DNA of 52,729 nucleotides from positions 1-52,729 of the forward strand of contig JABWCR010000027.1 of assembly GCA_013359125.1 (NCBI GenBank), in the 5' to 3' direction. The translations under genes were made by a program, and so were the position numbers. The stretch is from Armatimonadota bacterium (GTDB lineage: Bacteria > Armatimonadota > Fimbriimonadia > Fimbriimonadales > GBS-DC). This document shows, in pieces, positions 1 through 52,729 of this stretch. The notes below the pieces were generated by a model. The model was not told the DNA's origin. It worked only from the letters and a program-made list of their open reading frames with translations, and made no database searches. Every line of letters starts with the position of its first letter. The first letter of the stretch is position 1.

Positions 1-173
1 ATTGATCCTTAAACTCATCCGACCACCGCCTCGGCGTCTCGCCAACCCTGGCGATTGTGCCAGAAACGATTATCGGAAACCCCGCAAAAATCTGGAGCGA
101 AGACGCCAAGGAACGCGGCTAACGGAAGGCACGAATCTCTAGCGCGAAGCGCTCAGTTTCGACTATGCGTTAG

Positions 174-659
174 TCAACCGTCGGACGAAGCCGACCGCAT
201 CCCGCGCTGAACCTTCATGACCGAAACCGTCTTCGGGCGAAAGGCATCCCGCAGCGCTTCCAAGGCGAGTTCGGGTTTGACCAACTCGCTGCAGAAGAAA
301 AGATCGACCGCCGCATAGCCTCGTTCGGGCCAGGTGTGCACGGTGTAGTGCGACTCCTCGATCACCACAACCCCAGAGACGCCATAGGGCTGAAACTCGT
401 GGAAAAAGTGGCTCACGATGCTCGCTCCGGACGCCCTCGCCGCCTCGACCAAAGCGCGCTCTACGTTATCGACGCGCTCCAGGCTCTGCGGGTCGCAGTC
501 GTAAAGTTCGACCAATAGATGCGTGCCCAAGCATTGGGCCGCATCCTGCTGTATAGAAGCGGGGTTGACCTCGAAGCAAAACGAATCCTGCGCCAATGCG
601 TCTTGGCGAGGCTCGATAACGCCCGCAGGCGGGTTCCCCAGCATACCAACCCGATCCAT
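174..659 (-). CDS. speD: S-adenosylmethionine decarboxylase proenzyme
   Basis: This enzyme decarboxylates S-adenosylmethionine to supply aminopropyl groups for spermidine synthesis. The family is made as a proenzyme that cuts itself to form a pyruvoyl cofactor. The cleavage region EESHYTVHTWPE is present, with Ser103 (pyruvoyl precursor), His108 and Cys123; the spacing of 5 and 20 residues matches the Thermotoga-type enzyme (S63/H68/C83). The usual start, LGTHLLVELYDCD, lies at residue 44, so this 161-aa protein has about 40 extra N-terminal residues. I keep the upstream ATG because AAGGAGG sits five bases before it. The gene stands alone, behind a hairpin-rich leader. Confidence 0.93.
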   Translation of the reverse strand: MDRVGMLGNPPAGVIEPRQDALAQDSFCFEVNPASIQQDAAQCLGTHLLVELYDCDPQSLERVDNVERALVEAARASGASIVSHFFHEFQPYGVSGVVVIEESHYTVHTWPERGYAAVDLFFCSELVKPELALEALRDAFRPKTVSVMKVQRGMRSASSDG

Positions 660-990
660 TCACTCCTCCTTACGGACATCGGTCCGCATTCTGTGGCAGC
701 GATGCTGCAGAATGTGCCTGAGCAGGCGGATCAGCTCCATGCGCAGGCTTCAGAGGCGATTTGGGTTTGTTCGCGCGGTCAGTTCGGTATGCTGCTCGCT
801 CAAAGGGCGCCCCAGTGTCTGGGGCAAAGCGCCGTGTGGCTGTAGTCCCACCGGTTGCAAAGCCTCTCGATTTACTGCTTTGCAGGCCGATTGGACCGCG
901 ACATGACGCCCGTCTCGCCTCCCCTTGCTTTCCATCCGCGGCCGCCTGTGAGACAGGCAGGTCGATGCGAAAGGCCGCCAAGTATACCAC
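660..990 (-). promoter_or_regulatory. Structured 5' leader candidate upstream of speD
   Basis: This stretch has no convincing gene. Read toward speD it can form a row of local hairpins: TGCAAAG with CTTTGCA (about 862-890); CCGGTGG with CCACACGG just after; GCCCCAG-aca-CTGGGGC inside a GGCG/CGCC clamp (about 805-835); ATTCTGCAGC-atc-GCTGC-ca-CAGAAT (about 690-715); and CGGAC-cgat-GTCCG directly before the Shine-Dalgarno site. Such a series suggests an attenuator or riboswitch sensing S-adenosylmethionine or polyamines. I could not match it to a known riboswitch class, and I see no clear promoter. Confidence 0.4.
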
Positions 991-1054
991 AAGTTGGAGT
1001 TGAGGTCAAGCGAAGGGAAGGAAGAAGAGCTTCTACGGCGAACAGTTGCCGTCA

Positions 1055-2104
1055 ATGGGCATTCTGGACCAAGTGAGCCGTGTGATCAAGGAAGCTAGCG
1101 AGCATCAAGGGTTCCATGAGTTCTCCGAGGCTGACACATGCGAGCAGATCATTCTTCCCCTCATGGAAATCGCCGGATATAGCCGCCGGCAGCGGAGAGC
1201 CCAAGTTTCCATCCCTGGGAGCGGGTATATCGATTACGTTATTGATGCGGATGGCGAGCCGATCGTCGTTGAAGCCAAGCGGTGCAGCGCCGTTTTGCAA
1301 GACAGGGATGTGATCCAGGCCTTGAACTATGCGAATGCCAACGGAGGTCGTTGGGCGATCCTGACGAATGGCACAGAATGGAGGCTGTACGACAACGCAA
1401 TACAGGGCGCCGCACCAAGGAAGCAGGTTTGGTTAGTAAAGACGGAGGAGGATCTGGCAGAGCTGATATCGGCGTTAGGGCCAAGTTCCGTAGTCTCGGG
1501 AGGCTTGGAGCGGATTGTCGAGGGCAAACGGCTAGCCATTTGGCTGAAAGAGCAACTCTGCAACGCAGAGAGCGAGGTGATTGCCGCAGTAGTTAAGGTC
1601 GCAAATTCTAACGGTTTCAAGAAAGTAAAGGCAAACGACATTGTGGCAGTCCTTTCGAACGCGAAGATGCTTCCGCCTCTACCCTTGCCGCCCCCGCCCC
1701 CGCTAACAGACGATCGAAAACTATCTGCCATTGAGCAATGGGGTCGTCAGCTTGTTCGCACAAAGCCAAGATTGCTTGTGTGCGGCGCGGAAACGGTATC
1801 GACGGGCCCACACTGGGCATCCTTGCTATACGGCGCTATCAAGTGGCTCGATAACATTGGTCGGTTGCCCGCGCCGCCTCTCCCATTGAACGACGGTCGA
1901 TACATTTACGCGACGGACCCGAATCATCCGACCGGAAAGGGATTCACCGCACCCTCCACGACTCCAGTGGCGACAGCACATGGCCCAATCTACATTGAAT
2001 ACGATTGGTCGGCAGAGAGAATTTGCCGTTGCCTTCATCGCTTGTTCGGCGCCGCTGGCTACGACCTCGATATGGTCGCGATCGAATTTATCAAACTAAC
2101 TTAA
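1055..2104 (+). CDS. Type I restriction HsdR N-terminal-like nuclease domain protein, solitary
   Basis: The N-terminal half resembles the HsdR_N/PD-(D/E)XK nuclease fold found at the start of type I restriction subunits. A catalytic-type triad is visible as YIDYVIDADGEPIVVEAKR, that is Asp60, Glu73 and Lys75 counted from the ATG at 1055; Gln and Asn-rich segments follow (QALNYANANG, AILTNGTEWRLY) as usual in this family. A proline-only linker lies at about residues 206-217, then an unrecognised domain of about 130 residues. There is no helicase, methylase or specificity subunit nearby, so it is not a complete restriction system. A TTG three codons upstream is a possible alternative start. Its stop overlaps the stop of the opposite-strand gene by four bases. 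Confidence 0.75.
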   Translation: MGILDQVSRVIKEASEHQGFHEFSEADTCEQIILPLMEIAGYSRRQRRAQVSIPGSGYIDYVIDADGEPIVVEAKRCSAVLQDRDVIQALNYANANGGRWAILTNGTEWRLYDNAIQGAAPRKQVWLVKTEEDLAELISALGPSSVVSGGLERIVEGKRLAIWLKEQLCNAESEVIAAVVKVANSNGFKKVKANDIVAVLSNAKMLPPLPLPPPPPLTDDRKLSAIEQWGRQLVRTKPRLLVCGAETVSTGPHWASLLYGAIKWLDNIGRLPAPPLPLNDGRYIYATDPNHPTGKGFTAPSTTPVATAHGPIYIEYDWSAERICRCLHRLFGAAGYDLDMVAIEFIKLT

Positions 2105-5100
2105 CACCCCGACCCAAATGCAGCCAGCACGAGCGCCAGATCGGCGTCGTCCACGATCCCGTCGTCGTTCAAATCTTCTGGCAAATTGAGCCCTGTAGCG
2201 CCGAAGGCCGCCAAGATCAGCGCCAGGTCGGAGTCGTCTGCGCAATGGTCCCCGTTCGCGTCGCCGACCCGCATCGCGATCAATCGAACGTCGGTCGCCC
2301 CATAGCGAACCCGGAGAACAATGTCGCCCGACTGGACAGCACCGACAATTCGTGAAAACGGCCCCTGTCGCGATGCGAACGTCGCAATCTGGAACTCGTC
2401 GCCGATCTCTGGTTCAAACCCGTCCAACAGCGCGATCTCGAGCCCGCCCGCCAATATCGCCTGGCCCGTAACTTCAAGAACGTCGTGCTCTGTGCCGGAT
2501 TGGAGACCGGCGATTTCGATCACAAGGTCTGCCGCTTCGCCCAGTTCAAAATCGCCCTCGATAGTCAGCCTCCCTGGCGATTGCCCGGGGGATACCTTTC
2601 CGCCCGACATATTAAGCCTTGCCGCTTTGACCTTGGAGCCTTCTATGATGCCGCCGTTGATCGAAGTAGGCAGATTGAAGTGGATGAGGCCGCCTGGTCC
2701 CACTCTCAGAATGCCAATGTTCATCGAAAAGGACTGTGCAAATCGGATAGTTCCTGCCTCGGCGCTGATCGTGCCAGAGTTGGAGGACGGGACGTTGAAC
2801 ACGAACTCGCTGTTCGGGCCAACTTGCTTGCGGACCGTTCCTATGTTCAGAAAGTCGCTAGCGCCCGATCCGGTCAGCGAAATATTTGCCGTTTGATTGC
2901 CGATATCCATTGTGCCGGCAGAACCATTGATGAATCGGGCATCGTTCGTCATTTGGACCGATCCGTTGTCCCAGATCATGAAGCCTCGGTTCTCCAAGGT
3001 TCTTGTTGAGAGAGATTTGACTGCCGGGTTATCGATCAGGGACTCTCCTGAAAGGACAAGCCTATCAGTTACAAATGTGGAAGCCAGTGTGCCGCCCGAC
3101 CATCGAAAGTTTGTAAACTCGTTCACGCCCACCCCTCGTTGCGAGCCTCCTGCCAGATGCACAAGAACAGGCACCGGAGACCCGCTAAAGAGCCGAAACA
3201 AACCGTTGGTGATGCGCAATGTTCCCGACCCGCTAAATTGGGCGCTGGTCAGGCCGTCTAGCTCGCCCATGCCCACTTCGAGAACTCCTTCGATGTTGAT
3301 GGGGGCCTGAGCGATCAGTTTCCCGTCAATCTGAAGCTTTCCTTGGTTCACATTGATCGCTCCCTGATCATGGGACAAGGTTGCCGCGCCGCTGATCTCG
3401 GTCGTCGTGGGGGTGTTATGATTGATCGTACCGAAGTTGAGCAGTCGGTTGTTTTGCCCGCTGACGCTCAGCAGGTCGCGCGACACGGTGGTGAGGATGT
3501 TCAGCGTTCCAAAGTTCTCCCATGTTGCGCCGCCCGACAGCGTGGGGTAACCGTCGTTCCAGCTAGTCGTGCCGCGCGTTATCAGTTTCGTGCTAGAGAT
3601 CGCCTTGAACAATGGCCCGTTGAGGTTGAGGGCGCCGAGGACCTCGCACTCGCCAGGCCCCTTCATCAATCCGTCGATCCAATTGAGTTCATTTTCGATC
3701 GTCAGGTTCTCTAGATTGTCAACCGTAGCGTTGCTGCCGTTTAGGCGAAGTTTGCTCATCCTGACGCCAAAGCCTGCAGTTTCGAGGGCGCCCGCGCTTT
3801 CGATGCTCACAAAGCCCTCGCCACGAAACTCGCTATCGACGCCGGCGACCAGCGTTCCTGACGGCACGACAATGGATGCGCCGCTGGCGATGTTAGTCGT
3901 CGAGTTTCTAAATGTGTGAAATGCAGTTTGGAGCGAGAGCGAGCCGCTGTTTAGGTTCAAATCGCCCAACTGCTGGAGGGAAGCGTTGAGCAGGAAGGAA
4001 ACCGCGGCGCCGTTGGTCAGATTGAGTTCGCCTTCGTTGATCAGCAGTCCCAGGCCGGAGAAGTTCGTATTGGTCTGGAAGTTGATCGTGCCGGTTTCGT
4101 TGACGATTGCGCCGCCGCCGCTGGAGAACGAGACGGTTTTCTGGCTTCCAGTTGCGTTGACCGTTCCGAAGTTTTTCCACCGACCGTTGCCGCTCAGTCC
4201 GATCGAACTGCTCGTCCAGTCGGTCGTGCCGTTAGTGATCAGCTCGCTGTGGTCGGTGATTTGGGTTGGGGACGTGGTCATCGCCATTTGTCCTTCGGAC
4301 AGAACAGAGGCCCGACTTCTTAGAGTCGCCCCTTGATTCTCGAAGTTTGATGATACGACGATACTGCCCGGTCCTTCCAGAAAACTGAAGCGATCGACCA
4401 ACAGCCGACCGATCGTGAGCGTGCCGGATTCTGATTTAGCCGTTCCAACCAACTGAACGGCCATCAAACCGCCGCCCGATACGGCAGTCGTACCCGAGAA
4501 CCGATAGGGTGTCTCCGTGATCCTCAGCGTTGCTCCGTTCGCAATCTTGACATCGCCTTGACTGAGGCCGCCGCCGCGAAGTTCAAGCGCGCCGGTCCCC
4601 ACGTCGATGGCGCCGCTTGGATGGTTGTTGAAAACGACCGATGAGAAAACCCTTGAATTGCCTGTCCCGCCGCTCTTCTTAAAGACGCCGTGGTTTTCGA
4701 TAGTTCCGCCGCCCGGCGCGTTCATGAAGTCGTTGTTGCCCGACATCAAGAACTCGCCACGGTTGATGAGCAGGCCTTGCTGCTCCAAGAAGATCGCTCC
4801 GTTCTCCCATTTTCCTTTGCCAGAGATTTCGAGTTCGGCCGCGACGACGTTCTTAACTCCAACGCTCGACAGCAGAAGGTCGTCCACTTTGAATTTGCCA
4901 CTAGTCAGACTGCCGTTCTGCAACTCGAATTTGCCAATGTTCAGAAGTCCGATCAGATCGATGTATCCATTGGTTTTCTTTAGGTTTTGAACGGACATGG
5001 GCGAGCCGGTGTTCATTCGAATGGGCGCAACGAAATGGTACAGCCCGTTACCGCCCAACGCCGCGCCGGATACGAAGTTCACCGTTTCTATGCCTTGAAA

Positions 5101-5919
5101 GATCGTCGATGATCCTTCGCTCGTCTGAATGGGGCCGGCAATATTGCCTCCGTTGTCTATTCGGATCGAGCCTGTTCTAATCATCATCGAACCGCTCAGG
5201 TCGACCTGTGGTTTGACGATCATCTGGCCAACGTCCTGTTGCTTGATGAATTGGTCCTTGATCGACCATCTATTGCCGAAACCTGATATGAGCACGTCCG
5301 GACTGTGCGAGATCGTAATTTTGCCTTCGTTAGTCAAGACAGAACCGGAGTATAGCGAAAGGTTGCCTGACGACCAAGATAGGTCGCCTTCGATGGTCAG
5401 TTCGCCATGAAGTCCAAGCGTTCCTTCGAAAGTAGCGCCCCCAGCGACGGTAGCCCCCAAGGGCACATGGAGATTTGAACTCTGACCTGAGGAGCCCCAC
5501 TTCAGATCTCCATCTACTTGAAGGCCGCCGCCGACGGTAAACTCGCCTCTGAACAGTTCGAAGTTGTTGAGCCCGGCGGAGCCGCTGACTTCGAAGGGAA
5601 GACCGCCTCCTGTCAGCAGACCGGTTGAGGAGAGTCCGGCTATTAAAACGGCAACTTGTCCGAATTGCACGGTGTAATCTTCAAGGTCGACCGTATCGCT
5701 TTCTCCGGGCAACGGCGGGCAGCCTGCCGTCGATTCGCCCGTGCTGAAGTTGTTCTTAAACGGACCGGTGCCATCGCGGCAACAGGCGTTCCAGCGATTA
5801 TCGGACCCGCAATCGCCGTCCCACGAGAGGCTGAGCGTAGATCGGGCGATAGCGGAGCCCACATGCCATGCCGATAGAAGCGACGCAACGATCAGGCAAA
5901 AGCCGATCTTACGGTTCAT
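2101..5919 (-). CDS. Large secreted beta-helix/autotransporter-like protein with dockerin-like C-terminus
   Basis: A 1272-aa exported protein. The start at 5919 has AAGGA upstream and opens a clear signal peptide (MNRKIGFCLIVASLLSAWHV). A Cys-rich segment of about 40 residues follows, then some 1000 residues of short Gly/Asn/Ser-rich strands typical of stacked beta-helix surface proteins. Near the end comes a block like the autotransporter-associated strand (SPGQSPGRLTIEGDFELG ... DVLEVTGQAILAGGLEIAL). The last 54 residues hold two EF-hand-like calcium loops, GDANGDHCADDSDLALIL and EDLNDDGIVDDADLALVL, ending FGSGC. It is probably an envelope or extracellular matrix protein; its ligand is unknown. 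The same tail ends two other proteins here (6615-8123 and 33907-34404). Confidence 0.8.
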   Translation of the reverse strand: MNRKIGFCLIVASLLSAWHVGSAIARSTLSLSWDGDCGSDNRWNACCRDGTGPFKNNFSTGESTAGCPPLPGESDTVDLEDYTVQFGQVAVLIAGLSSTGLLTGGGLPFEVSGSAGLNNFELFRGEFTVGGGLQVDGDLKWGSSGQSSNLHVPLGATVAGGATFEGTLGLHGELTIEGDLSWSSGNLSLYSGSVLTNEGKITISHSPDVLISGFGNRWSIKDQFIKQQDVGQMIVKPQVDLSGSMMIRTGSIRIDNGGNIAGPIQTSEGSSTIFQGIETVNFVSGAALGGNGLYHFVAPIRMNTGSPMSVQNLKKTNGYIDLIGLLNIGKFELQNGSLTSGKFKVDDLLLSSVGVKNVVAAELEISGKGKWENGAIFLEQQGLLINRGEFLMSGNNDFMNAPGGGTIENHGVFKKSGGTGNSRVFSSVVFNNHPSGAIDVGTGALELRGGGLSQGDVKIANGATLRITETPYRFSGTTAVSGGGLMAVQLVGTAKSESGTLTIGRLLVDRFSFLEGPGSIVVSSNFENQGATLRSRASVLSEGQMAMTTSPTQITDHSELITNGTTDWTSSSIGLSGNGRWKNFGTVNATGSQKTVSFSSGGGAIVNETGTINFQTNTNFSGLGLLINEGELNLTNGAAVSFLLNASLQQLGDLNLNSGSLSLQTAFHTFRNSTTNIASGASIVVPSGTLVAGVDSEFRGEGFVSIESAGALETAGFGVRMSKLRLNGSNATVDNLENLTIENELNWIDGLMKGPGECEVLGALNLNGPLFKAISSTKLITRGTTSWNDGYPTLSGGATWENFGTLNILTTVSRDLLSVSGQNNRLLNFGTINHNTPTTTEISGAATLSHDQGAINVNQGKLQIDGKLIAQAPINIEGVLEVGMGELDGLTSAQFSGSGTLRITNGLFRLFSGSPVPVLVHLAGGSQRGVGVNEFTNFRWSGGTLASTFVTDRLVLSGESLIDNPAVKSLSTRTLENRGFMIWDNGSVQMTNDARFINGSAGTMDIGNQTANISLTGSGASDFLNIGTVRKQVGPNSEFVFNVPSSNSGTISAEAGTIRFAQSFSMNIGILRVGPGGLIHFNLPTSINGGIIEGSKVKAARLNMSGGKVSPGQSPGRLTIEGDFELGEAADLVIEIAGLQSGTEHDVLEVTGQAILAGGLEIALLDGFEPEIGDEFQIATFASRQGPFSRIVGAVQSGDIVLRVRYGATDVRLIAMRVGDANGDHCADDSDLALILAAFGATGLNLPEDLNDDGIVDDADLALVLAAFGSGC

Positions 5920-6085
5920 TTTTTGTTTTCCTTGCTCGTTTGTTTTTGCCTTACGAATAGACGATAGATTATAACTCGCATTTTGGATTGGCGCATAGGC
6001 CGAATGGGGGATTTGAGCGCAGCGAATGCTCGTCCTCAGCGCCGATTCGGGTACCCTATTCGCCACAGAAAAAGGAGGTACCCAC

Positions 6086-6595
6086 ATGAGCGATCAAACG
6101 CAAGAACCAGAAATGACCACAAAACCCATGAAGGAGCACGAGTGGCTTCAAAACCTCGTCGGCGAATGGCGAACCGAAGGAACCATGCAAATGGGCCCCG
6201 ACCAGCCGCCGGTCAAGGGCGCGGGATGGGAGGTTACCAAGATGTTCGGTCCGCTCTGGGCGCTGGCTGAGGGCCAATCCGAGATGCCCAACGGCGCAAC
6301 GATGAACTACAAGCACTTTCTCGGCTGGGACGTCTCCTTCAAAGAGTACCGAGGCGCTTGGATGGCCGACGTTTCGAGCCACCTTTGGAAGCAGGTTGGC
6401 GAATTGAGCGCGGACGGGCGCACGATGACCCTCGACTGCGTCGGACCCCACATGGAAAAGGACGGCGAGACGGCCAACTATCGCGATGTGATCGAACTGA
6501 TCGACAAGGACCACCGAGTTATGACCTCGCACGGCCAAGACGAGAACGGCAATTGGTTCGAGTTCATGAGAGTCGATTTCTACAGAACCGGCTAA
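6086..6595 (+). CDS. DUF1579 family protein
   Basis: A 169-aa cytoplasmic protein without signal peptide. Residues about 15-165 match the DUF1579 pattern: HEWLQNLVGEWRTEGTM near the start, a central NYKHFLGWD, and a closing WFEFMRVDFYRTG. These proteins form a lipocalin-like beta-barrel and their substrate is not known. AAGGAGG lies seven bases before the ATG at 6086, which fixes the start and rules out a longer upstream reading. The gene is divergent from the large surface protein and is followed after 19 bases by the beta-propeller gene, which has its own promoter. Confidence 0.82.
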   Translation: MSDQTQEPEMTTKPMKEHEWLQNLVGEWRTEGTMQMGPDQPPVKGAGWEVTKMFGPLWALAEGQSEMPNGATMNYKHFLGWDVSFKEYRGAWMADVSSHLWKQVGELSADGRTMTLDCVGPHMEKDGETANYRDVIELIDKDHRVMTSHGQDENGNWFEFMRVDFYRTG

Positions 6596-6601
6596 TCGTC
6601 G

Positions 6602-6607
6602 TATAAT
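6602..6607 (+). promoter_or_regulatory. TATAAT -10 element, leaderless promoter
   Basis: A perfect TATAAT ends seven bases before the ATG at 6615. Transcription would start at or beside the A of the start codon, so the mRNA would be leaderless. No Shine-Dalgarno site precedes this ATG. Confidence 0.65.
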
Positions 6608-6614
6608 ATTGGGC

Positions 6615-8123
6615 ATGACGAGATGCATTTTCGCCTTGCTCTTTGCTGTCTCGGTCGCTTCGGCTCAACCGGACTTCTATTGGGCAAAACGCTTGGTCGG
6701 TCAGATGGCTTTGGGAGACGATGTGCTCGTTGGCGTTGCCTGCGACCGATGGGGCAACGTCTTTATCACCGGCTACAGCCCCCAAGACCAGTTCTACAAT
6801 GACATCTGGACCATAAAGTACGATGCCGCGGGCAATCAGGTCTGGTCGCGCAAGTTCGACGGTCCGGCCAGTCGAGACGATCGTGCGACCGCCATCTCGG
6901 TCGATCCGCAAGGCAACTGTTACGTCGTCGGATATGCCTCGTCGCAAAGCCAAGGCTTCGACTACGTTACTCTGAAGTACTCGCCTTCGGGCGATCTGCT
7001 ATGGGCGCGGTACTACAACGGCTTTAGCGTCGGCCACGATCAGGCTTATGCCGTTGTAGCCGATCCGGACGGGGGCTGTTTTGTTACAGGCGATGCCTGG
7101 GGCGGACTGAACAACGTCGATTGCGTTACGCTTCGATACGACCCGAATGGGAGCGAGGTCTGGGCGTCTCGGTACCATGGGCTTGGCGACCTGGACGATC
7201 ACGGAACGGCCATCTGTTTGGACGGCGCTGGCAATCTCATTGTAGCGGGCAACAGTTTTGAGGGTCAAGAACAAGGGCCCAACTACCTAACGATCAAGTA
7301 CAACCGTCATACCGGCGGCCAGCTTTGGTCGCGGACGTACAATGGCGTTGGCTCTGGAGCCGATTGGGCCTATGCGGTCTGCGTCGATCCGGATGACAAT
7401 GCGATCGTAACCGGCCGCTCGTGGGGCGGCGTCGGCTCGGCCTACGATGCGGCAACCGTCAAGTATGCGGGCCTTGATGGCGAGGCATTGTGGTCGTACA
7501 GCCACGGGTCTGACAATAACAGTTCGGACCAAGGGAACCGGATCGCCGCGGACGCGGACGGAAACGTATTCGTTGTAGGCTCGACTCCGGCCGTTTTCCA
7601 GGGTCTCAATTGGCTTGTGATCAAACTGTCGTCCACAGGCGACCACCAGTGGACGCGCACTCACTTCGGCCCATCGATTTTCACAGACGATGCGATGGGC
7701 CTGCACGTTAACTCGGACGGCAGCGTCATTGTGGGCGGCTATGTCTACTCCAATTCCGATCTGCGAGAGGATTTCGTTGCCGTCCAGTACGGGTCGGTCG
7801 GCTCGGTCGATTGGACCGTATCTTACGATTCGGGCGATCAAGAGGACAAGACGGTTGGAATGGTCGTTTCGCCTCAAGGCTACATCTATCTGGTCGGCAC
7901 GAGCCGAAGCTCTACGACGGGCAGGGACTATCTGTTAGTCCGATACAAGAGGGGCCTTCCGGCAGACGCGAACGGGGACTGCAACGTTGACGATGTTGAT
8001 TTGGCCCTTGTGCTCGAAGCGTTTGGTCTGACGGGCGATCGACCAGAGGACATCGACCGCGACGGCATCGTTTCCGATTCAGACCTCGCCCTCGTGCTCG
8101 AGCAGTTCGGTCTGGGCTGTTAG
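6615..8123 (+). CDS. Secreted SBBP-type beta-propeller protein with dockerin-like C-terminus
   Basis: A 502-aa exported protein. A signal peptide (MTRCIFALLFAVSVASAQ) precedes about seven or eight repeats of roughly 55 residues, each with the pattern GNxxVxG...YxTxKYxxxGxxxWxRxYxG. This is the SBBP repeat family, expected to fold as a beta-propeller. The last 53 residues are a dockerin-like pair of calcium loops, DANGDCNVDDVDLALVL and IDRDGIVSDSDLALVL, ending FGLGC, as in the large protein at 2101-5919. A TTG at 6609 is in frame, but the ATG fits the leaderless promoter. The stop codon overlaps the convergent neighbour's stop in the sequence TTAG. Confidence 0.82.
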   Translation: MTRCIFALLFAVSVASAQPDFYWAKRLVGQMALGDDVLVGVACDRWGNVFITGYSPQDQFYNDIWTIKYDAAGNQVWSRKFDGPASRDDRATAISVDPQGNCYVVGYASSQSQGFDYVTLKYSPSGDLLWARYYNGFSVGHDQAYAVVADPDGGCFVTGDAWGGLNNVDCVTLRYDPNGSEVWASRYHGLGDLDDHGTAICLDGAGNLIVAGNSFEGQEQGPNYLTIKYNRHTGGQLWSRTYNGVGSGADWAYAVCVDPDDNAIVTGRSWGGVGSAYDAATVKYAGLDGEALWSYSHGSDNNSSDQGNRIAADADGNVFVVGSTPAVFQGLNWLVIKLSSTGDHQWTRTHFGPSIFTDDAMGLHVNSDGSVIVGGYVYSNSDLREDFVAVQYGSVGSVDWTVSYDSGDQEDKTVGMVVSPQGYIYLVGTSRSSTTGRDYLLVRYKRGLPADANGDCNVDDVDLALVLEAFGLTGDRPEDIDRDGIVSDSDLALVLEQFGLGC

Positions 8124-8773
8124 CCCTTTATCCGCTTTCCGGTCGAACTGCCTTTGATCGTCAATTTCTCTCGGCCGTTCGTCGCCGTCATGTCGAACGT
8201 GATCTGGGTCAGCCAGCCGGTCGCGGCATCCAGATAGTAAAAGCCTTTCATCGACATGGTGGGCGGTCCGTCCGCGGGCGCCGCGCTATAGGCGATGTGG
8301 TGGACGCGCGCGCCATTGACGGTCTTCGCGCCTTGGTATTGGCAGATGAACCGGACTTTAGTGCCGCCGTTCACCAATTCGGTCGACCACCCATCGCCCG
8401 GCTTTACGGGCTTGTTAGGCAGCAGGCTTGTGGCAAAGGGATCGTCGTTGTAAGATCGTCCGCCGCCCGAGGCAAATTGCTTCAAATCCACTGCGCCTGC
8501 TTTAGGAACTACGAATCGAGAGTTTGAACCCGTGCCGCTGACCGTGCTCTTCTCGATAGTGGCTGCGCCCTTGGCGTCGACCTTGACGATCTTGGCGCGA
8601 TGGACGATCGTGTTATTGACCGGCGCTTTGCCGGTTTGGCTCATTGTAACGGTCGAGCGATACTCCCAAGTCTCGCCGACGACGAACTTGCGAGGCAGCG
8701 AGACGGCCTTGTCGCTGGCAGGCTGCGCCCACAATCCAGACAGGGCGATCAGAAAGACGAATGTCGATCTCAT
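8120..8773 (-). CDS. Exported protein, second of a tandem paralogue pair
   Basis: A 217-aa protein with a signal peptide (MRSTFVFLIALSGLWAQ). I do not recognise a named family. It is clearly related to the upstream gene: both start LPRKFVVGETWEY or IPRKIVDGEVWEY, carry a glycine-rich ATIEKS/ATIIES strand, and share a later GD(G/E)W...YLDAATGW block. The same layout is visible in the first 250 residues of the metalloprotease at 12413. The fold is probably all-beta. The ATG overlaps the upstream stop as ATGA, which suggests translational coupling. A GGAAAG sequence lies about nine bases upstream. Confidence 0.75.
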   Translation of the reverse strand: MRSTFVFLIALSGLWAQPASDKAVSLPRKFVVGETWEYRSTVTMSQTGKAPVNNTIVHRAKIVKVDAKGAATIEKSTVSGTGSNSRFVVPKAGAVDLKQFASGGGRSYNDDPFATSLLPNKPVKPGDGWSTELVNGGTKVRFICQYQGAKTVNGARVHHIAYSAAPADGPPTMSMKGFYYLDAATGWLTQITFDMTATNGREKLTIKGSSTGKRIKG

Positions 8774-9459
8774 TTGACTTTCTTTCCTACGCGCGAGGTG
8801 GCCAGTTCTCCCGATGGCTGGCCAGTAATCTTCAGCGTGCCTTCCGATTTGACTATCCAACCCGATTCGGCATCCAAGTGAACGACTTGCTTGGCTTCTA
8901 AGGTCATACCCTGCTCTTGGCCCTTCATGGTGCAGTCGACTTTGATAGTTCTCTTGCCGTCTACGCTATCGTATCCAAGAAACTTGCCCTTAACGCTCAT
9001 TCCAGCGCCGGGTGTGACAGTCCACTCTTTACCTGCTCGCTGTCCATCGGTTGGCAACATCGTGCTGAGAAATGGATCGCCTGACTTTTGAAGCGATTCC
9101 TGAAAGTTTGCATAGGATCCGGTCTCGTTCGGACCAGACTTTGGAATGCGGTAGGTAACGGGCTCGTCGTTGTCGACTGGGATGGGCGTTCCGTTAGCAG
9201 ACTGCGTCATCTTGACGCTCGATTCGATGATCGTTGCTTTGCCTTCATTGTCGATTCCCGCAACTTTGCATCGAGTTACTGCAAGGCCTTCAAAGCTCAC
9301 GCCCGCTATCGGGCCCTTGACCGAAGCCGTGTACTCCCACACCTCTCCGTCCACAATTTTTCTAGGGATCTCGATTACGGGGAACATGGAGTTGTAACCG
9401 AACCAGCCTCCAGCGCCCAATACGGCCAAAGCCAAAAGGATCGCGGCAATCGCTTTCAT
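8770..9459 (-). CDS. Membrane-anchored or exported protein, first of a tandem paralogue pair
   Basis: A 229-aa protein of unknown function, paralogous to the next gene. Residues 3-23 form a hydrophobic signal peptide or anchor (AIAAILLALAVLGAGGWFGY), with no lipobox. The shared IPRKIVDGEVWEY motif follows, and the C-terminal part has HLDAESGWIVKSEGTLKI. AGGAGG five bases before the ATG at 9459 fixes the start; the GTG one codon earlier is too close to it. A TATAAT box at 9480-9485 on this strand, within the end of the rhomboid gene, probably drives the pair. Confidence 0.75.
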   Translation of the reverse strand: MKAIAAILLALAVLGAGGWFGYNSMFPVIEIPRKIVDGEVWEYTASVKGPIAGVSFEGLAVTRCKVAGIDNEGKATIIESSVKMTQSANGTPIPVDNDEPVTYRIPKSGPNETGSYANFQESLQKSGDPFLSTMLPTDGQRAGKEWTVTPGAGMSVKGKFLGYDSVDGKRTIKVDCTMKGQEQGMTLEAKQVVHLDAESGWIVKSEGTLKITGQPSGELATSRVGKKVK

Positions 9460-9479
9460 CACGACCTCCTGTTTCGAGC

Positions 9480-9485
9480 ATTATA
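9480..9485 (-). promoter_or_regulatory. TATAAT -10 element for the tandem paralogue pair
   Basis: A perfect TATAAT on the minus strand that overlaps the TAA stop of the rhomboid gene. Transcription would start near 9473, giving a leader of about 14 bases that contains AGGAGG. Confidence 0.55.
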
Positions 9486-10593
9486 CCGATACGGGCAGGC
9501 GCTTCCGCCATGTTAGCCACAGCGCCGCGCCTACGATAACGCCGCCAATGTGCGCCAATGCCGATACAGACGAAAAGCCGCCGACCTGCATCCACGCTAA
9601 CAGTCCCTGCAATCCCAGCCACAATGCCATCGCGCCCCAAGCGGGCATGGTGAAGTAGCGGAAGTAGAGGAAGTACCGGTACATCAGCCCAATTCGCGCG
9701 TTCGGAAACGATAGCGCATAGAACGCCATCACGCCCGATATGCCGCCGCTGGCGCCGACGCACGGAATGTTGCTGCGAGGTTCGGCAACCATGTGCAGCA
9801 AATCGCCGCCAACTGCCGCCAACGCGACCAGCCCTAGGAATTTTGTCGGACCGATCCGATCCTCCACGTTATCGCCGAACAGCCATAGAAAGTAGAGATT
9901 GCCCAAGAGATGAAGGATGCCCCCATGTAGAAAGAAACTGGAAACAAAGGTCAATCCGCCATCGCGAAAGGCCTGAGCCGGGATCAGCCCGAAACGCTCG
10001 ATCATTCCGTTCAGATCGGTCAGAGCTAACAGGCTCAGGGCTGTCATTCCAATCAACAGCGAGTACGTAATATAAGGTCTTGTCTCAACTTCGGGAGCGG
10101 CGTGCTCCACCGGGAGGCCAAAAAACGCTGCGGCGGTCTTCCAATGTTCGTCGGGCAGATCGTCGTCCTTGTCCATCCTGCGGGCTTGTTCGGCAAGTTG
10201 ATTCACCTTGAACATGGCCAGCGCTTCTTTGGCTTCTGGCGGCAATTCGTCGTCTGGCGCAGCGACCGGCGGCGGGGTTGGAGCCGACTCTAACTGTCCA
10301 GCCTCGAACCAGACACATTGGCAAGCGCTGCAGACCGAAGCGGCGTTGTCAGGTTGGGCGGTATCGATGGGGCCGCGCTTCATAGCCCGCCGACAGTGCG
10401 GACAGGCGCCGCCCGAGCCGTAGCCGCCGAACTGCGAATTGCGCCAGACGGTCGTTACGAACTCGGGCGCGGCCGCTTTGCGAAGAATGGCCATCGAAAC
10501 CAGAATGCCCTTGCACTGGCCGCAAGCATGGTACTGGCCGAATGCGTTGGCCATGCGGACAAGGCTCAATCCACAGTTGGGGCAGCGGCTCAT
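9481..10593 (-). CDS. Rhomboid-family intramembrane serine protease with N-terminal zinc ribbons
   Basis: A 370-aa membrane protease. Residues 1-100 carry two zinc-ribbon-like motifs: Cys4/Cys7 with Cys24/Cys27, and Cys64/Cys67 with Cys88/Cys91, the second like a zf-TFIIB ribbon. A charged linker of about 70 residues leads to the rhomboid core, with at least six hydrophobic segments from residue 174 on. Family landmarks are HGGILHLLGN (His223, His228, Asn232), the nucleophile Ser282 in GASGG, and the catalytic His348 in ALAHIGG, so it should be active. Rhomboids cleave transmembrane segments of other proteins within the membrane; the ribbons may bind a cytoplasmic partner. The substrate is unknown. 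Confidence 0.88.
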   Translation of the reverse strand: MSRCPNCGLSLVRMANAFGQYHACGQCKGILVSMAILRKAAAPEFVTTVWRNSQFGGYGSGGACPHCRRAMKRGPIDTAQPDNAASVCSACQCVWFEAGQLESAPTPPPVAAPDDELPPEAKEALAMFKVNQLAEQARRMDKDDDLPDEHWKTAAAFFGLPVEHAAPEVETRPYITYSLLIGMTALSLLALTDLNGMIERFGLIPAQAFRDGGLTFVSSFFLHGGILHLLGNLYFLWLFGDNVEDRIGPTKFLGLVALAAVGGDLLHMVAEPRSNIPCVGASGGISGVMAFYALSFPNARIGLMYRYFLYFRYFTMPAWGAMALWLGLQGLLAWMQVGGFSSVSALAHIGGVIVGAALWLTWRKRLPVSV

Positions 10594-10633
10594 TTCGAGT
10601 ACCGATTCGTACCTGATTTTGTGCTACATATTA

Positions 10634-11650
10634 TCAAAAAGCCGCTTTTTGAGCCAAGACGCCGGCTGCCAGCGCAAAGTCAAAAAAGAGCCGGTCTTGA
10701 TCAACGGTACGGCCCATGGAGGCGAGGTTCGGTAACGATTTTCTAAGCAATTGCAGGGCTGGCTCGATCTCGACTTCGGCGATTTCATGCCGATCAAACT
10801 CAGCCAACATGGCCGCCTTGCCCTCAGGCGCGGCAATAGCGCACTGGACGAAGACCGCTTGCTGAAGGATCGTGCGCGAATGGTGGCTGACGCCTTGATG
10901 TCTTGGGCGCTGGTCGGCTTCGCTCGCTCGAATGCAGGCGATCGGGCGACCTCCCAAAGCATGAGCCGCATGAAGCGCCTCGACCTGGGAGAGACCTGAA
11001 AAGCCCCACTTGTGCCCCGTGCCTGCGCTGCCCGGCCCAGGCGAAACAATGACGACCTCCGCTCCGAGAAGATGCTTGGCTATCAGAAGCGCAGAGTGAA
11101 GGGAAGCCGCTTCATAGTCGCCACCGAACGCTTGGCCAGAGGTAACCGTGCCACAAACCCATCCCAACGATCGCAGTTGGGGCATTAAGCGGCTTATACA
11201 GGCGGGCAAGGCGGCCGAATCGTTGATTACCCAAGCCGTTCGTTTAGACAGGGCGCCCGCCGCGACCGCCGCCGCTTGGCTGTGCAGTTCGCATGCCACA
11301 ACCGGAACGCCCTCTATATTCGCATCTTCTGGAAGTTCCAATTCGCCCGCCCGAAAGGCCTTTTGAAAGGGCGAGTAACGCATTTTGACCAGCGCTTCTT
11401 CGTGCGGCATGGAATCGCCTTGAGACGAGGCGCCCGACCGCCAGACCACAAAATCGTAGCCGCCCGTGCCCAAATCGAGCTCGACCGCCGTTGTGTTCAA
11501 TACAACCTCTTCGCCGCTCTCAACGCGGCCCATCAGATCGATGTAGTTAATGACCTGACGCCCAAGGCCGTCTGCCAGGACTTCGATCTCTTGGGCGCCT
11601 GGACGTTCAGACAGAACCTGGCGGACAATCCCCCGTGCGAATCGGATCAC
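10634..11650 (-). CDS. DUF3866 family protein
   Basis: A 338-aa cytoplasmic protein matching DUF3866 over its whole length. It opens with a small beta-rich region (VLADGLGRQVINYIDLMG, LNTTAVELDLGTGGYDF), followed by an alternating helix/strand region with glycine-rich turns (VSPGPGSAGTGHKWGFSG). The biochemical role is unknown. The start is GTG at 11650, whose GTGA overlaps the TGA stop of rluB, so the two genes are probably translated together. That coupling is the only hint to its role. It is followed by 40 bases and then the rhomboid gene. Confidence 0.8.
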   Translation of the reverse strand: MIRFARGIVRQVLSERPGAQEIEVLADGLGRQVINYIDLMGRVESGEEVVLNTTAVELDLGTGGYDFVVWRSGASSQGDSMPHEEALVKMRYSPFQKAFRAGELELPEDANIEGVPVVACELHSQAAAVAAGALSKRTAWVINDSAALPACISRLMPQLRSLGWVCGTVTSGQAFGGDYEAASLHSALLIAKHLLGAEVVIVSPGPGSAGTGHKWGFSGLSQVEALHAAHALGGRPIACIRASEADQRPRHQGVSHHSRTILQQAVFVQCAIAAPEGKAAMLAEFDRHEIAEVEIEPALQLLRKSLPNLASMGRTVDQDRLFFDFALAAGVLAQKAAF

Positions 11651-12369
11651 AGCCCGACCTCTTGCCTCAGCGCTCTCAGTTCGCTTGGCAAGAGCGCTCG
11701 ACTCTCGCCGATAGCCAGACGCGCCAATCGCAGAGGGCCGATTCTCGTTCGATGCAGTTCGGCCACGTGGCAGCCGACAGCCTTGAACATGCGCCGTATC
11801 AGCCTCTTGCGGCCTTCCTTGACGGTAACTTCAACAACCGAACGGCCCTTTTCCGCTTCTATCATCTCGATCTTGCAAGGCTGAGTAACCCCGTCCTCTA
11901 ACTCCACGCCTTTGGTCAATCGCTTCAGGATCTCTGCATTCAGCCGCCCATTCACCACGGCTCGATAGGTCTTCTCGACGCCATAGGAAGGGTGCGTCAG
12001 GCGTAAGGCTAATTTGCCGTCATTGGTAAACAGCAGGAGGCCCGTCGTATCTTTATCCAAGCGCCCAACGGGAACCAGGCCGACTGGAACCAATTCGCCG
12101 ACCGTTTTCGATGCGTGGGGGTCCTTAACGGTGGTCACATAGCCCTTTGGTTTGTTAAGAATCACATAGGCAAACTTCGACTTTTCTCCTGCTGGGGCAC
12201 CCTCGACTTCAACCCGATCCTTGCCTTCGATAACCGATTGGCCGAGCGTTGCTGTAATGCCGTTGACTGTTACCCGGCCAGCCTTGATCAACTCTTCGCA
12301 GGCGCGTCTCGAACCATAGCCGCGGGCGGCCAAAAACTTCTGCAATCGAACCCCTTCCATCGGCTCCAT
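11647..12369 (-). CDS. rluB: Pseudouridine synthase, RluB/RsuA family
   Basis: A 240-aa rRNA modification enzyme. Residues 6-55 are an S4 RNA-binding domain (RLQKFLAARGYGSRRACEEL). The catalytic motif GRLDKDTTGLLLFTND gives Asp105 as the nucleophile; a KPKGYVTT loop lies before it. The family isomerises a uridine in the large or small subunit rRNA; RluB, RluE and RsuA are hard to tell apart from sequence, so the symbol is tentative. The ATG at 12369 is seven bases after a TATACC box and has no Shine-Dalgarno site, so the transcript is probably leaderless. An ATG at 12360 is an alternative. Divergent from the metalloprotease. Confidence 0.85.
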   Translation of the reverse strand: MEPMEGVRLQKFLAARGYGSRRACEELIKAGRVTVNGITATLGQSVIEGKDRVEVEGAPAGEKSKFAYVILNKPKGYVTTVKDPHASKTVGELVPVGLVPVGRLDKDTTGLLLFTNDGKLALRLTHPSYGVEKTYRAVVNGRLNAEILKRLTKGVELEDGVTQPCKIEMIEAEKGRSVVEVTVKEGRKRLIRRMFKAVGCHVAELHRTRIGPLRLARLAIGESRALLPSELRALRQEVGL

Positions 12370-12376
12370 TATGACG

Positions 12377-12384
12377 GGTATACT
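12377..12384. promoter_or_regulatory. Overlapping divergent -10 elements
   Basis: The palindromic GTATAC core gives a -10 on both strands: TATACT at 12379-12384 toward the metalloprotease, and TATACC at 12382-12377 toward rluB. The rluB transcript would be leaderless, while the metalloprotease transcript would start near 12391 and keep a GGGAGG ribosome-binding site. Only one polymerase could occupy the site at a time. Confidence 0.5.
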
Positions 12385-12412
12385 CGCCAATACGACGGGA
12401 GGAACCTCAAAA

Positions 12413-15400
12413 GTGAAGCGACATACAGTAGCAATCCTGGCGGTTTTCGTGCTTGCCCTCGCTTTTGCGCAAGACAAAGTCGTCATGAAGTTTACGGGTC
12501 AAAAGGACCAAGCGATGACCTATCGCGCCAACGTCGAAATATCGATGGAGGCCGCGGGCCAGAAAGTTACCATAGAGATAAATACCACCACTAAAGACAA
12601 GATAATCGACGTGGCCGAGAACGGCAACGTTACTCGCGAAGAGACCACCGAGACCTACGAGATGACGGTCAACGGCGAGAAGGCGCCCACGCCCGACGAG
12701 GCCCTTAAGACCAAATACACGACGGTCGTCAAGCCCAACGGCGAGTTGGTTTCGACCAAAGTCGAAGGCGCCGACGAGCCAGAAGATCAGGCCGAGCTTC
12801 GCAAACGATTCGGCCAAGCTCAGCGCATCGTCTTCTCCACAAATCCCGTGGGCGTTGGCGATAAGTGGTCCCATACCTTTGTTGAGGACAAGACGATCGG
12901 CACTTTGCCAGGTCGCGCGGACTACGAAGTCCTAGCGTTCGAGACGATCAAAGGCATCGAGTGCGTCAAGATTAAGCATTCCTATACCGAGACGGCGACC
13001 TCTACCAAGTTGACCGCCGAGGGCGAGCTTTACCTTGAGAAGGCTTCCGGCGATATGGTCAAGGCCGAGTACAAGGTGGACGGACTTCCTTTCGGGCCCG
13101 ACGAGATGGGGATTACCGCCTCTGGCAAGATCACCAGCGAGCGGCAGTCGGGCAGCCCTGTCGGCGCCACGACGGTAGCGGGCGAGCCGGAAAAGAAGAA
13201 GGAAAAGACCATCGAAGAGGTTACCAAGGACTTTACGAAGACCGACGGCCTCTTCACTATGTATCACAAGAAAGACGCCGGCAAGGACACGATCTATTGG
13301 GAGATCAAGGAAGAGCAGCTCGATCGCCTGCTGTTTATGCAAGCGACGGCGGCCACAGGCATTGGCGGCATCATGTCCGCGGCGGGCGACCCGATCATGG
13401 ATATGGTCTTCAAGTTTGTTCGGCGAGACGAGCAAGTGCTCTTGGTTGTTCCTAACATCAGCTTCAAGGCGGACGATGGCACCCCGATCGCTCGGGCGCT
13501 CCGACGCTCGATCGCAGACGCCTATTTAGAAGCCTTCAAAGTCGAGGCGAAGAGCGAAGAGCGCAAGAGCGTGCTGATCAATGTCAGCGACCTTTTCCGC
13601 GGCGACATCGCTCGGGTAACTCAAAAGGCGGGCATGTCGGGCGGGCAAGCAACGATCGACCGAGAGAAGACCGCCTACAGCGCGATCAAGATGTTCGAGG
13701 ACAACTTCTATATCCAGACCGCTTACAGCTTCAATCGAAGCCAGGGTGGCGGGGGCGGCATGGCGGCCATCCTTGGAATGATGGGCGGATCGCCGGCCTT
13801 GGCCGATCCCAGGAACTTCACATACACGGTCAACTACAATCTGATGGCGCTGCCTATGGACGGCTATCGTCCCAGAATGGCCGACCCGCGAGTGGGCTAC
13901 TTCACCACCGAGGTTACCAACTGGAACGAGATGAAAGAGGATATGACCGACCGGTACATCCTGCGCTGGCGATTGGAGAAGTCCGACCCGAGCGCAAACC
14001 TTTCGAAGCCCAAGAAGCCGATCGTCTTTTGGCTGGACAACGCGATCCCGGTCGAGTTCCGAGACGCCATTCGAAAGGGTCTGCTGGTGTGGAACAAAGC
14101 GTTTGAGAAAGTTGGTTTCCAAGACGCTGTCGTTGTCGAGCAAATGCCCGACGATGCGGATTGGGATCATGCCGACATGTCGCGCAACGTCATTCGATGG
14201 GTAACCTCGCCGGGATCGGCCTATGCGGTCGCTTGGTTCCGACCTAATCCGTTAACGGGCGAAATCCTGAACGCGGGCATCACCTTTGATGCGAATATGG
14301 CGCTCTCTGTGAAAATGGAGTTCGAGAGCGTCGTCGATCCCGTTGCGATCTTTGCCGAAAAGTCGGAGCACGACGCCAGCCACCTGATCTGCACGCTGGG
14401 GCAAGAGAAGCTTTACAATGCGGCTCTCGGCCTGATGTCGCTGGAGATGATCGCTGGGGAGAACGCGACCAAGATCACCAAGTCCAAGTTTATCGAGGAC
14501 TTTTTGATGGAGACCGCAGCGCACGAGATGGGGCATATCCTAGGACTGCGCCATAACTTCATCGCCAGTTCGATGCACAGCACAGACGACCTTGCAAACG
14601 GCGAGCTTCTAAAGGAGAAGGGCGTTACCGCCTCCGTGATGGAGTACGCGCCTTTTAACAACGTCGCCTTGCGCAGCCCCAACAGCCAATACTGGACGAC
14701 CACCGTCGGTCCCTACGACATCCATGCCATCGAATATGGCTACAAGCACGTCTCCGCGGCAGACGCAGCGGGCGAGAAGCCCGCTCTGAACATCGTAGCA
14801 GCCCGATACAATCAGCCCGGCCTTGCTTACCAAAGCGACGAGATCGCCGACCGCTGGGATCCGATGGTAACGCGGTTCGACCTGGGTCGCGACCCGATGG
14901 CCTACTGGATCATGCGCATGGAAGACTCGGGCAAACTGTTGCAGGAACTCCCGCGCCGATACCCCGAGCGCGGCGAGAGCTACTGGCAGTTCACTCGCCG
15001 CTTCAACATGGTGATGGGGATGCACGCACAGTCGGCCAGCCAGCTGACCCGGTTCATCGGCGGCGTCAACATCAGCGGCAACCACAAAGGCGATCCGGGC
15101 GAGAAGCCTGCGCTTCGACCGGTGCCCGTTGCCGCCCAGAAAAGAGCGCTGGCCATGATTCGGCAAAACGTTCTGGCCAAGGACGCCTATAGCTTCACTC
15201 GCGCCTACTATTCGATGCTGGCGCTGGATCCCTGGGCTGGCGGCAATCCGCCAAACCTGATGGACAGCATCGGTAACGTACAGTTGGGAGTCCTGAACCG
15301 ATTGATGAACCCAGGGATGCTGAATCGGTTGATCAACCAGGAGTTCCAAAGCCCTGGAGCGGCGCTGACGGTCAAAGAGCTCTTTGACGAGGTCTATGCG

Positions 15401-15736
15401 GCGGTCTGGGAGGAACTTCCTGCCGGCGCGACCGTAACGCCGTTGCGCCGCAACCTTCAGCGGACGCACTTGCAAGCGCTGATCGATATGGCGATTCAGC
15501 CCAATCATGCGGCGCCGGCGGACGCCAAGATGCTGGCGCGCAGTCAGTTGCGCCGGCTTAACGTCCAACTGAAGGGTGCGACGGGCAAGGCGCAGGATGC
15601 GGTGAGCCAGGTTCACTTTGCCGATCTGGCCGAACTGTCCACCAAGGCGCTGAACGCTCAGATCGTGATCGGTCAGCAGACGCCCGCGCCTAGAACGCCG
15701 AGCCTGTTGGAACTTCTGGGCATAGGCAAGCAGTAA
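12413..15736 (+). CDS. Secreted zinc metalloprotease, DUF4953/DUF5117-type
   Basis: A 1107-aa secreted protease. The start is GTG at 12413, behind GGGAGG, and opens the signal peptide VKRHTVAILAVFVLALAFAQ. Residues about 25-250 resemble the tandem exported paralogues at 8120-9459. From about residue 275 the DUF5117-like region starts (TDGLFTMYHKKDAGKDTIYW). The full metzincin signature HEMGHILGLRH spans residues 704-714 (His704, Glu705, His708, His714), with a plausible Met-turn SVMEY soon after. The C-terminal 300 residues are helical. It likely degrades proteins outside the cytoplasm. No dockerin-like tail is present. It lies alone, with hairpin repeats directly after it. Confidence 0.88.
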   Translation: MKRHTVAILAVFVLALAFAQDKVVMKFTGQKDQAMTYRANVEISMEAAGQKVTIEINTTTKDKIIDVAENGNVTREETTETYEMTVNGEKAPTPDEALKTKYTTVVKPNGELVSTKVEGADEPEDQAELRKRFGQAQRIVFSTNPVGVGDKWSHTFVEDKTIGTLPGRADYEVLAFETIKGIECVKIKHSYTETATSTKLTAEGELYLEKASGDMVKAEYKVDGLPFGPDEMGITASGKITSERQSGSPVGATTVAGEPEKKKEKTIEEVTKDFTKTDGLFTMYHKKDAGKDTIYWEIKEEQLDRLLFMQATAATGIGGIMSAAGDPIMDMVFKFVRRDEQVLLVVPNISFKADDGTPIARALRRSIADAYLEAFKVEAKSEERKSVLINVSDLFRGDIARVTQKAGMSGGQATIDREKTAYSAIKMFEDNFYIQTAYSFNRSQGGGGGMAAILGMMGGSPALADPRNFTYTVNYNLMALPMDGYRPRMADPRVGYFTTEVTNWNEMKEDMTDRYILRWRLEKSDPSANLSKPKKPIVFWLDNAIPVEFRDAIRKGLLVWNKAFEKVGFQDAVVVEQMPDDADWDHADMSRNVIRWVTSPGSAYAVAWFRPNPLTGEILNAGITFDANMALSVKMEFESVVDPVAIFAEKSEHDASHLICTLGQEKLYNAALGLMSLEMIAGENATKITKSKFIEDFLMETAAHEMGHILGLRHNFIASSMHSTDDLANGELLKEKGVTASVMEYAPFNNVALRSPNSQYWTTTVGPYDIHAIEYGYKHVSAADAAGEKPALNIVAARYNQPGLAYQSDEIADRWDPMVTRFDLGRDPMAYWIMRMEDSGKLLQELPRRYPERGESYWQFTRRFNMVMGMHAQSASQLTRFIGGVNISGNHKGDPGEKPALRPVPVAAQKRALAMIRQNVLAKDAYSFTRAYYSMLALDPWAGGNPPNLMDSIGNVQLGVLNRLMNPGMLNRLINQEFQSPGAALTVKELFDEVYAAVWEELPAGATVTPLRRNLQRTHLQALIDMAIQPNHAAPADAKMLARSQLRRLNVQLKGATGKAQDAVSQVHFADLAELSTKALNAQIVIGQQTPAPRTPSLLELLGIGKQ

Positions 15737-16313
15737 GTCGGCTCGCGGGACGCTCGCCCTCCCGGCCCGCCCCCCACACCCGCCGTTCGGAACGCCAGGC
15801 TTCCGCCTGGCCCGTCCGATCCGATGCCTTTCGCTCCCCTCCCTAAACTCGCCAGAGTTTGGGGAGGGGATACAGGGTAGGGGCACAATCGCCCGAGATA
15901 GACCGATGTTCGCCATTGAGACAGATTGGGCGCCTGCCAAACCGCCGGGCTCCCTCCCGGCCCGTTCTTTCGGCTCGCGGGGACGCTCGCCCTCCCGGCC
16001 CGCCCCCCACACCCGCCGTTCGGAACGCCAGGCTTCCGCCTGGCCCGTTTTTTCGGCTCGCGGGGATGCTCGCCCTCCCGTTCTTTCGGCTCGCGAGACG
16101 CTCGCCCTCCCGTTCTTTCGGCTCGCGGGGACGCTCGCCCTCCGGTCCGATCCCCACACCCGTCGTTCGGAACGCCAGGCTTTCGCCTGGCCTGCCGCCC
16201 GGAAGGGCGGCGCTCCGTCTTTCGGCTCGCGGGGACGCTCGCCCTCCCGGTCCGATCCGATGCCTTTCGCTCCCCTCCCTAAACTCGCCAGAGTTTGGGG
16301 AGGGGATACAGGG
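15737..16313. repeat. Cluster of intergenic hairpin repeats
   Basis: About 580 bases without a real gene, built from short repeats. A unit reading TCGGCTCGCGGGGACGCTCG, followed by CCCTCCCG, occurs six times with small changes (from about 15738, 15970, 16053, 16087, 16119 and 16223). A hairpin unit, GGAACGCCA then a GGCTTCCGCC core then TGG, occurs at 15789-15812, 16022-16045 and 16169-16192. A 64-bp block occurs twice, at 15814-15877 and 16250-16313; it holds the stem CCCTCCC-taaACTC/GAGTttGGGGAGGG. The repeats give long spurious open frames of Arg/Pro/Glu-rich protein on both strands. Confidence 0.85.
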
Positions 16314-16347
16314 GACGATCTTAGCATCGATACTGTTTAGTCTGACT

Positions 16348-16358
16348 GTTTAGAGAGC
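16348..16358 (+). repeat. Inverted 11-bp match to the CRISPR-like repeat core
   Basis: GTTTAGAGAGC here equals the core of the CRISPR-like repeat at 16451-16485 read from the other strand. It overlaps a 9-bp direct repeat ACTGTTTAG (16332-16340 and 16345-16353). The match does not extend to the repeat ends, so it may be a worn second copy or chance. Confidence 0.25.
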
Positions 16359-16413
16359 CGAACAGAGCACGTACGGCGGCATCGGGAAACGAACCCGGTT
16401 TGGCTTGCGAGAA

Positions 16414-16443
16414 GCCTCCACACCAAACGGCGGGTGTGGAGGC
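16414..16443. repeat. Perfect 11-bp inverted repeat (hairpin)
   Basis: GCCTCCACACC and GGTGTGGAGGC pair perfectly around an 8-base loop. There is no T-run on either side, so it is not a standard terminator. A close relative, with CCTCCGCACC and GGTGTGGAGG, lies at 45221-45246, which makes it part of a dispersed repeat family. Confidence 0.6.
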
Positions 16444-16450
16444 ATAAAAT

Positions 16451-16485
16451 GTTTCAATGCTCTCTAAACGAGCCTAGGTTGCAAC
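16451..16485 (-). CRISPR. Solitary CRISPR-like repeat remnant
   Basis: A 35-base sequence on the minus strand begins GTTGCAACC and ends GCATTGAAAC, the usual ends of type I/III CRISPR repeats, including the ATTGAAAC tag left on crRNAs by Cas6. Its middle can form a small stem, GCTC/GAGC. Only one copy is seen, with no regular spacers, so there is no working array. It lies 45 bases after the last gene of the Cas6/Csx15 cluster, on the same strand, which is where an array would be expected. Confidence 0.45.
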
Positions 16486-16529
16486 TTTTTGGCGACCTTC
16501 GAGCGAGCATGACCGTACTTGCTCGAACC

Positions 16530-16825
16530 TCATATCCAGTAGAGGCTGACGGGACGCGAGTCTGCCGCCGGCGCTTCTTCCTCTTCGGCCGCCTCTTTCC
16601 ATGCCTCAATGAAGGCTTTGGCCATTGCGGTGGGCGGCCGGTCCCAGTCGGCGTCTTTCAGCGCTTCAATCATCCGCTTGGAGATTTTAGGGTCGACCAG
16701 GTCGGGCAGGTTCTCCAGCGCTTTGAGTTTTCCAGCTGCGGCCTTGAGCGCCAGTTCGCACGGTCGTCGTATCCAAAGGCGCGGCGTTCTTGGCCGTCCG
16801 GGTCGACGACGATCAGCGAAGGCAT
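16530..16825 (-). pseudogene. Small CRISPR-cluster gene, frameshifted
   Basis: The ATG at 16825 lies inside the end of the cas6-like frame and reads MPSLIVVDPDGQERRAFGYDDR. Near 16762 the protein-like reading moves to another frame, CELALKAAAGKLKALENLPD and on to SLYWI with TGA at 16530. Together they make about 98 residues. A one-base loss near 16762 best explains the break; a sequencing error cannot be excluded. The C-terminal half is helical and acidic (EAWKEAAEEEEAP). I do not recognise the family. Overlap with the cas6-like gene suggests it was the last gene of the cluster. Confidence 0.5.
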
Positions 16826-17655
16826 GTGAGCGCCATCCGTCCACAGCCGATGGCGGCTTCCTTTCCCGCGCCCAAGGCATGGGCCCATTTGAGGATGGGC
16901 CAGAGGGTGTCGAACTCGCCTTGATAGATGGCCCAGCCCGTTTGGCCGACGATGCGGGGCGGTCGATTCTTGAGGCGGTTTTTGTCCTGATGTCTTTGCT
17001 AAGATACGGTTTTGGCGCCGACCTCTAGTAGGACGGCGCGCTGATCGGCGGTGCGGTCGTAATCGACCTGGCTCAAAAGCCCTTGGCCGTACAAGTAGTC
17101 CAGGTGTCGGACCAGGCGCGTTCGGACGCCTTTCCATACCGACTCGAAGCTTGGAGGCGATGCGCTCGGCTCGTCGGAAACAAACGGGGTTAGGAAGTCG
17201 ATTCGAACGACGGACGGCGCTGGGCTGCGGCAGGGTTCGGCTTCTTCGGCTTGGGCGTCGATGAACTGATAGCTGCCTTGGGGATGGCCGCCGACTCCGT
17301 TGACCCCGGCCAAGGCGGTTGCCGCGATGACGGCGTCCTTCATGGCGCAGGCATCGCCGATGAGGGTCGCTTCCCACTCGATCGGATCGCCGCTGCGGAG
17401 AAACGGGCAAGAGATTGCGGGCGGCTCCATGAGCAGGGGCGGCGGACGGTTGTCGGGCCGTTGGAACAGGGTGTGAAACAGGAGCTTGTCGGGCGTCGGG
17501 TCGGATCGATAGAGTTCGCGACCGAGGGCCGAATGGAGCGCTGCAGGCAGCCAGTAGGAGCCGTCTGCGCTAACAGCCCTGATCGGACTTAGAATCTGCG
17601 CCTTGAATCGCAGGTTGAGCGCGGTCAGCGTTTCATCGGTTTGGACGTTGTTCAT
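16813..17655 (-). pseudogene. cas6: Cas6-like CRISPR RNA endoribonuclease, interrupted by in-frame TAG
   Basis: Cas6 cuts CRISPR precursor RNA at the repeats. The frame from ATG 17655 reads 218 residues, meets TAG at 17001-16999, then continues in the same frame for 61 residues to TGA at 16813. The parts before the TAG fit the Cas6 C-terminal family: an ALHSALGRELY helix, DPIEWEATLIGDA with GVNGVGGHPQGSYQF, and VVRIDFLTPF. The part after it has the hallmark glycine-rich end, IVGQTGWAIYQGEF then GAGKEAAIGCGRMAL (codons 262-274). The full length of 280 codons is normal for the family. Other genes here stop at TAG, so this is most likely a recent nonsense mutation. The start overlaps the SAVED-like gene by 23 bases. 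Confidence 0.7.
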
Positions 17656-18214
17656 GGGCGTTTTCGGAGATTGTGAAGGTCTGGAACTTGGCAAGGGACG
17701 ATGAAGGCCTTCTTGCGGCGCCGAGCCGGGCCTCGGTCGTTTCGTGCAGCGGCACATAGGTCTCGCCGGTTTTTTGGTAGACAACGACCGTGCAAACGTT
17801 GCGCAGCAGGGCTGGAACGATGGGGGCATAGGCGACCATGCCGGCAAAGAAGTAGTGAACGGCGCGCGTGGGGCCTTGGCCGATCTCTCGCACGCCTTCG
17901 ATCAGGTCGTCCACGATTTTTTCTGCGACGGTTGGGTCGGCTAATATTGCATCGTCGGGCGGACGGTAGTAGTATACGGAGCGCGCGCCGGGTATGTGCT
18001 GTTGGGCGTAGGATAGAACGTCTTGCAGGGGATCGTTTGTCCCTCCGATCCAGACGCAGATGACGGTCGATTGGGAGCGGGCGTGCAGCTTTAGCCGTTT
18101 CAGGCGTTCCTTTCTGTCCCAACAGCGTTTGACCTTGACGACGATGAAAGTTAATACGGCTCCCGCGCCTCCCGTTACGAGGCCCGGCCAATCGATCAGG
18201 TCTTGCAGCTTCAT
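17633..18214 (-). CDS. Membrane protein with SAVED/CARF-like domain
   Basis: A 193-aa protein. Residues 10-28 are one transmembrane helix (PGLVTGGAGAVLTFIVVKV), followed by a basic stretch that should face the cytoplasm. Residues about 48-160 alternate strands and helices and end AVHYFFAGMVAYAPIVPALL, TVVVYQKTGETYVPL. This pattern (h-H-h-F-h-A...A, then h-Y-Q, then YVPL) resembles SAVED domains, which bind cyclic oligonucleotides in CBASS and type III CRISPR immunity. I infer a sensor that acts at the membrane. No nuclease, protease or TIR effector is fused. Start at 18214 with GGAG upstream, two bases after the Csx15 stop. The SAVED call rests on pattern only. Confidence 0.5.
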   Translation of the reverse strand: MKLQDLIDWPGLVTGGAGAVLTFIVVKVKRCWDRKERLKRLKLHARSQSTVICVWIGGTNDPLQDVLSYAQQHIPGARSVYYYRPPDDAILADPTVAEKIVDDLIEGVREIGQGPTRAVHYFFAGMVAYAPIVPALLRNVCTVVVYQKTGETYVPLHETTEARLGAARRPSSSLAKFQTFTISENAHEQRPNR

Positions 18215-18216
18215 GG

Positions 18217-18597
18217 CTATCGCTCCTGTCTGGCTTTGTCTCGGACGGCTTGAAGATTGATAATCTCGGCCAGTTGGAACACGGGAGGGGTCGAATCGGG
18301 CACGGGCTTTAGTCGGACGATGGAGGGGAAGTAGCCCATGCGTCCGTTCAGCTCGGCCAGGGTTACGGCTGCGATGACGTGAAGAGTCGGCAGGCTGACG
18401 AGGATGGGCAGGGTTTGCCATTCTGTACCGCTGAGCCCCGCGGAATCGACCAAGGCTTTGGCCTGTGCGGCGAAGGGCTGGTCGGGGTCGAACTGGGCTT
18501 TGATTTCTGTCTCGCGTTCTATCGAGGCGCTACAGCTCTGTTCGATAGCCACGCGCTGTTCGGGGGTCAACGGATGGCCGAAGTTAATGAGGATCAT
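18217..18597 (-). CDS. csx15: Csx15-like CRISPR-associated protein
   Basis: A 126-aa protein that I recognise as Csx15-like from the opening MILINFGHPLTPEQ, the middle EWQTLPILVSLPTL, AELNGRMGYFPSIVRLKPVP, and the end AEIINLQAVRDKARQER. Csx15 is linked to type III CRISPR systems and has been proposed to be a ring nuclease that removes cyclic oligoadenylate. It is the first gene of the minus-strand cluster. The next ATG follows two bases after its TAG stop. There is no clear Shine-Dalgarno site. No cas10 or csm/cmr gene is in the window, so its signal would have to come from elsewhere, or the module is a relic. Confidence 0.65.
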   Translation of the reverse strand: MILINFGHPLTPEQRVAIEQSCSASIERETEIKAQFDPDQPFAAQAKALVDSAGLSGTEWQTLPILVSLPTLHVIAAVTLAELNGRMGYFPSIVRLKPVPDSTPPVFQLAEIINLQAVRDKARQER

Positions 18598-18675
18598 ATC
18601 GCCATTGGTTCGGCATTGAGGGAAAAGAATCCTTTGCTAAGTTAGTCCGTTCTACCTCTCAAGGCGCCAGTGCGT

Positions 18676-18702
18676 TTGCCAGACCACCAAATCTGGTATA
18701 CT
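18676..18702 (+). promoter_or_regulatory. Promoter of the fab operon, leaderless type
   Basis: TATACT at 18697-18702 ends eight bases before the fabD ATG. TTGCCA at 18676-18681 is a reasonable -35 with a 15-base spacer. No Shine-Dalgarno site precedes the ATG, so a leaderless mRNA is likely. Confidence 0.6.
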
Positions 18703-18710
18703 CGCGCTCG

Positions 18711-19655
18711 ATGAAAGCCGCGGTGGTCTTTCCCGGGCAGGGGGCGCAGCGTCCTGGAATGGGGCGCGATTTTTACGACCAAAGCCCCGCCGCGCGAGAG
18801 GTTTTCGAGACCGCCTCGCGCCTTTCTGGCCGATCCTTTGCCCAGCTTTGTTTCGAATCGGACGAGGAGACGCTCCGGAACACCGAGAACGCCCAGCCGG
18901 CGCTGCTCACCGTGGGCTATGCCGGTTGGCGAGCGCTCAAGGAGGCCGTTCCCGATTTTCTGCCTGCCTACTTTGCCGGCCACAGCATGGGCGAATACAC
19001 GGCGCTCGCAGCTTCCGAAACGCTGACCTTCGAAGAGACTTTCCATTGGATCGATATCCGCGCGAGGGCGATGAAGGAATCGGGATTTCGGCATCCCGGC
19101 TCCATGGTCGCCATTCTTGGTCTGGACGCCGAGACGGCTCAGGCCGCTTGCGACGCCGCGCAGGCCGCAACGGGCGAGATCGTGGCCATTGCCAACTTCA
19201 ACTGCCCTGGTCAGTTGGTCATATCGGGACAGCCTAAAGCCGTGGAGGCCGCTGTCGAAGAGTGCAAGGCGCGCGGCGCCAAGCGAGCCATTCCTTTGGC
19301 CGTGGCCGGCCCGTTCCATTCGCCCATGATGCAAGAAGCCGCCGACCAGATGTACGGCGCTTACGAGCAGGCCAATTTCAAGGCTGGCATCGCGCCGGTC
19401 GTGGCTAACGTAACCGCCCGCCCGGTAACCGACCCTGGCCAGTGGAGACAGATCATGGCCTCCCAGGTCGCGCAACCCGTAAGATGGCAAGAGAGCATCG
19501 AGTGGATGACAGCGAACGGCGTGGATACCTTCATCGAGATCGGCGTCGGCGATGTGCTGACAGGCCTCATCAAGCGCATCGCGCCCGATGCGACCATGCT
19601 TAAAGCGACCGATGGACCTTCTCTTGCTGCCACTATCGAGGCGATCCGAGCATGA
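18711..19655 (+). CDS. fabD: Malonyl-CoA:acyl carrier protein transacylase
   Basis: FabD moves malonyl groups from CoA to acyl carrier protein for fatty-acid synthesis in the cytoplasm. The 314-aa length is normal. It opens [17 protein letters not shown], has the nucleophile Ser92 in [10 protein letters not shown], and the partner His203 in GPFHSPMM. The ATG at 18711 is fixed by the promoter just upstream. It is the first gene of the fabD-fabG-acpP-fabF operon; the fabG start overlaps its stop as ATGA. FabH and PlsX, often part of this operon, are not here. Confidence 0.95.
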
Positions 19656-20383
19656 GCGACCGCGTCGCAATTGTAACCGGAGCGGGGAGAGGAATCGGCA
19701 GAGCGATCGCCCATGCTCTGTCGAATCAGGGATGCAAGGTCGCCTGCGTCAGCCGGTCCGAATCGACGTCCTCTGCCGTAGTCAGAGAACTTCAGTCTGA
19801 AGCGCTCCCGTTCGCCCTCGATGTCGCCGATTCGCAGGCCGTCGATCAGATGGTCGCCGCCGTGATGGAGCGATGGGGGCGGATCGATTATCTCGTCAAC
19901 AACGCCGGCATCACACGGGATACGCTCATCTTGCGCATGAAGGACGAAGATTGGGACGACACGCTGGACACGAATCTAAAGGGCGCCTTTAACTGCGCTC
20001 GTGCGGTCATTAGACATATGATCAAGCAGCGCGAGGGTCGGATCGTCAACATAACGTCGATAGCCGGTATTCGGGGCAACGCCGGTCAATGCAACTATGC
20101 CGCGTCCAAAGCGGGGCTGATCGGCCTGACGCAATCGATCGCGCTGGAGATCGGCTCGCGAGGCGTAACCTGCAATGCGGTGGCGCCGGGATTTATCGAT
20201 ACGGAGATGACGGAGGGTCTGTCGCAGGAATTGAAGGAGGTCGCGTTGAAACGAATACCGCTGGGCAGGATGGGGCAGGTCGCGGATGTGGCCCATGCGG
20301 TACTATTCTTGCTCAGTCCGGAAGCAAGCTACATCACCGGCCAGACGCTGGTAGTGGACGGCGGTCTGACGGTAGGCATATAA
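19652..20383 (+). CDS. fabG: 3-oxoacyl-[acyl carrier protein] reductase
   Basis: FabG reduces beta-ketoacyl-ACP with NADPH. This is a 243-aa classical short-chain dehydrogenase: the nucleotide motif is [11 protein letters not shown] near residue 9, NNAG at 83-86, and the catalytic residues are Ser136, Tyr149 and Lys153 in the usual YxxxK arrangement, with Asn108 completing the set. The C-terminal [12 protein letters not shown] is typical of FabG. Translation is coupled to fabD by an ATGA overlap, and acpP follows after 25 bases. The position between fabD and acpP makes the assignment firmer than for a lone SDR protein. Confidence 0.95.
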
Positions 20384-20408
20384 CAAAAGCAAGGAGGTCG
20401 GACGACAA

Positions 20409-20657
20409 ATGGATCAAGCGATTCTGGAGAAAGTACAGAAAGTGGTGGCGAACCAGTTGGGTCTGAAACCCGAGCAGGTAACGCCCGAATCGACGTTTAA
20501 CGAGGACCTGGGCGCCGATTCGCTCGAGGTCGTCGAGTTGATCATGGAGTTCGAGAGCGAGTTTGGCGTCTCCATCCCAGACGAGGATGCCGAGCGCATT
20601 CGCACCGTCGCCGACGCCTGCCGATACATCGAGGAAAAGGCCGGCACGACGGTCTGA
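20409..20657 (+). CDS. acpP: Acyl carrier protein
   Basis: An 82-aa acidic helical protein that carries growing acyl chains on a 4'-phosphopantetheine arm. The attachment residue is Ser38 in GADSLEVVEL. The sequence ends one base before the start of fabF. AAGGAGGTC at about 20390-20398 is the strongest ribosome-binding site in the operon, which fits the high level at which this protein is needed. The helix pattern and length are standard. Confidence 0.96.
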   Translation: MDQAILEKVQKVVANQLGLKPEQVTPESTFNEDLGADSLEVVELIMEFESEFGVSIPDEDAERIRTVADACRYIEEKAGTTV

Positions 20658-20658
20658 G

Positions 20659-21900
20659 ATGGGCGAGCGCCGCGCGGTCGTAACCGGATTCGGTCTGATC
20701 ACGCCGCTCGGCGTCGGAATCGATCCGTTTTGGCACGGACTCTTGGAGGGCCGTCGCGTCATACGCCCGATCACGCATTTTGACGCGTCGGCCCTCTCTT
20801 GTCGCATCGCTGGAGAGGTGCCCGACTTCGACCCCGAGCAGTTTATGGAGAAGAAGGAGGCGCGGCGATTGGATCGCGTCATTCAATTCGCCGTTGCCGC
20901 CAGCGGCATGGCTTTGAAGCACTCTGGCTATCAAATTACCGATCGCACGTCAGAACGCACTGGCGTATTGATCGGGTCCGGCATTGGCGGCCTGGGCACG
21001 CTGGAAACGCAGCATCGAATCATGATCGATCGCGGCCCCGACCGGGTCAGCCCGTTTCTAGCCGCCATGATGATTGCCGATATGCCGTCTGGCATGACCT
21101 CGATCACCTACGGCATCAAGGGTCCCAATCTCTGCGTTGTAACCGCTTGCGCCACAGGAACGAACAGTTTAGGCGAGGCCGCGAGGATGATCGAGCGGGG
21201 CGATGTGGACGCGATGTTGGCGGGAGGCGCGGAGGCTGTCATCGTGCCGATTGCGGTTGCCGCGTTTGCCGCTGCTCGCGCTCTTTCGCAGAATAACGAC
21301 GACCCCAAGGGCGCCAGTCGACCGTTCGACGCCAAGCGCGACGGATTCGTGATGGGCGAGGGCGCCGCCGTGCTGATGTTAGAGGAGAAGGCGATCGCCC
21401 AAGCGCGAGGAGCGACCATCTACGGCGAGATCGTCGGCTATGCATCGACCTCGGACGCGCACCACATCACCGCGCCCGAGCCGGAAGCGAACGGAGCCAT
21501 CCGTTGTATGAACCTTGCGTTAAAGGACGCCGGAATGGCGCCGACCGACGTGGGCTACATCAACGCGCACGGCACTAGCACCCAATTGAACGACGCCGCC
21601 GAAACCCGAGCCATCAAGCAGGTTTTTGGCGATCAGGCGTACAAAGTCCCGATCAGCTCGATCAAATCGATCACCGGACACATGTTGGGCGCTGCCGGGG
21701 CGGTCGAGGCCGTCGCTTGTCTTTTGGCCATGCGCGACAGCGTCATCCCGCCCACCGTCAACTACACAACGCCGGATCCCAACTGCGATCTGGACTACGT
21801 GCCGAACCGGCCGCGACAGGCAAACGTATCGGTTTCTCTCTCCAATTCCTTCGGATTTGGCGGCCACAACGCATGCATCGTGCTGGAAAAGACGGCATAG
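20659..21900 (+). CDS. fabF: Beta-ketoacyl-ACP synthase II
   Basis: FabF joins malonyl-ACP to acyl-ACP in chain elongation. The 413-aa protein has the Cys-His-His triad: Cys164 in VTACATGTNS, His304 in NAHGTSTQLND and His341 in SITGHMLGAAG, with Lys336 before the last. The start at 20659 (MGERRAVVTGFG) lies one base after the acpP stop; a longer reading would run inside acpP. It is the last gene of the fab operon. A -10 box 18 bases downstream starts the next gene. Confidence 0.95.
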   Translation: MGERRAVVTGFGLITPLGVGIDPFWHGLLEGRRVIRPITHFDASALSCRIAGEVPDFDPEQFMEKKEARRLDRVIQFAVAASGMALKHSGYQITDRTSERTGVLIGSGIGGLGTLETQHRIMIDRGPDRVSPFLAAMMIADMPSGMTSITYGIKGPNLCVVTACATGTNSLGEAARMIERGDVDAMLAGGAEAVIVPIAVAAFAAARALSQNNDDPKGASRPFDAKRDGFVMGEGAAVLMLEEKAIAQARGATIYGEIVGYASTSDAHHITAPEPEANGAIRCMNLALKDAGMAPTDVGYINAHGTSTQLNDAAETRAIKQVFGDQAYKVPISSIKSITGHMLGAAGAVEAVACLLAMRDSVIPPTVNYTTPDPNCDLDYVPNRPRQANVSVSLSNSFGFGGHNACIVLEKTA

Positions 21901-21917
21901 GGAACCAAAAGCCGATG

Positions 21918-21923
21918 TATACT
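21918..21923 (+). promoter_or_regulatory. TATACT -10 element, very short leader
   Basis: TATACT ends 13 bases before the ATG at 21937. Transcription from it would leave a leader of about six or seven bases without a Shine-Dalgarno site. Confidence 0.45.
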
Positions 21924-21936
21924 CTTTCTAAGTAGC

Positions 21937-23025
21937 ATGAGAACGCTTCGACTCGCCCAGGCCTACACCATCTATGGTACCGGCATGCCTAAGGAAGCCC
22001 AAATCGGCGATCTTTTCATATCGCCGGGAGGGTATTGGCCTCAAGTCATTCGAAAGGCCGTGCCGAACGCCTACATCGGACATTACATCTTTGGGTTCGA
22101 ATCGATCCGAATGCCCTTCGGCCAAGGCGACCATTATCACGATTACTACCCCTATGCCCAGACGCGAGCCGCACGGCCGGATTGGTATCTGCACGCGCCG
22201 AACGGCCGCGATCTGATCAGGAAGTGGGGCACAAGATGGGTCGAATATTCGATGGATTATGGGAATCCAGAATGCCGCGACCACGTGATCCATCGCCTGC
22301 GAGACGATCTGGCAGGCCGCGGGCGCACGCTGGGATACCCGAACTTCGTCTTCATCGATAACCTGTCCAAACCGCTCAATTGGACGTCGATTCAATACCC
22401 GGCAGCCACCAGTCGTGCGAACTTGACCCGAGAATGGTTGGCTCAAGCCCGCAGCGCTGTCCGATCGGTTCGGAACACAGAGATGTACGCAAACATCTTC
22501 CAGGGCGGCGCTGTGTACGATTCCGCGCTGAACGAGTTGGACGGCTATATGCTGGAGGGTTTTGTTTTTAGCGCCTATCAAGACGCGAATGATCCGTTCC
22601 CCGGCTACTTGGCGCCCAACTTGGTCGATTGGCAATTAGAGACGGTCAGCAATCCGTCTCGCGGCAAGGCGATTTTAATAACCCGGCATTCGTACCGCAA
22701 AGACCTCTACTACTATACAATGGCCGCGGTTTATCTGGTTGCCAATCCCCATGTCTATGCCTGCCTTTGGGACGACCGCCAGCGGCCGGTCATCGACAAT
22801 GAGCTTTTTCTCGATTTCGGCCAGGCCATCGACCCGGTCGCGGTTCGCACATCCGGTCTTTGGATGCGCCGCTATGCCAACGCATTGGTTTTGCTCAATC
22901 CATATCCGACAACCGCTGTCATCGCTGCCGACCGTCGGTATCGAAGTTGGAACAACGAGTATATCGCGCAGGGGTCGCCGATCAAACTCCCGCCTCGGTC
23001 GGGGATGCTCTACTGGGCTGAGTAG
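21937..23025 (+). CDS. Putative glycoside hydrolase (GHL15-like TIM barrel)
   Basis: A 362-aa protein without signal peptide. It resembles the hypothetical glycosyl hydrolase families with a TIM barrel (GHL15 type): an early LFISPGGYWPQVIRK, a WVEYSMDYGNPECRDHVIHR segment, a strand ending in acid residues, NFVFIDNL, later LDGYMLEGFVF, and a final small beta domain ending LPPRSGMLYWAE. Asp and Glu at these strand ends are candidate catalytic residues, but I cannot assign the substrate. It may act in the cytoplasm on polysaccharide. The promoter just upstream separates it from the fab operon. Confidence 0.5.
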   Translation: MRTLRLAQAYTIYGTGMPKEAQIGDLFISPGGYWPQVIRKAVPNAYIGHYIFGFESIRMPFGQGDHYHDYYPYAQTRAARPDWYLHAPNGRDLIRKWGTRWVEYSMDYGNPECRDHVIHRLRDDLAGRGRTLGYPNFVFIDNLSKPLNWTSIQYPAATSRANLTREWLAQARSAVRSVRNTEMYANIFQGGAVYDSALNELDGYMLEGFVFSAYQDANDPFPGYLAPNLVDWQLETVSNPSRGKAILITRHSYRKDLYYYTMAAVYLVANPHVYACLWDDRQRPVIDNELFLDFGQAIDPVAVRTSGLWMRRYANALVLLNPYPTTAVIAADRRYRSWNNEYIAQGSPIKLPPRSGMLYWAE

Positions 23026-23043
23026 ACCTATCAGGTTACCAGG

Positions 23044-23049
23044 TAGAAT
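23044..23049 (+). promoter_or_regulatory. TAGAAT -10 element, leaderless promoter
   Basis: TAGAAT ends nine bases before the moaD ATG at 23059, with no Shine-Dalgarno site between them. A leaderless or near-leaderless transcript is likely. Confidence 0.45.
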
Positions 23050-23058
23050 CTGGTTGCG

Positions 23059-23298
23059 ATGGCGGTTAGCGTTCGGCTCTTTGGCCCCTATGCTCAGGCG
23101 GTTGGGTCGCACCATTCGATCGACCTTGCAGATTGTTCGGTCGAGGCGCTATTCGAGCATCTGGCAAAAGATTCGTCCCTGCTTCAGGCAAGCAAGTCGT
23201 CTTGTCGGCCTGCGGTCAACCACAAATTTGTAGATTGGGATCATGTTGTAGCAGACGGCGACGAGGTGGCGTTCATCCCGCCGGTGAGCGGTGGATGA
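23059..23298 (+). CDS. moaD: Molybdopterin synthase sulfur carrier subunit, MoaD/ThiS-like
   Basis: A 79-aa ubiquitin-like protein. The sequence starts VSVRLFGPYAQAVG and ends VAFIPPVSGG; the double-glycine C-terminus is where the family carries a thiocarboxylate. With MoaE it builds the dithiolene of molybdopterin. The moaE start overlaps its stop as ATGA, which confirms the pairing and makes ThiS unlikely. The other cofactor genes (moaA, moaC, moeB) are not in the window. Confidence 0.88.
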   Translation: MAVSVRLFGPYAQAVGSHHSIDLADCSVEALFEHLAKDSSLLQASKSSCRPAVNHKFVDWDHVVADGDEVAFIPPVSGG

Positions 23299-23726
23299 GC
23301 AAGGCGATCATTACCCGCGAAGCGATCGATGCGACGGTGCTTTGTCGCCTGGTCGCCCGTCCTGAGCATGGCGCGGTCGCGCTGTTTCTAGGCGTAACGC
23401 GCAACCATTCGCGAGGACGCTCGGTCTCCCGTCTTGAGTACGAAGCCTACGAAGAGATGGCCATCAAGCAGATCGAAAATCTGATTGAAGAATCCGAGCA
23501 CCGGTGGCCCGTTGTCTCGGCGATCGCCCATCGCTTGGGCGAAGTGCCTTTGGGCGAGACCTCGGTCGCCATCGCGGCAGGTTCGGCGCACCGGGCAGAC
23601 GCATTCGAGGCTGCGCGATGGCTGATCGATGCGCTCAAGCAAGACGTTCCCATTTGGAAGCGAGAATTTACCGACGACGGCGCCTATTGGATCGAAGGGG
23701 ACGCGGCCGTCTTTGAGGGAAGATAG
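23295..23726 (+). CDS. moaE: Molybdopterin synthase catalytic subunit
   Basis: MoaE converts precursor Z to molybdopterin using the thiocarboxylate of MoaD. The 143-aa sequence has the family markers GAVALFLGVTRNHSRGR, LEYEAYEEMA, HRLGEVPLGETSV and the lysine-rich KQDVPIWKREF near the end. The ATG at 23295 overlaps the moaD stop. It is followed after three bases by the reductase gene, so all three probably share one transcript. Confidence 0.92.
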   Translation: MSKAIITREAIDATVLCRLVARPEHGAVALFLGVTRNHSRGRSVSRLEYEAYEEMAIKQIENLIEESEHRWPVVSAIAHRLGEVPLGETSVAIAAGSAHRADAFEAARWLIDALKQDVPIWKREFTDDGAYWIEGDAAVFEGR

Positions 23727-23729
23727 CCG

Positions 23730-24725
23730 ATGACGGGCGGACTGTACGACGTAACGATCATCGGCGCCGGGCCGGTCGGGCTTTTTGGGGCGTTTTATGC
23801 CGGGCTGCGGGGCATGAAGACAAAGATCATCGACAGCCTGAGCGAGCCGGGCGGACAGTTGGCAGCGCTCTATCCGGACAAATATATCTATGACATGCCC
23901 GGCTTTCCCGAAGTGTTGGCTCGCGACCTGGCTCGGGCCATGGAGCGTCAGGCCAGCCGATTTCGACCCACGATTATCCTTGAAGAGCGCGCAGAAACGC
24001 TGACTCGCGAGGGCGACGCGTGGTGCATTGGGACGTCTGCCGGGCGAGAGCATCTAACAAAGACCTTGATAATAAGCGCGGGCGCGGGCGCGTTTACGCC
24101 TCGAAAAGTGGTCGCTGAGGGAATTGAAGATTTTGAAGGGCGCGGAGTTTACTATGGTGTCAAGGACAAGAGCCTCTTTGAGGACAAGCGGCTCCTAATC
24201 GTCGGGGGAGGCGATTCGGCGGTCGATTGGGCCTTGATGCTCGAACCGCTCGCTTCGGAGATCACGCTCATCCATCGCCGAGACGAGTTTCGCGCCCACG
24301 AACAGAGCCTGGCCATCCTGAGGAACAGCCAGGTCAAGATGGTAACGCCGTTCGAACTAAAGGCTGTCGATGGCGACGGCGCGCTGCAGTATGCGACCAT
24401 TTTCCACAACAAGACTCAAGAGGAGCGGCGCCTTGCCCTCGACGCCGTGATCATCAACGTCGGCTTTATGGCGACGCTTGGCCCTATCAAGCAGTGGGGG
24501 CTGGCGCTTCAAGGAAACTCGATCGTCGTGAGCGACCATATGCGCACCAATCTGGAGGGCGTCTATGCCGCAGGAGACGTTTGCACTTATCTTGGAAAGT
24601 TGAAACTGATCGCTACGGGCGTCGGCGAGATCTGCACGGCGGTCAACCACGCCAAACAGTACATCGACCCGGACGCGAAACTTTTTCCGGGCCATAGCTC
24701 GGATATGGATTTGCCCGCTTTATGA
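23730..24725 (+). CDS. Ferredoxin-NADP reductase, thioredoxin-reductase-like type
   Basis: A 331-aa flavoprotein. The FAD-binding motif is IIGAGPVGLFGAFYAG near residue 10, the NADP motif is LLIVGGGDSAVDWAL near residue 155, and a second FAD contact is VYAAGDVCTY. The CxxC pair of thioredoxin reductase is missing, and GGQLAALYPDKYIYDMPGFP is typical of the YumC-like ferredoxin-NADP reductases, so I prefer that role: electron exchange between NADPH and ferredoxin or flavodoxin. It lies three bases after moaE, which could reflect a need for electrons in molybdoenzyme metabolism. Confidence 0.85.
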   Translation: MTGGLYDVTIIGAGPVGLFGAFYAGLRGMKTKIIDSLSEPGGQLAALYPDKYIYDMPGFPEVLARDLARAMERQASRFRPTIILEERAETLTREGDAWCIGTSAGREHLTKTLIISAGAGAFTPRKVVAEGIEDFEGRGVYYGVKDKSLFEDKRLLIVGGGDSAVDWALMLEPLASEITLIHRRDEFRAHEQSLAILRNSQVKMVTPFELKAVDGDGALQYATIFHNKTQEERRLALDAVIINVGFMATLGPIKQWGLALQGNSIVVSDHMRTNLEGVYAAGDVCTYLGKLKLIATGVGEICTAVNHAKQYIDPDAKLFPGHSSDMDLPAL

Positions 24726-24766
24726 TTGGGCTCGCAACCGCGCCAAAAAACTGGAGGAACCAATAG

Positions 24767-25387
24767 ATGAAATGCGTGTTAGTCGCAATCGCAGCGTTTG
24801 CCATGCTGGGTGCCGACGATCAAGGCTTCAAGCCGATCTTCAATAGCCACGACCTAAAGCGCTGGAACGTGATGGGCGACAAGACCTGGAGCGTCGAAAA
24901 GGGCGAGTTGATTTGTAGCCCAGGCGGCAAGGGATGGCTGAGAACGGACGACCAGTACGGCGACTTTGCCCTGAGACTTGAGTACAAACTGGCAGAGGGC
25001 GCTCAGAGCGGCGTCTACTTTCGATGCCACGAGGCGTTCGACCCGGCGCTCACTGGGTTCAAGGTGCACCTAGTCGATGACGCCGGAGGCGACCGGACTC
25101 GAACCTCGACCGGGGCGATCAGTTCGCACGTTTTGCCCCTTGTCAGCGCGGCCAAGCCTGCCGGCCAATGGAATCAACTGGAGATCGTTGCTAAAGGAGT
25201 CCACATCAAGGTTACGATCAACGGCAAAGCGGCGCAGGACTTTCGAATCGATAACCGGGAACTGAGTCAAGGGTTGCCAAACGGGCGCCAGTTGTACGCC
25301 CGCGTCAGCTACGGCTACATAGGGTTGGAAAACGCAGGAGGCGAGGCGAGATTCCGGAACATTCGGCTTAAAAGACTGATCGATTGA
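24767..25387 (+). CDS. Secreted DUF1080 (3-keto-disaccharide hydrolase-like) protein
   Basis: A 206-aa exported protein with a signal peptide (MKCVLVAIAAFAMLGA). The DUF1080 fold, a concanavalin-like jelly roll, covers the rest: FKPIFNSHDLKRWNV, a GELICSPGGKGWLRTD strand, DFALRLEYKLAEGAQSGVYF, and GYIGLENAGGEARFRNIRLK at the end. Members act on or bind sugars; some were shown to cleave 3-keto-glycosides. A GGAGG site is upstream of the ATG. Four bases after its stop the 131-nt inverted-repeat element begins. Confidence 0.85.
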   Translation: MKCVLVAIAAFAMLGADDQGFKPIFNSHDLKRWNVMGDKTWSVEKGELICSPGGKGWLRTDDQYGDFALRLEYKLAEGAQSGVYFRCHEAFDPALTGFKVHLVDDAGGDRTRTSTGAISSHVLPLVSAAKPAGQWNQLEIVAKGVHIKVTINGKAAQDFRIDNRELSQGLPNGRQLYARVSYGYIGLENAGGEARFRNIRLKRLID

Positions 25388-25390
25388 AAC

Positions 25391-25521
25391 AGAAAGGGCG
25401 CCGATAGGCGGTTGTCGAGTGCCGACGGGCCGAGCCCAATCTGGCGGTCGGCTCAAGCCCCGAGCAGAGCTCTCCTTTCGTCCAACCTGTGTGCCGACAT
25501 CCGCAGCACGGCGCCCTTTCT
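25391..25521. ncRNA. Candidate structured RNA of 131 nt
   Basis: The ends pair perfectly over 13 bases (25391-25403 AGAAAGGGCGCCG with 25509-25521). A second helix, GCGGTTGTCG at 25408-25417 with CGACATCCGC at 25495-25504, has one mismatch. Inside are GCCGAC/GTCGGC (25421-25426 and 25447-25452) with an inner GGGC-cga-GCCC, and GAGC-aga-GCTC (25462-25472). This is more order than expected from chance. No open frame fits. It may be a small RNA, a 3' UTR element or a terminator-like structure; strand and identity are unknown, and I did not match it to 6S, SRP or RNase P RNA. Confidence 0.4.
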
Positions 25522-25622
25522 GCTATTGGGAGGCATCAGCTCCCAGCCGAAACTAACAGCGCATTTCGTGCCAATTTGTCAAAATCAAGCCGCGCCGCAG
25601 CGATTCTAACCTCGAAATTCGC

Positions 25623-25628
25623 TATAAT
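25623..25628 (+). promoter_or_regulatory. TATAAT -10 element of the exopolysaccharide operon
   Basis: A perfect TATAAT (within CTATAATATT) about 150 bases upstream of the first operon gene. Transcription would start near 25635. Confidence 0.55.
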
Positions 25629-25634
25629 ATTAAG

Positions 25635-25777
25635 CAGAAACCGAAAGGAAAGTTGGCGGGCCGTCTCAAGAAACCCTCAGCGGGGCCGCGTCGGTCTAAC
25701 CTGAGGAACCGCCTAAGCGGAATCGACGTATCTGCCAAAATGGTATTGGGCGAAAGAAAACGGAGGGAACGACACCC
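25635..25777 (+). promoter_or_regulatory. Structured leader of the exopolysaccharide operon
   Basis: About 140 transcribed bases before the GTG at 25778. Visible helices: a CC-GAAA-GG tetraloop at about 25640-25648; GGCGG (25655-25659) with CCGCC (25709-25713) enclosing CCTCAG (25675-25680) with CTGAGG (25701-25706); and a competing TTGGC (25653-25657) with GCCAA (25734-25738). The mutually exclusive pairings would suit a regulatory switch. I found no match to the c-di-GMP or other riboswitch cores I know. A GGAGGG ribosome-binding site ends the leader. Confidence 0.35.
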
Positions 25778-26686
25778 GTGAGAACTACGCTTGTATTGAT
25801 GATGATAGGGCTTTGGGCGAGCGCGTCCATGGCTCAGCCGGGCGAGATTTATAGATTGCGGCCGGACGATCAGATGATCGTCTCGCTCTATGGCGAGCCG
25901 ACTTTCGACCAAAGGCTGACGGTCGCTGAAGACGGGACGATCAACGTTCTGTTGGTCGGCGCGATCAACGTGCAGGGCATGACGGCCGACGAGGTGCGCC
26001 GCGAGATCGAACGACGGCTGAAGGAGATGAAGCTGTACACCGACCCCAAGGTCGTCATCAATCTTCAAACCTTTCGCCGCCCTAGAGTGTTCGTGTTGGG
26101 AATGGTCAATCGGCCCGGCGCGTTCGATTTTCGATACGGCGACAAGGTAATGGACGCTTTGTCTTTGGGCGGCAGCTACATCGCCGATCGGGCCGACCTG
26201 GAGAAGGCTCGCCTGGTGCGCCGAGACGGAAGCGAATTCCCTGTCGATTTGGTCAAACTTCTTGAAGAAGGCGATCTGGGATTGAACTACGAACTAGAAG
26301 ATCAGGATGCCTTGGTCGTGCCCGAACAGGTCGATAACCGGGTGTTCGTCGGCGGACAGGTGCTTCGACCAGGCCAATATCCCTATCGGCGCCGCATGAC
26401 CCTGCTGGACGCGCTCACCCATGCCGGTTGGAACACGGAGCGCGGTCGGCTCAGCTCCGTTTTCGTCGCTCGAAACAACGAGGACGGCACCGCCGAGAAA
26501 ATCCCGGTCGATGTGATCAAACTGTTGAACAAGGCCGACATGGACCAGAACATTGCGCTGCAACCCGGCGACGTGGTCTATGTGCCCGAAACCAAGACCC
26601 CCGACGTGAGAAAGGTCTACGACGTCGTTTCGCTCTATTGGCTGGCTCGCAATGCGGGCATACTGAGGTCATTGTGGAAGCCATGA
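25778..26686 (+). CDS. Polysaccharide export protein, Wza-like with SLBB domains
   Basis: A 302-aa secreted protein that forms or gates the export channel for exopolysaccharide. A signal peptide (MRTTLVLMMIGLWASASMA) is followed by a polysaccharide-export domain (YRLRPDDQMIVSLYGEP ... VAEDGTINVLLVGAINVQG) and two SLBB beta-grasp domains (VFVLGMVNRPGAFDF and VFVGGQVLRPGQYPY). There is no lipobox Cys after the signal peptide, unlike E. coli Wza. Start is GTG at 25778, after GGAGGG. It is the first gene of the operon and is followed by the chain-length regulator. Confidence 0.88.
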   Translation: MRTTLVLMMIGLWASASMAQPGEIYRLRPDDQMIVSLYGEPTFDQRLTVAEDGTINVLLVGAINVQGMTADEVRREIERRLKEMKLYTDPKVVINLQTFRRPRVFVLGMVNRPGAFDFRYGDKVMDALSLGGSYIADRADLEKARLVRRDGSEFPVDLVKLLEEGDLGLNYELEDQDALVVPEQVDNRVFVGGQVLRPGQYPYRRRMTLLDALTHAGWNTERGRLSSVFVARNNEDGTAEKIPVDVIKLLNKADMDQNIALQPGDVVYVPETKTPDVRKVYDVVSLYWLARNAGILRSLWKP

Positions 26687-26729
26687 CGAACGCTCGCCGA
26701 ATCGCTTGTTGTAAGGAGGACTTCTTAGC

Positions 26730-28976
26730 ATGACCATCTGGACTGCGCTGCGAGCGCTTCGAAAACGCCTGCTTTGGATTTTCCTGTTCACCCTCTTTGT
26801 TACGGGGGCCGTCGCTCTCTATTACGGCAGCCGACCGCAGAAGTGGGAGGGCTTTGTAACCGTAACCGAATATCGATCGGGCAACGTGGTGAGAAAGACG
26901 GAACTCTTCCCTCAACCCTACATGCTCAACATCGATACCATTACGCGGCTGCAAAACCTGGCCGAGGTCATGGGAAGCTACTCGACTCTATTGCTTACAT
27001 GGCTAGAACTGAAGGACAGCGGCGAATGGCCCGTGGCCGAAACGATCAAGCAGCAGGCCTCTGATCCGTTTATGGTCGATGTGATGGGCGTCGAAGACCT
27101 GTTTAAGCGAATCAAGATTCGACCGGTGCCCAACACCGAATACATTCGAGCCACGATCGAGGTCGAAGACCCTGATCAAGACCGCGCGCGCGCCCAAGCT
27201 TTGAAGGCCGCCGAGGTACTTCTGTCTAAGTTCGAAGAGCAGTACAACAACTTGAACCGACCGATCGGCGAGGCCTCGCGCCAGTTTATCGAAGACCGCT
27301 TCGAGAAGGCTCAGCGAGATTACAACACGGCGCTGGCCGCCCTAGCCCGATATCAGGCCGAGCATCCACAAGTGATCGAGCCGAACGCCCAGGCGCAACA
27401 GATCATCGCCAACATCGCGCGCTACAAGACCCAATTCGACGATTCCAGCGTGCAGATGAACCAGTCCGCTCGAAAAATGGCCACGCTCAAGGCACAGCTT
27501 GAGCGCGAGGGCAGAGAGAACGGCAAGTACAAAGATTCCAGCACCGTGCTTCGACAGAACACGGTTTACGACCAGACGGTCATACAACTGTCCCTGGCCA
27601 AGAACGATCTGGAGAGACTGTTGGGAGAAGGCAAGGGCGAGAATCATCCTCAAGTGCGTTCGGCCCGCCAGAAAGTGGTGGACTTTGAACAACAGTTGAA
27701 AGAGATCCCCACTACCATAGTGGATGCTCGATCCAAGACGCTCAACGAGATCTATCAGAACCTTGAGCGGCAGTACCTCGATTCGATCGCCGAGTACGAT
27801 GTGGCCGCCGCCCGCGTGCGAACGCTGGGGCCGCAGTTAGCGGCTCAGGAAAGCAAACTCGACAACCTTCCGCAAGAGCAGGCAGAATATCAGCGGCTAT
27901 TGGTCAATCGCACGGCGGCAGAGCAGTTTATGATCACCATGAAGGCGAAGTTAGAGGAAGCCCGCGTGCGCGAGGTGGACGACACGCAATCGATCAAGAT
28001 GATCGATACGCCTCGAGTCCAGCGCATTCCTAAGCAGCTTCCAATGAGAGTTGGACTGGCGCTGTTGCTGAGCCTCTTTATGTCGGTCGGTCTGGCGCTC
28101 ATGCTGACGCAGGTCGATCAGGGCGTCTACACCTCGACGCAAGCGCAATCGTTGCTGGGCAAGCCCTGTATCGCCGCGCTGCCTCGAATGAAGCAGCAGC
28201 AGTTGATCGGACGCGACCGAAACGGCTCGGCTCTAACCGCCTCATACGAGATGCTGAGCACAAACCTGACCGGCATTACAGGCAAGATGGAGGGCAAAGC
28301 GATCGTCGTTACCGGCGCCGAGCCAAATGTCGGGCGAAGCACCGTTGCGCTCAACTTGGCCGCCACCTTGGCGCGAGACGGCGCGAGAGTCGTCATCATC
28401 GACGGCGACCTGAGGCAGCCCTCGCTCCACATGATGCTAAGGCTGGAGAATCGCATCGGACTGGGCGAGTATCTGGCTGGCAACTCCGATGTGGAAGACA
28501 TTGTTCAACCGACGACCACCGAAGGGCTTGTTTTCGTATCGGCAGGGCTGACCGGCGAGAACCCGGTGCGCCTGCTTCGATCCGCGCGCCTGGCCGAACT
28601 GATCGAGAAACTTTCGAGCGTGGCCGACTTTATTGTGTTCGACTCGCCCGCCGGTTTGACGTTTGCCGATGCTGGCGTGCTGTCGATGACGGCTCGAAAC
28701 GCGCTCGTCGTTCACTCCGCGGGCACGGCCGCGACCGACTCGCATCGAGAGTTTATCAAGCGTTTGGAGAACCTAGGCGTCAACATCGTCGGCATTGCGC
28801 TGAACAAAGTGCGGCCCGAGGACGACCCCGGGTTCATGCACTACCAGCGATCCTATCGGAATCTGGGCGCCTTGCGCAACGGCTACTCGGGTCCTGCTCG
28901 CCCGGCCATCAGCTCTGGCTATGTCGAGGACGACGAAGACGACGCCGGCGCAGAACAGACCGCGCCGAAAGAGTAA
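26730..28976 (+). CDS. Wzz/GumC chain-length protein fused to BY-kinase-like ATPase with altered P-loop
   Basis: A 748-aa inner-membrane protein. A transmembrane helix at about residues 14-32 and another near 435-455 flank a long coiled-coil region; a PRVQRIPKQLPMR motif precedes the second helix. The C-terminal half is a tyrosine-kinase-type (CpsD/GumC) ATPase: Walker A' IIDGDLRQP (Asp558, Asp560) and Walker B FIVFDSPAG (Asp638) are normal, but Walker A reads GAEPNVGRST, with Arg536 where Lys is invariant. Four tyrosines lie near the C-terminus (YQRSYRNLG, NGYSG, SGYVED), like the phosphorylated cluster of these kinases. It should control polymer length; kinase activity is doubtful. Confidence 0.87.
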   Translation: MTIWTALRALRKRLLWIFLFTLFVTGAVALYYGSRPQKWEGFVTVTEYRSGNVVRKTELFPQPYMLNIDTITRLQNLAEVMGSYSTLLLTWLELKDSGEWPVAETIKQQASDPFMVDVMGVEDLFKRIKIRPVPNTEYIRATIEVEDPDQDRARAQALKAAEVLLSKFEEQYNNLNRPIGEASRQFIEDRFEKAQRDYNTALAALARYQAEHPQVIEPNAQAQQIIANIARYKTQFDDSSVQMNQSARKMATLKAQLEREGRENGKYKDSSTVLRQNTVYDQTVIQLSLAKNDLERLLGEGKGENHPQVRSARQKVVDFEQQLKEIPTTIVDARSKTLNEIYQNLERQYLDSIAEYDVAAARVRTLGPQLAAQESKLDNLPQEQAEYQRLLVNRTAAEQFMITMKAKLEEARVREVDDTQSIKMIDTPRVQRIPKQLPMRVGLALLLSLFMSVGLALMLTQVDQGVYTSTQAQSLLGKPCIAALPRMKQQQLIGRDRNGSALTASYEMLSTNLTGITGKMEGKAIVVTGAEPNVGRSTVALNLAATLARDGARVVIIDGDLRQPSLHMMLRLENRIGLGEYLAGNSDVEDIVQPTTTEGLVFVSAGLTGENPVRLLRSARLAELIEKLSSVADFIVFDSPAGLTFADAGVLSMTARNALVVHSAGTAATDSHREFIKRLENLGVNIVGIALNKVRPEDDPGFMHYQRSYRNLGALRNGYSGPARPAISSGYVEDDEDDAGAEQTAPKE

Positions 28977-28985
28977 GATAGGGTG

Positions 28986-29020
28986 TACAATATTGGCGGA
29001 GGGCATACCCCTCCGCCAAT
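28986..29020. repeat. -10-like box and perfect 12-bp inverted repeat
   Basis: TACAAT at 28986-28991 is followed directly by ATTGGCGGAGGG (28992-29003), a 5-base loop and its exact complement (29009-29020). It lies 15 bases after the kinase stop codon. There is no T-run. It could end the upstream transcript, protect its 3' end, or mark the start of a second transcript for the sugar transferase. Confidence 0.5.
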
Positions 29021-29082
29021 GGATTTGAAATGAAAGGAAAGGAGCGACGTCCGTTGCGTCCGTTTGCCGGCTTCTTGCAGGT

Positions 29083-29802
29083 TTGGCACGGCCCGTGCAG
29101 ACTCAGCTAACGAACATGGGAACCCCGATCCAAACGATTGACCGCCCTATGGCGCCCTTCCGCGAATCGCCGTACGCGCAGCACATTCCCGAGCGGCGCG
29201 TGCCTTACCGAACTGTCAAGCGGTTGCTCGATATCATCGTGTCTGCAGGCGCGCTGATCGTGCTGATGCCCGTTATGCTGGCGATTGCCGTGATGATCAA
29301 GATCGAATCGCCCGGCCCGATCATCTTCAAGCAGATTCGCATCGGTCGTCGCGGTCGCCCGTTCATCTTTTACAAGTTTCGCTCGATGCGCGTCAATGCC
29401 CAAGAGCTGAGGCAACTGATCGAGCATATGAACGAGCAGGCCGGTCCGATCTTCAAGATTCGCCGCGACCCCAGGGTGACCAAGGTCGGTCAATTCATTC
29501 GGAAGTTCAGCCTGGACGAACTGCCTCAGTTAATCAATGTGCTAAAGGGCGACATGAGCGTTGTAGGACCGCGGCCCATGACGCCGGTGGACTTGAACCA
29601 GTGCGATCCGCAGTATTATTGGCGACTGGCCGTGCCCCCGGGCTGTACAGGCCTCTGGCAAGTCAGCGGCAGGAGCAACTTGACCTTTGACGAATGGATG
29701 CGACTGGATATGTACTATGTAGACAACATGTCGCTCTGGATGGACGTCAAAATCCTGCTGATGACCGTTCCCGCCGTGCTTCGCGGCGAGGGCGCCTACT
29801 AG
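29083..29802 (+). CDS. Undecaprenyl-phosphate sugar-1-phosphate transferase
   Basis: This enzyme loads the first sugar phosphate onto undecaprenyl phosphate at the inner membrane. The 239-aa length and single hydrophobic segment (residues 48-74) fit the short WecP/PglC-like or truncated WbaP-type enzymes. Motifs: KRLLDIIVS before the helix, PGPIIFKQIRIGRRGRPF, YKFRSMR, RKFSLDELPQLINVLKGDMS with VGPRP, and PGCTGLWQVSGRSN. The first codon used, TTG at 29083, has a weak AGG; ATG at 29116 is a good alternative. It follows the chain-length gene in the exopolysaccharide operon. Confidence 0.88.
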   Translation: MARPVQTQLTNMGTPIQTIDRPMAPFRESPYAQHIPERRVPYRTVKRLLDIIVSAGALIVLMPVMLAIAVMIKIESPGPIIFKQIRIGRRGRPFIFYKFRSMRVNAQELRQLIEHMNEQAGPIFKIRRDPRVTKVGQFIRKFSLDELPQLINVLKGDMSVVGPRPMTPVDLNQCDPQYYWRLAVPPGCTGLWQVSGRSNLTFDEWMRLDMYYVDNMSLWMDVKILLMTVPAVLRGEGAY

Positions 29803-29809
29803 CCCGCCT

Positions 29810-30697
29810 GTGCGCGCGCTCATAACCGGCGGCGCTGGCTTTATAGGTTCTCACGTAGCGGCTTTCTTAGCATCCAAGGGTTGCCAAGTTACCGTGCTGG
29901 ACAACCTTTCGACCGGCTCGCGAGAGAACGCAGCCGGTTTCGAACTGATCGAGGCGGACGTGCGAGACTCGAGCGTCCGGATGCTTTGCGAAGAGGCCGA
30001 TGCAGTCGTGCACTTAGCCGCCTATACCTCTGCCCCAGGCTCGGTAGAACGACCTGCGGAGACCTATGAGACCAATCTTCGCGGCCTGTTCAATGTGATG
30101 GGCGCTCGACGATTAGTGTTCGCCTCTAGCGCGGCGGTCTATGGCAATTTGCCCGGTCTGCCCAAGGGCGAGGAGAGCCCGACCGATCCGACAACCCCCT
30201 ATGCCGAGACCAAACTGATCGGAGAGCATCTGCTTCGCGATAGGGAGAACGCAGTCGCGCTTCGGTTCTTCAACGTCTATGGCGAGCGGCAACGGCCCGA
30301 TTCGGACTATGCGGCCGTTATCCCTAAATGGATCGAGGCGGTTGCGACAGGTCGCCAGCCGATCGTCTACGGCGATGGACGGCAGACTCGCGACTTTATC
30401 TATGTCGGAGACGTTGCAAGAGCCGTCTGGCTGGCGCTCCAATCAGACGGTCTGGCAGGCGAGACTCTCAACATCGCTTCTGGGCGATCGATCAGCCTGC
30501 TGGAATTGCTAGAGAATATCGCCAAGCGCGCTGGCACTGCTCCAACGCCCCGGTTCGAGCCGGAGCGCCCGGGCGACGTGCGGTTCTCCTCTGCCGATGT
30601 CTCCAAGGCCGAGCGTTTGATCGGCTTTCGCGCGCAGACGGGTATAACGGAAGGCATTAGTCGCACAATCGATCACTTTAGGGGAGGGCTGCAATGA
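29810..30697 (+). CDS. NAD-dependent epimerase, UDP-glucose 4-epimerase-like
   Basis: A 295-aa extended short-chain dehydrogenase. The NAD motif ITGGAGFIGSH is at the N-terminus, ASSAAVYG supplies the catalytic Ser, and PYAETK the Tyr and Lys. HLAAYTSAPGSVE and RFFNVYGERQ are typical of sugar-nucleotide epimerases. It probably makes UDP-galactose or a related precursor for the exopolysaccharide. The start is GTG at 29810, seven bases after the transferase stop. The next gene starts inside its stop as ATGA. Confidence 0.85.
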   Translation: MRALITGGAGFIGSHVAAFLASKGCQVTVLDNLSTGSRENAAGFELIEADVRDSSVRMLCEEADAVVHLAAYTSAPGSVERPAETYETNLRGLFNVMGARRLVFASSAAVYGNLPGLPKGEESPTDPTTPYAETKLIGEHLLRDRENAVALRFFNVYGERQRPDSDYAAVIPKWIEAVATGRQPIVYGDGRQTRDFIYVGDVARAVWLALQSDGLAGETLNIASGRSISLLELLENIAKRAGTAPTPRFEPERPGDVRFSSADVSKAERLIGFRAQTGITEGISRTIDHFRGGLQ

Positions 30698-31062
30698 AGG
30701 TTGGGACAATCGGTTGGGTGGATTTGACGGTACCGAAGGCAGACGAACTGATCGACTTCTATCGTCAAGTGGTCGGATGGGAAGCGCAGGCCCATGCGAT
30801 GGGCGACTACTCCGACTACGGTATGATCGCGCCGGAAGGGAAGGAGGCCGTTTCGGGCATTTGCCATGCGAAAGGTCCCAATGCTGCTCTACCTCCGTAC
30901 TGGCTCATCTACATCATTGTTGCAGACGTGCACGATGTGGCCAAAAAGTGCGAAGCCGCGGGCGGGAAGATCATTCAAGGCCCGAGAAACAACGGCTCCT
31001 CTTGGATGTGCGTTATGCAAGACCCGGCAGGCGCCTACTTCGCTGTCTATCAAGAAGGCTAA
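30694..31062 (+). CDS. VOC (glyoxalase/bleomycin resistance) family protein
   Basis: A 122-aa cytoplasmic protein with the paired beta-alpha-beta-beta-beta units of the vicinal oxygen chelate fold: VGTIGWVDLTVPKADELIDF at the start and PYWLIYIIVADVHDVAKKCE in the middle, ending MQDPAGAYFAVYQ. His and Glu metal ligands are not complete enough to name the reaction. It overlaps the epimerase stop (ATGA), so it is made from the exopolysaccharide operon, but a link to polysaccharide is not evident. Its TAA shares bases with the ileS TAG on the other strand. Confidence 0.8.
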   Translation: MKVGTIGWVDLTVPKADELIDFYRQVVGWEAQAHAMGDYSDYGMIAPEGKEAVSGICHAKGPNAALPPYWLIYIIVADVHDVAKKCEAAGGKIIQGPRNNGSSWMCVMQDPAGAYFAVYQEG

Positions 31063-33860
31063 CTCGCCAGCGCGCCGGCGCAGCGACTGCAAACTTCGTC
31101 GAACGGCCCGTGCGCGCCGACATCCGGCAGAACGCGCCAGCATCGGGCGCACTTTGAGCCGTCGGCTAATTTGACGGCGACTTTTACACCCTCTGCAGGC
31201 GCGATAGAATCCTCCGTAATGCCAAGCATTACGGCCAAAGGCCCCTGGTCTCGAACTTCGTTCAGCGATACGAGCAAGACTTGCGACACGCCGAACAGCG
31301 CTGGCAGCGTGTCGCCTAGCGAATCCAAGATGCCGAATCGCTCGCTATCCACGGCCAGTGCCACGGCTGCCGACTGAGGATTGGGGATGGTCTTGTCGTT
31401 CTTGGCCTGCTCGACCTTCTGATTGACCAGGTCTCGAACCTCGCGAATCGCTTCCCATCGTGCCAAGAGCGCTTCATCCTGCCATTGCGCGTCTACCGTT
31501 GGGAAGTCGGACAAGTGCACCGAAACGGCTTTGTCTGGCAGCGGCAACCGTTGCCAGACCTCCTCGGCCGTATGCACCAATACCGGCGCAACAATTCGGC
31601 TCAAGGTGGACGCAAGAGCCATGAGTGCCGTCTGCGCCGACCTCCGTTGCAGGCTCTGAGCGCGTTCGGCATAGAGTCGGTCTTTGATGGCGTCCAGATA
31701 GAAGGCGCTCAGATCGACGTTGCAAAAGTTGCGAAGATCGTGATAGAACGGATGGTATTCGTATTCATTGTATTGATGCCGGGCCTGGGCCACAAATCGT
31801 TGCAGAGCGGCCATCGCCCACCGATCGATCTCCAGCATCTCGCTTTTGTCGACCGGCTGTTCGAAATCGGACAGGTTTGCTAGCATGAACCGAAGGGTGT
31901 TCCGTATCTGGCGATAGGCCTCGGCCACGCGGCTCAAAATCTCGTCTCCCAACCGCACGACGTCCGAGTACTCGGTCGAGGTAGCCCAAAGCCGCAGCAC
32001 ATCGGCGCCCATTTTCTCGCACACCTCGAGCGGATCGGCGACGTTGCCCTTGCTCTTGCTCATCTTCTTGCCATCGGAGTCGGTAACCCAGCCGTTGGTA
32101 ACGACCGTGCCATAGGGCGGCGCCCCCTTCGTCGCCATGCTGACGATGAGGCTCGAGTTGAACCAACCGCGATGCTGGTCGGAACCCTCGATGTAAAGAT
32201 CGGCGGGCCAGTGCAGGTCTGGATGGCGCTCGAGCACGGCCCGGTTGGAGCATCCCGAATCAAACCATACATCCAGCACGTCCGTCTCCTTTCGAAACGA
32301 GGCAGACCCGCACTCGCACTTCGCGCCGCCGGGCAATATCTCGCTCGCTTCGCGCTCGTACCAAGCGTCCGAACCTTCCGATTCGACCAGTTGGGCGATC
32401 GCCTCGACGCTGTCGGGCGTAACGTATGGCTCTTCGCATTCGGTGCAAAAGAAGGCCGGAATGCCGACGCCCCAGGATCGCTGGCGGCTCAAACACCAGT
32501 CGGGACGGGAGGCGACCATCGTACAGATGCGATTGATCGTCTCTTTTGGCACCCATCTCACTCGGTCGATCGCTTCTAGGCATCGCCGCCGCAGTCCGTC
32601 GTGATCGATCGCCATGAACCATTGAACGGTCGCGCGGAAGAGCAGGGGGGACTGGCAGCGCCAGCAGTGCGGGTAGTTGTGCGCATAGGTCGTATGGGCT
32701 AGAAGGGCGCCAGCCTGGCGCAAACGCTCGATGACGCGCTGATTGCCTTCGGGCGCAATGGGCAGTCCGGCAAACTCGCCCGCTTCTTCTGTAAAGCGGC
32801 CATTGCCATCGACCGGACACAAGATCGGCAATCCGTACTTTCGACCCGTGTAAAAGTCCTCGGCGCCATGCCCAGGCGCGGTGTGGACCACGCCCGTGCC
32901 CTCGTCGGCCAAGACATAGTCGGCCAGCACGACGGGAGAAGCGCGATCGAACAGGGGATGGCTAAACTCGACGCCCTCTAACTCATTGCCCTTGAACTGC
33001 GCGACTCGGGCCGCATCGCCCGCGCCGACCGCGTCCATGGCATCTTCGACCAAGCTGTCTACCAAAAGATAGCGCGCATCGCCTGCTCGCACAACGACAT
33101 AATCCAGATTGGGATGCAGGGCCACCGCCAAGTTGGCCGGAATCGTCCAGGGCGTGGTCGTCCAGATCAGCGCATAGAGGTTCTCAAATCCCAACTTGCC
33201 TGTTGGGTCCGTGCGCAGTGGAAACCGAACGAAGATCGAATCGCTCTCTTTCTCGGCGTACTCGATCTCGGCCTCGGCCAGCGCGGTGGCACAGACCGGG
33301 CACCACATGACGGGCCTCAAATCGCGATAGATGTAGCCTTTTTGGTACAGTTCGCCAAAGACGCGCACCTCGGTCGCCTCATACCCGTATTCCATTGTGT
33401 AGTAGGACCGATCCCAATCGCCGATGACGCCAAGGCGCTGAAGCTGGCTCTTCTGGATCGCCATCTGCTCGTGGGCATAGGCTCGACAGGCGCGTCGAAG
33501 CTCCACGCGATCCGGCTTCTTGCCTTCTTCTAAGAATCGGGATGCCACGGCGTTCTCGATCGGCATTCCGTGATTGTCCCAGCCGTGCACATAGGGCGTG
33601 CGAAAGCCGGAAAGCGACTTGTGGCGAGCGATGACGTCCTTTAGCGTCTTGTTCAACGCATGCCCCATGTGAATGCTGGCATTGGAGTAAGGAGGGCCGT
33701 CATGGAGGATGAACGTCGGCGCCTCTCGGTCTACAAGGCGGCGATAAAGGCCGATCTCGTCCCAAAACTTCTGCCATTCAGGCTCCTGCTGGGGCAGGTT
33801 GGCCTTCATGGGTATGGAAAACTCTGCGTTCGGCAGGTTTAAGGTGTCTCGATAGTTCAT
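31059..33860 (-). CDS. ileS: Isoleucyl-tRNA synthetase
   Basis: IleRS charges tRNA-Ile and edits mischarged valine. The 933-aa protein is a class I synthetase: the HIGH motif is HMGH at 64-67, KMSKSKGN is at about residue 597, and the CP1 editing domain lies between. The C-terminus has a zinc site (CARCW ... CSRC), as in the bacterial type. The ATG at 33860 follows a TACAAT box by 13 bases and has no Shine-Dalgarno site. The gene is single, and its TAG stop overlaps the stop of the VOC gene. Confidence 0.96.
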   Translation of the reverse strand: MNYRDTLNLPNAEFSIPMKANLPQQEPEWQKFWDEIGLYRRLVDREAPTFILHDGPPYSNASIHMGHALNKTLKDVIARHKSLSGFRTPYVHGWDNHGMPIENAVASRFLEEGKKPDRVELRRACRAYAHEQMAIQKSQLQRLGVIGDWDRSYYTMEYGYEATEVRVFGELYQKGYIYRDLRPVMWCPVCATALAEAEIEYAEKESDSIFVRFPLRTDPTGKLGFENLYALIWTTTPWTIPANLAVALHPNLDYVVVRAGDARYLLVDSLVEDAMDAVGAGDAARVAQFKGNELEGVEFSHPLFDRASPVVLADYVLADEGTGVVHTAPGHGAEDFYTGRKYGLPILCPVDGNGRFTEEAGEFAGLPIAPEGNQRVIERLRQAGALLAHTTYAHNYPHCWRCQSPLLFRATVQWFMAIDHDGLRRRCLEAIDRVRWVPKETINRICTMVASRPDWCLSRQRSWGVGIPAFFCTECEEPYVTPDSVEAIAQLVESEGSDAWYEREASEILPGGAKCECGSASFRKETDVLDVWFDSGCSNRAVLERHPDLHWPADLYIEGSDQHRGWFNSSLIVSMATKGAPPYGTVVTNGWVTDSDGKKMSKSKGNVADPLEVCEKMGADVLRLWATSTEYSDVVRLGDEILSRVAEAYRQIRNTLRFMLANLSDFEQPVDKSEMLEIDRWAMAALQRFVAQARHQYNEYEYHPFYHDLRNFCNVDLSAFYLDAIKDRLYAERAQSLQRRSAQTALMALASTLSRIVAPVLVHTAEEVWQRLPLPDKAVSVHLSDFPTVDAQWQDEALLARWEAIREVRDLVNQKVEQAKNDKTIPNPQSAAVALAVDSERFGILDSLGDTLPALFGVSQVLLVSLNEVRDQGPLAVMLGITEDSIAPAEGVKVAVKLADGSKCARCWRVLPDVGAHGPFDEVCSRCAGALAS

Positions 33861-33861
33861 A

Positions 33862-33895
33862 GCGCAGAGGGAGATTGTACCTAATCCCTCTGCGC
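33862..33895 (-). promoter_or_regulatory. Promoter of ileS inside a perfect palindrome
   Basis: GCGCAGAGGGA (33862-33872) and TCCCTCTGCGC (33885-33895) are exact complements. The 12-base loop contains TACAAT on the minus strand (33879-33874), placed to start transcription about seven bases before the ileS ATG. The same structure lies 11 bases after the stop of the upstream gene, so it may also end that transcript. Confidence 0.5.
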
Positions 33896-33906
33896 CAAGT
33901 TTGGGG

Positions 33907-34404
33907 TTAGCAGCCGCGGCCGAAATTGGTCAGCAACACCGCCAGATCGGTGTCGTCCACCACGCCGTCGTCGTTCAGGTCTTCGGGCAGGTCGCCGGTG
34001 AACCCAAACATCGACAAGAGGCGAGCCAGATCGACATCGTCCACGCATCCGTTTTGATCGATGTCGCCCGGCAAGAACGGCGCAAACGTGGTTGCCAATC
34101 CGCCCAGCGACGCAGTCGGGATATTGCCCGTCAGCGTCCAACTGTCCGTATTCGCGTTGTAGGCGAACCGATTGATGCCTTGGCCAAAGTGGCTGCCGAC
34201 GAACATTTCCATGCCGTCCGGGCTGAATGCAACGTCGATGGCGCCGGGCGACGCTGGACCGCCCGTACCCAATATCTGGAATCTGAGCACGGGTTGGAAC
34301 GAGCCGCCGCCGGGCGGCGACAAGGTGGCGATTAACTGGAATGCCTCGTCGGCATAGGACGCGGCGCTAAACACGATGTACAGCGCGGCTATAAGGGGTT
34401 TCAT
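33907..34404 (-). CDS. Small secreted protein with dockerin-like C-terminus
   Basis: A 165-aa exported protein. The signal peptide is MKPLIAALYIVFSAASYA. The middle has one propeller-like segment (GAIDVAFSPDGMEMFVGSHF) of about 90 residues; a complete beta-propeller would need more. The last 53 residues are the two-loop dockerin-like domain GDIDQNGCVDDVDLARLL and EDLNDDGVVDDTDLAVLL, ending FGRGC, as in the proteins at 2101-5919 and 6615-8123. The large share taken by this tail suggests it is the functional part, perhaps for attachment to the envelope. Function otherwise unknown. Confidence 0.75.
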   Translation of the reverse strand: MKPLIAALYIVFSAASYADEAFQLIATLSPPGGGSFQPVLRFQILGTGGPASPGAIDVAFSPDGMEMFVGSHFGQGINRFAYNANTDSWTLTGNIPTASLGGLATTFAPFLPGDIDQNGCVDDVDLARLLSMFGFTGDLPEDLNDDGVVDDTDLAVLLTNFGRGC

Positions 34405-34480
34405 CTAATTTCTCCTTTCCTGCAGGCCTGGAAAAGAGTATAACGCAAGAACCAAGGAGATTGTCAAGCAAAATCGCCGG

Positions 34481-34518
34481 AAAGAGAAAAATCCCGAGGG
34501 TATGGAGACCCTCGGGAT
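34481..34518 (-). terminator. Rho-independent terminator after the serine protease gene
   Basis: On the minus strand ATCCCGAGGGT pairs perfectly with ACCCTCGGGAT (34508-34518 with 34491-34501) around a 6-base loop and is followed by TTTTCTCTTT. It starts 11 bases after the stop codon of the protease gene at 34529. Confidence 0.85.
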
Positions 34519-34528
34519 TGGATGTCGA

Positions 34529-36082
34529 CTACGGTGTGCCGATTCGCACGACGCCACCAACGTTTCTCAGCGTCATCGGTCGCCACAACGTAAACCGCTC
34601 GTTGTAGTTGCCGACCTGGATGTTGACGGTACCGCCCGCAGGCACGCAATAGTAGCCTTCCCGCACGGTATTGAACGGGTTGGCATTGGTGCCTCGTTCG
34701 GAACTGCCGTCGTTGCCAGCGTCTCCAGCCACGGCCCGATTGACGTAGGTCGGGTTGGCCATGTTGAAGATATAGTACTGGATCTCTGCAAACGCAACGT
34801 CCAGTCGTCCATACCATCCGTCTGGCGCGCACGGTCCGGCCGTTCCGTCGCCGTTCGTGTCGCTTGCACACGAGGCCGTACCGACTACTTGGCCGTTATC
34901 GTTGCGGAAGATCGGCGAGCCGGAAGAGCCCGGATCGATCCGTCCCGTGGCCCACGAGAAGTAGTGGGAACTGCCGCCGAGACAACTGCTGTTGCCCACC
35001 TTGGATCCGTCGTGATACCGCTTAGCCTCCAGCCCAGGATGACTAACGCCCCAGACGGCGGTGCCGTTAGAGACCGTGCCGCTAGTCCATCCGGCGTAGC
35101 TATTGGTGCCGGCGGGATCATAGAGCCCCAACAGCGTCCATTCGGAACTCAAGTCTGTCTTGAGCAAGAGAGACCCGTCGTTCCGAGGAAGCGTGTTGAA
35201 GTTCGGGTTCGCGCCGTTGCACGATGTCGCCTGCCAGAAGAACACGACCGCGATGCCGTTGGCATTCGCCTGAGTGTTGATGCAGTGCCGGGCGGTCATC
35301 AGAATCGGCGCAAAGTCAGATCCCGTTCGGTTCAGCATGGCGCCCGTACAGCCGGTGGTGTTGAACAGCACGGCGATCGATCTCGCCTCGATGGTGTCTC
35401 GACGAGTGGCGAAGCACATCAGGTCGAGATGGCAAGCGCCCTGTGTATCGGCGTGGTCCTCGACCAAGTGAGAGAACGGGTAGTAGCAGTAGAACACGTC
35501 GGTGATCCGCAGATCGCGAATCATCTGAGGCGGCATATCGGCCGGCACCCAGAACTCCAAGCCGATCGTGTCGCCAAAGATAACGGTCGACCACCACTTC
35601 CCATCGTCGTCTACAGGTCGGTTAGCGTACGGTCCCCAGGCAACGCCAGAGGCAGGATCGTACACGCGCAGTTGGGCATGGTCGGGGCTGGTCATCACGA
35701 CGCGCAGTCCGGTCGCGTTTTTAGAACTCAGCTCCACGCGCTTAACCCAGCCTTTGTCGTTAGGAAGCTCGATCCAGGGCGCCATCTCCAGTATGCCAGC
35801 CTGTGCCTCGCGGAGATAGCCGATATCGAGCGATAGGTTGCCTTCTTCTGATGCGACCGCGCCGTTCCACTTGGCCGGCTTGACGGTCTCTTCCAACTCG
35901 TACCGAAAAGCGGGCACAAAAGGAGCGATCTGGTCGCACAGGTCGGGCTTTGGCACACCGGCCTGGTAGCCGTCGGGCCGTTGAGCGCCGAAGGTTTCGG
36001 GCACGCTGCCAACGCTTAGTTGGGCCTGGGTCGCGGCGCACAGCGCCGCCAGCCCAATGCCGCACAAGATGCGGGTTCTCAT
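34529..36082 (-). CDS. Secreted trypsin-like (lysyl endopeptidase-type) serine protease
   Basis: A 517-aa exported protease with a signal peptide (MRTRILCGIGLAALCAATQA). About 200 residues of propeptide or beta domain come before the protease domain. Active-site blocks: LMTARHC with His266 and DPGSSGSP with Ser389, both of the lysyl endopeptidase/S1 type; many Cys pairs support a disulfide-rich domain. The acidic position before the conserved WTLL is Glu314 (SSEWTLLGL), where Asp is normal; Asp310 is another candidate. A short Gly-rich C-terminal domain follows. It is downstream of the repeat-rich surface protein by 12 bases and probably shares its transcript. Confidence 0.85.
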   Translation of the reverse strand: MRTRILCGIGLAALCAATQAQLSVGSVPETFGAQRPDGYQAGVPKPDLCDQIAPFVPAFRYELEETVKPAKWNGAVASEEGNLSLDIGYLREAQAGILEMAPWIELPNDKGWVKRVELSSKNATGLRVVMTSPDHAQLRVYDPASGVAWGPYANRPVDDDGKWWSTVIFGDTIGLEFWVPADMPPQMIRDLRITDVFYCYYPFSHLVEDHADTQGACHLDLMCFATRRDTIEARSIAVLFNTTGCTGAMLNRTGSDFAPILMTARHCINTQANANGIAVVFFWQATSCNGANPNFNTLPRNDGSLLLKTDLSSEWTLLGLYDPAGTNSYAGWTSGTVSNGTAVWGVSHPGLEAKRYHDGSKVGNSSCLGGSSHYFSWATGRIDPGSSGSPIFRNDNGQVVGTASCASDTNGDGTAGPCAPDGWYGRLDVAFAEIQYYIFNMANPTYVNRAVAGDAGNDGSSERGTNANPFNTVREGYYCVPAGGTVNIQVGNYNERFTLWRPMTLRNVGGVVRIGTP

Positions 36083-36094
36083 CGTCTTCTCCTT

Positions 36095-38086
36095 TTACTG
36101 CAGGTTGACCAGCACGAGCACGAGGCCCTTCTTGCCCTTCTCCAGTCCGGTCATGGCCTTGCCCAAAACGGCGCCGTGAGCCTTTGAATGGTCGGCGACG
36201 GCCATCGCATGGCCAGGCGTGTTCGAGGTGGTCAAGAGGTCGGTGGGGTTGATCGCTCGCTCGGTGGCGTCGCAATAGACCCAAACTCGACCGCTCAGCG
36301 CCACAGCGGCGCCGGTCTCGCTCTCGGGCAGGTTGCCCAGCACGATGCCGGTCTCAAAGTTATTGGCCCCGGCCACGACGCCTGCAACGGCCTTGCAATA
36401 GGCGCCAACGGCCAAGGTCAGTTTGCCAGGATTGTTCGGGTCGATGGCAGCCACCATGCCCGGCACAAGCCCGTCGTGCGATACGGCGAACTTCTCGGCC
36501 AAGTCGGCGCCCGCGATCTCTAAGACGTTGACGCGCGCCGTGCCGTTGACGGCCAACTTATGACCGGTCGGCGCCATGCCTATGCCGACGTTTCCGGTCG
36601 TGCAGTCCATCTTAAAGCTCCAGCCGGCGCCTTGGTTGCCCCAGAGGCCGACGAGATTCGTCGTCTCAAGGCCGACAAAGGCCCTGTCCGACGCAGTGCT
36701 TGGGCTGTACAGCCACATTCCAGCCGAGCCGCCCGTATCGTTGGTGCCGCGCACTCGGAAGCGACCGCCGATGTCCAGCGAGTAAGCGGGGTTTTCGACC
36801 TGAATGCCCACGCCGCCGGTGATGCTCATGATGGCGACGCCCGCTCGCAGCCAGTGCCAGCTGTCGTTGGAGTCGCGGTACTGGAGCCCCCAATCTTGGA
36901 AGCCAGGCGAATGCGCGATCACCATGCGGTTGGCGTTGGACACGCCAGAGGCGAACATGTTGATCATGGCCGAGTTGGCTCCTGCGGTCGGTGCGAAAGT
37001 GATCGAACCGTTAACGTTGTTCAGGTTGATGTCGCCATCATCGTCGCTGATCTCTGTCTGAGCAGTTCCCGTGGCACTCCCTATGCCGACTTTGCCGATA
37101 AAGAAGCCGCCCCAACCGTCTGGGCTGTTGGCGCGAGTCAGCAACGCATAGTTGGTGCCGGTGACCGAGTTGTTCGCTGCCAAAAGACCGACGCCGGCAG
37201 GGCTATCCGAATAGAAGACGCCGCCCCAAGCCGAACCGCTGCCCGCAGTATTAGTGATCCAGAAGGCCGGTACGCCGGCCGCCGCGATCGACTTATTGAC
37301 TGTTAGAGTAAAGTCGTCGTTGGCGGGGGCCCAGTTGGCGCCGTCCCACTTGATCACTTGGCCGGCCGAAGGCGCCGTGTTCAGCATCGGTCGATTCTGT
37401 AGTCGAACGACGTTCGGGTTGGGATAGGTGCCGCCCAAGTCGCCGCCAGCCGCGCCCGAAGGCGGGAAGGAGCCGGGAGCGCCCGTAATCTTGCCCCAAG
37501 CCACGTCGTTGATCTTGGCATCGGTAACAGCCAGGTTGTTGATCTTGACGGTTGTTACCGAGTTGGTCGCCAGGTCGTTCACAGTAACGTTGCCGTCCGC
37601 AATCTTCGCGCTTGTTACAGCGTTGTTCGCAATGGTCGGGTTCGGATAGGTGCCGGTCAGGTCGCCGCCGGCAGGCCCGGACGGCGGGAATGTGGTAGGC
37701 GCGCCCGTAACGCCGGTCCAAGGCACGGATCGCGCCCAGGCGGCATGAGGAGCGTAATTGATCTTGACCCGCGGCGAGAGAGTCGTGCCGTTGACCACAA
37801 TCTCTAGCCAGCGATCGGCGCCGGTAAAATGCACCGCGTCGAATGCCAGTTCTTGGCTAAATAGTCCGTTTGCCACGTTCACGACTATCGTGCCGGCGGG
37901 TGGAATGCTCTGAAGCACGCCGCCCGGGCCCGCGTTGCTGCATAGTCGGAACACCATGTTGAAAGCGCCGCTGGCCGGCAAACCGCCCTGCCGGAGCTGC
38001 CCTTGATACATCATTGGCGCGGTCTGAGCAGTGGCCAATCCTGCGGTTAGAACCGTCGCTAGAATCCCTGCGATTACTCTACGCAT
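36095..38086 (-). CDS. Repeat-rich surface protein with tail-fiber-like collar and C-terminal domain
   Basis: A 663-aa exported protein; AAAGGAGG before the ATG at 38086 and the signal peptide MRRVIAGILATVLTAGLATA fix the start. Residues about 20-115 are a beta domain (APMMYQGQLRQGG). Two copies of a Gly/Pro/Asn block, SGPAGGDLTGTYPNP and SGAAGGDLGGTYPNP, flank short hydrophobic repeats (VTSAKIADGNV, VTDAKINDVAW). This layout is found in fibre-like trimeric proteins of several phyla. The C-terminal 150 residues (LEIAGADLAEKFAVS ... AMAVADHSKAHGAVLGKA) resemble the peptidase-G2/tail-spike assembly type. Its partner is unknown; the protease gene follows in the same direction. Confidence 0.75.
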   Translation of the reverse strand: MRRVIAGILATVLTAGLATAQTAPMMYQGQLRQGGLPASGAFNMVFRLCSNAGPGGVLQSIPPAGTIVVNVANGLFSQELAFDAVHFTGADRWLEIVVNGTTLSPRVKINYAPHAAWARSVPWTGVTGAPTTFPPSGPAGGDLTGTYPNPTIANNAVTSAKIADGNVTVNDLATNSVTTVKINNLAVTDAKINDVAWGKITGAPGSFPPSGAAGGDLGGTYPNPNVVRLQNRPMLNTAPSAGQVIKWDGANWAPANDDFTLTVNKSIAAAGVPAFWITNTAGSGSAWGGVFYSDSPAGVGLLAANNSVTGTNYALLTRANSPDGWGGFFIGKVGIGSATGTAQTEISDDDGDINLNNVNGSITFAPTAGANSAMINMFASGVSNANRMVIAHSPGFQDWGLQYRDSNDSWHWLRAGVAIMSITGGVGIQVENPAYSLDIGGRFRVRGTNDTGGSAGMWLYSPSTASDRAFVGLETTNLVGLWGNQGAGWSFKMDCTTGNVGIGMAPTGHKLAVNGTARVNVLEIAGADLAEKFAVSHDGLVPGMVAAIDPNNPGKLTLAVGAYCKAVAGVVAGANNFETGIVLGNLPESETGAAVALSGRVWVYCDATERAINPTDLLTTSNTPGHAMAVADHSKAHGAVLGKAMTGLEKGKKGLVLVLVNLQ

Positions 38087-38234
38087 GTAAATGCGCCTCC
38101 TTTTGGTTAAGGTCAAGACGACAACCCTATATTCGTTCCACAATCCCCGGATTCCTGCCTATAGCAATAATTGTAGCCCGAAATGCGGTTCAAAACGGCT
38201 GCCGCTCGCGAAAACGTTGGAAAGTTTGGCGAAG

Positions 38235-38846
38235 TCAGCCCTGCTTTTCGACTTCGCCCTCGCGGAGATGAACCTTTACAATCGCATCGGCCAATCCAAC
38301 GACCGTGCGGGTTTCGCCCGCCTTCAATTCGTCGATCATAGCCTCGACTTGATCGATTCCGACCTTGCGGTAGTAGACGTCGCCTACTTGAACCACCGGC
38401 GCGTCGCCGCAGTTGTTCAGACATTCGGCCTCGGTCAGTGTGAACAGACCGTCTTCCGTCGTCTCTCCCAGTCGAATGCCCAGCGTCTCTTCAAACTTTT
38501 TCAGCAGAGGATAGGCGCCGCAAACCATGCACGTAAGGTTTGTGCAGACCTCGATCATGAACTGGCCGACCGGCGCCTTGTTGTACATCGTGTAGAACGT
38601 AGCGACGCCTTCCACCTCGGCAAACGACCGGCTCAATCGATGCGCGACCTCTGCAATAGCCTCCGGCGTCAGATGCCCGCCATACTCTCGCTGAGCGATC
38701 CAAAGTCCCGGCAATATAGCGGCCTTGCGTTCGGGATAGCGAGACGCGATGGCTTCTAACTCTCTAACGGCTTGATCGGAAAACTTAAGGTCGATCTCGT
38801 CGATCAGTGGCGGCGCGGGGCGTTGAGTGATGCGAACAAGTGCCAT
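38235..38846 (-). CDS. nuoE: NADH-quinone oxidoreductase subunit E-like protein (2Fe-2S)
   Basis: A 203-aa thioredoxin-like ferredoxin. The four cluster ligands are in CTNLTC and CLNNC, as in NuoE of complex I and in HoxE/HydA-type hydrogenase subunits. The upstream helical part (LPGLWIAQREYGGHLTPEAI) is also typical. No nuoF or other complex I gene is beside it: the upstream neighbour is a HEAT-repeat protein. The ATG at 38846 is chosen because a TAAGAT box ends seven bases before it (leaderless). A TTG at 38864 is an in-frame alternative. Confidence 0.88.
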   Translation of the reverse strand: MALVRITQRPAPPLIDEIDLKFSDQAVRELEAIASRYPERKAAILPGLWIAQREYGGHLTPEAIAEVAHRLSRSFAEVEGVATFYTMYNKAPVGQFMIEVCTNLTCMVCGAYPLLKKFEETLGIRLGETTEDGLFTLTEAECLNNCGDAPVVQVGDVYYRKVGIDQVEAMIDELKAGETRTVVGLADAIVKVHLREGEVEKQG

Positions 38847-38853
38847 GGCGTCT

Positions 38854-38859
38854 ATCTTA
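38854..38859 (-). promoter_or_regulatory. TAAGAT -10 element, leaderless promoter
   Basis: TAAGAT on the minus strand ends seven bases before the nuoE ATG at 38846, so the transcript would lack a leader. Confidence 0.4.
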
Positions 38860-38864
38860 CCCAA

Positions 38865-40610
38865 TCACTTGGCCAGCAGCGGGCTTCCGTCCGGTTTGAG
38901 CGCTCGCGCCGAAACCGACCATTGTCCGCCGCCGTTCAAAACCTTCAGGATCATCACGTTCTTGCCTTTGACCACGTTTGTGCGGACGGCGTCGGCATCC
39001 GCAGTGTTGCCGCGATCGCCCACGAACTTGTGGATCAGCGCTCCATTGAGCCAAACGAACAGATCGTCGTCCGAGCCGAAACGGAAGACGGCCTCTTGCA
39101 CACCGTCGCTCTCGAACTCGGTGATCAGGTAGGCGCCGACATTGTCCTGACGAGCGACGTGGCGCTCCAAATCGACCAGGCCGGTCGGATCGTCAAGGGC
39201 GATCGGTTTCCAACTCGCAGAGCCGGGATTCTTGATGTCGATCGCATCCTCGTTCCTCAGCATCGCGCGATCGGGGAACGGTCCGGCGGCGCGCCAACTG
39301 ACCAAGTAACCCTGCCTGGCTGCCATCGCGGTTACATCCACCTTCTCGCCCAGCATCGTCAACTCTGCAGCGATCTGGCGAATCGCGCTCGGCGCAGCGG
39401 CGACGCTCAGGGCCGACCTTAGCAAGAGGGCAGCTTCTGGCTTTTTGCCCTGGTTGGCCAAACTCTGCGAGACCGGGATTGCGGCGCGTTGTGCGGCGGA
39501 TTTGACGACCTCGTTCTCCGATGCCAGTCCCTTTGAGACGGCCGTTGCCCCCTCGGGCGCCGATAGCCGCCCCAACCCGTCGATGGCCGCTGCCGCTACG
39601 TTCGCATCGGGCGAAGACGCCAATGAAACTAACGCCGGAACCGAGGCCTCCCGCTCGCAAAGCGGCGTTGACAGCATTGAAACCAGCTCAGTCTTGGCTT
39701 CCTGTGGCGCGGCTTCGATTAACTTTGCAATACGAGCGCCCAATCTTGTCTGGCCCGATTCGGCCAACCATGTTCTGGCAGTCTGCCGCACGATTTTGTC
39801 CGCATCGATGAGCCATTCGCAAGCCTTGTCCAGCCCGTTCGGCGGATCGCTCCGTAGCCAGTTAAGCAGCGCCGCTGGCCGATAGTAGCTCGGCTGATCT
39901 AGAAACGGCGCCAAGAGTTCTCGGGCTTCGCGCTTTTTGCCCGCGCTCAAGTGTTGATCCGCCTTGGTTACGGCCGCCTCGACACTTTTCGGCTTGTCTT
40001 CGAAATGCCCGCCAAAACTCTCCCCAATGAGTCGTAGGGAGAGCGGAGTGGACGTATTGATCGACTTCCAAGCAGCGGCGGCTTCTTTGTCGCCGCGCCT
40101 GATCATGGCTGCCAATATGGAGCCTGCAAATTCGCCCTTGGGCATCGTCTCAAAGAGCGACAACAACTCCTTTCCGACTGCCGGATCGGAACTGAGCGTC
40201 AAGGCCGTCAAGGCGGCTTCTCGCAAACCAGGATCCCGGACGCTGACAGCCAAAACCGATGTCGATCGGGGGCTGGCGCACGGGCCCAACAACCCTATCA
40301 GGTAGCGTTGATCCTGGGCCGTAGCGGCATTCGGCAACGCTGCTAGCAGAGCCTCCTCAGCCTCTGCTCGATTGCCCTTGCCGATCGAACGATAGAGCAG
40401 CGCCTCGGCGGCCTGGCGATAAGGCAGCTTCTTGTCCTTCAGGTACGTCAAAGTCAAGTCGGTCAGGTTCTTCGCTGGGCCGTCGGCCAATCGCGAGACG
40501 GCAGCTTTTTGGACGGCGCCGTCCTCGGAGTTCAGCGCCGCATGATCGGCCGGCGACAACTGTGCGAACGACCAGCCCAACAATCCAAGCGCCAAGCATA
40601 TCGTTCTCAT
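38865..40610 (-). CDS. Exported HEAT-repeat protein
   Basis: A 581-aa exported protein with the signal peptide MRTICLALGLLGWSFA. Residues about 20-420 are tandem helical pairs of HEAT/PBS-lyase type (for example EAALTALTLSSDPAVGKELL and VPALVSLASSPDANVAAAAI). The C-terminal 150 residues are a beta domain starting YLVSWRAAGPFPDRA and containing FRFGSDDDLFVWLNGALIHK, seen next to dehydrogenases and sugar-active enzymes in related phyla. HEAT arrays bind protein partners; the partner here is unknown. It is four bases after the oxidoreductase gene, so the two are co-transcribed. Confidence 0.75.
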   Translation of the reverse strand: MRTICLALGLLGWSFAQLSPADHAALNSEDGAVQKAAVSRLADGPAKNLTDLTLTYLKDKKLPYRQAAEALLYRSIGKGNRAEAEEALLAALPNAATAQDQRYLIGLLGPCASPRSTSVLAVSVRDPGLREAALTALTLSSDPAVGKELLSLFETMPKGEFAGSILAAMIRRGDKEAAAAWKSINTSTPLSLRLIGESFGGHFEDKPKSVEAAVTKADQHLSAGKKREARELLAPFLDQPSYYRPAALLNWLRSDPPNGLDKACEWLIDADKIVRQTARTWLAESGQTRLGARIAKLIEAAPQEAKTELVSMLSTPLCEREASVPALVSLASSPDANVAAAAIDGLGRLSAPEGATAVSKGLASENEVVKSAAQRAAIPVSQSLANQGKKPEAALLLRSALSVAAAPSAIRQIAAELTMLGEKVDVTAMAARQGYLVSWRAAGPFPDRAMLRNEDAIDIKNPGSASWKPIALDDPTGLVDLERHVARQDNVGAYLITEFESDGVQEAVFRFGSDDDLFVWLNGALIHKFVGDRGNTADADAVRTNVVKGKNVMILKVLNGGGQWSVSARALKPDGSPLLAK

Positions 40611-40614
40611 CTGG

Positions 40615-41856
40615 CTACCCCTTCAGGATCCACGGCGCGCGGTAAGGCCGGGTTATCATTCGATTGGCCTCGGCGTCGCCCGGAAACTCCTCTTTTATCG
40701 GATCCCACTTTAACGCTCGACCTAGCCGCAGCGCGATATTGCCCAAATGCGCGCACGAAACCGAACGATGGCCAATTTCAGCCCGGCAGATCGGTTGTCG
40801 GCGGCTGCGAATGCAGTTGAGCCAATCCGCATGATGCCCTGGGCTCAGATAAAGATGCTCCTTCAAATCCTCTCGCTTGATCTTCAGCAGCTCTGGATCG
40901 CTCGCGTTGATGTAGCCGCGACCCACGTGAATCCAGCCGTCCGAGCCTTCGAATCGCACGCCCCGCTCTGGGTTGCCGGCAATCATCTTGATGCCGTTGG
41001 CGTACTCATAGTGCGCCTCGTAGTTTACATAGGTCTCGTAGCTGCCCTTGGTCGGAAGCTCGCCCTTGATCGGTTCTACTTTGACCGGCCCGCTCGTGTC
41101 GACTCCCAATCCCCACTGCGCAATGTCAAAGTGATGCGCGCCCCAATCGGTCATCTGGCCGCCCGAATAGTCCCAAAACCACCGAAAGTTCCACAAAAAC
41201 CGGTCTTTATTGAATTGCACGTAGGGCGCCGGACCTAAGTACATGTTCCAATCCAATGAAAAAGGTGGCTGTTCGTCGGGCGATCCTCCGCCTTCCGGGC
41301 CGTTCGGCAAGTTGACGCGCACTGTATGTATCTTGCCGATCTTGCCGTTGCGCACCAATTCGCACGCCTGCCGAAAGTTGCCTTCCGACCGTTGCTGGCT
41401 GCCGACCTGAAACACCCGCCCGAATCGCCTGACCGTGCTCACCAGCGCTTTGCCCTCGCCGATCGACAGCGTGAGGGGCTTTTCGCAATAGATGTCTTTG
41501 CCCGCCTCGCACGCTGCAATGCAGATTAGCGTGTGCCAATGATCCGGTGTAGAAATGACGACCGCATCGATCTTAGGATCGTCCATCAATGCGCGAAAGT
41601 CGGTATATCCCCTGCAATCCGTCGTGCCGTATCGGTCGTCCGCCGCCTTCTTCGCTTTGTCGCGATTGACGCCGTAAACATCGCACACCGCAACCACCTG
41701 AACCTCCGAATTGCCCAGAAACCCGTTCAGATGCCCCGATCCCATGCTCCCGACTCCCACGAATCCGAGCTGAATGCGCTCGTTGGCAGATGATCGGCGA
41801 CCCGCTAACGCAACGGCGGCAGCAGCGCCCTTCAGAAATCCTCTTCGCGTGATCAT
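40615..41856 (-). CDS. TAT-exported Gfo/Idh/MocA family oxidoreductase
   Basis: A 413-aa NAD(P)-dependent sugar-type oxidoreductase. It starts with a twin-arginine signal, TRRGFLKGAAAAVALAG, so it is exported folded with its cofactor. The NAD motif GFVGVGSMGSGH lies at 31-42, CEKPLTL at 124-130, and the C-terminal domain has the WGAHHFDIAQW segment with the family's catalytic His. The substrate is likely a sugar or polyol, not determinable here. It probably forms an operon with the HEAT-repeat gene (4-base gap). Start ATG at 41856 is divergent from the tricorn gene. Confidence 0.88.
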   Translation of the reverse strand: MITRRGFLKGAAAAVALAGRRSSANERIQLGFVGVGSMGSGHLNGFLGNSEVQVVAVCDVYGVNRDKAKKAADDRYGTTDCRGYTDFRALMDDPKIDAVVISTPDHWHTLICIAACEAGKDIYCEKPLTLSIGEGKALVSTVRRFGRVFQVGSQQRSEGNFRQACELVRNGKIGKIHTVRVNLPNGPEGGGSPDEQPPFSLDWNMYLGPAPYVQFNKDRFLWNFRWFWDYSGGQMTDWGAHHFDIAQWGLGVDTSGPVKVEPIKGELPTKGSYETYVNYEAHYEYANGIKMIAGNPERGVRFEGSDGWIHVGRGYINASDPELLKIKREDLKEHLYLSPGHHADWLNCIRSRRQPICRAEIGHRSVSCAHLGNIALRLGRALKWDPIKEEFPGDAEANRMITRPYRAPWILKG

Positions 41857-41949
41857 GATGCCAAACAACTTCGCCCTTTGGGGCAGTCTCCCTGCAGGGA
41901 TCGAATGGAGCGCGTCGAACCCCATGCTCAATCGGAGGTCATCTTCTCA

Positions 41950-44900
41950 ATGCGTCTACACTTCTCAGCCTTGATCTTCTTGCTCGTTTCAATCGCTGTT
42001 TCGCAAAGCCCGATCAAGTTCGCCCGGTTTCCCGCGCCGTCGCCTGACGGTTCTCAGATTGCCTTTTCGTGGCAAGGCGATATCTGGATCGCGCCGATGA
42101 CCGGGGGAGAGGCCAAACGCCTCACCGTTAACACGGCTTACGATTATGCTCCCGCATGGTCGCACGACGGCAAAATGATCGCCTTTAGCAGCAATCGCAT
42201 GGGTAATGACGACGTATTCGTGCTGACCCTGGCTTCGGGCGAGCTCAGACAGCTTACTTACTATTCGGGTCGTGATCGCGTCATGAGTTGGACTTCCGAC
42301 AATTCCGCCGTGCTCTTTACCTCCGAGCGAGACTGGGAGCCGTTCGGCTACACGCTCAGCCTCTACGCCGCGCCGCTCTCGGGCGGTACCCCCTATCGGG
42401 TGCACAGCGCGCCCAGCGACTATCACATGCTGTCTCCCGATGGCACAAAGGTCGCTTTCAACCGACGCGGATCGCCTTGGTGGCGCAAGCATTATCGCGG
42501 TAGCGCGGCGAGCGATCTCTATGTCGCGGATCTGAAAACGCAGATGCACCGAAAACTGACCGACTTTGACGGACAGGACGGCTTTCCTATGTGGACGCCG
42601 GACGGCCAAACGCTCTACTACCTGTCGGAACGGGACGGCACGTACAACATTTGGCGAGTGAGCGCAAACGGCGGCAGCTCGACCCAAGTTACCCGCTTCA
42701 AGGATGACGGCCCGCGCAATCCGCGGCTCTCGACCAACGGCTCGACGATGGTGTTCGAACAGGGCCTTGATCTTTGGGCGCTCAGCTTGCCGAGCGGCCA
42801 GCCTCGAAAGATCGACGTGAAAGCGTACGGCGATGTGCGCCAGGCCCAAATGGTGCACCGAACAATGACCAGCGGCGCCAATCAGTTCGCCATTGCTCCG
42901 AACGGAAAGGAGGTCGCGTTCATAGTGCGCGGCGAACTGTTCGCAACGCGCTTCCCGGCTGGCGGGACGACGAAACGCCTGACCGACACGGTGCGCGAGG
43001 AAACGGGCCTCGCTTGGAGTTCCGACAGCAAGACGATCTACTTCTCTTCCAACCGCGACGGTAACTTCGACCTCTATTCGCTAACCTCCGATAGCGAGGC
43101 CGAAGCAAGGCTTCGACGGACCGAGGCCTACCGGTTGGACCGATTGACCAGCGGCCCGGGTCACAAATGGGACCCTGTGCTTTCTCCCGATGGCAAGAGC
43201 CTGGCCTATGTGGTCGATCGAACGCGCCTGATGGTGATGGACCTGGAGACCAAGAACAGTCGGCTTGTGATCGAAGGCGCCTCGATCGACAATGTGCAAT
43301 GGTCGCCCGATGGCAACTGGTTCGTCTACACGAACGACGACAACGAGTACAACACCGATGTCTATATCGTAGCCTCGGCTGGAGGCAAACCGTACAACAT
43401 CAGCCAGCATCCCGACTTCGACGGCTCGCCTCACTGGAGCGCAGACGGCAGGGTCATCACCTTCGTAAGCCGACGATCTGGAGAGCAAACCAACGTGTTC
43501 ATGGTTTACACGAGTAAACTCGACCATGAGAGAACGCGCGCCGACCGCGAAGAGGAAGAGGACGATAAGTTCGACGCGCCCAAGAAGCCGGACCCGCCCA
43601 AAGAGGGCGAGAAGAAACCCATTCGAGTCGACCTGGACGGCATCGAACGCCGAGTGCGCCAGGTAACTAGAATGCAGGGCTCGCAAACCTCTCCGATCGC
43701 ATCGCCAGATGGCAAGAAGATCGCTTTCCGCTCGTCTCACCAAGGCGAGGACGACATCTATGTTATCGATCTCGAAGCGACGGGGCCGGAGCGGCGCGTT
43801 ACGACCGGCGGCAACGCCCCATCGCAGATGGAGTGGAGCGCGGACGGCAACAACATCTACTTCATCAGCCGAGGTCGAATCTCGCGGGTAGCGGCCGGCG
43901 GCGGAACCGTTCAGGCCACTAACTTCTCGGCCGAAATGTCCACCGACCGTCAAGCCGAGAACCTCTACATCTTTGAGGCTGCTTGGGGCGTATTGGATCG
44001 GATGTTCTACGATCCAAAGTTTCACGGCTGCGACTGGGCAGCCATGAAGACCAAGTACCGCGACTACATTCTGGCCGCCGAGACGGACGACGACTATACG
44101 GCGGCTGTATACCTGATGTTGGGCGAACTGAACTCCTCTCACGTTAGCTTTCGAAAAGGCGGCGGAGGCGGACCGGGCACCGACCCAGAAGAGGTTAGCA
44201 CGAGCGGAAGCTCCGGCACGATCGGCGTCGTATGGTCTAACGACCGATCCGGCGAGGGACTGCTCATCGAACGCGTGCTGCCCGACATGCCCGCGTCTCG
44301 CGAGGATGCGAACCTGAAGCCAGGCGACCGCGTGCTGAGCGTGAACGAAATCTCTGTTGACGGCAATACAAACGTGTGGAAACTGTTCGACCGAACGGTC
44401 GGCAAACGGACGCGGCTGGTTATTCGAACAGCAGCAGGCGACGAACGAACCGTCTATCTGCGCCCGGTCGCCATGACTGCGCAGCGCCAAGCGCACTATC
44501 AGGCCTGGATCGACCGCAATCGCCAGATGGTGGAACGCCTCAGCAACGGTCAACTCGGCTACCTTCACATCCGCGGCATGAATCAAGGCAGCCTGTTAGA
44601 AATGGAGCGCGAGCTTTACTCCGCCGGATATGGCAAGAAGGGATTGCTGATCGACGTTCGATACAACGGGGGCGGCAGCACGGCCGACATGGTGATGGCG
44701 ATGCTGGCCGTTCGACGACACGCCTACACGGTTTCTCGAACTCGCGGCCCGGGCTACCCCCAAGATCGACTTCCACTGGCCGCCTGGACTAAGCCCGCAG
44801 GCGTGCTGTGCAACGAGCGAAGCTTCAGCAACGCCGAGGTTTTCTCCTGGGCGTTCAAGACGCTAAAGCGCGGGCCGGTCTTCGGCTGGCAGACCTTTGG

Positions 44901-45147
44901 CGGCGTTATCAGCACCTCTCAAACTTCGTTGATGGACGGAAGCTCCGTCGGCACGCCTTTGCGCGGATGGCACGTGGTGAACAGCCACATTAACCTGGAG
45001 AACAACGGCTGTCCGCCCGACTTTCCGGTCGAGGAGATGCCCTACGACATCGCTAACGGCCTGGACCGGCAGTTAGAAAAGGCCGTCGCCGAGATGTTGA
45101 AAGAAGTCGCCAAAGCCCCGCCCGAGTTCCCAGACCAAAAGCCCTGA
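41950..45147 (+). CDS. Tricorn-like protease (S41), exported
   Basis: A 1065-aa protease. The signal peptide MRLHFSALIFLLVSIAVSQ is followed by a beta-propeller with repeats such as APSPDGSQIAFSWQGDIW and SPDGKSLAYVVDR, a second propeller, a PDZ domain (about 770-860), and an S41 catalytic domain. Catalytic candidates: His731 in SSHVSF and Ser960 in RSFSNAEVFSW, as in tricorn. DVRYNGGGSTADM is typical of the family. It would degrade peptides in the periplasm or outside. The upstream 23 bases after the oxidoreductase gene hold no clear promoter. No terminator is seen after it, only repeats. Confidence 0.9.
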   Translation: MRLHFSALIFLLVSIAVSQSPIKFARFPAPSPDGSQIAFSWQGDIWIAPMTGGEAKRLTVNTAYDYAPAWSHDGKMIAFSSNRMGNDDVFVLTLASGELRQLTYYSGRDRVMSWTSDNSAVLFTSERDWEPFGYTLSLYAAPLSGGTPYRVHSAPSDYHMLSPDGTKVAFNRRGSPWWRKHYRGSAASDLYVADLKTQMHRKLTDFDGQDGFPMWTPDGQTLYYLSERDGTYNIWRVSANGGSSTQVTRFKDDGPRNPRLSTNGSTMVFEQGLDLWALSLPSGQPRKIDVKAYGDVRQAQMVHRTMTSGANQFAIAPNGKEVAFIVRGELFATRFPAGGTTKRLTDTVREETGLAWSSDSKTIYFSSNRDGNFDLYSLTSDSEAEARLRRTEAYRLDRLTSGPGHKWDPVLSPDGKSLAYVVDRTRLMVMDLETKNSRLVIEGASIDNVQWSPDGNWFVYTNDDNEYNTDVYIVASAGGKPYNISQHPDFDGSPHWSADGRVITFVSRRSGEQTNVFMVYTSKLDHERTRADREEEEDDKFDAPKKPDPPKEGEKKPIRVDLDGIERRVRQVTRMQGSQTSPIASPDGKKIAFRSSHQGEDDIYVIDLEATGPERRVTTGGNAPSQMEWSADGNNIYFISRGRISRVAAGGGTVQATNFSAEMSTDRQAENLYIFEAAWGVLDRMFYDPKFHGCDWAAMKTKYRDYILAAETDDDYTAAVYLMLGELNSSHVSFRKGGGGGPGTDPEEVSTSGSSGTIGVVWSNDRSGEGLLIERVLPDMPASREDANLKPGDRVLSVNEISVDGNTNVWKLFDRTVGKRTRLVIRTAAGDERTVYLRPVAMTAQRQAHYQAWIDRNRQMVERLSNGQLGYLHIRGMNQGSLLEMERELYSAGYGKKGLLIDVRYNGGGSTADMVMAMLAVRRHAYTVSRTRGPGYPQDRLPLAAWTKPAGVLCNERSFSNAEVFSWAFKTLKRGPVFGWQTFGGVISTSQTSLMDGSSVGTPLRGWHVVNSHINLENNGCPPDFPVEEMPYDIANGLDRQLEKAVAEMLKEVAKAPPEFPDQKP

Positions 45148-45466
45148 GAGCGATTGGTCTCTATCCGACTCTGAACGGGAATTTTTCGAAATGTAGCACA
45201 AATTTGAGTTCGAATCCTATCCCTCCGCACCCGCAGGTGTGGAGGGTCCATACTGGAACTCTGTTCGGAACGCTTTCTGGAACGCCACCCTTCTGGGTGG
45301 CCCCTCTCCGCGTCCTTTGCGCTCTAACGCCAGCCCGGAGTCCCTCGACCTATAAGGATACAAGGGATAGGATCGCGGCGAGAGCCGGGATGCGCGGCGG
45401 GCTGGCCGGGCGAAAGGTTCCAAGGGGCCGGCGGGACGCCGGCGGTACTCTAACGGTGGTCCGGCG
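45148..45466. repeat. Intergenic region with hairpin repeats
   Basis: About 320 bases without a gene. Contents: CCCTCCGCACC with GGTGTGGAGGG at 45221-45246; GGAACGCCA then GCCACCC-ttct-GGGTGGC at 45279-45302; and GCCGGC-gggac-GCCGGC at 45427-45443. The first two are relatives of the hairpins at 16414-16443 and 15789-16192. The GGAACGCCA lead is kept while the stem bases change together. This is one of only two convergent junctions without stop-codon overlap. Confidence 0.7.
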
Positions 45467-48298
45467 CTACTTCAATACCGATCTCAAGAACTGCCCGGTC
45501 CAGCTGGTCGGGTGTGCGGCGATCTCTTCAGGCGTGCCCGCAACGATGATCTGGCCGCCCGCGTCGCCGCCCTCGGGGCCCAGATCGATCACCCAATCGG
45601 CCGTCTTGATCACGTCCAAATTGTGCTCGATGACCAGCACGGTGTTGCCCGCATCGACCAGTCGGTGCAGCACGCCGAGCAGCTTGCGAATGTCCTCAAA
45701 GTGCAGCCCTGTGGTCGGTTCGTCCAGGATGTAGACCGTGCTGCCGGTGCCGCGCTTGCTCAGTTCGGTCGCCAGCTTCACCCGTTGCGCCTCGCCGCCG
45801 CTTAGGGTTGTGGCGGGCTGGCCTAGCCGAATGTAATCAAGCCCCACGTCGTTTAAGGTCTGCATCTTGCGCTGGATGGCCGGAAAGGCGGCGAAGAAGC
45901 CGACCGCCTCCTCGACCGTCATGTTGAGCACGTCGGAGATGGTTTTGCCCTTGAACTTGATTTCCAGCGTTTCGCGGCCGTATCGCGCCCCTTTGCAACT
46001 CTCGCAGGGCACGTAAACATCGGGCAGAAACTGCATCTCGATTTTAATCATCCCGTCGCCGCGGCAGGCCTCGCATCGCCCGCCTCGGACGTTGAAGCTG
46101 AAGCGACCGGGAAGATAGCCTCGGGCGCGAGCCTCGGGCACGGCTGCGAAAAGGTCGCGGATAGTGTCGAACACGCCGGTATAGGTGGCCGGATTGCTGC
46201 GCGGAGTCCGCCCGATCGGCGACTGATCGATGTCGACCACCTTGTCCACGTCGTTCAGCCCTTCGATCGCGTTGTGAACGCCCCAAGCGTGTCGCGTGCC
46301 ATAAACGTGGTACATGAGGCGCGGAAAGAGCGTCTCTTGAATCAGCGTGCTTTTGCCCGATCCGCTGACGCCCGTAACGCACACAAAAAGACCAAGGGGA
46401 ATCTCCGCAGTTACGTTCTTAAGGTTATTCTGTCTTGCGCCGATCAGCCGAATGCGCTTCTTGGTCGGCGGTCGTCGCAGGAGGGGGATTTCGATTTGTC
46501 GCTTTTTGGTCAGATACTGTCCAGTGAGGCTCTCTTTGGTCTTTAGTATCTTGGAGAGCGGCCCAGCGGCGACCACATGGCCGCCGTGATCCCCCGCGCC
46601 CGGCCCCAGATCGACGATGTAATCGGCCTCGCGGATCGTCTCTTCGTCGTGCTCGACCACGATGACGGTATTGCCCAGGTCGCGCAGCCGCGTGAGCGTT
46701 TGTATCAGTTTGCGATTATCGCGCTGGTGCAGACCGATGCTCGGCTCGTCCAGGATGTAAAGCACTCCCATCAATCCGCTTCCAATTTGTGTCGCTAACC
46801 GTATCCGTTGCGCCTCGCCGCCCGCCAGCGTGTTGGCCGCGCGGTCTAACGTCAGGTAGCCTAAACCAACGTCTAACAGGAATCCCAGCCGAAGTCGCGT
46901 CTCTTTGACAATTCTCTCGCCAATGGTGCGCTCCCGCTCGGTGAGTTGGGGCGTCAGGCCGCCGAACCACTCGCAAGAGGCCTCGATGCTCATGCGTGCG
47001 ACCTCGGCAATGTTTCGTCCCCCTACGGTTACGGCCAAGCTTTCGTCCTTCAGGCGGCGGCCTTTGCATTTAGGGCAGGGACGGACGGCCATAAACTGTT
47101 GCAACTCGCCCCGAATGTACTCGCTCTCGGTATCGTCGTACCGTCGCTGAAGGATATTCAGAATGCCTTCGAACGCGGCGCTGACAGTGCGAGACCGACC
47201 CCACTTGTTCTTAAACTCTACAGCCACCTCGCCCTGGACGCCGTACAGCAAAACGTTGAGCTGATTGGGTTTGAGATCGACGATGGGCGTCTCGACGCTA
47301 AAACCGTATCGTTTGGCCACTCCGGCCAACATTGCAAATCGCCATTCGGTCATCTCGCCGTCGCGCTTCAAAAAGGGCGCTAGCGCCCCTTCGGCGATCG
47401 ATTTAGTAGGATCGGGAATCACCAGCTCGGGATCGAACTCGGTCTTGGTGCCCAGCCCGGTGCAATCAGGGCAGGCGCCATAAGGACTGTTGAAGGAAAA
47501 GGAGCGCGGCTCTAGCTCGCCCACGTTGATGCCGCAATCGGGGCAGGCGAACTGTTCGGAGAAGAGCGTCTCCGGCCCATCCTGTTGGCTGATGGCCACC
47601 ACGCCTTTGCCTAATTTCAAGCCCGTCTCGATCGCTTCGGCCAGTCGGGTTTGAATGCCGTCTTTGACGACCAACCGGTCGACGACGACCTCGATGGTGT
47701 GCTGCTTGTATCGGTCGAGAGGGATGTCGTCGGTTACTTCGCGCATCTCGCCATCGACGCGCACGCGCACGAAGCCCATCTTGTGGATGTCTTCGAAAAT
47801 CTGCCGATACTCGCCCTTTCGGCCGCGAATGACCGGTCCTAACACTTGGATGCGCTCGCCTTCAGGCATCTGCATTACGCTTTCGACAATGCCATCGACG
47901 GTCTGGCGGGTAATCGGTTTGCCGCAATTGGGGCAGTGCGGTCGTCCCGCCCGAGCAAATAACAAGCGAAGATAATCGTAGACTTCTGTGATGGTACCGA
48001 CCGTCGAGCGCGGATTGTGGCTGGTGGACTTTTGGTCGATAGAGACGGCTGGGGACAACCCTTCGATGTAATCCACGTCGGGCTTGTCCATGACGCCCAA
48101 GAATTGCCGAGCATAAGAGGAGAGCGATTCGACATAGCGGCGCTGACCCTCGGCATAGAGCGTATCGAACGCGAGCGTAGACTTGCCAGAGCCGGAAATG
48201 CCGGTGATCACGATCAGTTTATCGCGGGGCAGTTCAATGCGGAAGTTCTTAAGATTGTGCTCCCGCGCGCCCTGAATGACGATCTTATCTTGAGCCAT
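45467..48298 (-). CDS. uvrA: Excinuclease ABC subunit A
   Basis: UvrA finds DNA damage together with UvrB in nucleotide excision repair. The 943-aa protein has two ABC modules, Walker [13 protein letters not shown] and [12 protein letters not shown], and signatures LAGGEAQR and LSGGEAQR. The zinc-binding CxxC pairs are present ([36 protein letters not shown]). The ATG at 48298 lies 12 bases after TAGAAT on the minus strand and lacks a Shine-Dalgarno site, giving a very short leader. It is a single gene, converging on the tricorn gene across the repeat region. Confidence 0.97.
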
Positions 48299-48310
48299 GT
48301 GCGAAACAAG

Positions 48311-48316
48311 ATTCTA
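48311..48316 (-). promoter_or_regulatory. TAGAAT -10 element of uvrA, short leader
   Basis: TAGAAT (minus strand) ends 12 bases before the uvrA ATG. Transcription would start about five bases before the start codon. The divergent gene has its own AAGGAG site only 35 bases away, so both promoters are compact. No LexA-type box was recognised here. Confidence 0.45.
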
Positions 48317-48361
48317 CCACTTTTTGCAGGTCGGGCAACAGCGCTGGCGAAGGAGTTTCGC

Positions 48362-49711
48362 GTGTTTACGGTAACTCAGATCGACCCATGGATTTGTGCG
48401 AGTTTGGAGGAACTGGGGCAGTTTAGGCGGTCTGACGATCGTCTGAAGGGCCTTGGCGCGAGGAATGACATCGTAACGCTCGCCTTTCTGCTGCGCACCG
48501 ATCGCGCCTGTCGAGCGACGATGAGTTGCCCTCGCGGAGAACTGTGCATAGTCGGGTTCGGTCGGTCTAGAACGGGCGAGGCCGTGCCGGACGCTTTGTT
48601 CAGACAGCCGCCGAAAGTCGATGCGCCGAAGTTCTTTGCAAATTGGGCGCACCTTAAGCAACCGATGGAACTGGAGCCTGGAATGCCGGCCATGCTTTGG
48701 CTGACAGCGCCCAGTCCGTCGCCGAAGTTCGACCTGACGATCGAGAGCGGCGGAACGCGAATCAGGGTTCCGGTGGAGATCGAGACCGTTCCCATCGATC
48801 TTCCGAAAGAGAATCCGCTGAAATGCTTCCTTTGGCAGCCGGCGCCGACCGGCGTCGATTGGGCGCCCGCTTATGTCAAGACCGGCGTCAATGTCTTCAA
48901 TCGAGGCCATGCGGCGGCCAAGAAGGCGGGCGCACAGTTCCTATTGTTCAATGCGCCTGATCCGGTCTTCATGCGCGAGGCAATGTCTGGCGCGAGCGAG
49001 GCCAAGGCGCAAGAGCAGCTGAAGAACATCGAAGATCAAGTTCGGGATTTGAAACTTCGGCAAGGTCAATACGCCGTCTATCTGACCGACGAGCCGCCCG
49101 AGATCGATCTGGATCGTGCGATCGAGTGGTTGCGCTGGATGCGCCGCCGTTCTACCACTCTGCCGATCTACTTGACGCTGCCTTGGGGACCAGGACCGGT
49201 CAACACAAAAATGTCGGCGGCTGGCGTACGAAGGCTGATCTCGGAACAGGTTGACTTTTATCAGCCTTATTGGCATTACTGTTGGGACGGGAGCGGCTGT
49301 TGGACAGAATTAAAGCGTTCGGGAAAGCCGCTTTGGATTTACGAGATCATCTCGAACGCTACCCGACAGAAAAACTGCGGCGTCTCTTGGTTGCGCAAGG
49401 GCTTCTATCGAGCGTACGAATATGGCGCTCAAGGCGTTGGGGTTTATGCGGCGTACGATCCTCGCGGCAACGCATGGGAAGATGCGCCAGACAGAACCGG
49501 CTATTGGCTGCACTACTCGGATGGCGATTTGGTCTCGTCAAGGGCGTTGGAAGCGTTTCGACAGGGCGTTCAGGACTTCAAACTGATTTCGGTATTGAAG
49601 GGCAGGGCGCCCAAGCGTTGGCTAGACGAGCAAGTTAACGCGGCGATTGCGGCCAAAACCGGGGAGGAGATGGCCAAAGTTAGAGAGACGCTGTTAAGAT
49701 TTAGAAGTTAA
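48362..49711 (+). CDS. GH123/DUF4091-like putative glycoside hydrolase
   Basis: A 449-aa protein without a signal peptide. AAGGAG six bases before the GTG at 48362 sets the start; readings further upstream lie within uvrA. The first 150 residues are a beta sandwich, then a TIM-barrel-like domain of GH123/DUF4091 type: YAVYLTDEPPEIDLDRAIEW (acidic DEPP strand end), PIYLTLPWGPGPV, YWHYCWDG, then the closing block GYWLHYSDGDLVSSRALEAF followed by RQGVQDFKLISVL, typical of DUF4091. The substrate is unknown. Its last 11 bases overlap the end of pstA on the other strand. Confidence 0.6.
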   Translation: MFTVTQIDPWICASLEELGQFRRSDDRLKGLGARNDIVTLAFLLRTDRACRATMSCPRGELCIVGFGRSRTGEAVPDALFRQPPKVDAPKFFANWAHLKQPMELEPGMPAMLWLTAPSPSPKFDLTIESGGTRIRVPVEIETVPIDLPKENPLKCFLWQPAPTGVDWAPAYVKTGVNVFNRGHAAAKKAGAQFLLFNAPDPVFMREAMSGASEAKAQEQLKNIEDQVRDLKLRQGQYAVYLTDEPPEIDLDRAIEWLRWMRRRSTTLPIYLTLPWGPGPVNTKMSAAGVRRLISEQVDFYQPYWHYCWDGSGCWTELKRSGKPLWIYEIISNATRQKNCGVSWLRKGFYRAYEYGAQGVGVYAAYDPRGNAWEDAPDRTGYWLHYSDGDLVSSRALEAFRQGVQDFKLISVLKGRAPKRWLDEQVNAAIAAKTGEEMAKVRETLLRFRS

Positions 49712-50585
49712 ATTGTTTCTGGTAACGATTCCGCAGCCAGATGGCGATCGCGTTCATAGTCAGCAGCAAGGCGAGCAACACGATCACGGCGGCGGCGCTG
49801 TTCTCGTGGAAGGCCTTTTGGGGCCTCGAGACCCAATCGAACACCTGTATGGGCAGCGCTGTGAACTCTGCAAAGAGATTGTTGGGCAGTTGGGTTACCA
49901 TAGCGAAGGCGCCGATGGTGATAATGGGCGCGGTCTCGCCAATAACGCGAGAGAGGGCGAGGATCACGCCGGTCAGCATCGATGGAAAGGCGATTGGTAA
50001 CGTCTGTCGTTGAACCGTCTGCCATTGCGTGGCGCCCAAGGCGAGCGATCCTTCGCGAATGCTGCGCGGCACGGAGCGCAGAGATTCCCGGCTGGCGGTG
50101 ATGATGACAGGCAGGGCAAGCAGGGAGAGCGTGCAGGCGCCGGCCAAAAGACTGCGCTCCATTTGTAAGAATCGTACGAAGACCTGCAGGCCGAGCAAGC
50201 CGTAGATGATAGACGGCACGCCCGCCAGGTTGCTGATATTGATCTCGATGAAACTGGAGACGGCGTTGCGCTTGCCGAACTCCTCCAAATAGATAGCGGC
50301 GCCGATACCGATCGGGATCGAGATGATGGCCGTTAGGATCATCAGATAGAAGCTTCCGATCAATGCGGGCAAGATGCCTGCGTTTGCCGCTCGTCGCGAG
50401 GGGTAAGACGTTAGGAAATCCCAACCCAGCCTCGATGCGCCGTCCAGAAGCGTCTTGGCCAGCAGCGTAACCAGCACGCCCAGCGCGAACAGCACGACAA
50501 GGGCGGCAATGAACTGAAACAGCCGTTCGTTGCGCGATTGCCGATCTCGCCAGCCTCGCGGCGTCTCCAAAGGCTGCGGGTTCAC
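49701..50585 (-). CDS. pstA: Phosphate ABC transporter permease PstA
   Basis: PstA is one of two membrane subunits of the high-affinity phosphate importer. The 294-aa protein has six predicted transmembrane helices and the ABC permease EAA-type loop ([18 protein letters not shown]). The start is GTG at 50585, overlapping the pstC stop as GTGA; the ATG-type readings upstream belong to another frame of pstC. The operon stops here: pstB, the ATPase, is not found after it, since the opposite gene begins at once. Confidence 0.92.
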
Positions 50586-51517
50586 AACCGCGCCTCCTTG
50601 TATCGTTTGCGGATGAAGTGGCTGACCAGGTTGAGGGCGAGCGTGAAGACGAAAAGTAACAAGCCGACTGCAAAGATGGTCTGATAGCCGAGCGAGTTGT
50701 GCGGCACGTCGCCCTGAGAGACCTGCACAATATAGGCCGTCATCGTTTGCACGGCGCCGCGCGGATCGGCGGTGAATGCGGGCTGTTGCCCAGCGGCCAA
50801 AGCGACGATCATCGTCTCGCCGATAGCGCGGGAGATGCCCAGCAAAAACGAAGCGGAAATGCCCGACATGGCGGCCGGCACCACCACGCCCCACACCGTC
50901 TGAAACCGGTTAGCGCCCAAGGCCATCGATCCATGTCGCAAGGCAGGCGGCACGGCGTAAAGCGCGTCCTCGCTCAACGAGGCCACGGTCGGAATGATCA
51001 TGATGCCCATCACAATGCCCGGGCTGAGGGCATTGAACTGTTGCAGTCCCGGTACGAACGATTGAAGCAACGGGGTAACAAAGATCAGCGCAAAGTAGCC
51101 GTACACGACCGTTGGGATTCCGGCCAGGATCTCCATAATCGGCTTGATGCGCCTTCTATGTTCCGGCCTTGCAAACTCGCTCAGGTAAACCGCGGTGATC
51201 AAGCCTAATGGCAGGGCAACCACCATGGCGACGGCGGTCGTAAGCAGCGTTCCGCACACCAGCGGCAAGACGCCGAACTGTTTGTTGGCAAATAGGGGCG
51301 TCCAGTTGCGACCTGTCAAAAACTCAAACGGCGATACGGACTTAAAGAACGCAGCGCTTTCGGAAACGAGCGTCGCAACGATTCCAAGCGTGGTCAGCAC
51401 GCTGACCGAAGCGCACAGCATGAGAAAGAGTTGGACGAGCGCCTCGCCCCATGTCCTGCGCTTTTTAGCAAATCGACCGGCAGGACCAATCGAGTCGGCG
51501 GTCGCAGACGGCGTCAA
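50582..51517 (-). CDS. pstC: Phosphate ABC transporter permease PstC
   Basis: The second membrane subunit of the phosphate importer, 311 aa. Six hydrophobic helices are visible, with the permease loop [18 protein letters not shown] and a long periplasmic segment after helix one ([13 protein letters not shown]). TTG at 51517 is the start; AAGGAG lies nine bases before it. It lies six bases after pstS and overlaps pstA. Confidence 0.93.
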
Positions 51518-51523
51518 CCTGGC

Positions 51524-52534
51524 TTACTCCTTTTCTGCCTTGTAAAGGTCCGTCAGTTTGACCCCGACTTGAGATCCGTGCTCGCCAAAGACCGAGCCGA
51601 GAGTCTTCTTGCCCCACCGCTCCTTGGCCATGTCATAGATTTCGTTCGGCAGCGGTACATAGCCCGCTTCCGTGGTCAATTCAGCGATGTTAGCGAATAG
51701 AAAGTCGATAAACGCCTTTACCTCTGGTCGGTCGGCGGCCGCTTTGTTGACATAGATGAACAGAGGTCGGGCGAGCGGTTGATAGGAACTGTCGATCACG
51801 CTCTCCGCGGTCGGCTCGACCGCTACGGTCGAGCCGCCTGTGTCGTTGATGATCTTGACGGCCTTCAGGCGGTCGCGATTCTCTTCCAAGTAATGGACGC
51901 CAAAATATCCAAGGGCGTACTTAGAACCCGCGACGCCTGTAACCAGCGTGTTGTCGTCCTCGCTGGCCGTGTAATCGGGGCGGCTGGCGCCTTCCTCGCC
52001 CACAATCGCGCTGGTGAAGTAATCGAACGTGCCCGAGTCGGTGCCCGCGCCATAGAGCTGGATCGGCTCATCCGGCCATCCCGCTCGGATTTGCGACCAA
52101 CGAGTTACTTTCTTCTCAGCGGCCGGCTCCCAGAGCTTCTTGAGCTCGGAAACGGTCATCTCGCTGCACCAATCGTTTTCTGGATGCACGACCACGGCGA
52201 GCGCATCGTAAGCGACGGGCAGTTCGATGTACTCAACGCCGTTCTTGGCGCAATCCTCAGCTTCAGACGCTTTGATGGGTCGAGAGGCGTTGGAAATGTC
52301 GATTTCTGCGCGGGAAAACTTCTTGAACCCGCCGCCCGTGCCGGATCGACCGAGCGCAAGGTTGTACTGCGGGTTCTCTTTCTTAAACTCTTCGACGACG
52401 GCCTCCAGAATCGGCAACACGGTGCTCGATCCATCGATCTTGATGGTTGCTCCAACCGCTTTTGTCGAATCGTTTTTACTGCATCCGGCCAAAAGCAAGA
52501 CGACCAAAAGGCTTACTGCAAGCGTATTCTTCAT
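51524..52534 (-). CDS. pstS: Phosphate-binding lipoprotein PstS
   Basis: The extracytoplasmic receptor of the importer, 336 aa. It has a lipoprotein signal with lipobox LLLAGCS, so the mature N-terminal Cys is lipidated and anchors it to the membrane. The phosphate-binding start [14 protein letters not shown] and the loop [12 protein letters not shown] are typical of PstS; ISNASRP is the usual DxSxASR-type site. The ATG at 52534 sits behind AGGGGTGG. A PhoP-type box lies upstream, so phosphate starvation control is likely. Confidence 0.95.
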
Positions 52535-52567
52535 AACCACCCCTGTCTTAGATTCTGAAGTGCGGAA

Positions 52568-52584
52568 TGTTAACGGATTGTTAA
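52568..52584 (-). promoter_or_regulatory. PhoP-type box, two TTAACA repeats
   Basis: Two TTAACA repeats on the minus strand (52584-52579 and 52573-52568) are separated by five bases, an 11-base period. This is the pattern of the PhoP box of Bacillus-type bacteria, not the E. coli PhoB box. They end 34 bases before the pstS ATG, just upstream of a CAGAAT candidate -10 element. Confidence 0.55.
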
Positions 52585-52695
52585 GAGGGGCGTTTCCTAG
52601 AGGGTCTGGCATCGGGAACTTCTGCGCTTGCAATAGCGTCCTTAGAATCAAGCTGGCATCATCGCGGCTAACAACACAGCAAACGGAGGCGTGCC

Positions 52696-52729
52696 ATGCT
52701 TCATCGCTGTCTGCATCGTCTCTCGTGTT
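52696..52729 (+). CDS. Start of an unidentified gene, cut by the window edge
   Basis: ATG at 52696 lies six bases after CGGAGG and reads [12 protein letters not shown] to the end of the window. The ribosome-binding site and the divergent position relative to pstS make it a plausible gene start. Twelve residues are too few for any assignment. A neighbour in phosphate control (phoR, phoU) would be a guess only. Confidence 0.35.

What the first reader, a model, noticed from the sequence alone, without database searches (positions are those of the whole stretch)
16451..16485. One isolated CRISPR-like repeat beside the decaying cas6-like gene
The 35-base element has the ends of type I/III repeats (GTTGCAACC at one end, ATTGAAAC at the other in the minus-strand reading) and a small inner stem. 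It lies 45 bases after the cluster, on the same strand. An 11-base inverted match is at 16348-16358. It may be the last trace of a lost array, or a solo repeat kept as a regulator.
Basis: partly seen in the sequence, partly recalled or inferred. Interest (0 to 1): 0.68.

Follow-up and report, generated by a model that had tools for sequence, protein, structure and literature searches.

The report
Leftover single CRISPR repeat beside cas6
A bacterium keeps one lone CRISPR repeat next to a broken RNA-cutting gene (cas6) and two alarm-signal genes, most likely the remains of a lost immune-memory array; this is an ordinary kind of genome decay rather than a new system.

Summary
Window 16451-16485 (minus strand) reads GTTGCAACCTAGGCTCGTTTAGAGAGCATTGAAAC. 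It occurs once in the 2.82-Mb genome, as the only GTTGCAAC..ATTGAAAC element there. It lies 44 nt downstream of, and on the same strand as, a type III CRISPR ancillary cluster: csx15, a membrane SAVED-like protein, a generic cas6, and a small ORF. Its anatomy fits Cas6: a GCUC/GAGC hairpin abuts an 8-nt AUUGAAAC handle. The cas6 is broken by one in-frame TAG (not a frameshift); the small ORF appears frameshifted.

No array with this repeat was found: none at up to 3 mismatches in 200 relatives, none with a looser pattern in 85k genomes or viral contigs. The parent array is therefore inferred, not seen. Ten of 11 same-family genomes have TTGAAAC pairs at array spacing; this genome has none. No cognate Cas1 or type I effector was detected. 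Beyond the repeat lies a dispersed block that also occurs on another contig without a repeat.

Best reading: relic of an array collapsed or truncated to one repeat. A retained regulator is possible but unsupported (no promoter-like site; cas6 broken). The 11-nt inverted match belongs to the dispersed block. Low interest.

The parts
16451..16485 (-). single CRISPR-type repeat GTTGCAACCTAGGCTCGTTTAGAGAGCATTGAAAC (35 nt)
16459..16473 (-). predicted GCUC-(7 nt)-GAGC hairpin of the repeat, flush with the 8-nt AUUGAAAC handle at 16451-16458
16486..16529 (-). 44-nt gap between the small ORF's stop codon and the repeat; contains a TTCGAGC..GCTCGAA inverted repeat; no promoter-like or terminator-like site found
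16530..16825 (-). small ORF of unknown function, apparently frameshifted near 16757 (codon signal moves from one frame to another)
   Evidence: no family match
16813..17655 (-). cas6 (generic Cas6 family) with one in-frame TAG at 16999-17001; C-terminal glycine-rich loop GAGKEAAIGCG still encoded after the stop
   Evidence: PADLOC Cas6 1.2e-22 and Pfam PF10040 2.4e-8 when read through; coding signal on both sides
17633..18214 (-). intact small SAVED-like protein with an N-terminal hydrophobic segment; its homologue lies beside Cas10/Csm genes in G142
   Evidence: SAVED assigned through the 37%-identical homologue (PADLOC SAVED_TM 5.6e-21, PF18145 4.9e-11)
18217..18597 (-). csx15, intact
   Evidence: NCBIfam NF040560 1e-43, PADLOC Csx15 2.1e-34
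16315..16449 (.). dispersed block (hairpin AGCCTCCACACCAAACGGCGGGTGTGGAGGC plus flank) whose similarity to the C30 copy ends 1 nt before the repeat
16348..16358 (+). 11-nt inverted match to the inner part of the repeat, inside the dispersed block

Best explanation
The 35-mer is a CRISPR repeat of the Cas6-processed kind (8-nt ATTGAAAC handle with a short hairpin directly before it). It is the only survivor of an array that once sat at the downstream end of a type III ancillary cluster (csx15, membrane SAVED-like protein, cas6, small ORF), probably acquired horizontally. Recombination between repeats, or a deletion ending at the dispersed block, removed all spacers and left one repeat. cas6 took a nonsense mutation before or after that. 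Today the repeat very probably does nothing. Shown: sequence, copy number, gene neighbours, broken cas6, absence of other such repeats. Inferred: that an array existed, how it was lost, and the order of events.
For: Cas6-type repeat anatomy with the hairpin flush to the handle. Position 44 nt after the cas cluster on the same strand. Cluster genes identified as Csx15, Cas6 and SAVED, with the SAVED homologue beside Cas10/Csm genes and repeat-array sequence in G142. Single copy and only such element in the genome, with about 0.011 expected by chance. 10 of 11 same-family genomes have TTGAAAC pairs at array spacing and this genome none; repeats ending ATTGAAAC were read directly in nine of them. 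cas6 nonsense codon and small-ORF frameshift. The only Cas1 hits belong to a Cas1e locus on C5 and the Cas9-like locus on C35, so there is no evident cognate adaptation. No second degenerate copy within 3 kb.
Against: No array with this or a closely similar repeat was found in any genome searched, so the parent array is not seen. The repeat shows no obvious degeneration, as expected for a recent loss but also for a retained element. The stem is weak (z -0.28). The Rfam CRISPR-DR54 match spans the element end to end but is far below its threshold (19.9 of 39 bits, E 1.4). There is no recognisable leader in the 44-nt gap. The nonsense codon and frameshift could be assembly errors; reads were not available.
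Confidence: 0.74

Rival explanations
1. Solo repeat kept as a regulator: the repeat lies in the 3' end of the csx15-SAVED-cas6 transcript and is bound or cut by Cas6 (autoregulation), or yields a crRNA-like or decoy RNA that loads the type III-B complex on C7.
For: Same strand, 44 nt after the cluster, undegenerated ends and hairpin. A type III-B effector locus without a recognised cas6 or array nearby remains on C7.
Against: cas6 has a nonsense codon before its glycine-rich loop. No promoter-like site near the repeat. Described ectopic repeats are typically degenerated (PMC9458426). In the predicted fold of the longer transcript the hairpin is replaced by pairing with the downstream 11-mer. 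The downstream sequence is a dispersed element, not a unique spacer-like sequence.
Confidence: 0.08
2. Anti-CRISPR type solitary repeat unit (Racr) or CreTA-type antitoxin RNA.
For: Solitary or ectopic repeats are known outside arrays (PMC10651486, PMC9458426).
Against: [quoted passage not shown] this one has no promoter match and is beside cas genes. The flanking genes scanned gave ordinary chromosomal families or none. No host array with a matching repeat exists. CreTA works through Cascade, and no Cas3 above cut-off was found in this genome.
Confidence: 0.03
3. Chance sequence or transcription-factor operator that resembles a repeat.
For: A lone pattern match in G069 sits between metal-related genes and looks like an operator. 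The stem is no stronger than in shuffles. No array of it found anywhere.
Against: About 0.011 matches of the end pattern expected in the genome, and the one match is beside the only generic cas6 found, on the same strand, with the hairpin flush to the handle (3-4% of shuffles).
Confidence: 0.1
4. Assembly artefact: a real array collapsed to one repeat during assembly.
For: The genome is a 47-contig draft, and reads were not available.
Against: The repeat is internal to a 52.7-kb contig, and no other contig carries a full copy at up to 3 mismatches or a TTGAAAC pair at array spacing. Two other arrays of this genome, of 19 and 33 repeats, did assemble.
Confidence: 0.05

Closest known systems
Cas6-processed CRISPR repeats of type III and related type I systems ending ATTGAAAC
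   Same: 35 nt, GTTGCAAC start, ATTGAAAC 8-nt handle, hairpin flush to the handle, beside cas6; most same-family genomes searched carry ATTGAAAC repeats
   Different: One copy, no spacer, inner sequence matches no array found
Solitary repeat units / Racr RNA anti-CRISPRs (PMC10651486)
   Same: A single repeat without a spacer
   Different: Lies beside cas genes, no promoter match, no viral genes seen among the neighbours scanned, no matching host array
CreTA / ectopic degenerated repeats (PMC9458426)
   Same: Repeat outside an array near cas genes
   Different: One undegenerated-looking repeat, no Cas3 and no type I locus found, no toxin RNA identified
Csx15 ring nuclease family (PMC13148439, PMC12409355)
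   Same: csx15 of the cluster belongs to it (NF040560, 1e-43)
   Different: Here separated from the type III effector genes, which lie on other contigs; in G005 it is beside the Cmr operon

Membership tests
CRISPR repeat (Cas6-type) | Occurs as regularly spaced copies with unique spacers | tested here: not met
   One copy in the genome at up to 3 mismatches; no TTGAAAC pairs at array spacing. It is therefore filed as a repeat relic, not as a CRISPR array
CRISPR repeat (Cas6-type) | Typical ends with an 8-nt 3' handle (ATTGAAAC) | tested here: met
   Direct reading, only such element in the genome
CRISPR repeat (Cas6-type) | Hairpin immediately upstream of the handle | tested here: met
   GCUC/GAGC stem flush to the handle, but energy not better than shuffles
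CRISPR repeat (Cas6-type) | Adjacent cas genes | tested here: met
   csx15, SAVED-like, cas6
CRISPR repeat (Cas6-type) | Same repeat in an array of a related genome | tested here: not met
   200 relatives, 85k genomes, viral contigs
CRISPR repeat (Cas6-type) | Cleaved by the adjacent Cas6 | not testable with these tools
   Needs biochemistry; the adjacent cas6 has a nonsense codon
Racr / solitary repeat unit | Carried by a virus or plasmid and matching a host repeat | tested here: not met
   Neighbours scanned are chromosomal families or unassigned; no host array with this repeat
CreTA | Type I Cascade in the cell and a toxin RNA beside the repeat | tested here: not met
   No cas3 above cut-off in this genome; toxin RNA not tested

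The most novel reading that the evidence does not exclude
The single repeat in the 3' end of the csx15-SAVED-cas6 transcript is a cis-acting Cas6 site: full-length Cas6, made by readthrough of the TAG or in sister strains with an intact gene, cuts its own message and so controls a cyclic-oligoadenylate alarm module without any array.
Probability: 0.05. Interest if true: 0.55.

Novelty: new member of a known kind. Interest (0 to 1): 0.2.

Why it matters
It is a small, clear example of how a CRISPR array can disappear while its signalling genes (ring nuclease and membrane SAVED-like sensor) stay intact. If the repeat proved functional it would be a case of an array-free Cas6 target controlling an alarm module, but nothing here requires that.

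Tried and rejected
Looking for the 35-mer in arrays of relatives, all genome contigs and viral contigs: none. Looking for a second degenerate copy within 3 kb: best ungapped match 19 of 35, equal to shuffled queries. Rfam: only a sub-threshold CRISPR-DR54 match. Treating the 11-nt inverted match as an anti-repeat: rejected as likely coincidence, since the C30 copy of the same block carries 10 of the 11 bases with no CRISPR repeat there. cas6 frameshift: rejected, it is one in-frame TAG. Close homologues of cas6 and of the SAVED-like protein: one for SAVED (G142) and none convincing for cas6; cas6 none in plasmids. Spacers of the two other arrays against the window: no match at 80% identity. 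The structure model of the SAVED-like protein was low confidence (pLDDT 58) and was not used.

Full report
On the minus strand, 16485 to 16451 reads GTTGCAACCTAGGCTCGTTTAGAGAGCATTGAAAC. Genome-wide it occurs once at up to 3 mismatches, and no other GTTGCAACN15-24ATTGAAAC exists in the genome. A first-order model of the window predicts about 0.011 such matches per genome. Among 113 genomes the slightly stricter pattern hit three: this one, true arrays in G038, and a lone element in G069 that lies between a metal-related gene and a copper-type ATPase and looks like an operator (the gene names there are my reading of the sequence, not a family search). The pattern therefore has false positives, and the location matters.

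Anatomy. RNA folding gives one stem, GCUC-7 nt-GAGC, ending exactly at the 8-nt AUUGAAAC handle. The energy is ordinary (z -0.28), but a stem flush to the handle arises in only 3-4% of shuffled interiors. This is the arrangement Cas6 cuts in type III and related type I systems (established knowledge), and the relatives' arrays show the same ending.

Neighbours. Upstream on the same strand are csx15 (18217-18597; NF040560 1e-43), a 193-aa protein (17636-18214), cas6 (16816-17655) and a small ORF (16533-16825). The 193-aa protein has no direct family match, but its 37%-identical homologue in G142 matches SAVED_TM (5.6e-21) and PF18145 (4.9e-11) and lies beside Cas10-like and Csm-like genes and repeat-array sequence. 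cas6 read through its stop matches Cas6 over its whole length (PADLOC 1.2e-22; PF10040 2.4e-8). Its single TAG at 16999-17001 is in frame, with coding signal before and after, so it is a nonsense mutation and not a frameshift; the small ORF does change frame near 16757. Csx15 binds, and in some members degrades, cA4 (PMC13148439).

Is there an array? In this genome no pair of TTGAAAC motifs 58-84 nt apart exists, while 10 of the 11 same-family genomes searched have such pairs. Repeats ending ATTGAAAC were read directly in nine of these; counts are small in some (2 to 6 pairs). The two arrays I found in this genome belong to other systems: C5 (repeat GGTTCATCCCCACGTGTGTGGGGC, with Cas1e, Cas2e, Cas6e and type III-A genes) and C35 (a Cas1 hit and a 1012-aa protein that I take from its start to be Cas9; no family search was run on it). 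A type III-B locus on C7 has no array in the 16.8 kb examined. No cas3 passed its cut-off. The 35-mer or a looser form of it was found in no other genome or viral contig. Close homologues of this cas6 are also missing from the phylum, so the donor appears unsampled.

Boundary. The sequence on the far side of the repeat, 16315-16449, is a dispersed block 88% identical to C30:96-247. The similarity stops one base before the repeat. It remains a small oddity.

Interpretation. The simplest account is an array reduced to one repeat by recombination or by a deletion ending in the dispersed block, in a module whose cas6 is now broken. The array itself is not observed and the order of events is unknown. 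A regulatory role is not excluded but has no positive support: no promoter-like site near the repeat, a broken cas6, and no sign of the degeneration reported for functional ectopic repeats (PMC9458426), although without the parent repeat degeneration cannot be measured. Solitary viral repeats are described as not associated with cas genes (PMC10651486).

Noticed in passing
G000:C5:1-8300 (L093): Type III-A genes (Cas10, Csm4, Csx1) share a locus with Cas1e, Cas2e, Cas6e and an I-E-like array; no cas3 above cut-off was found in the genome.
   Followed up: partly
G000:C7:84800-92950 (L092): Type III-B (Cmr) locus with a Csx1-type CARF-HEPN effector and no array nearby; it may once have used crRNAs from the window's cas6 locus.
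   Followed up: partly
G000:C35 (L094): Array of 33 repeats beside a Cas1 hit and a 1012-aa protein that looks like Cas9.
   Followed up: no
window 16413-16445 and many genomic places: Dispersed hairpin AGCCTCCACACCAAACGGCGGGTGTGGAGGC, found many times in the genome, function unknown.
   Followed up: partly
window 17636-18214: Small membrane SAVED-like protein with only one homologue found in 291 phylum genomes (G142).
   Followed up: partly
L010 1501-1536 (G069:C56): Lone GTTGCAACCCCTGTATTACGAGGTTCCAATTGAAAC between metal-related genes, probably a regulator binding site that mimics a CRISPR repeat.
   Followed up: partly
window 16533-16825: Small frameshifted ORF between cas6 and the repeat, without any family match.
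   Followed up: partly
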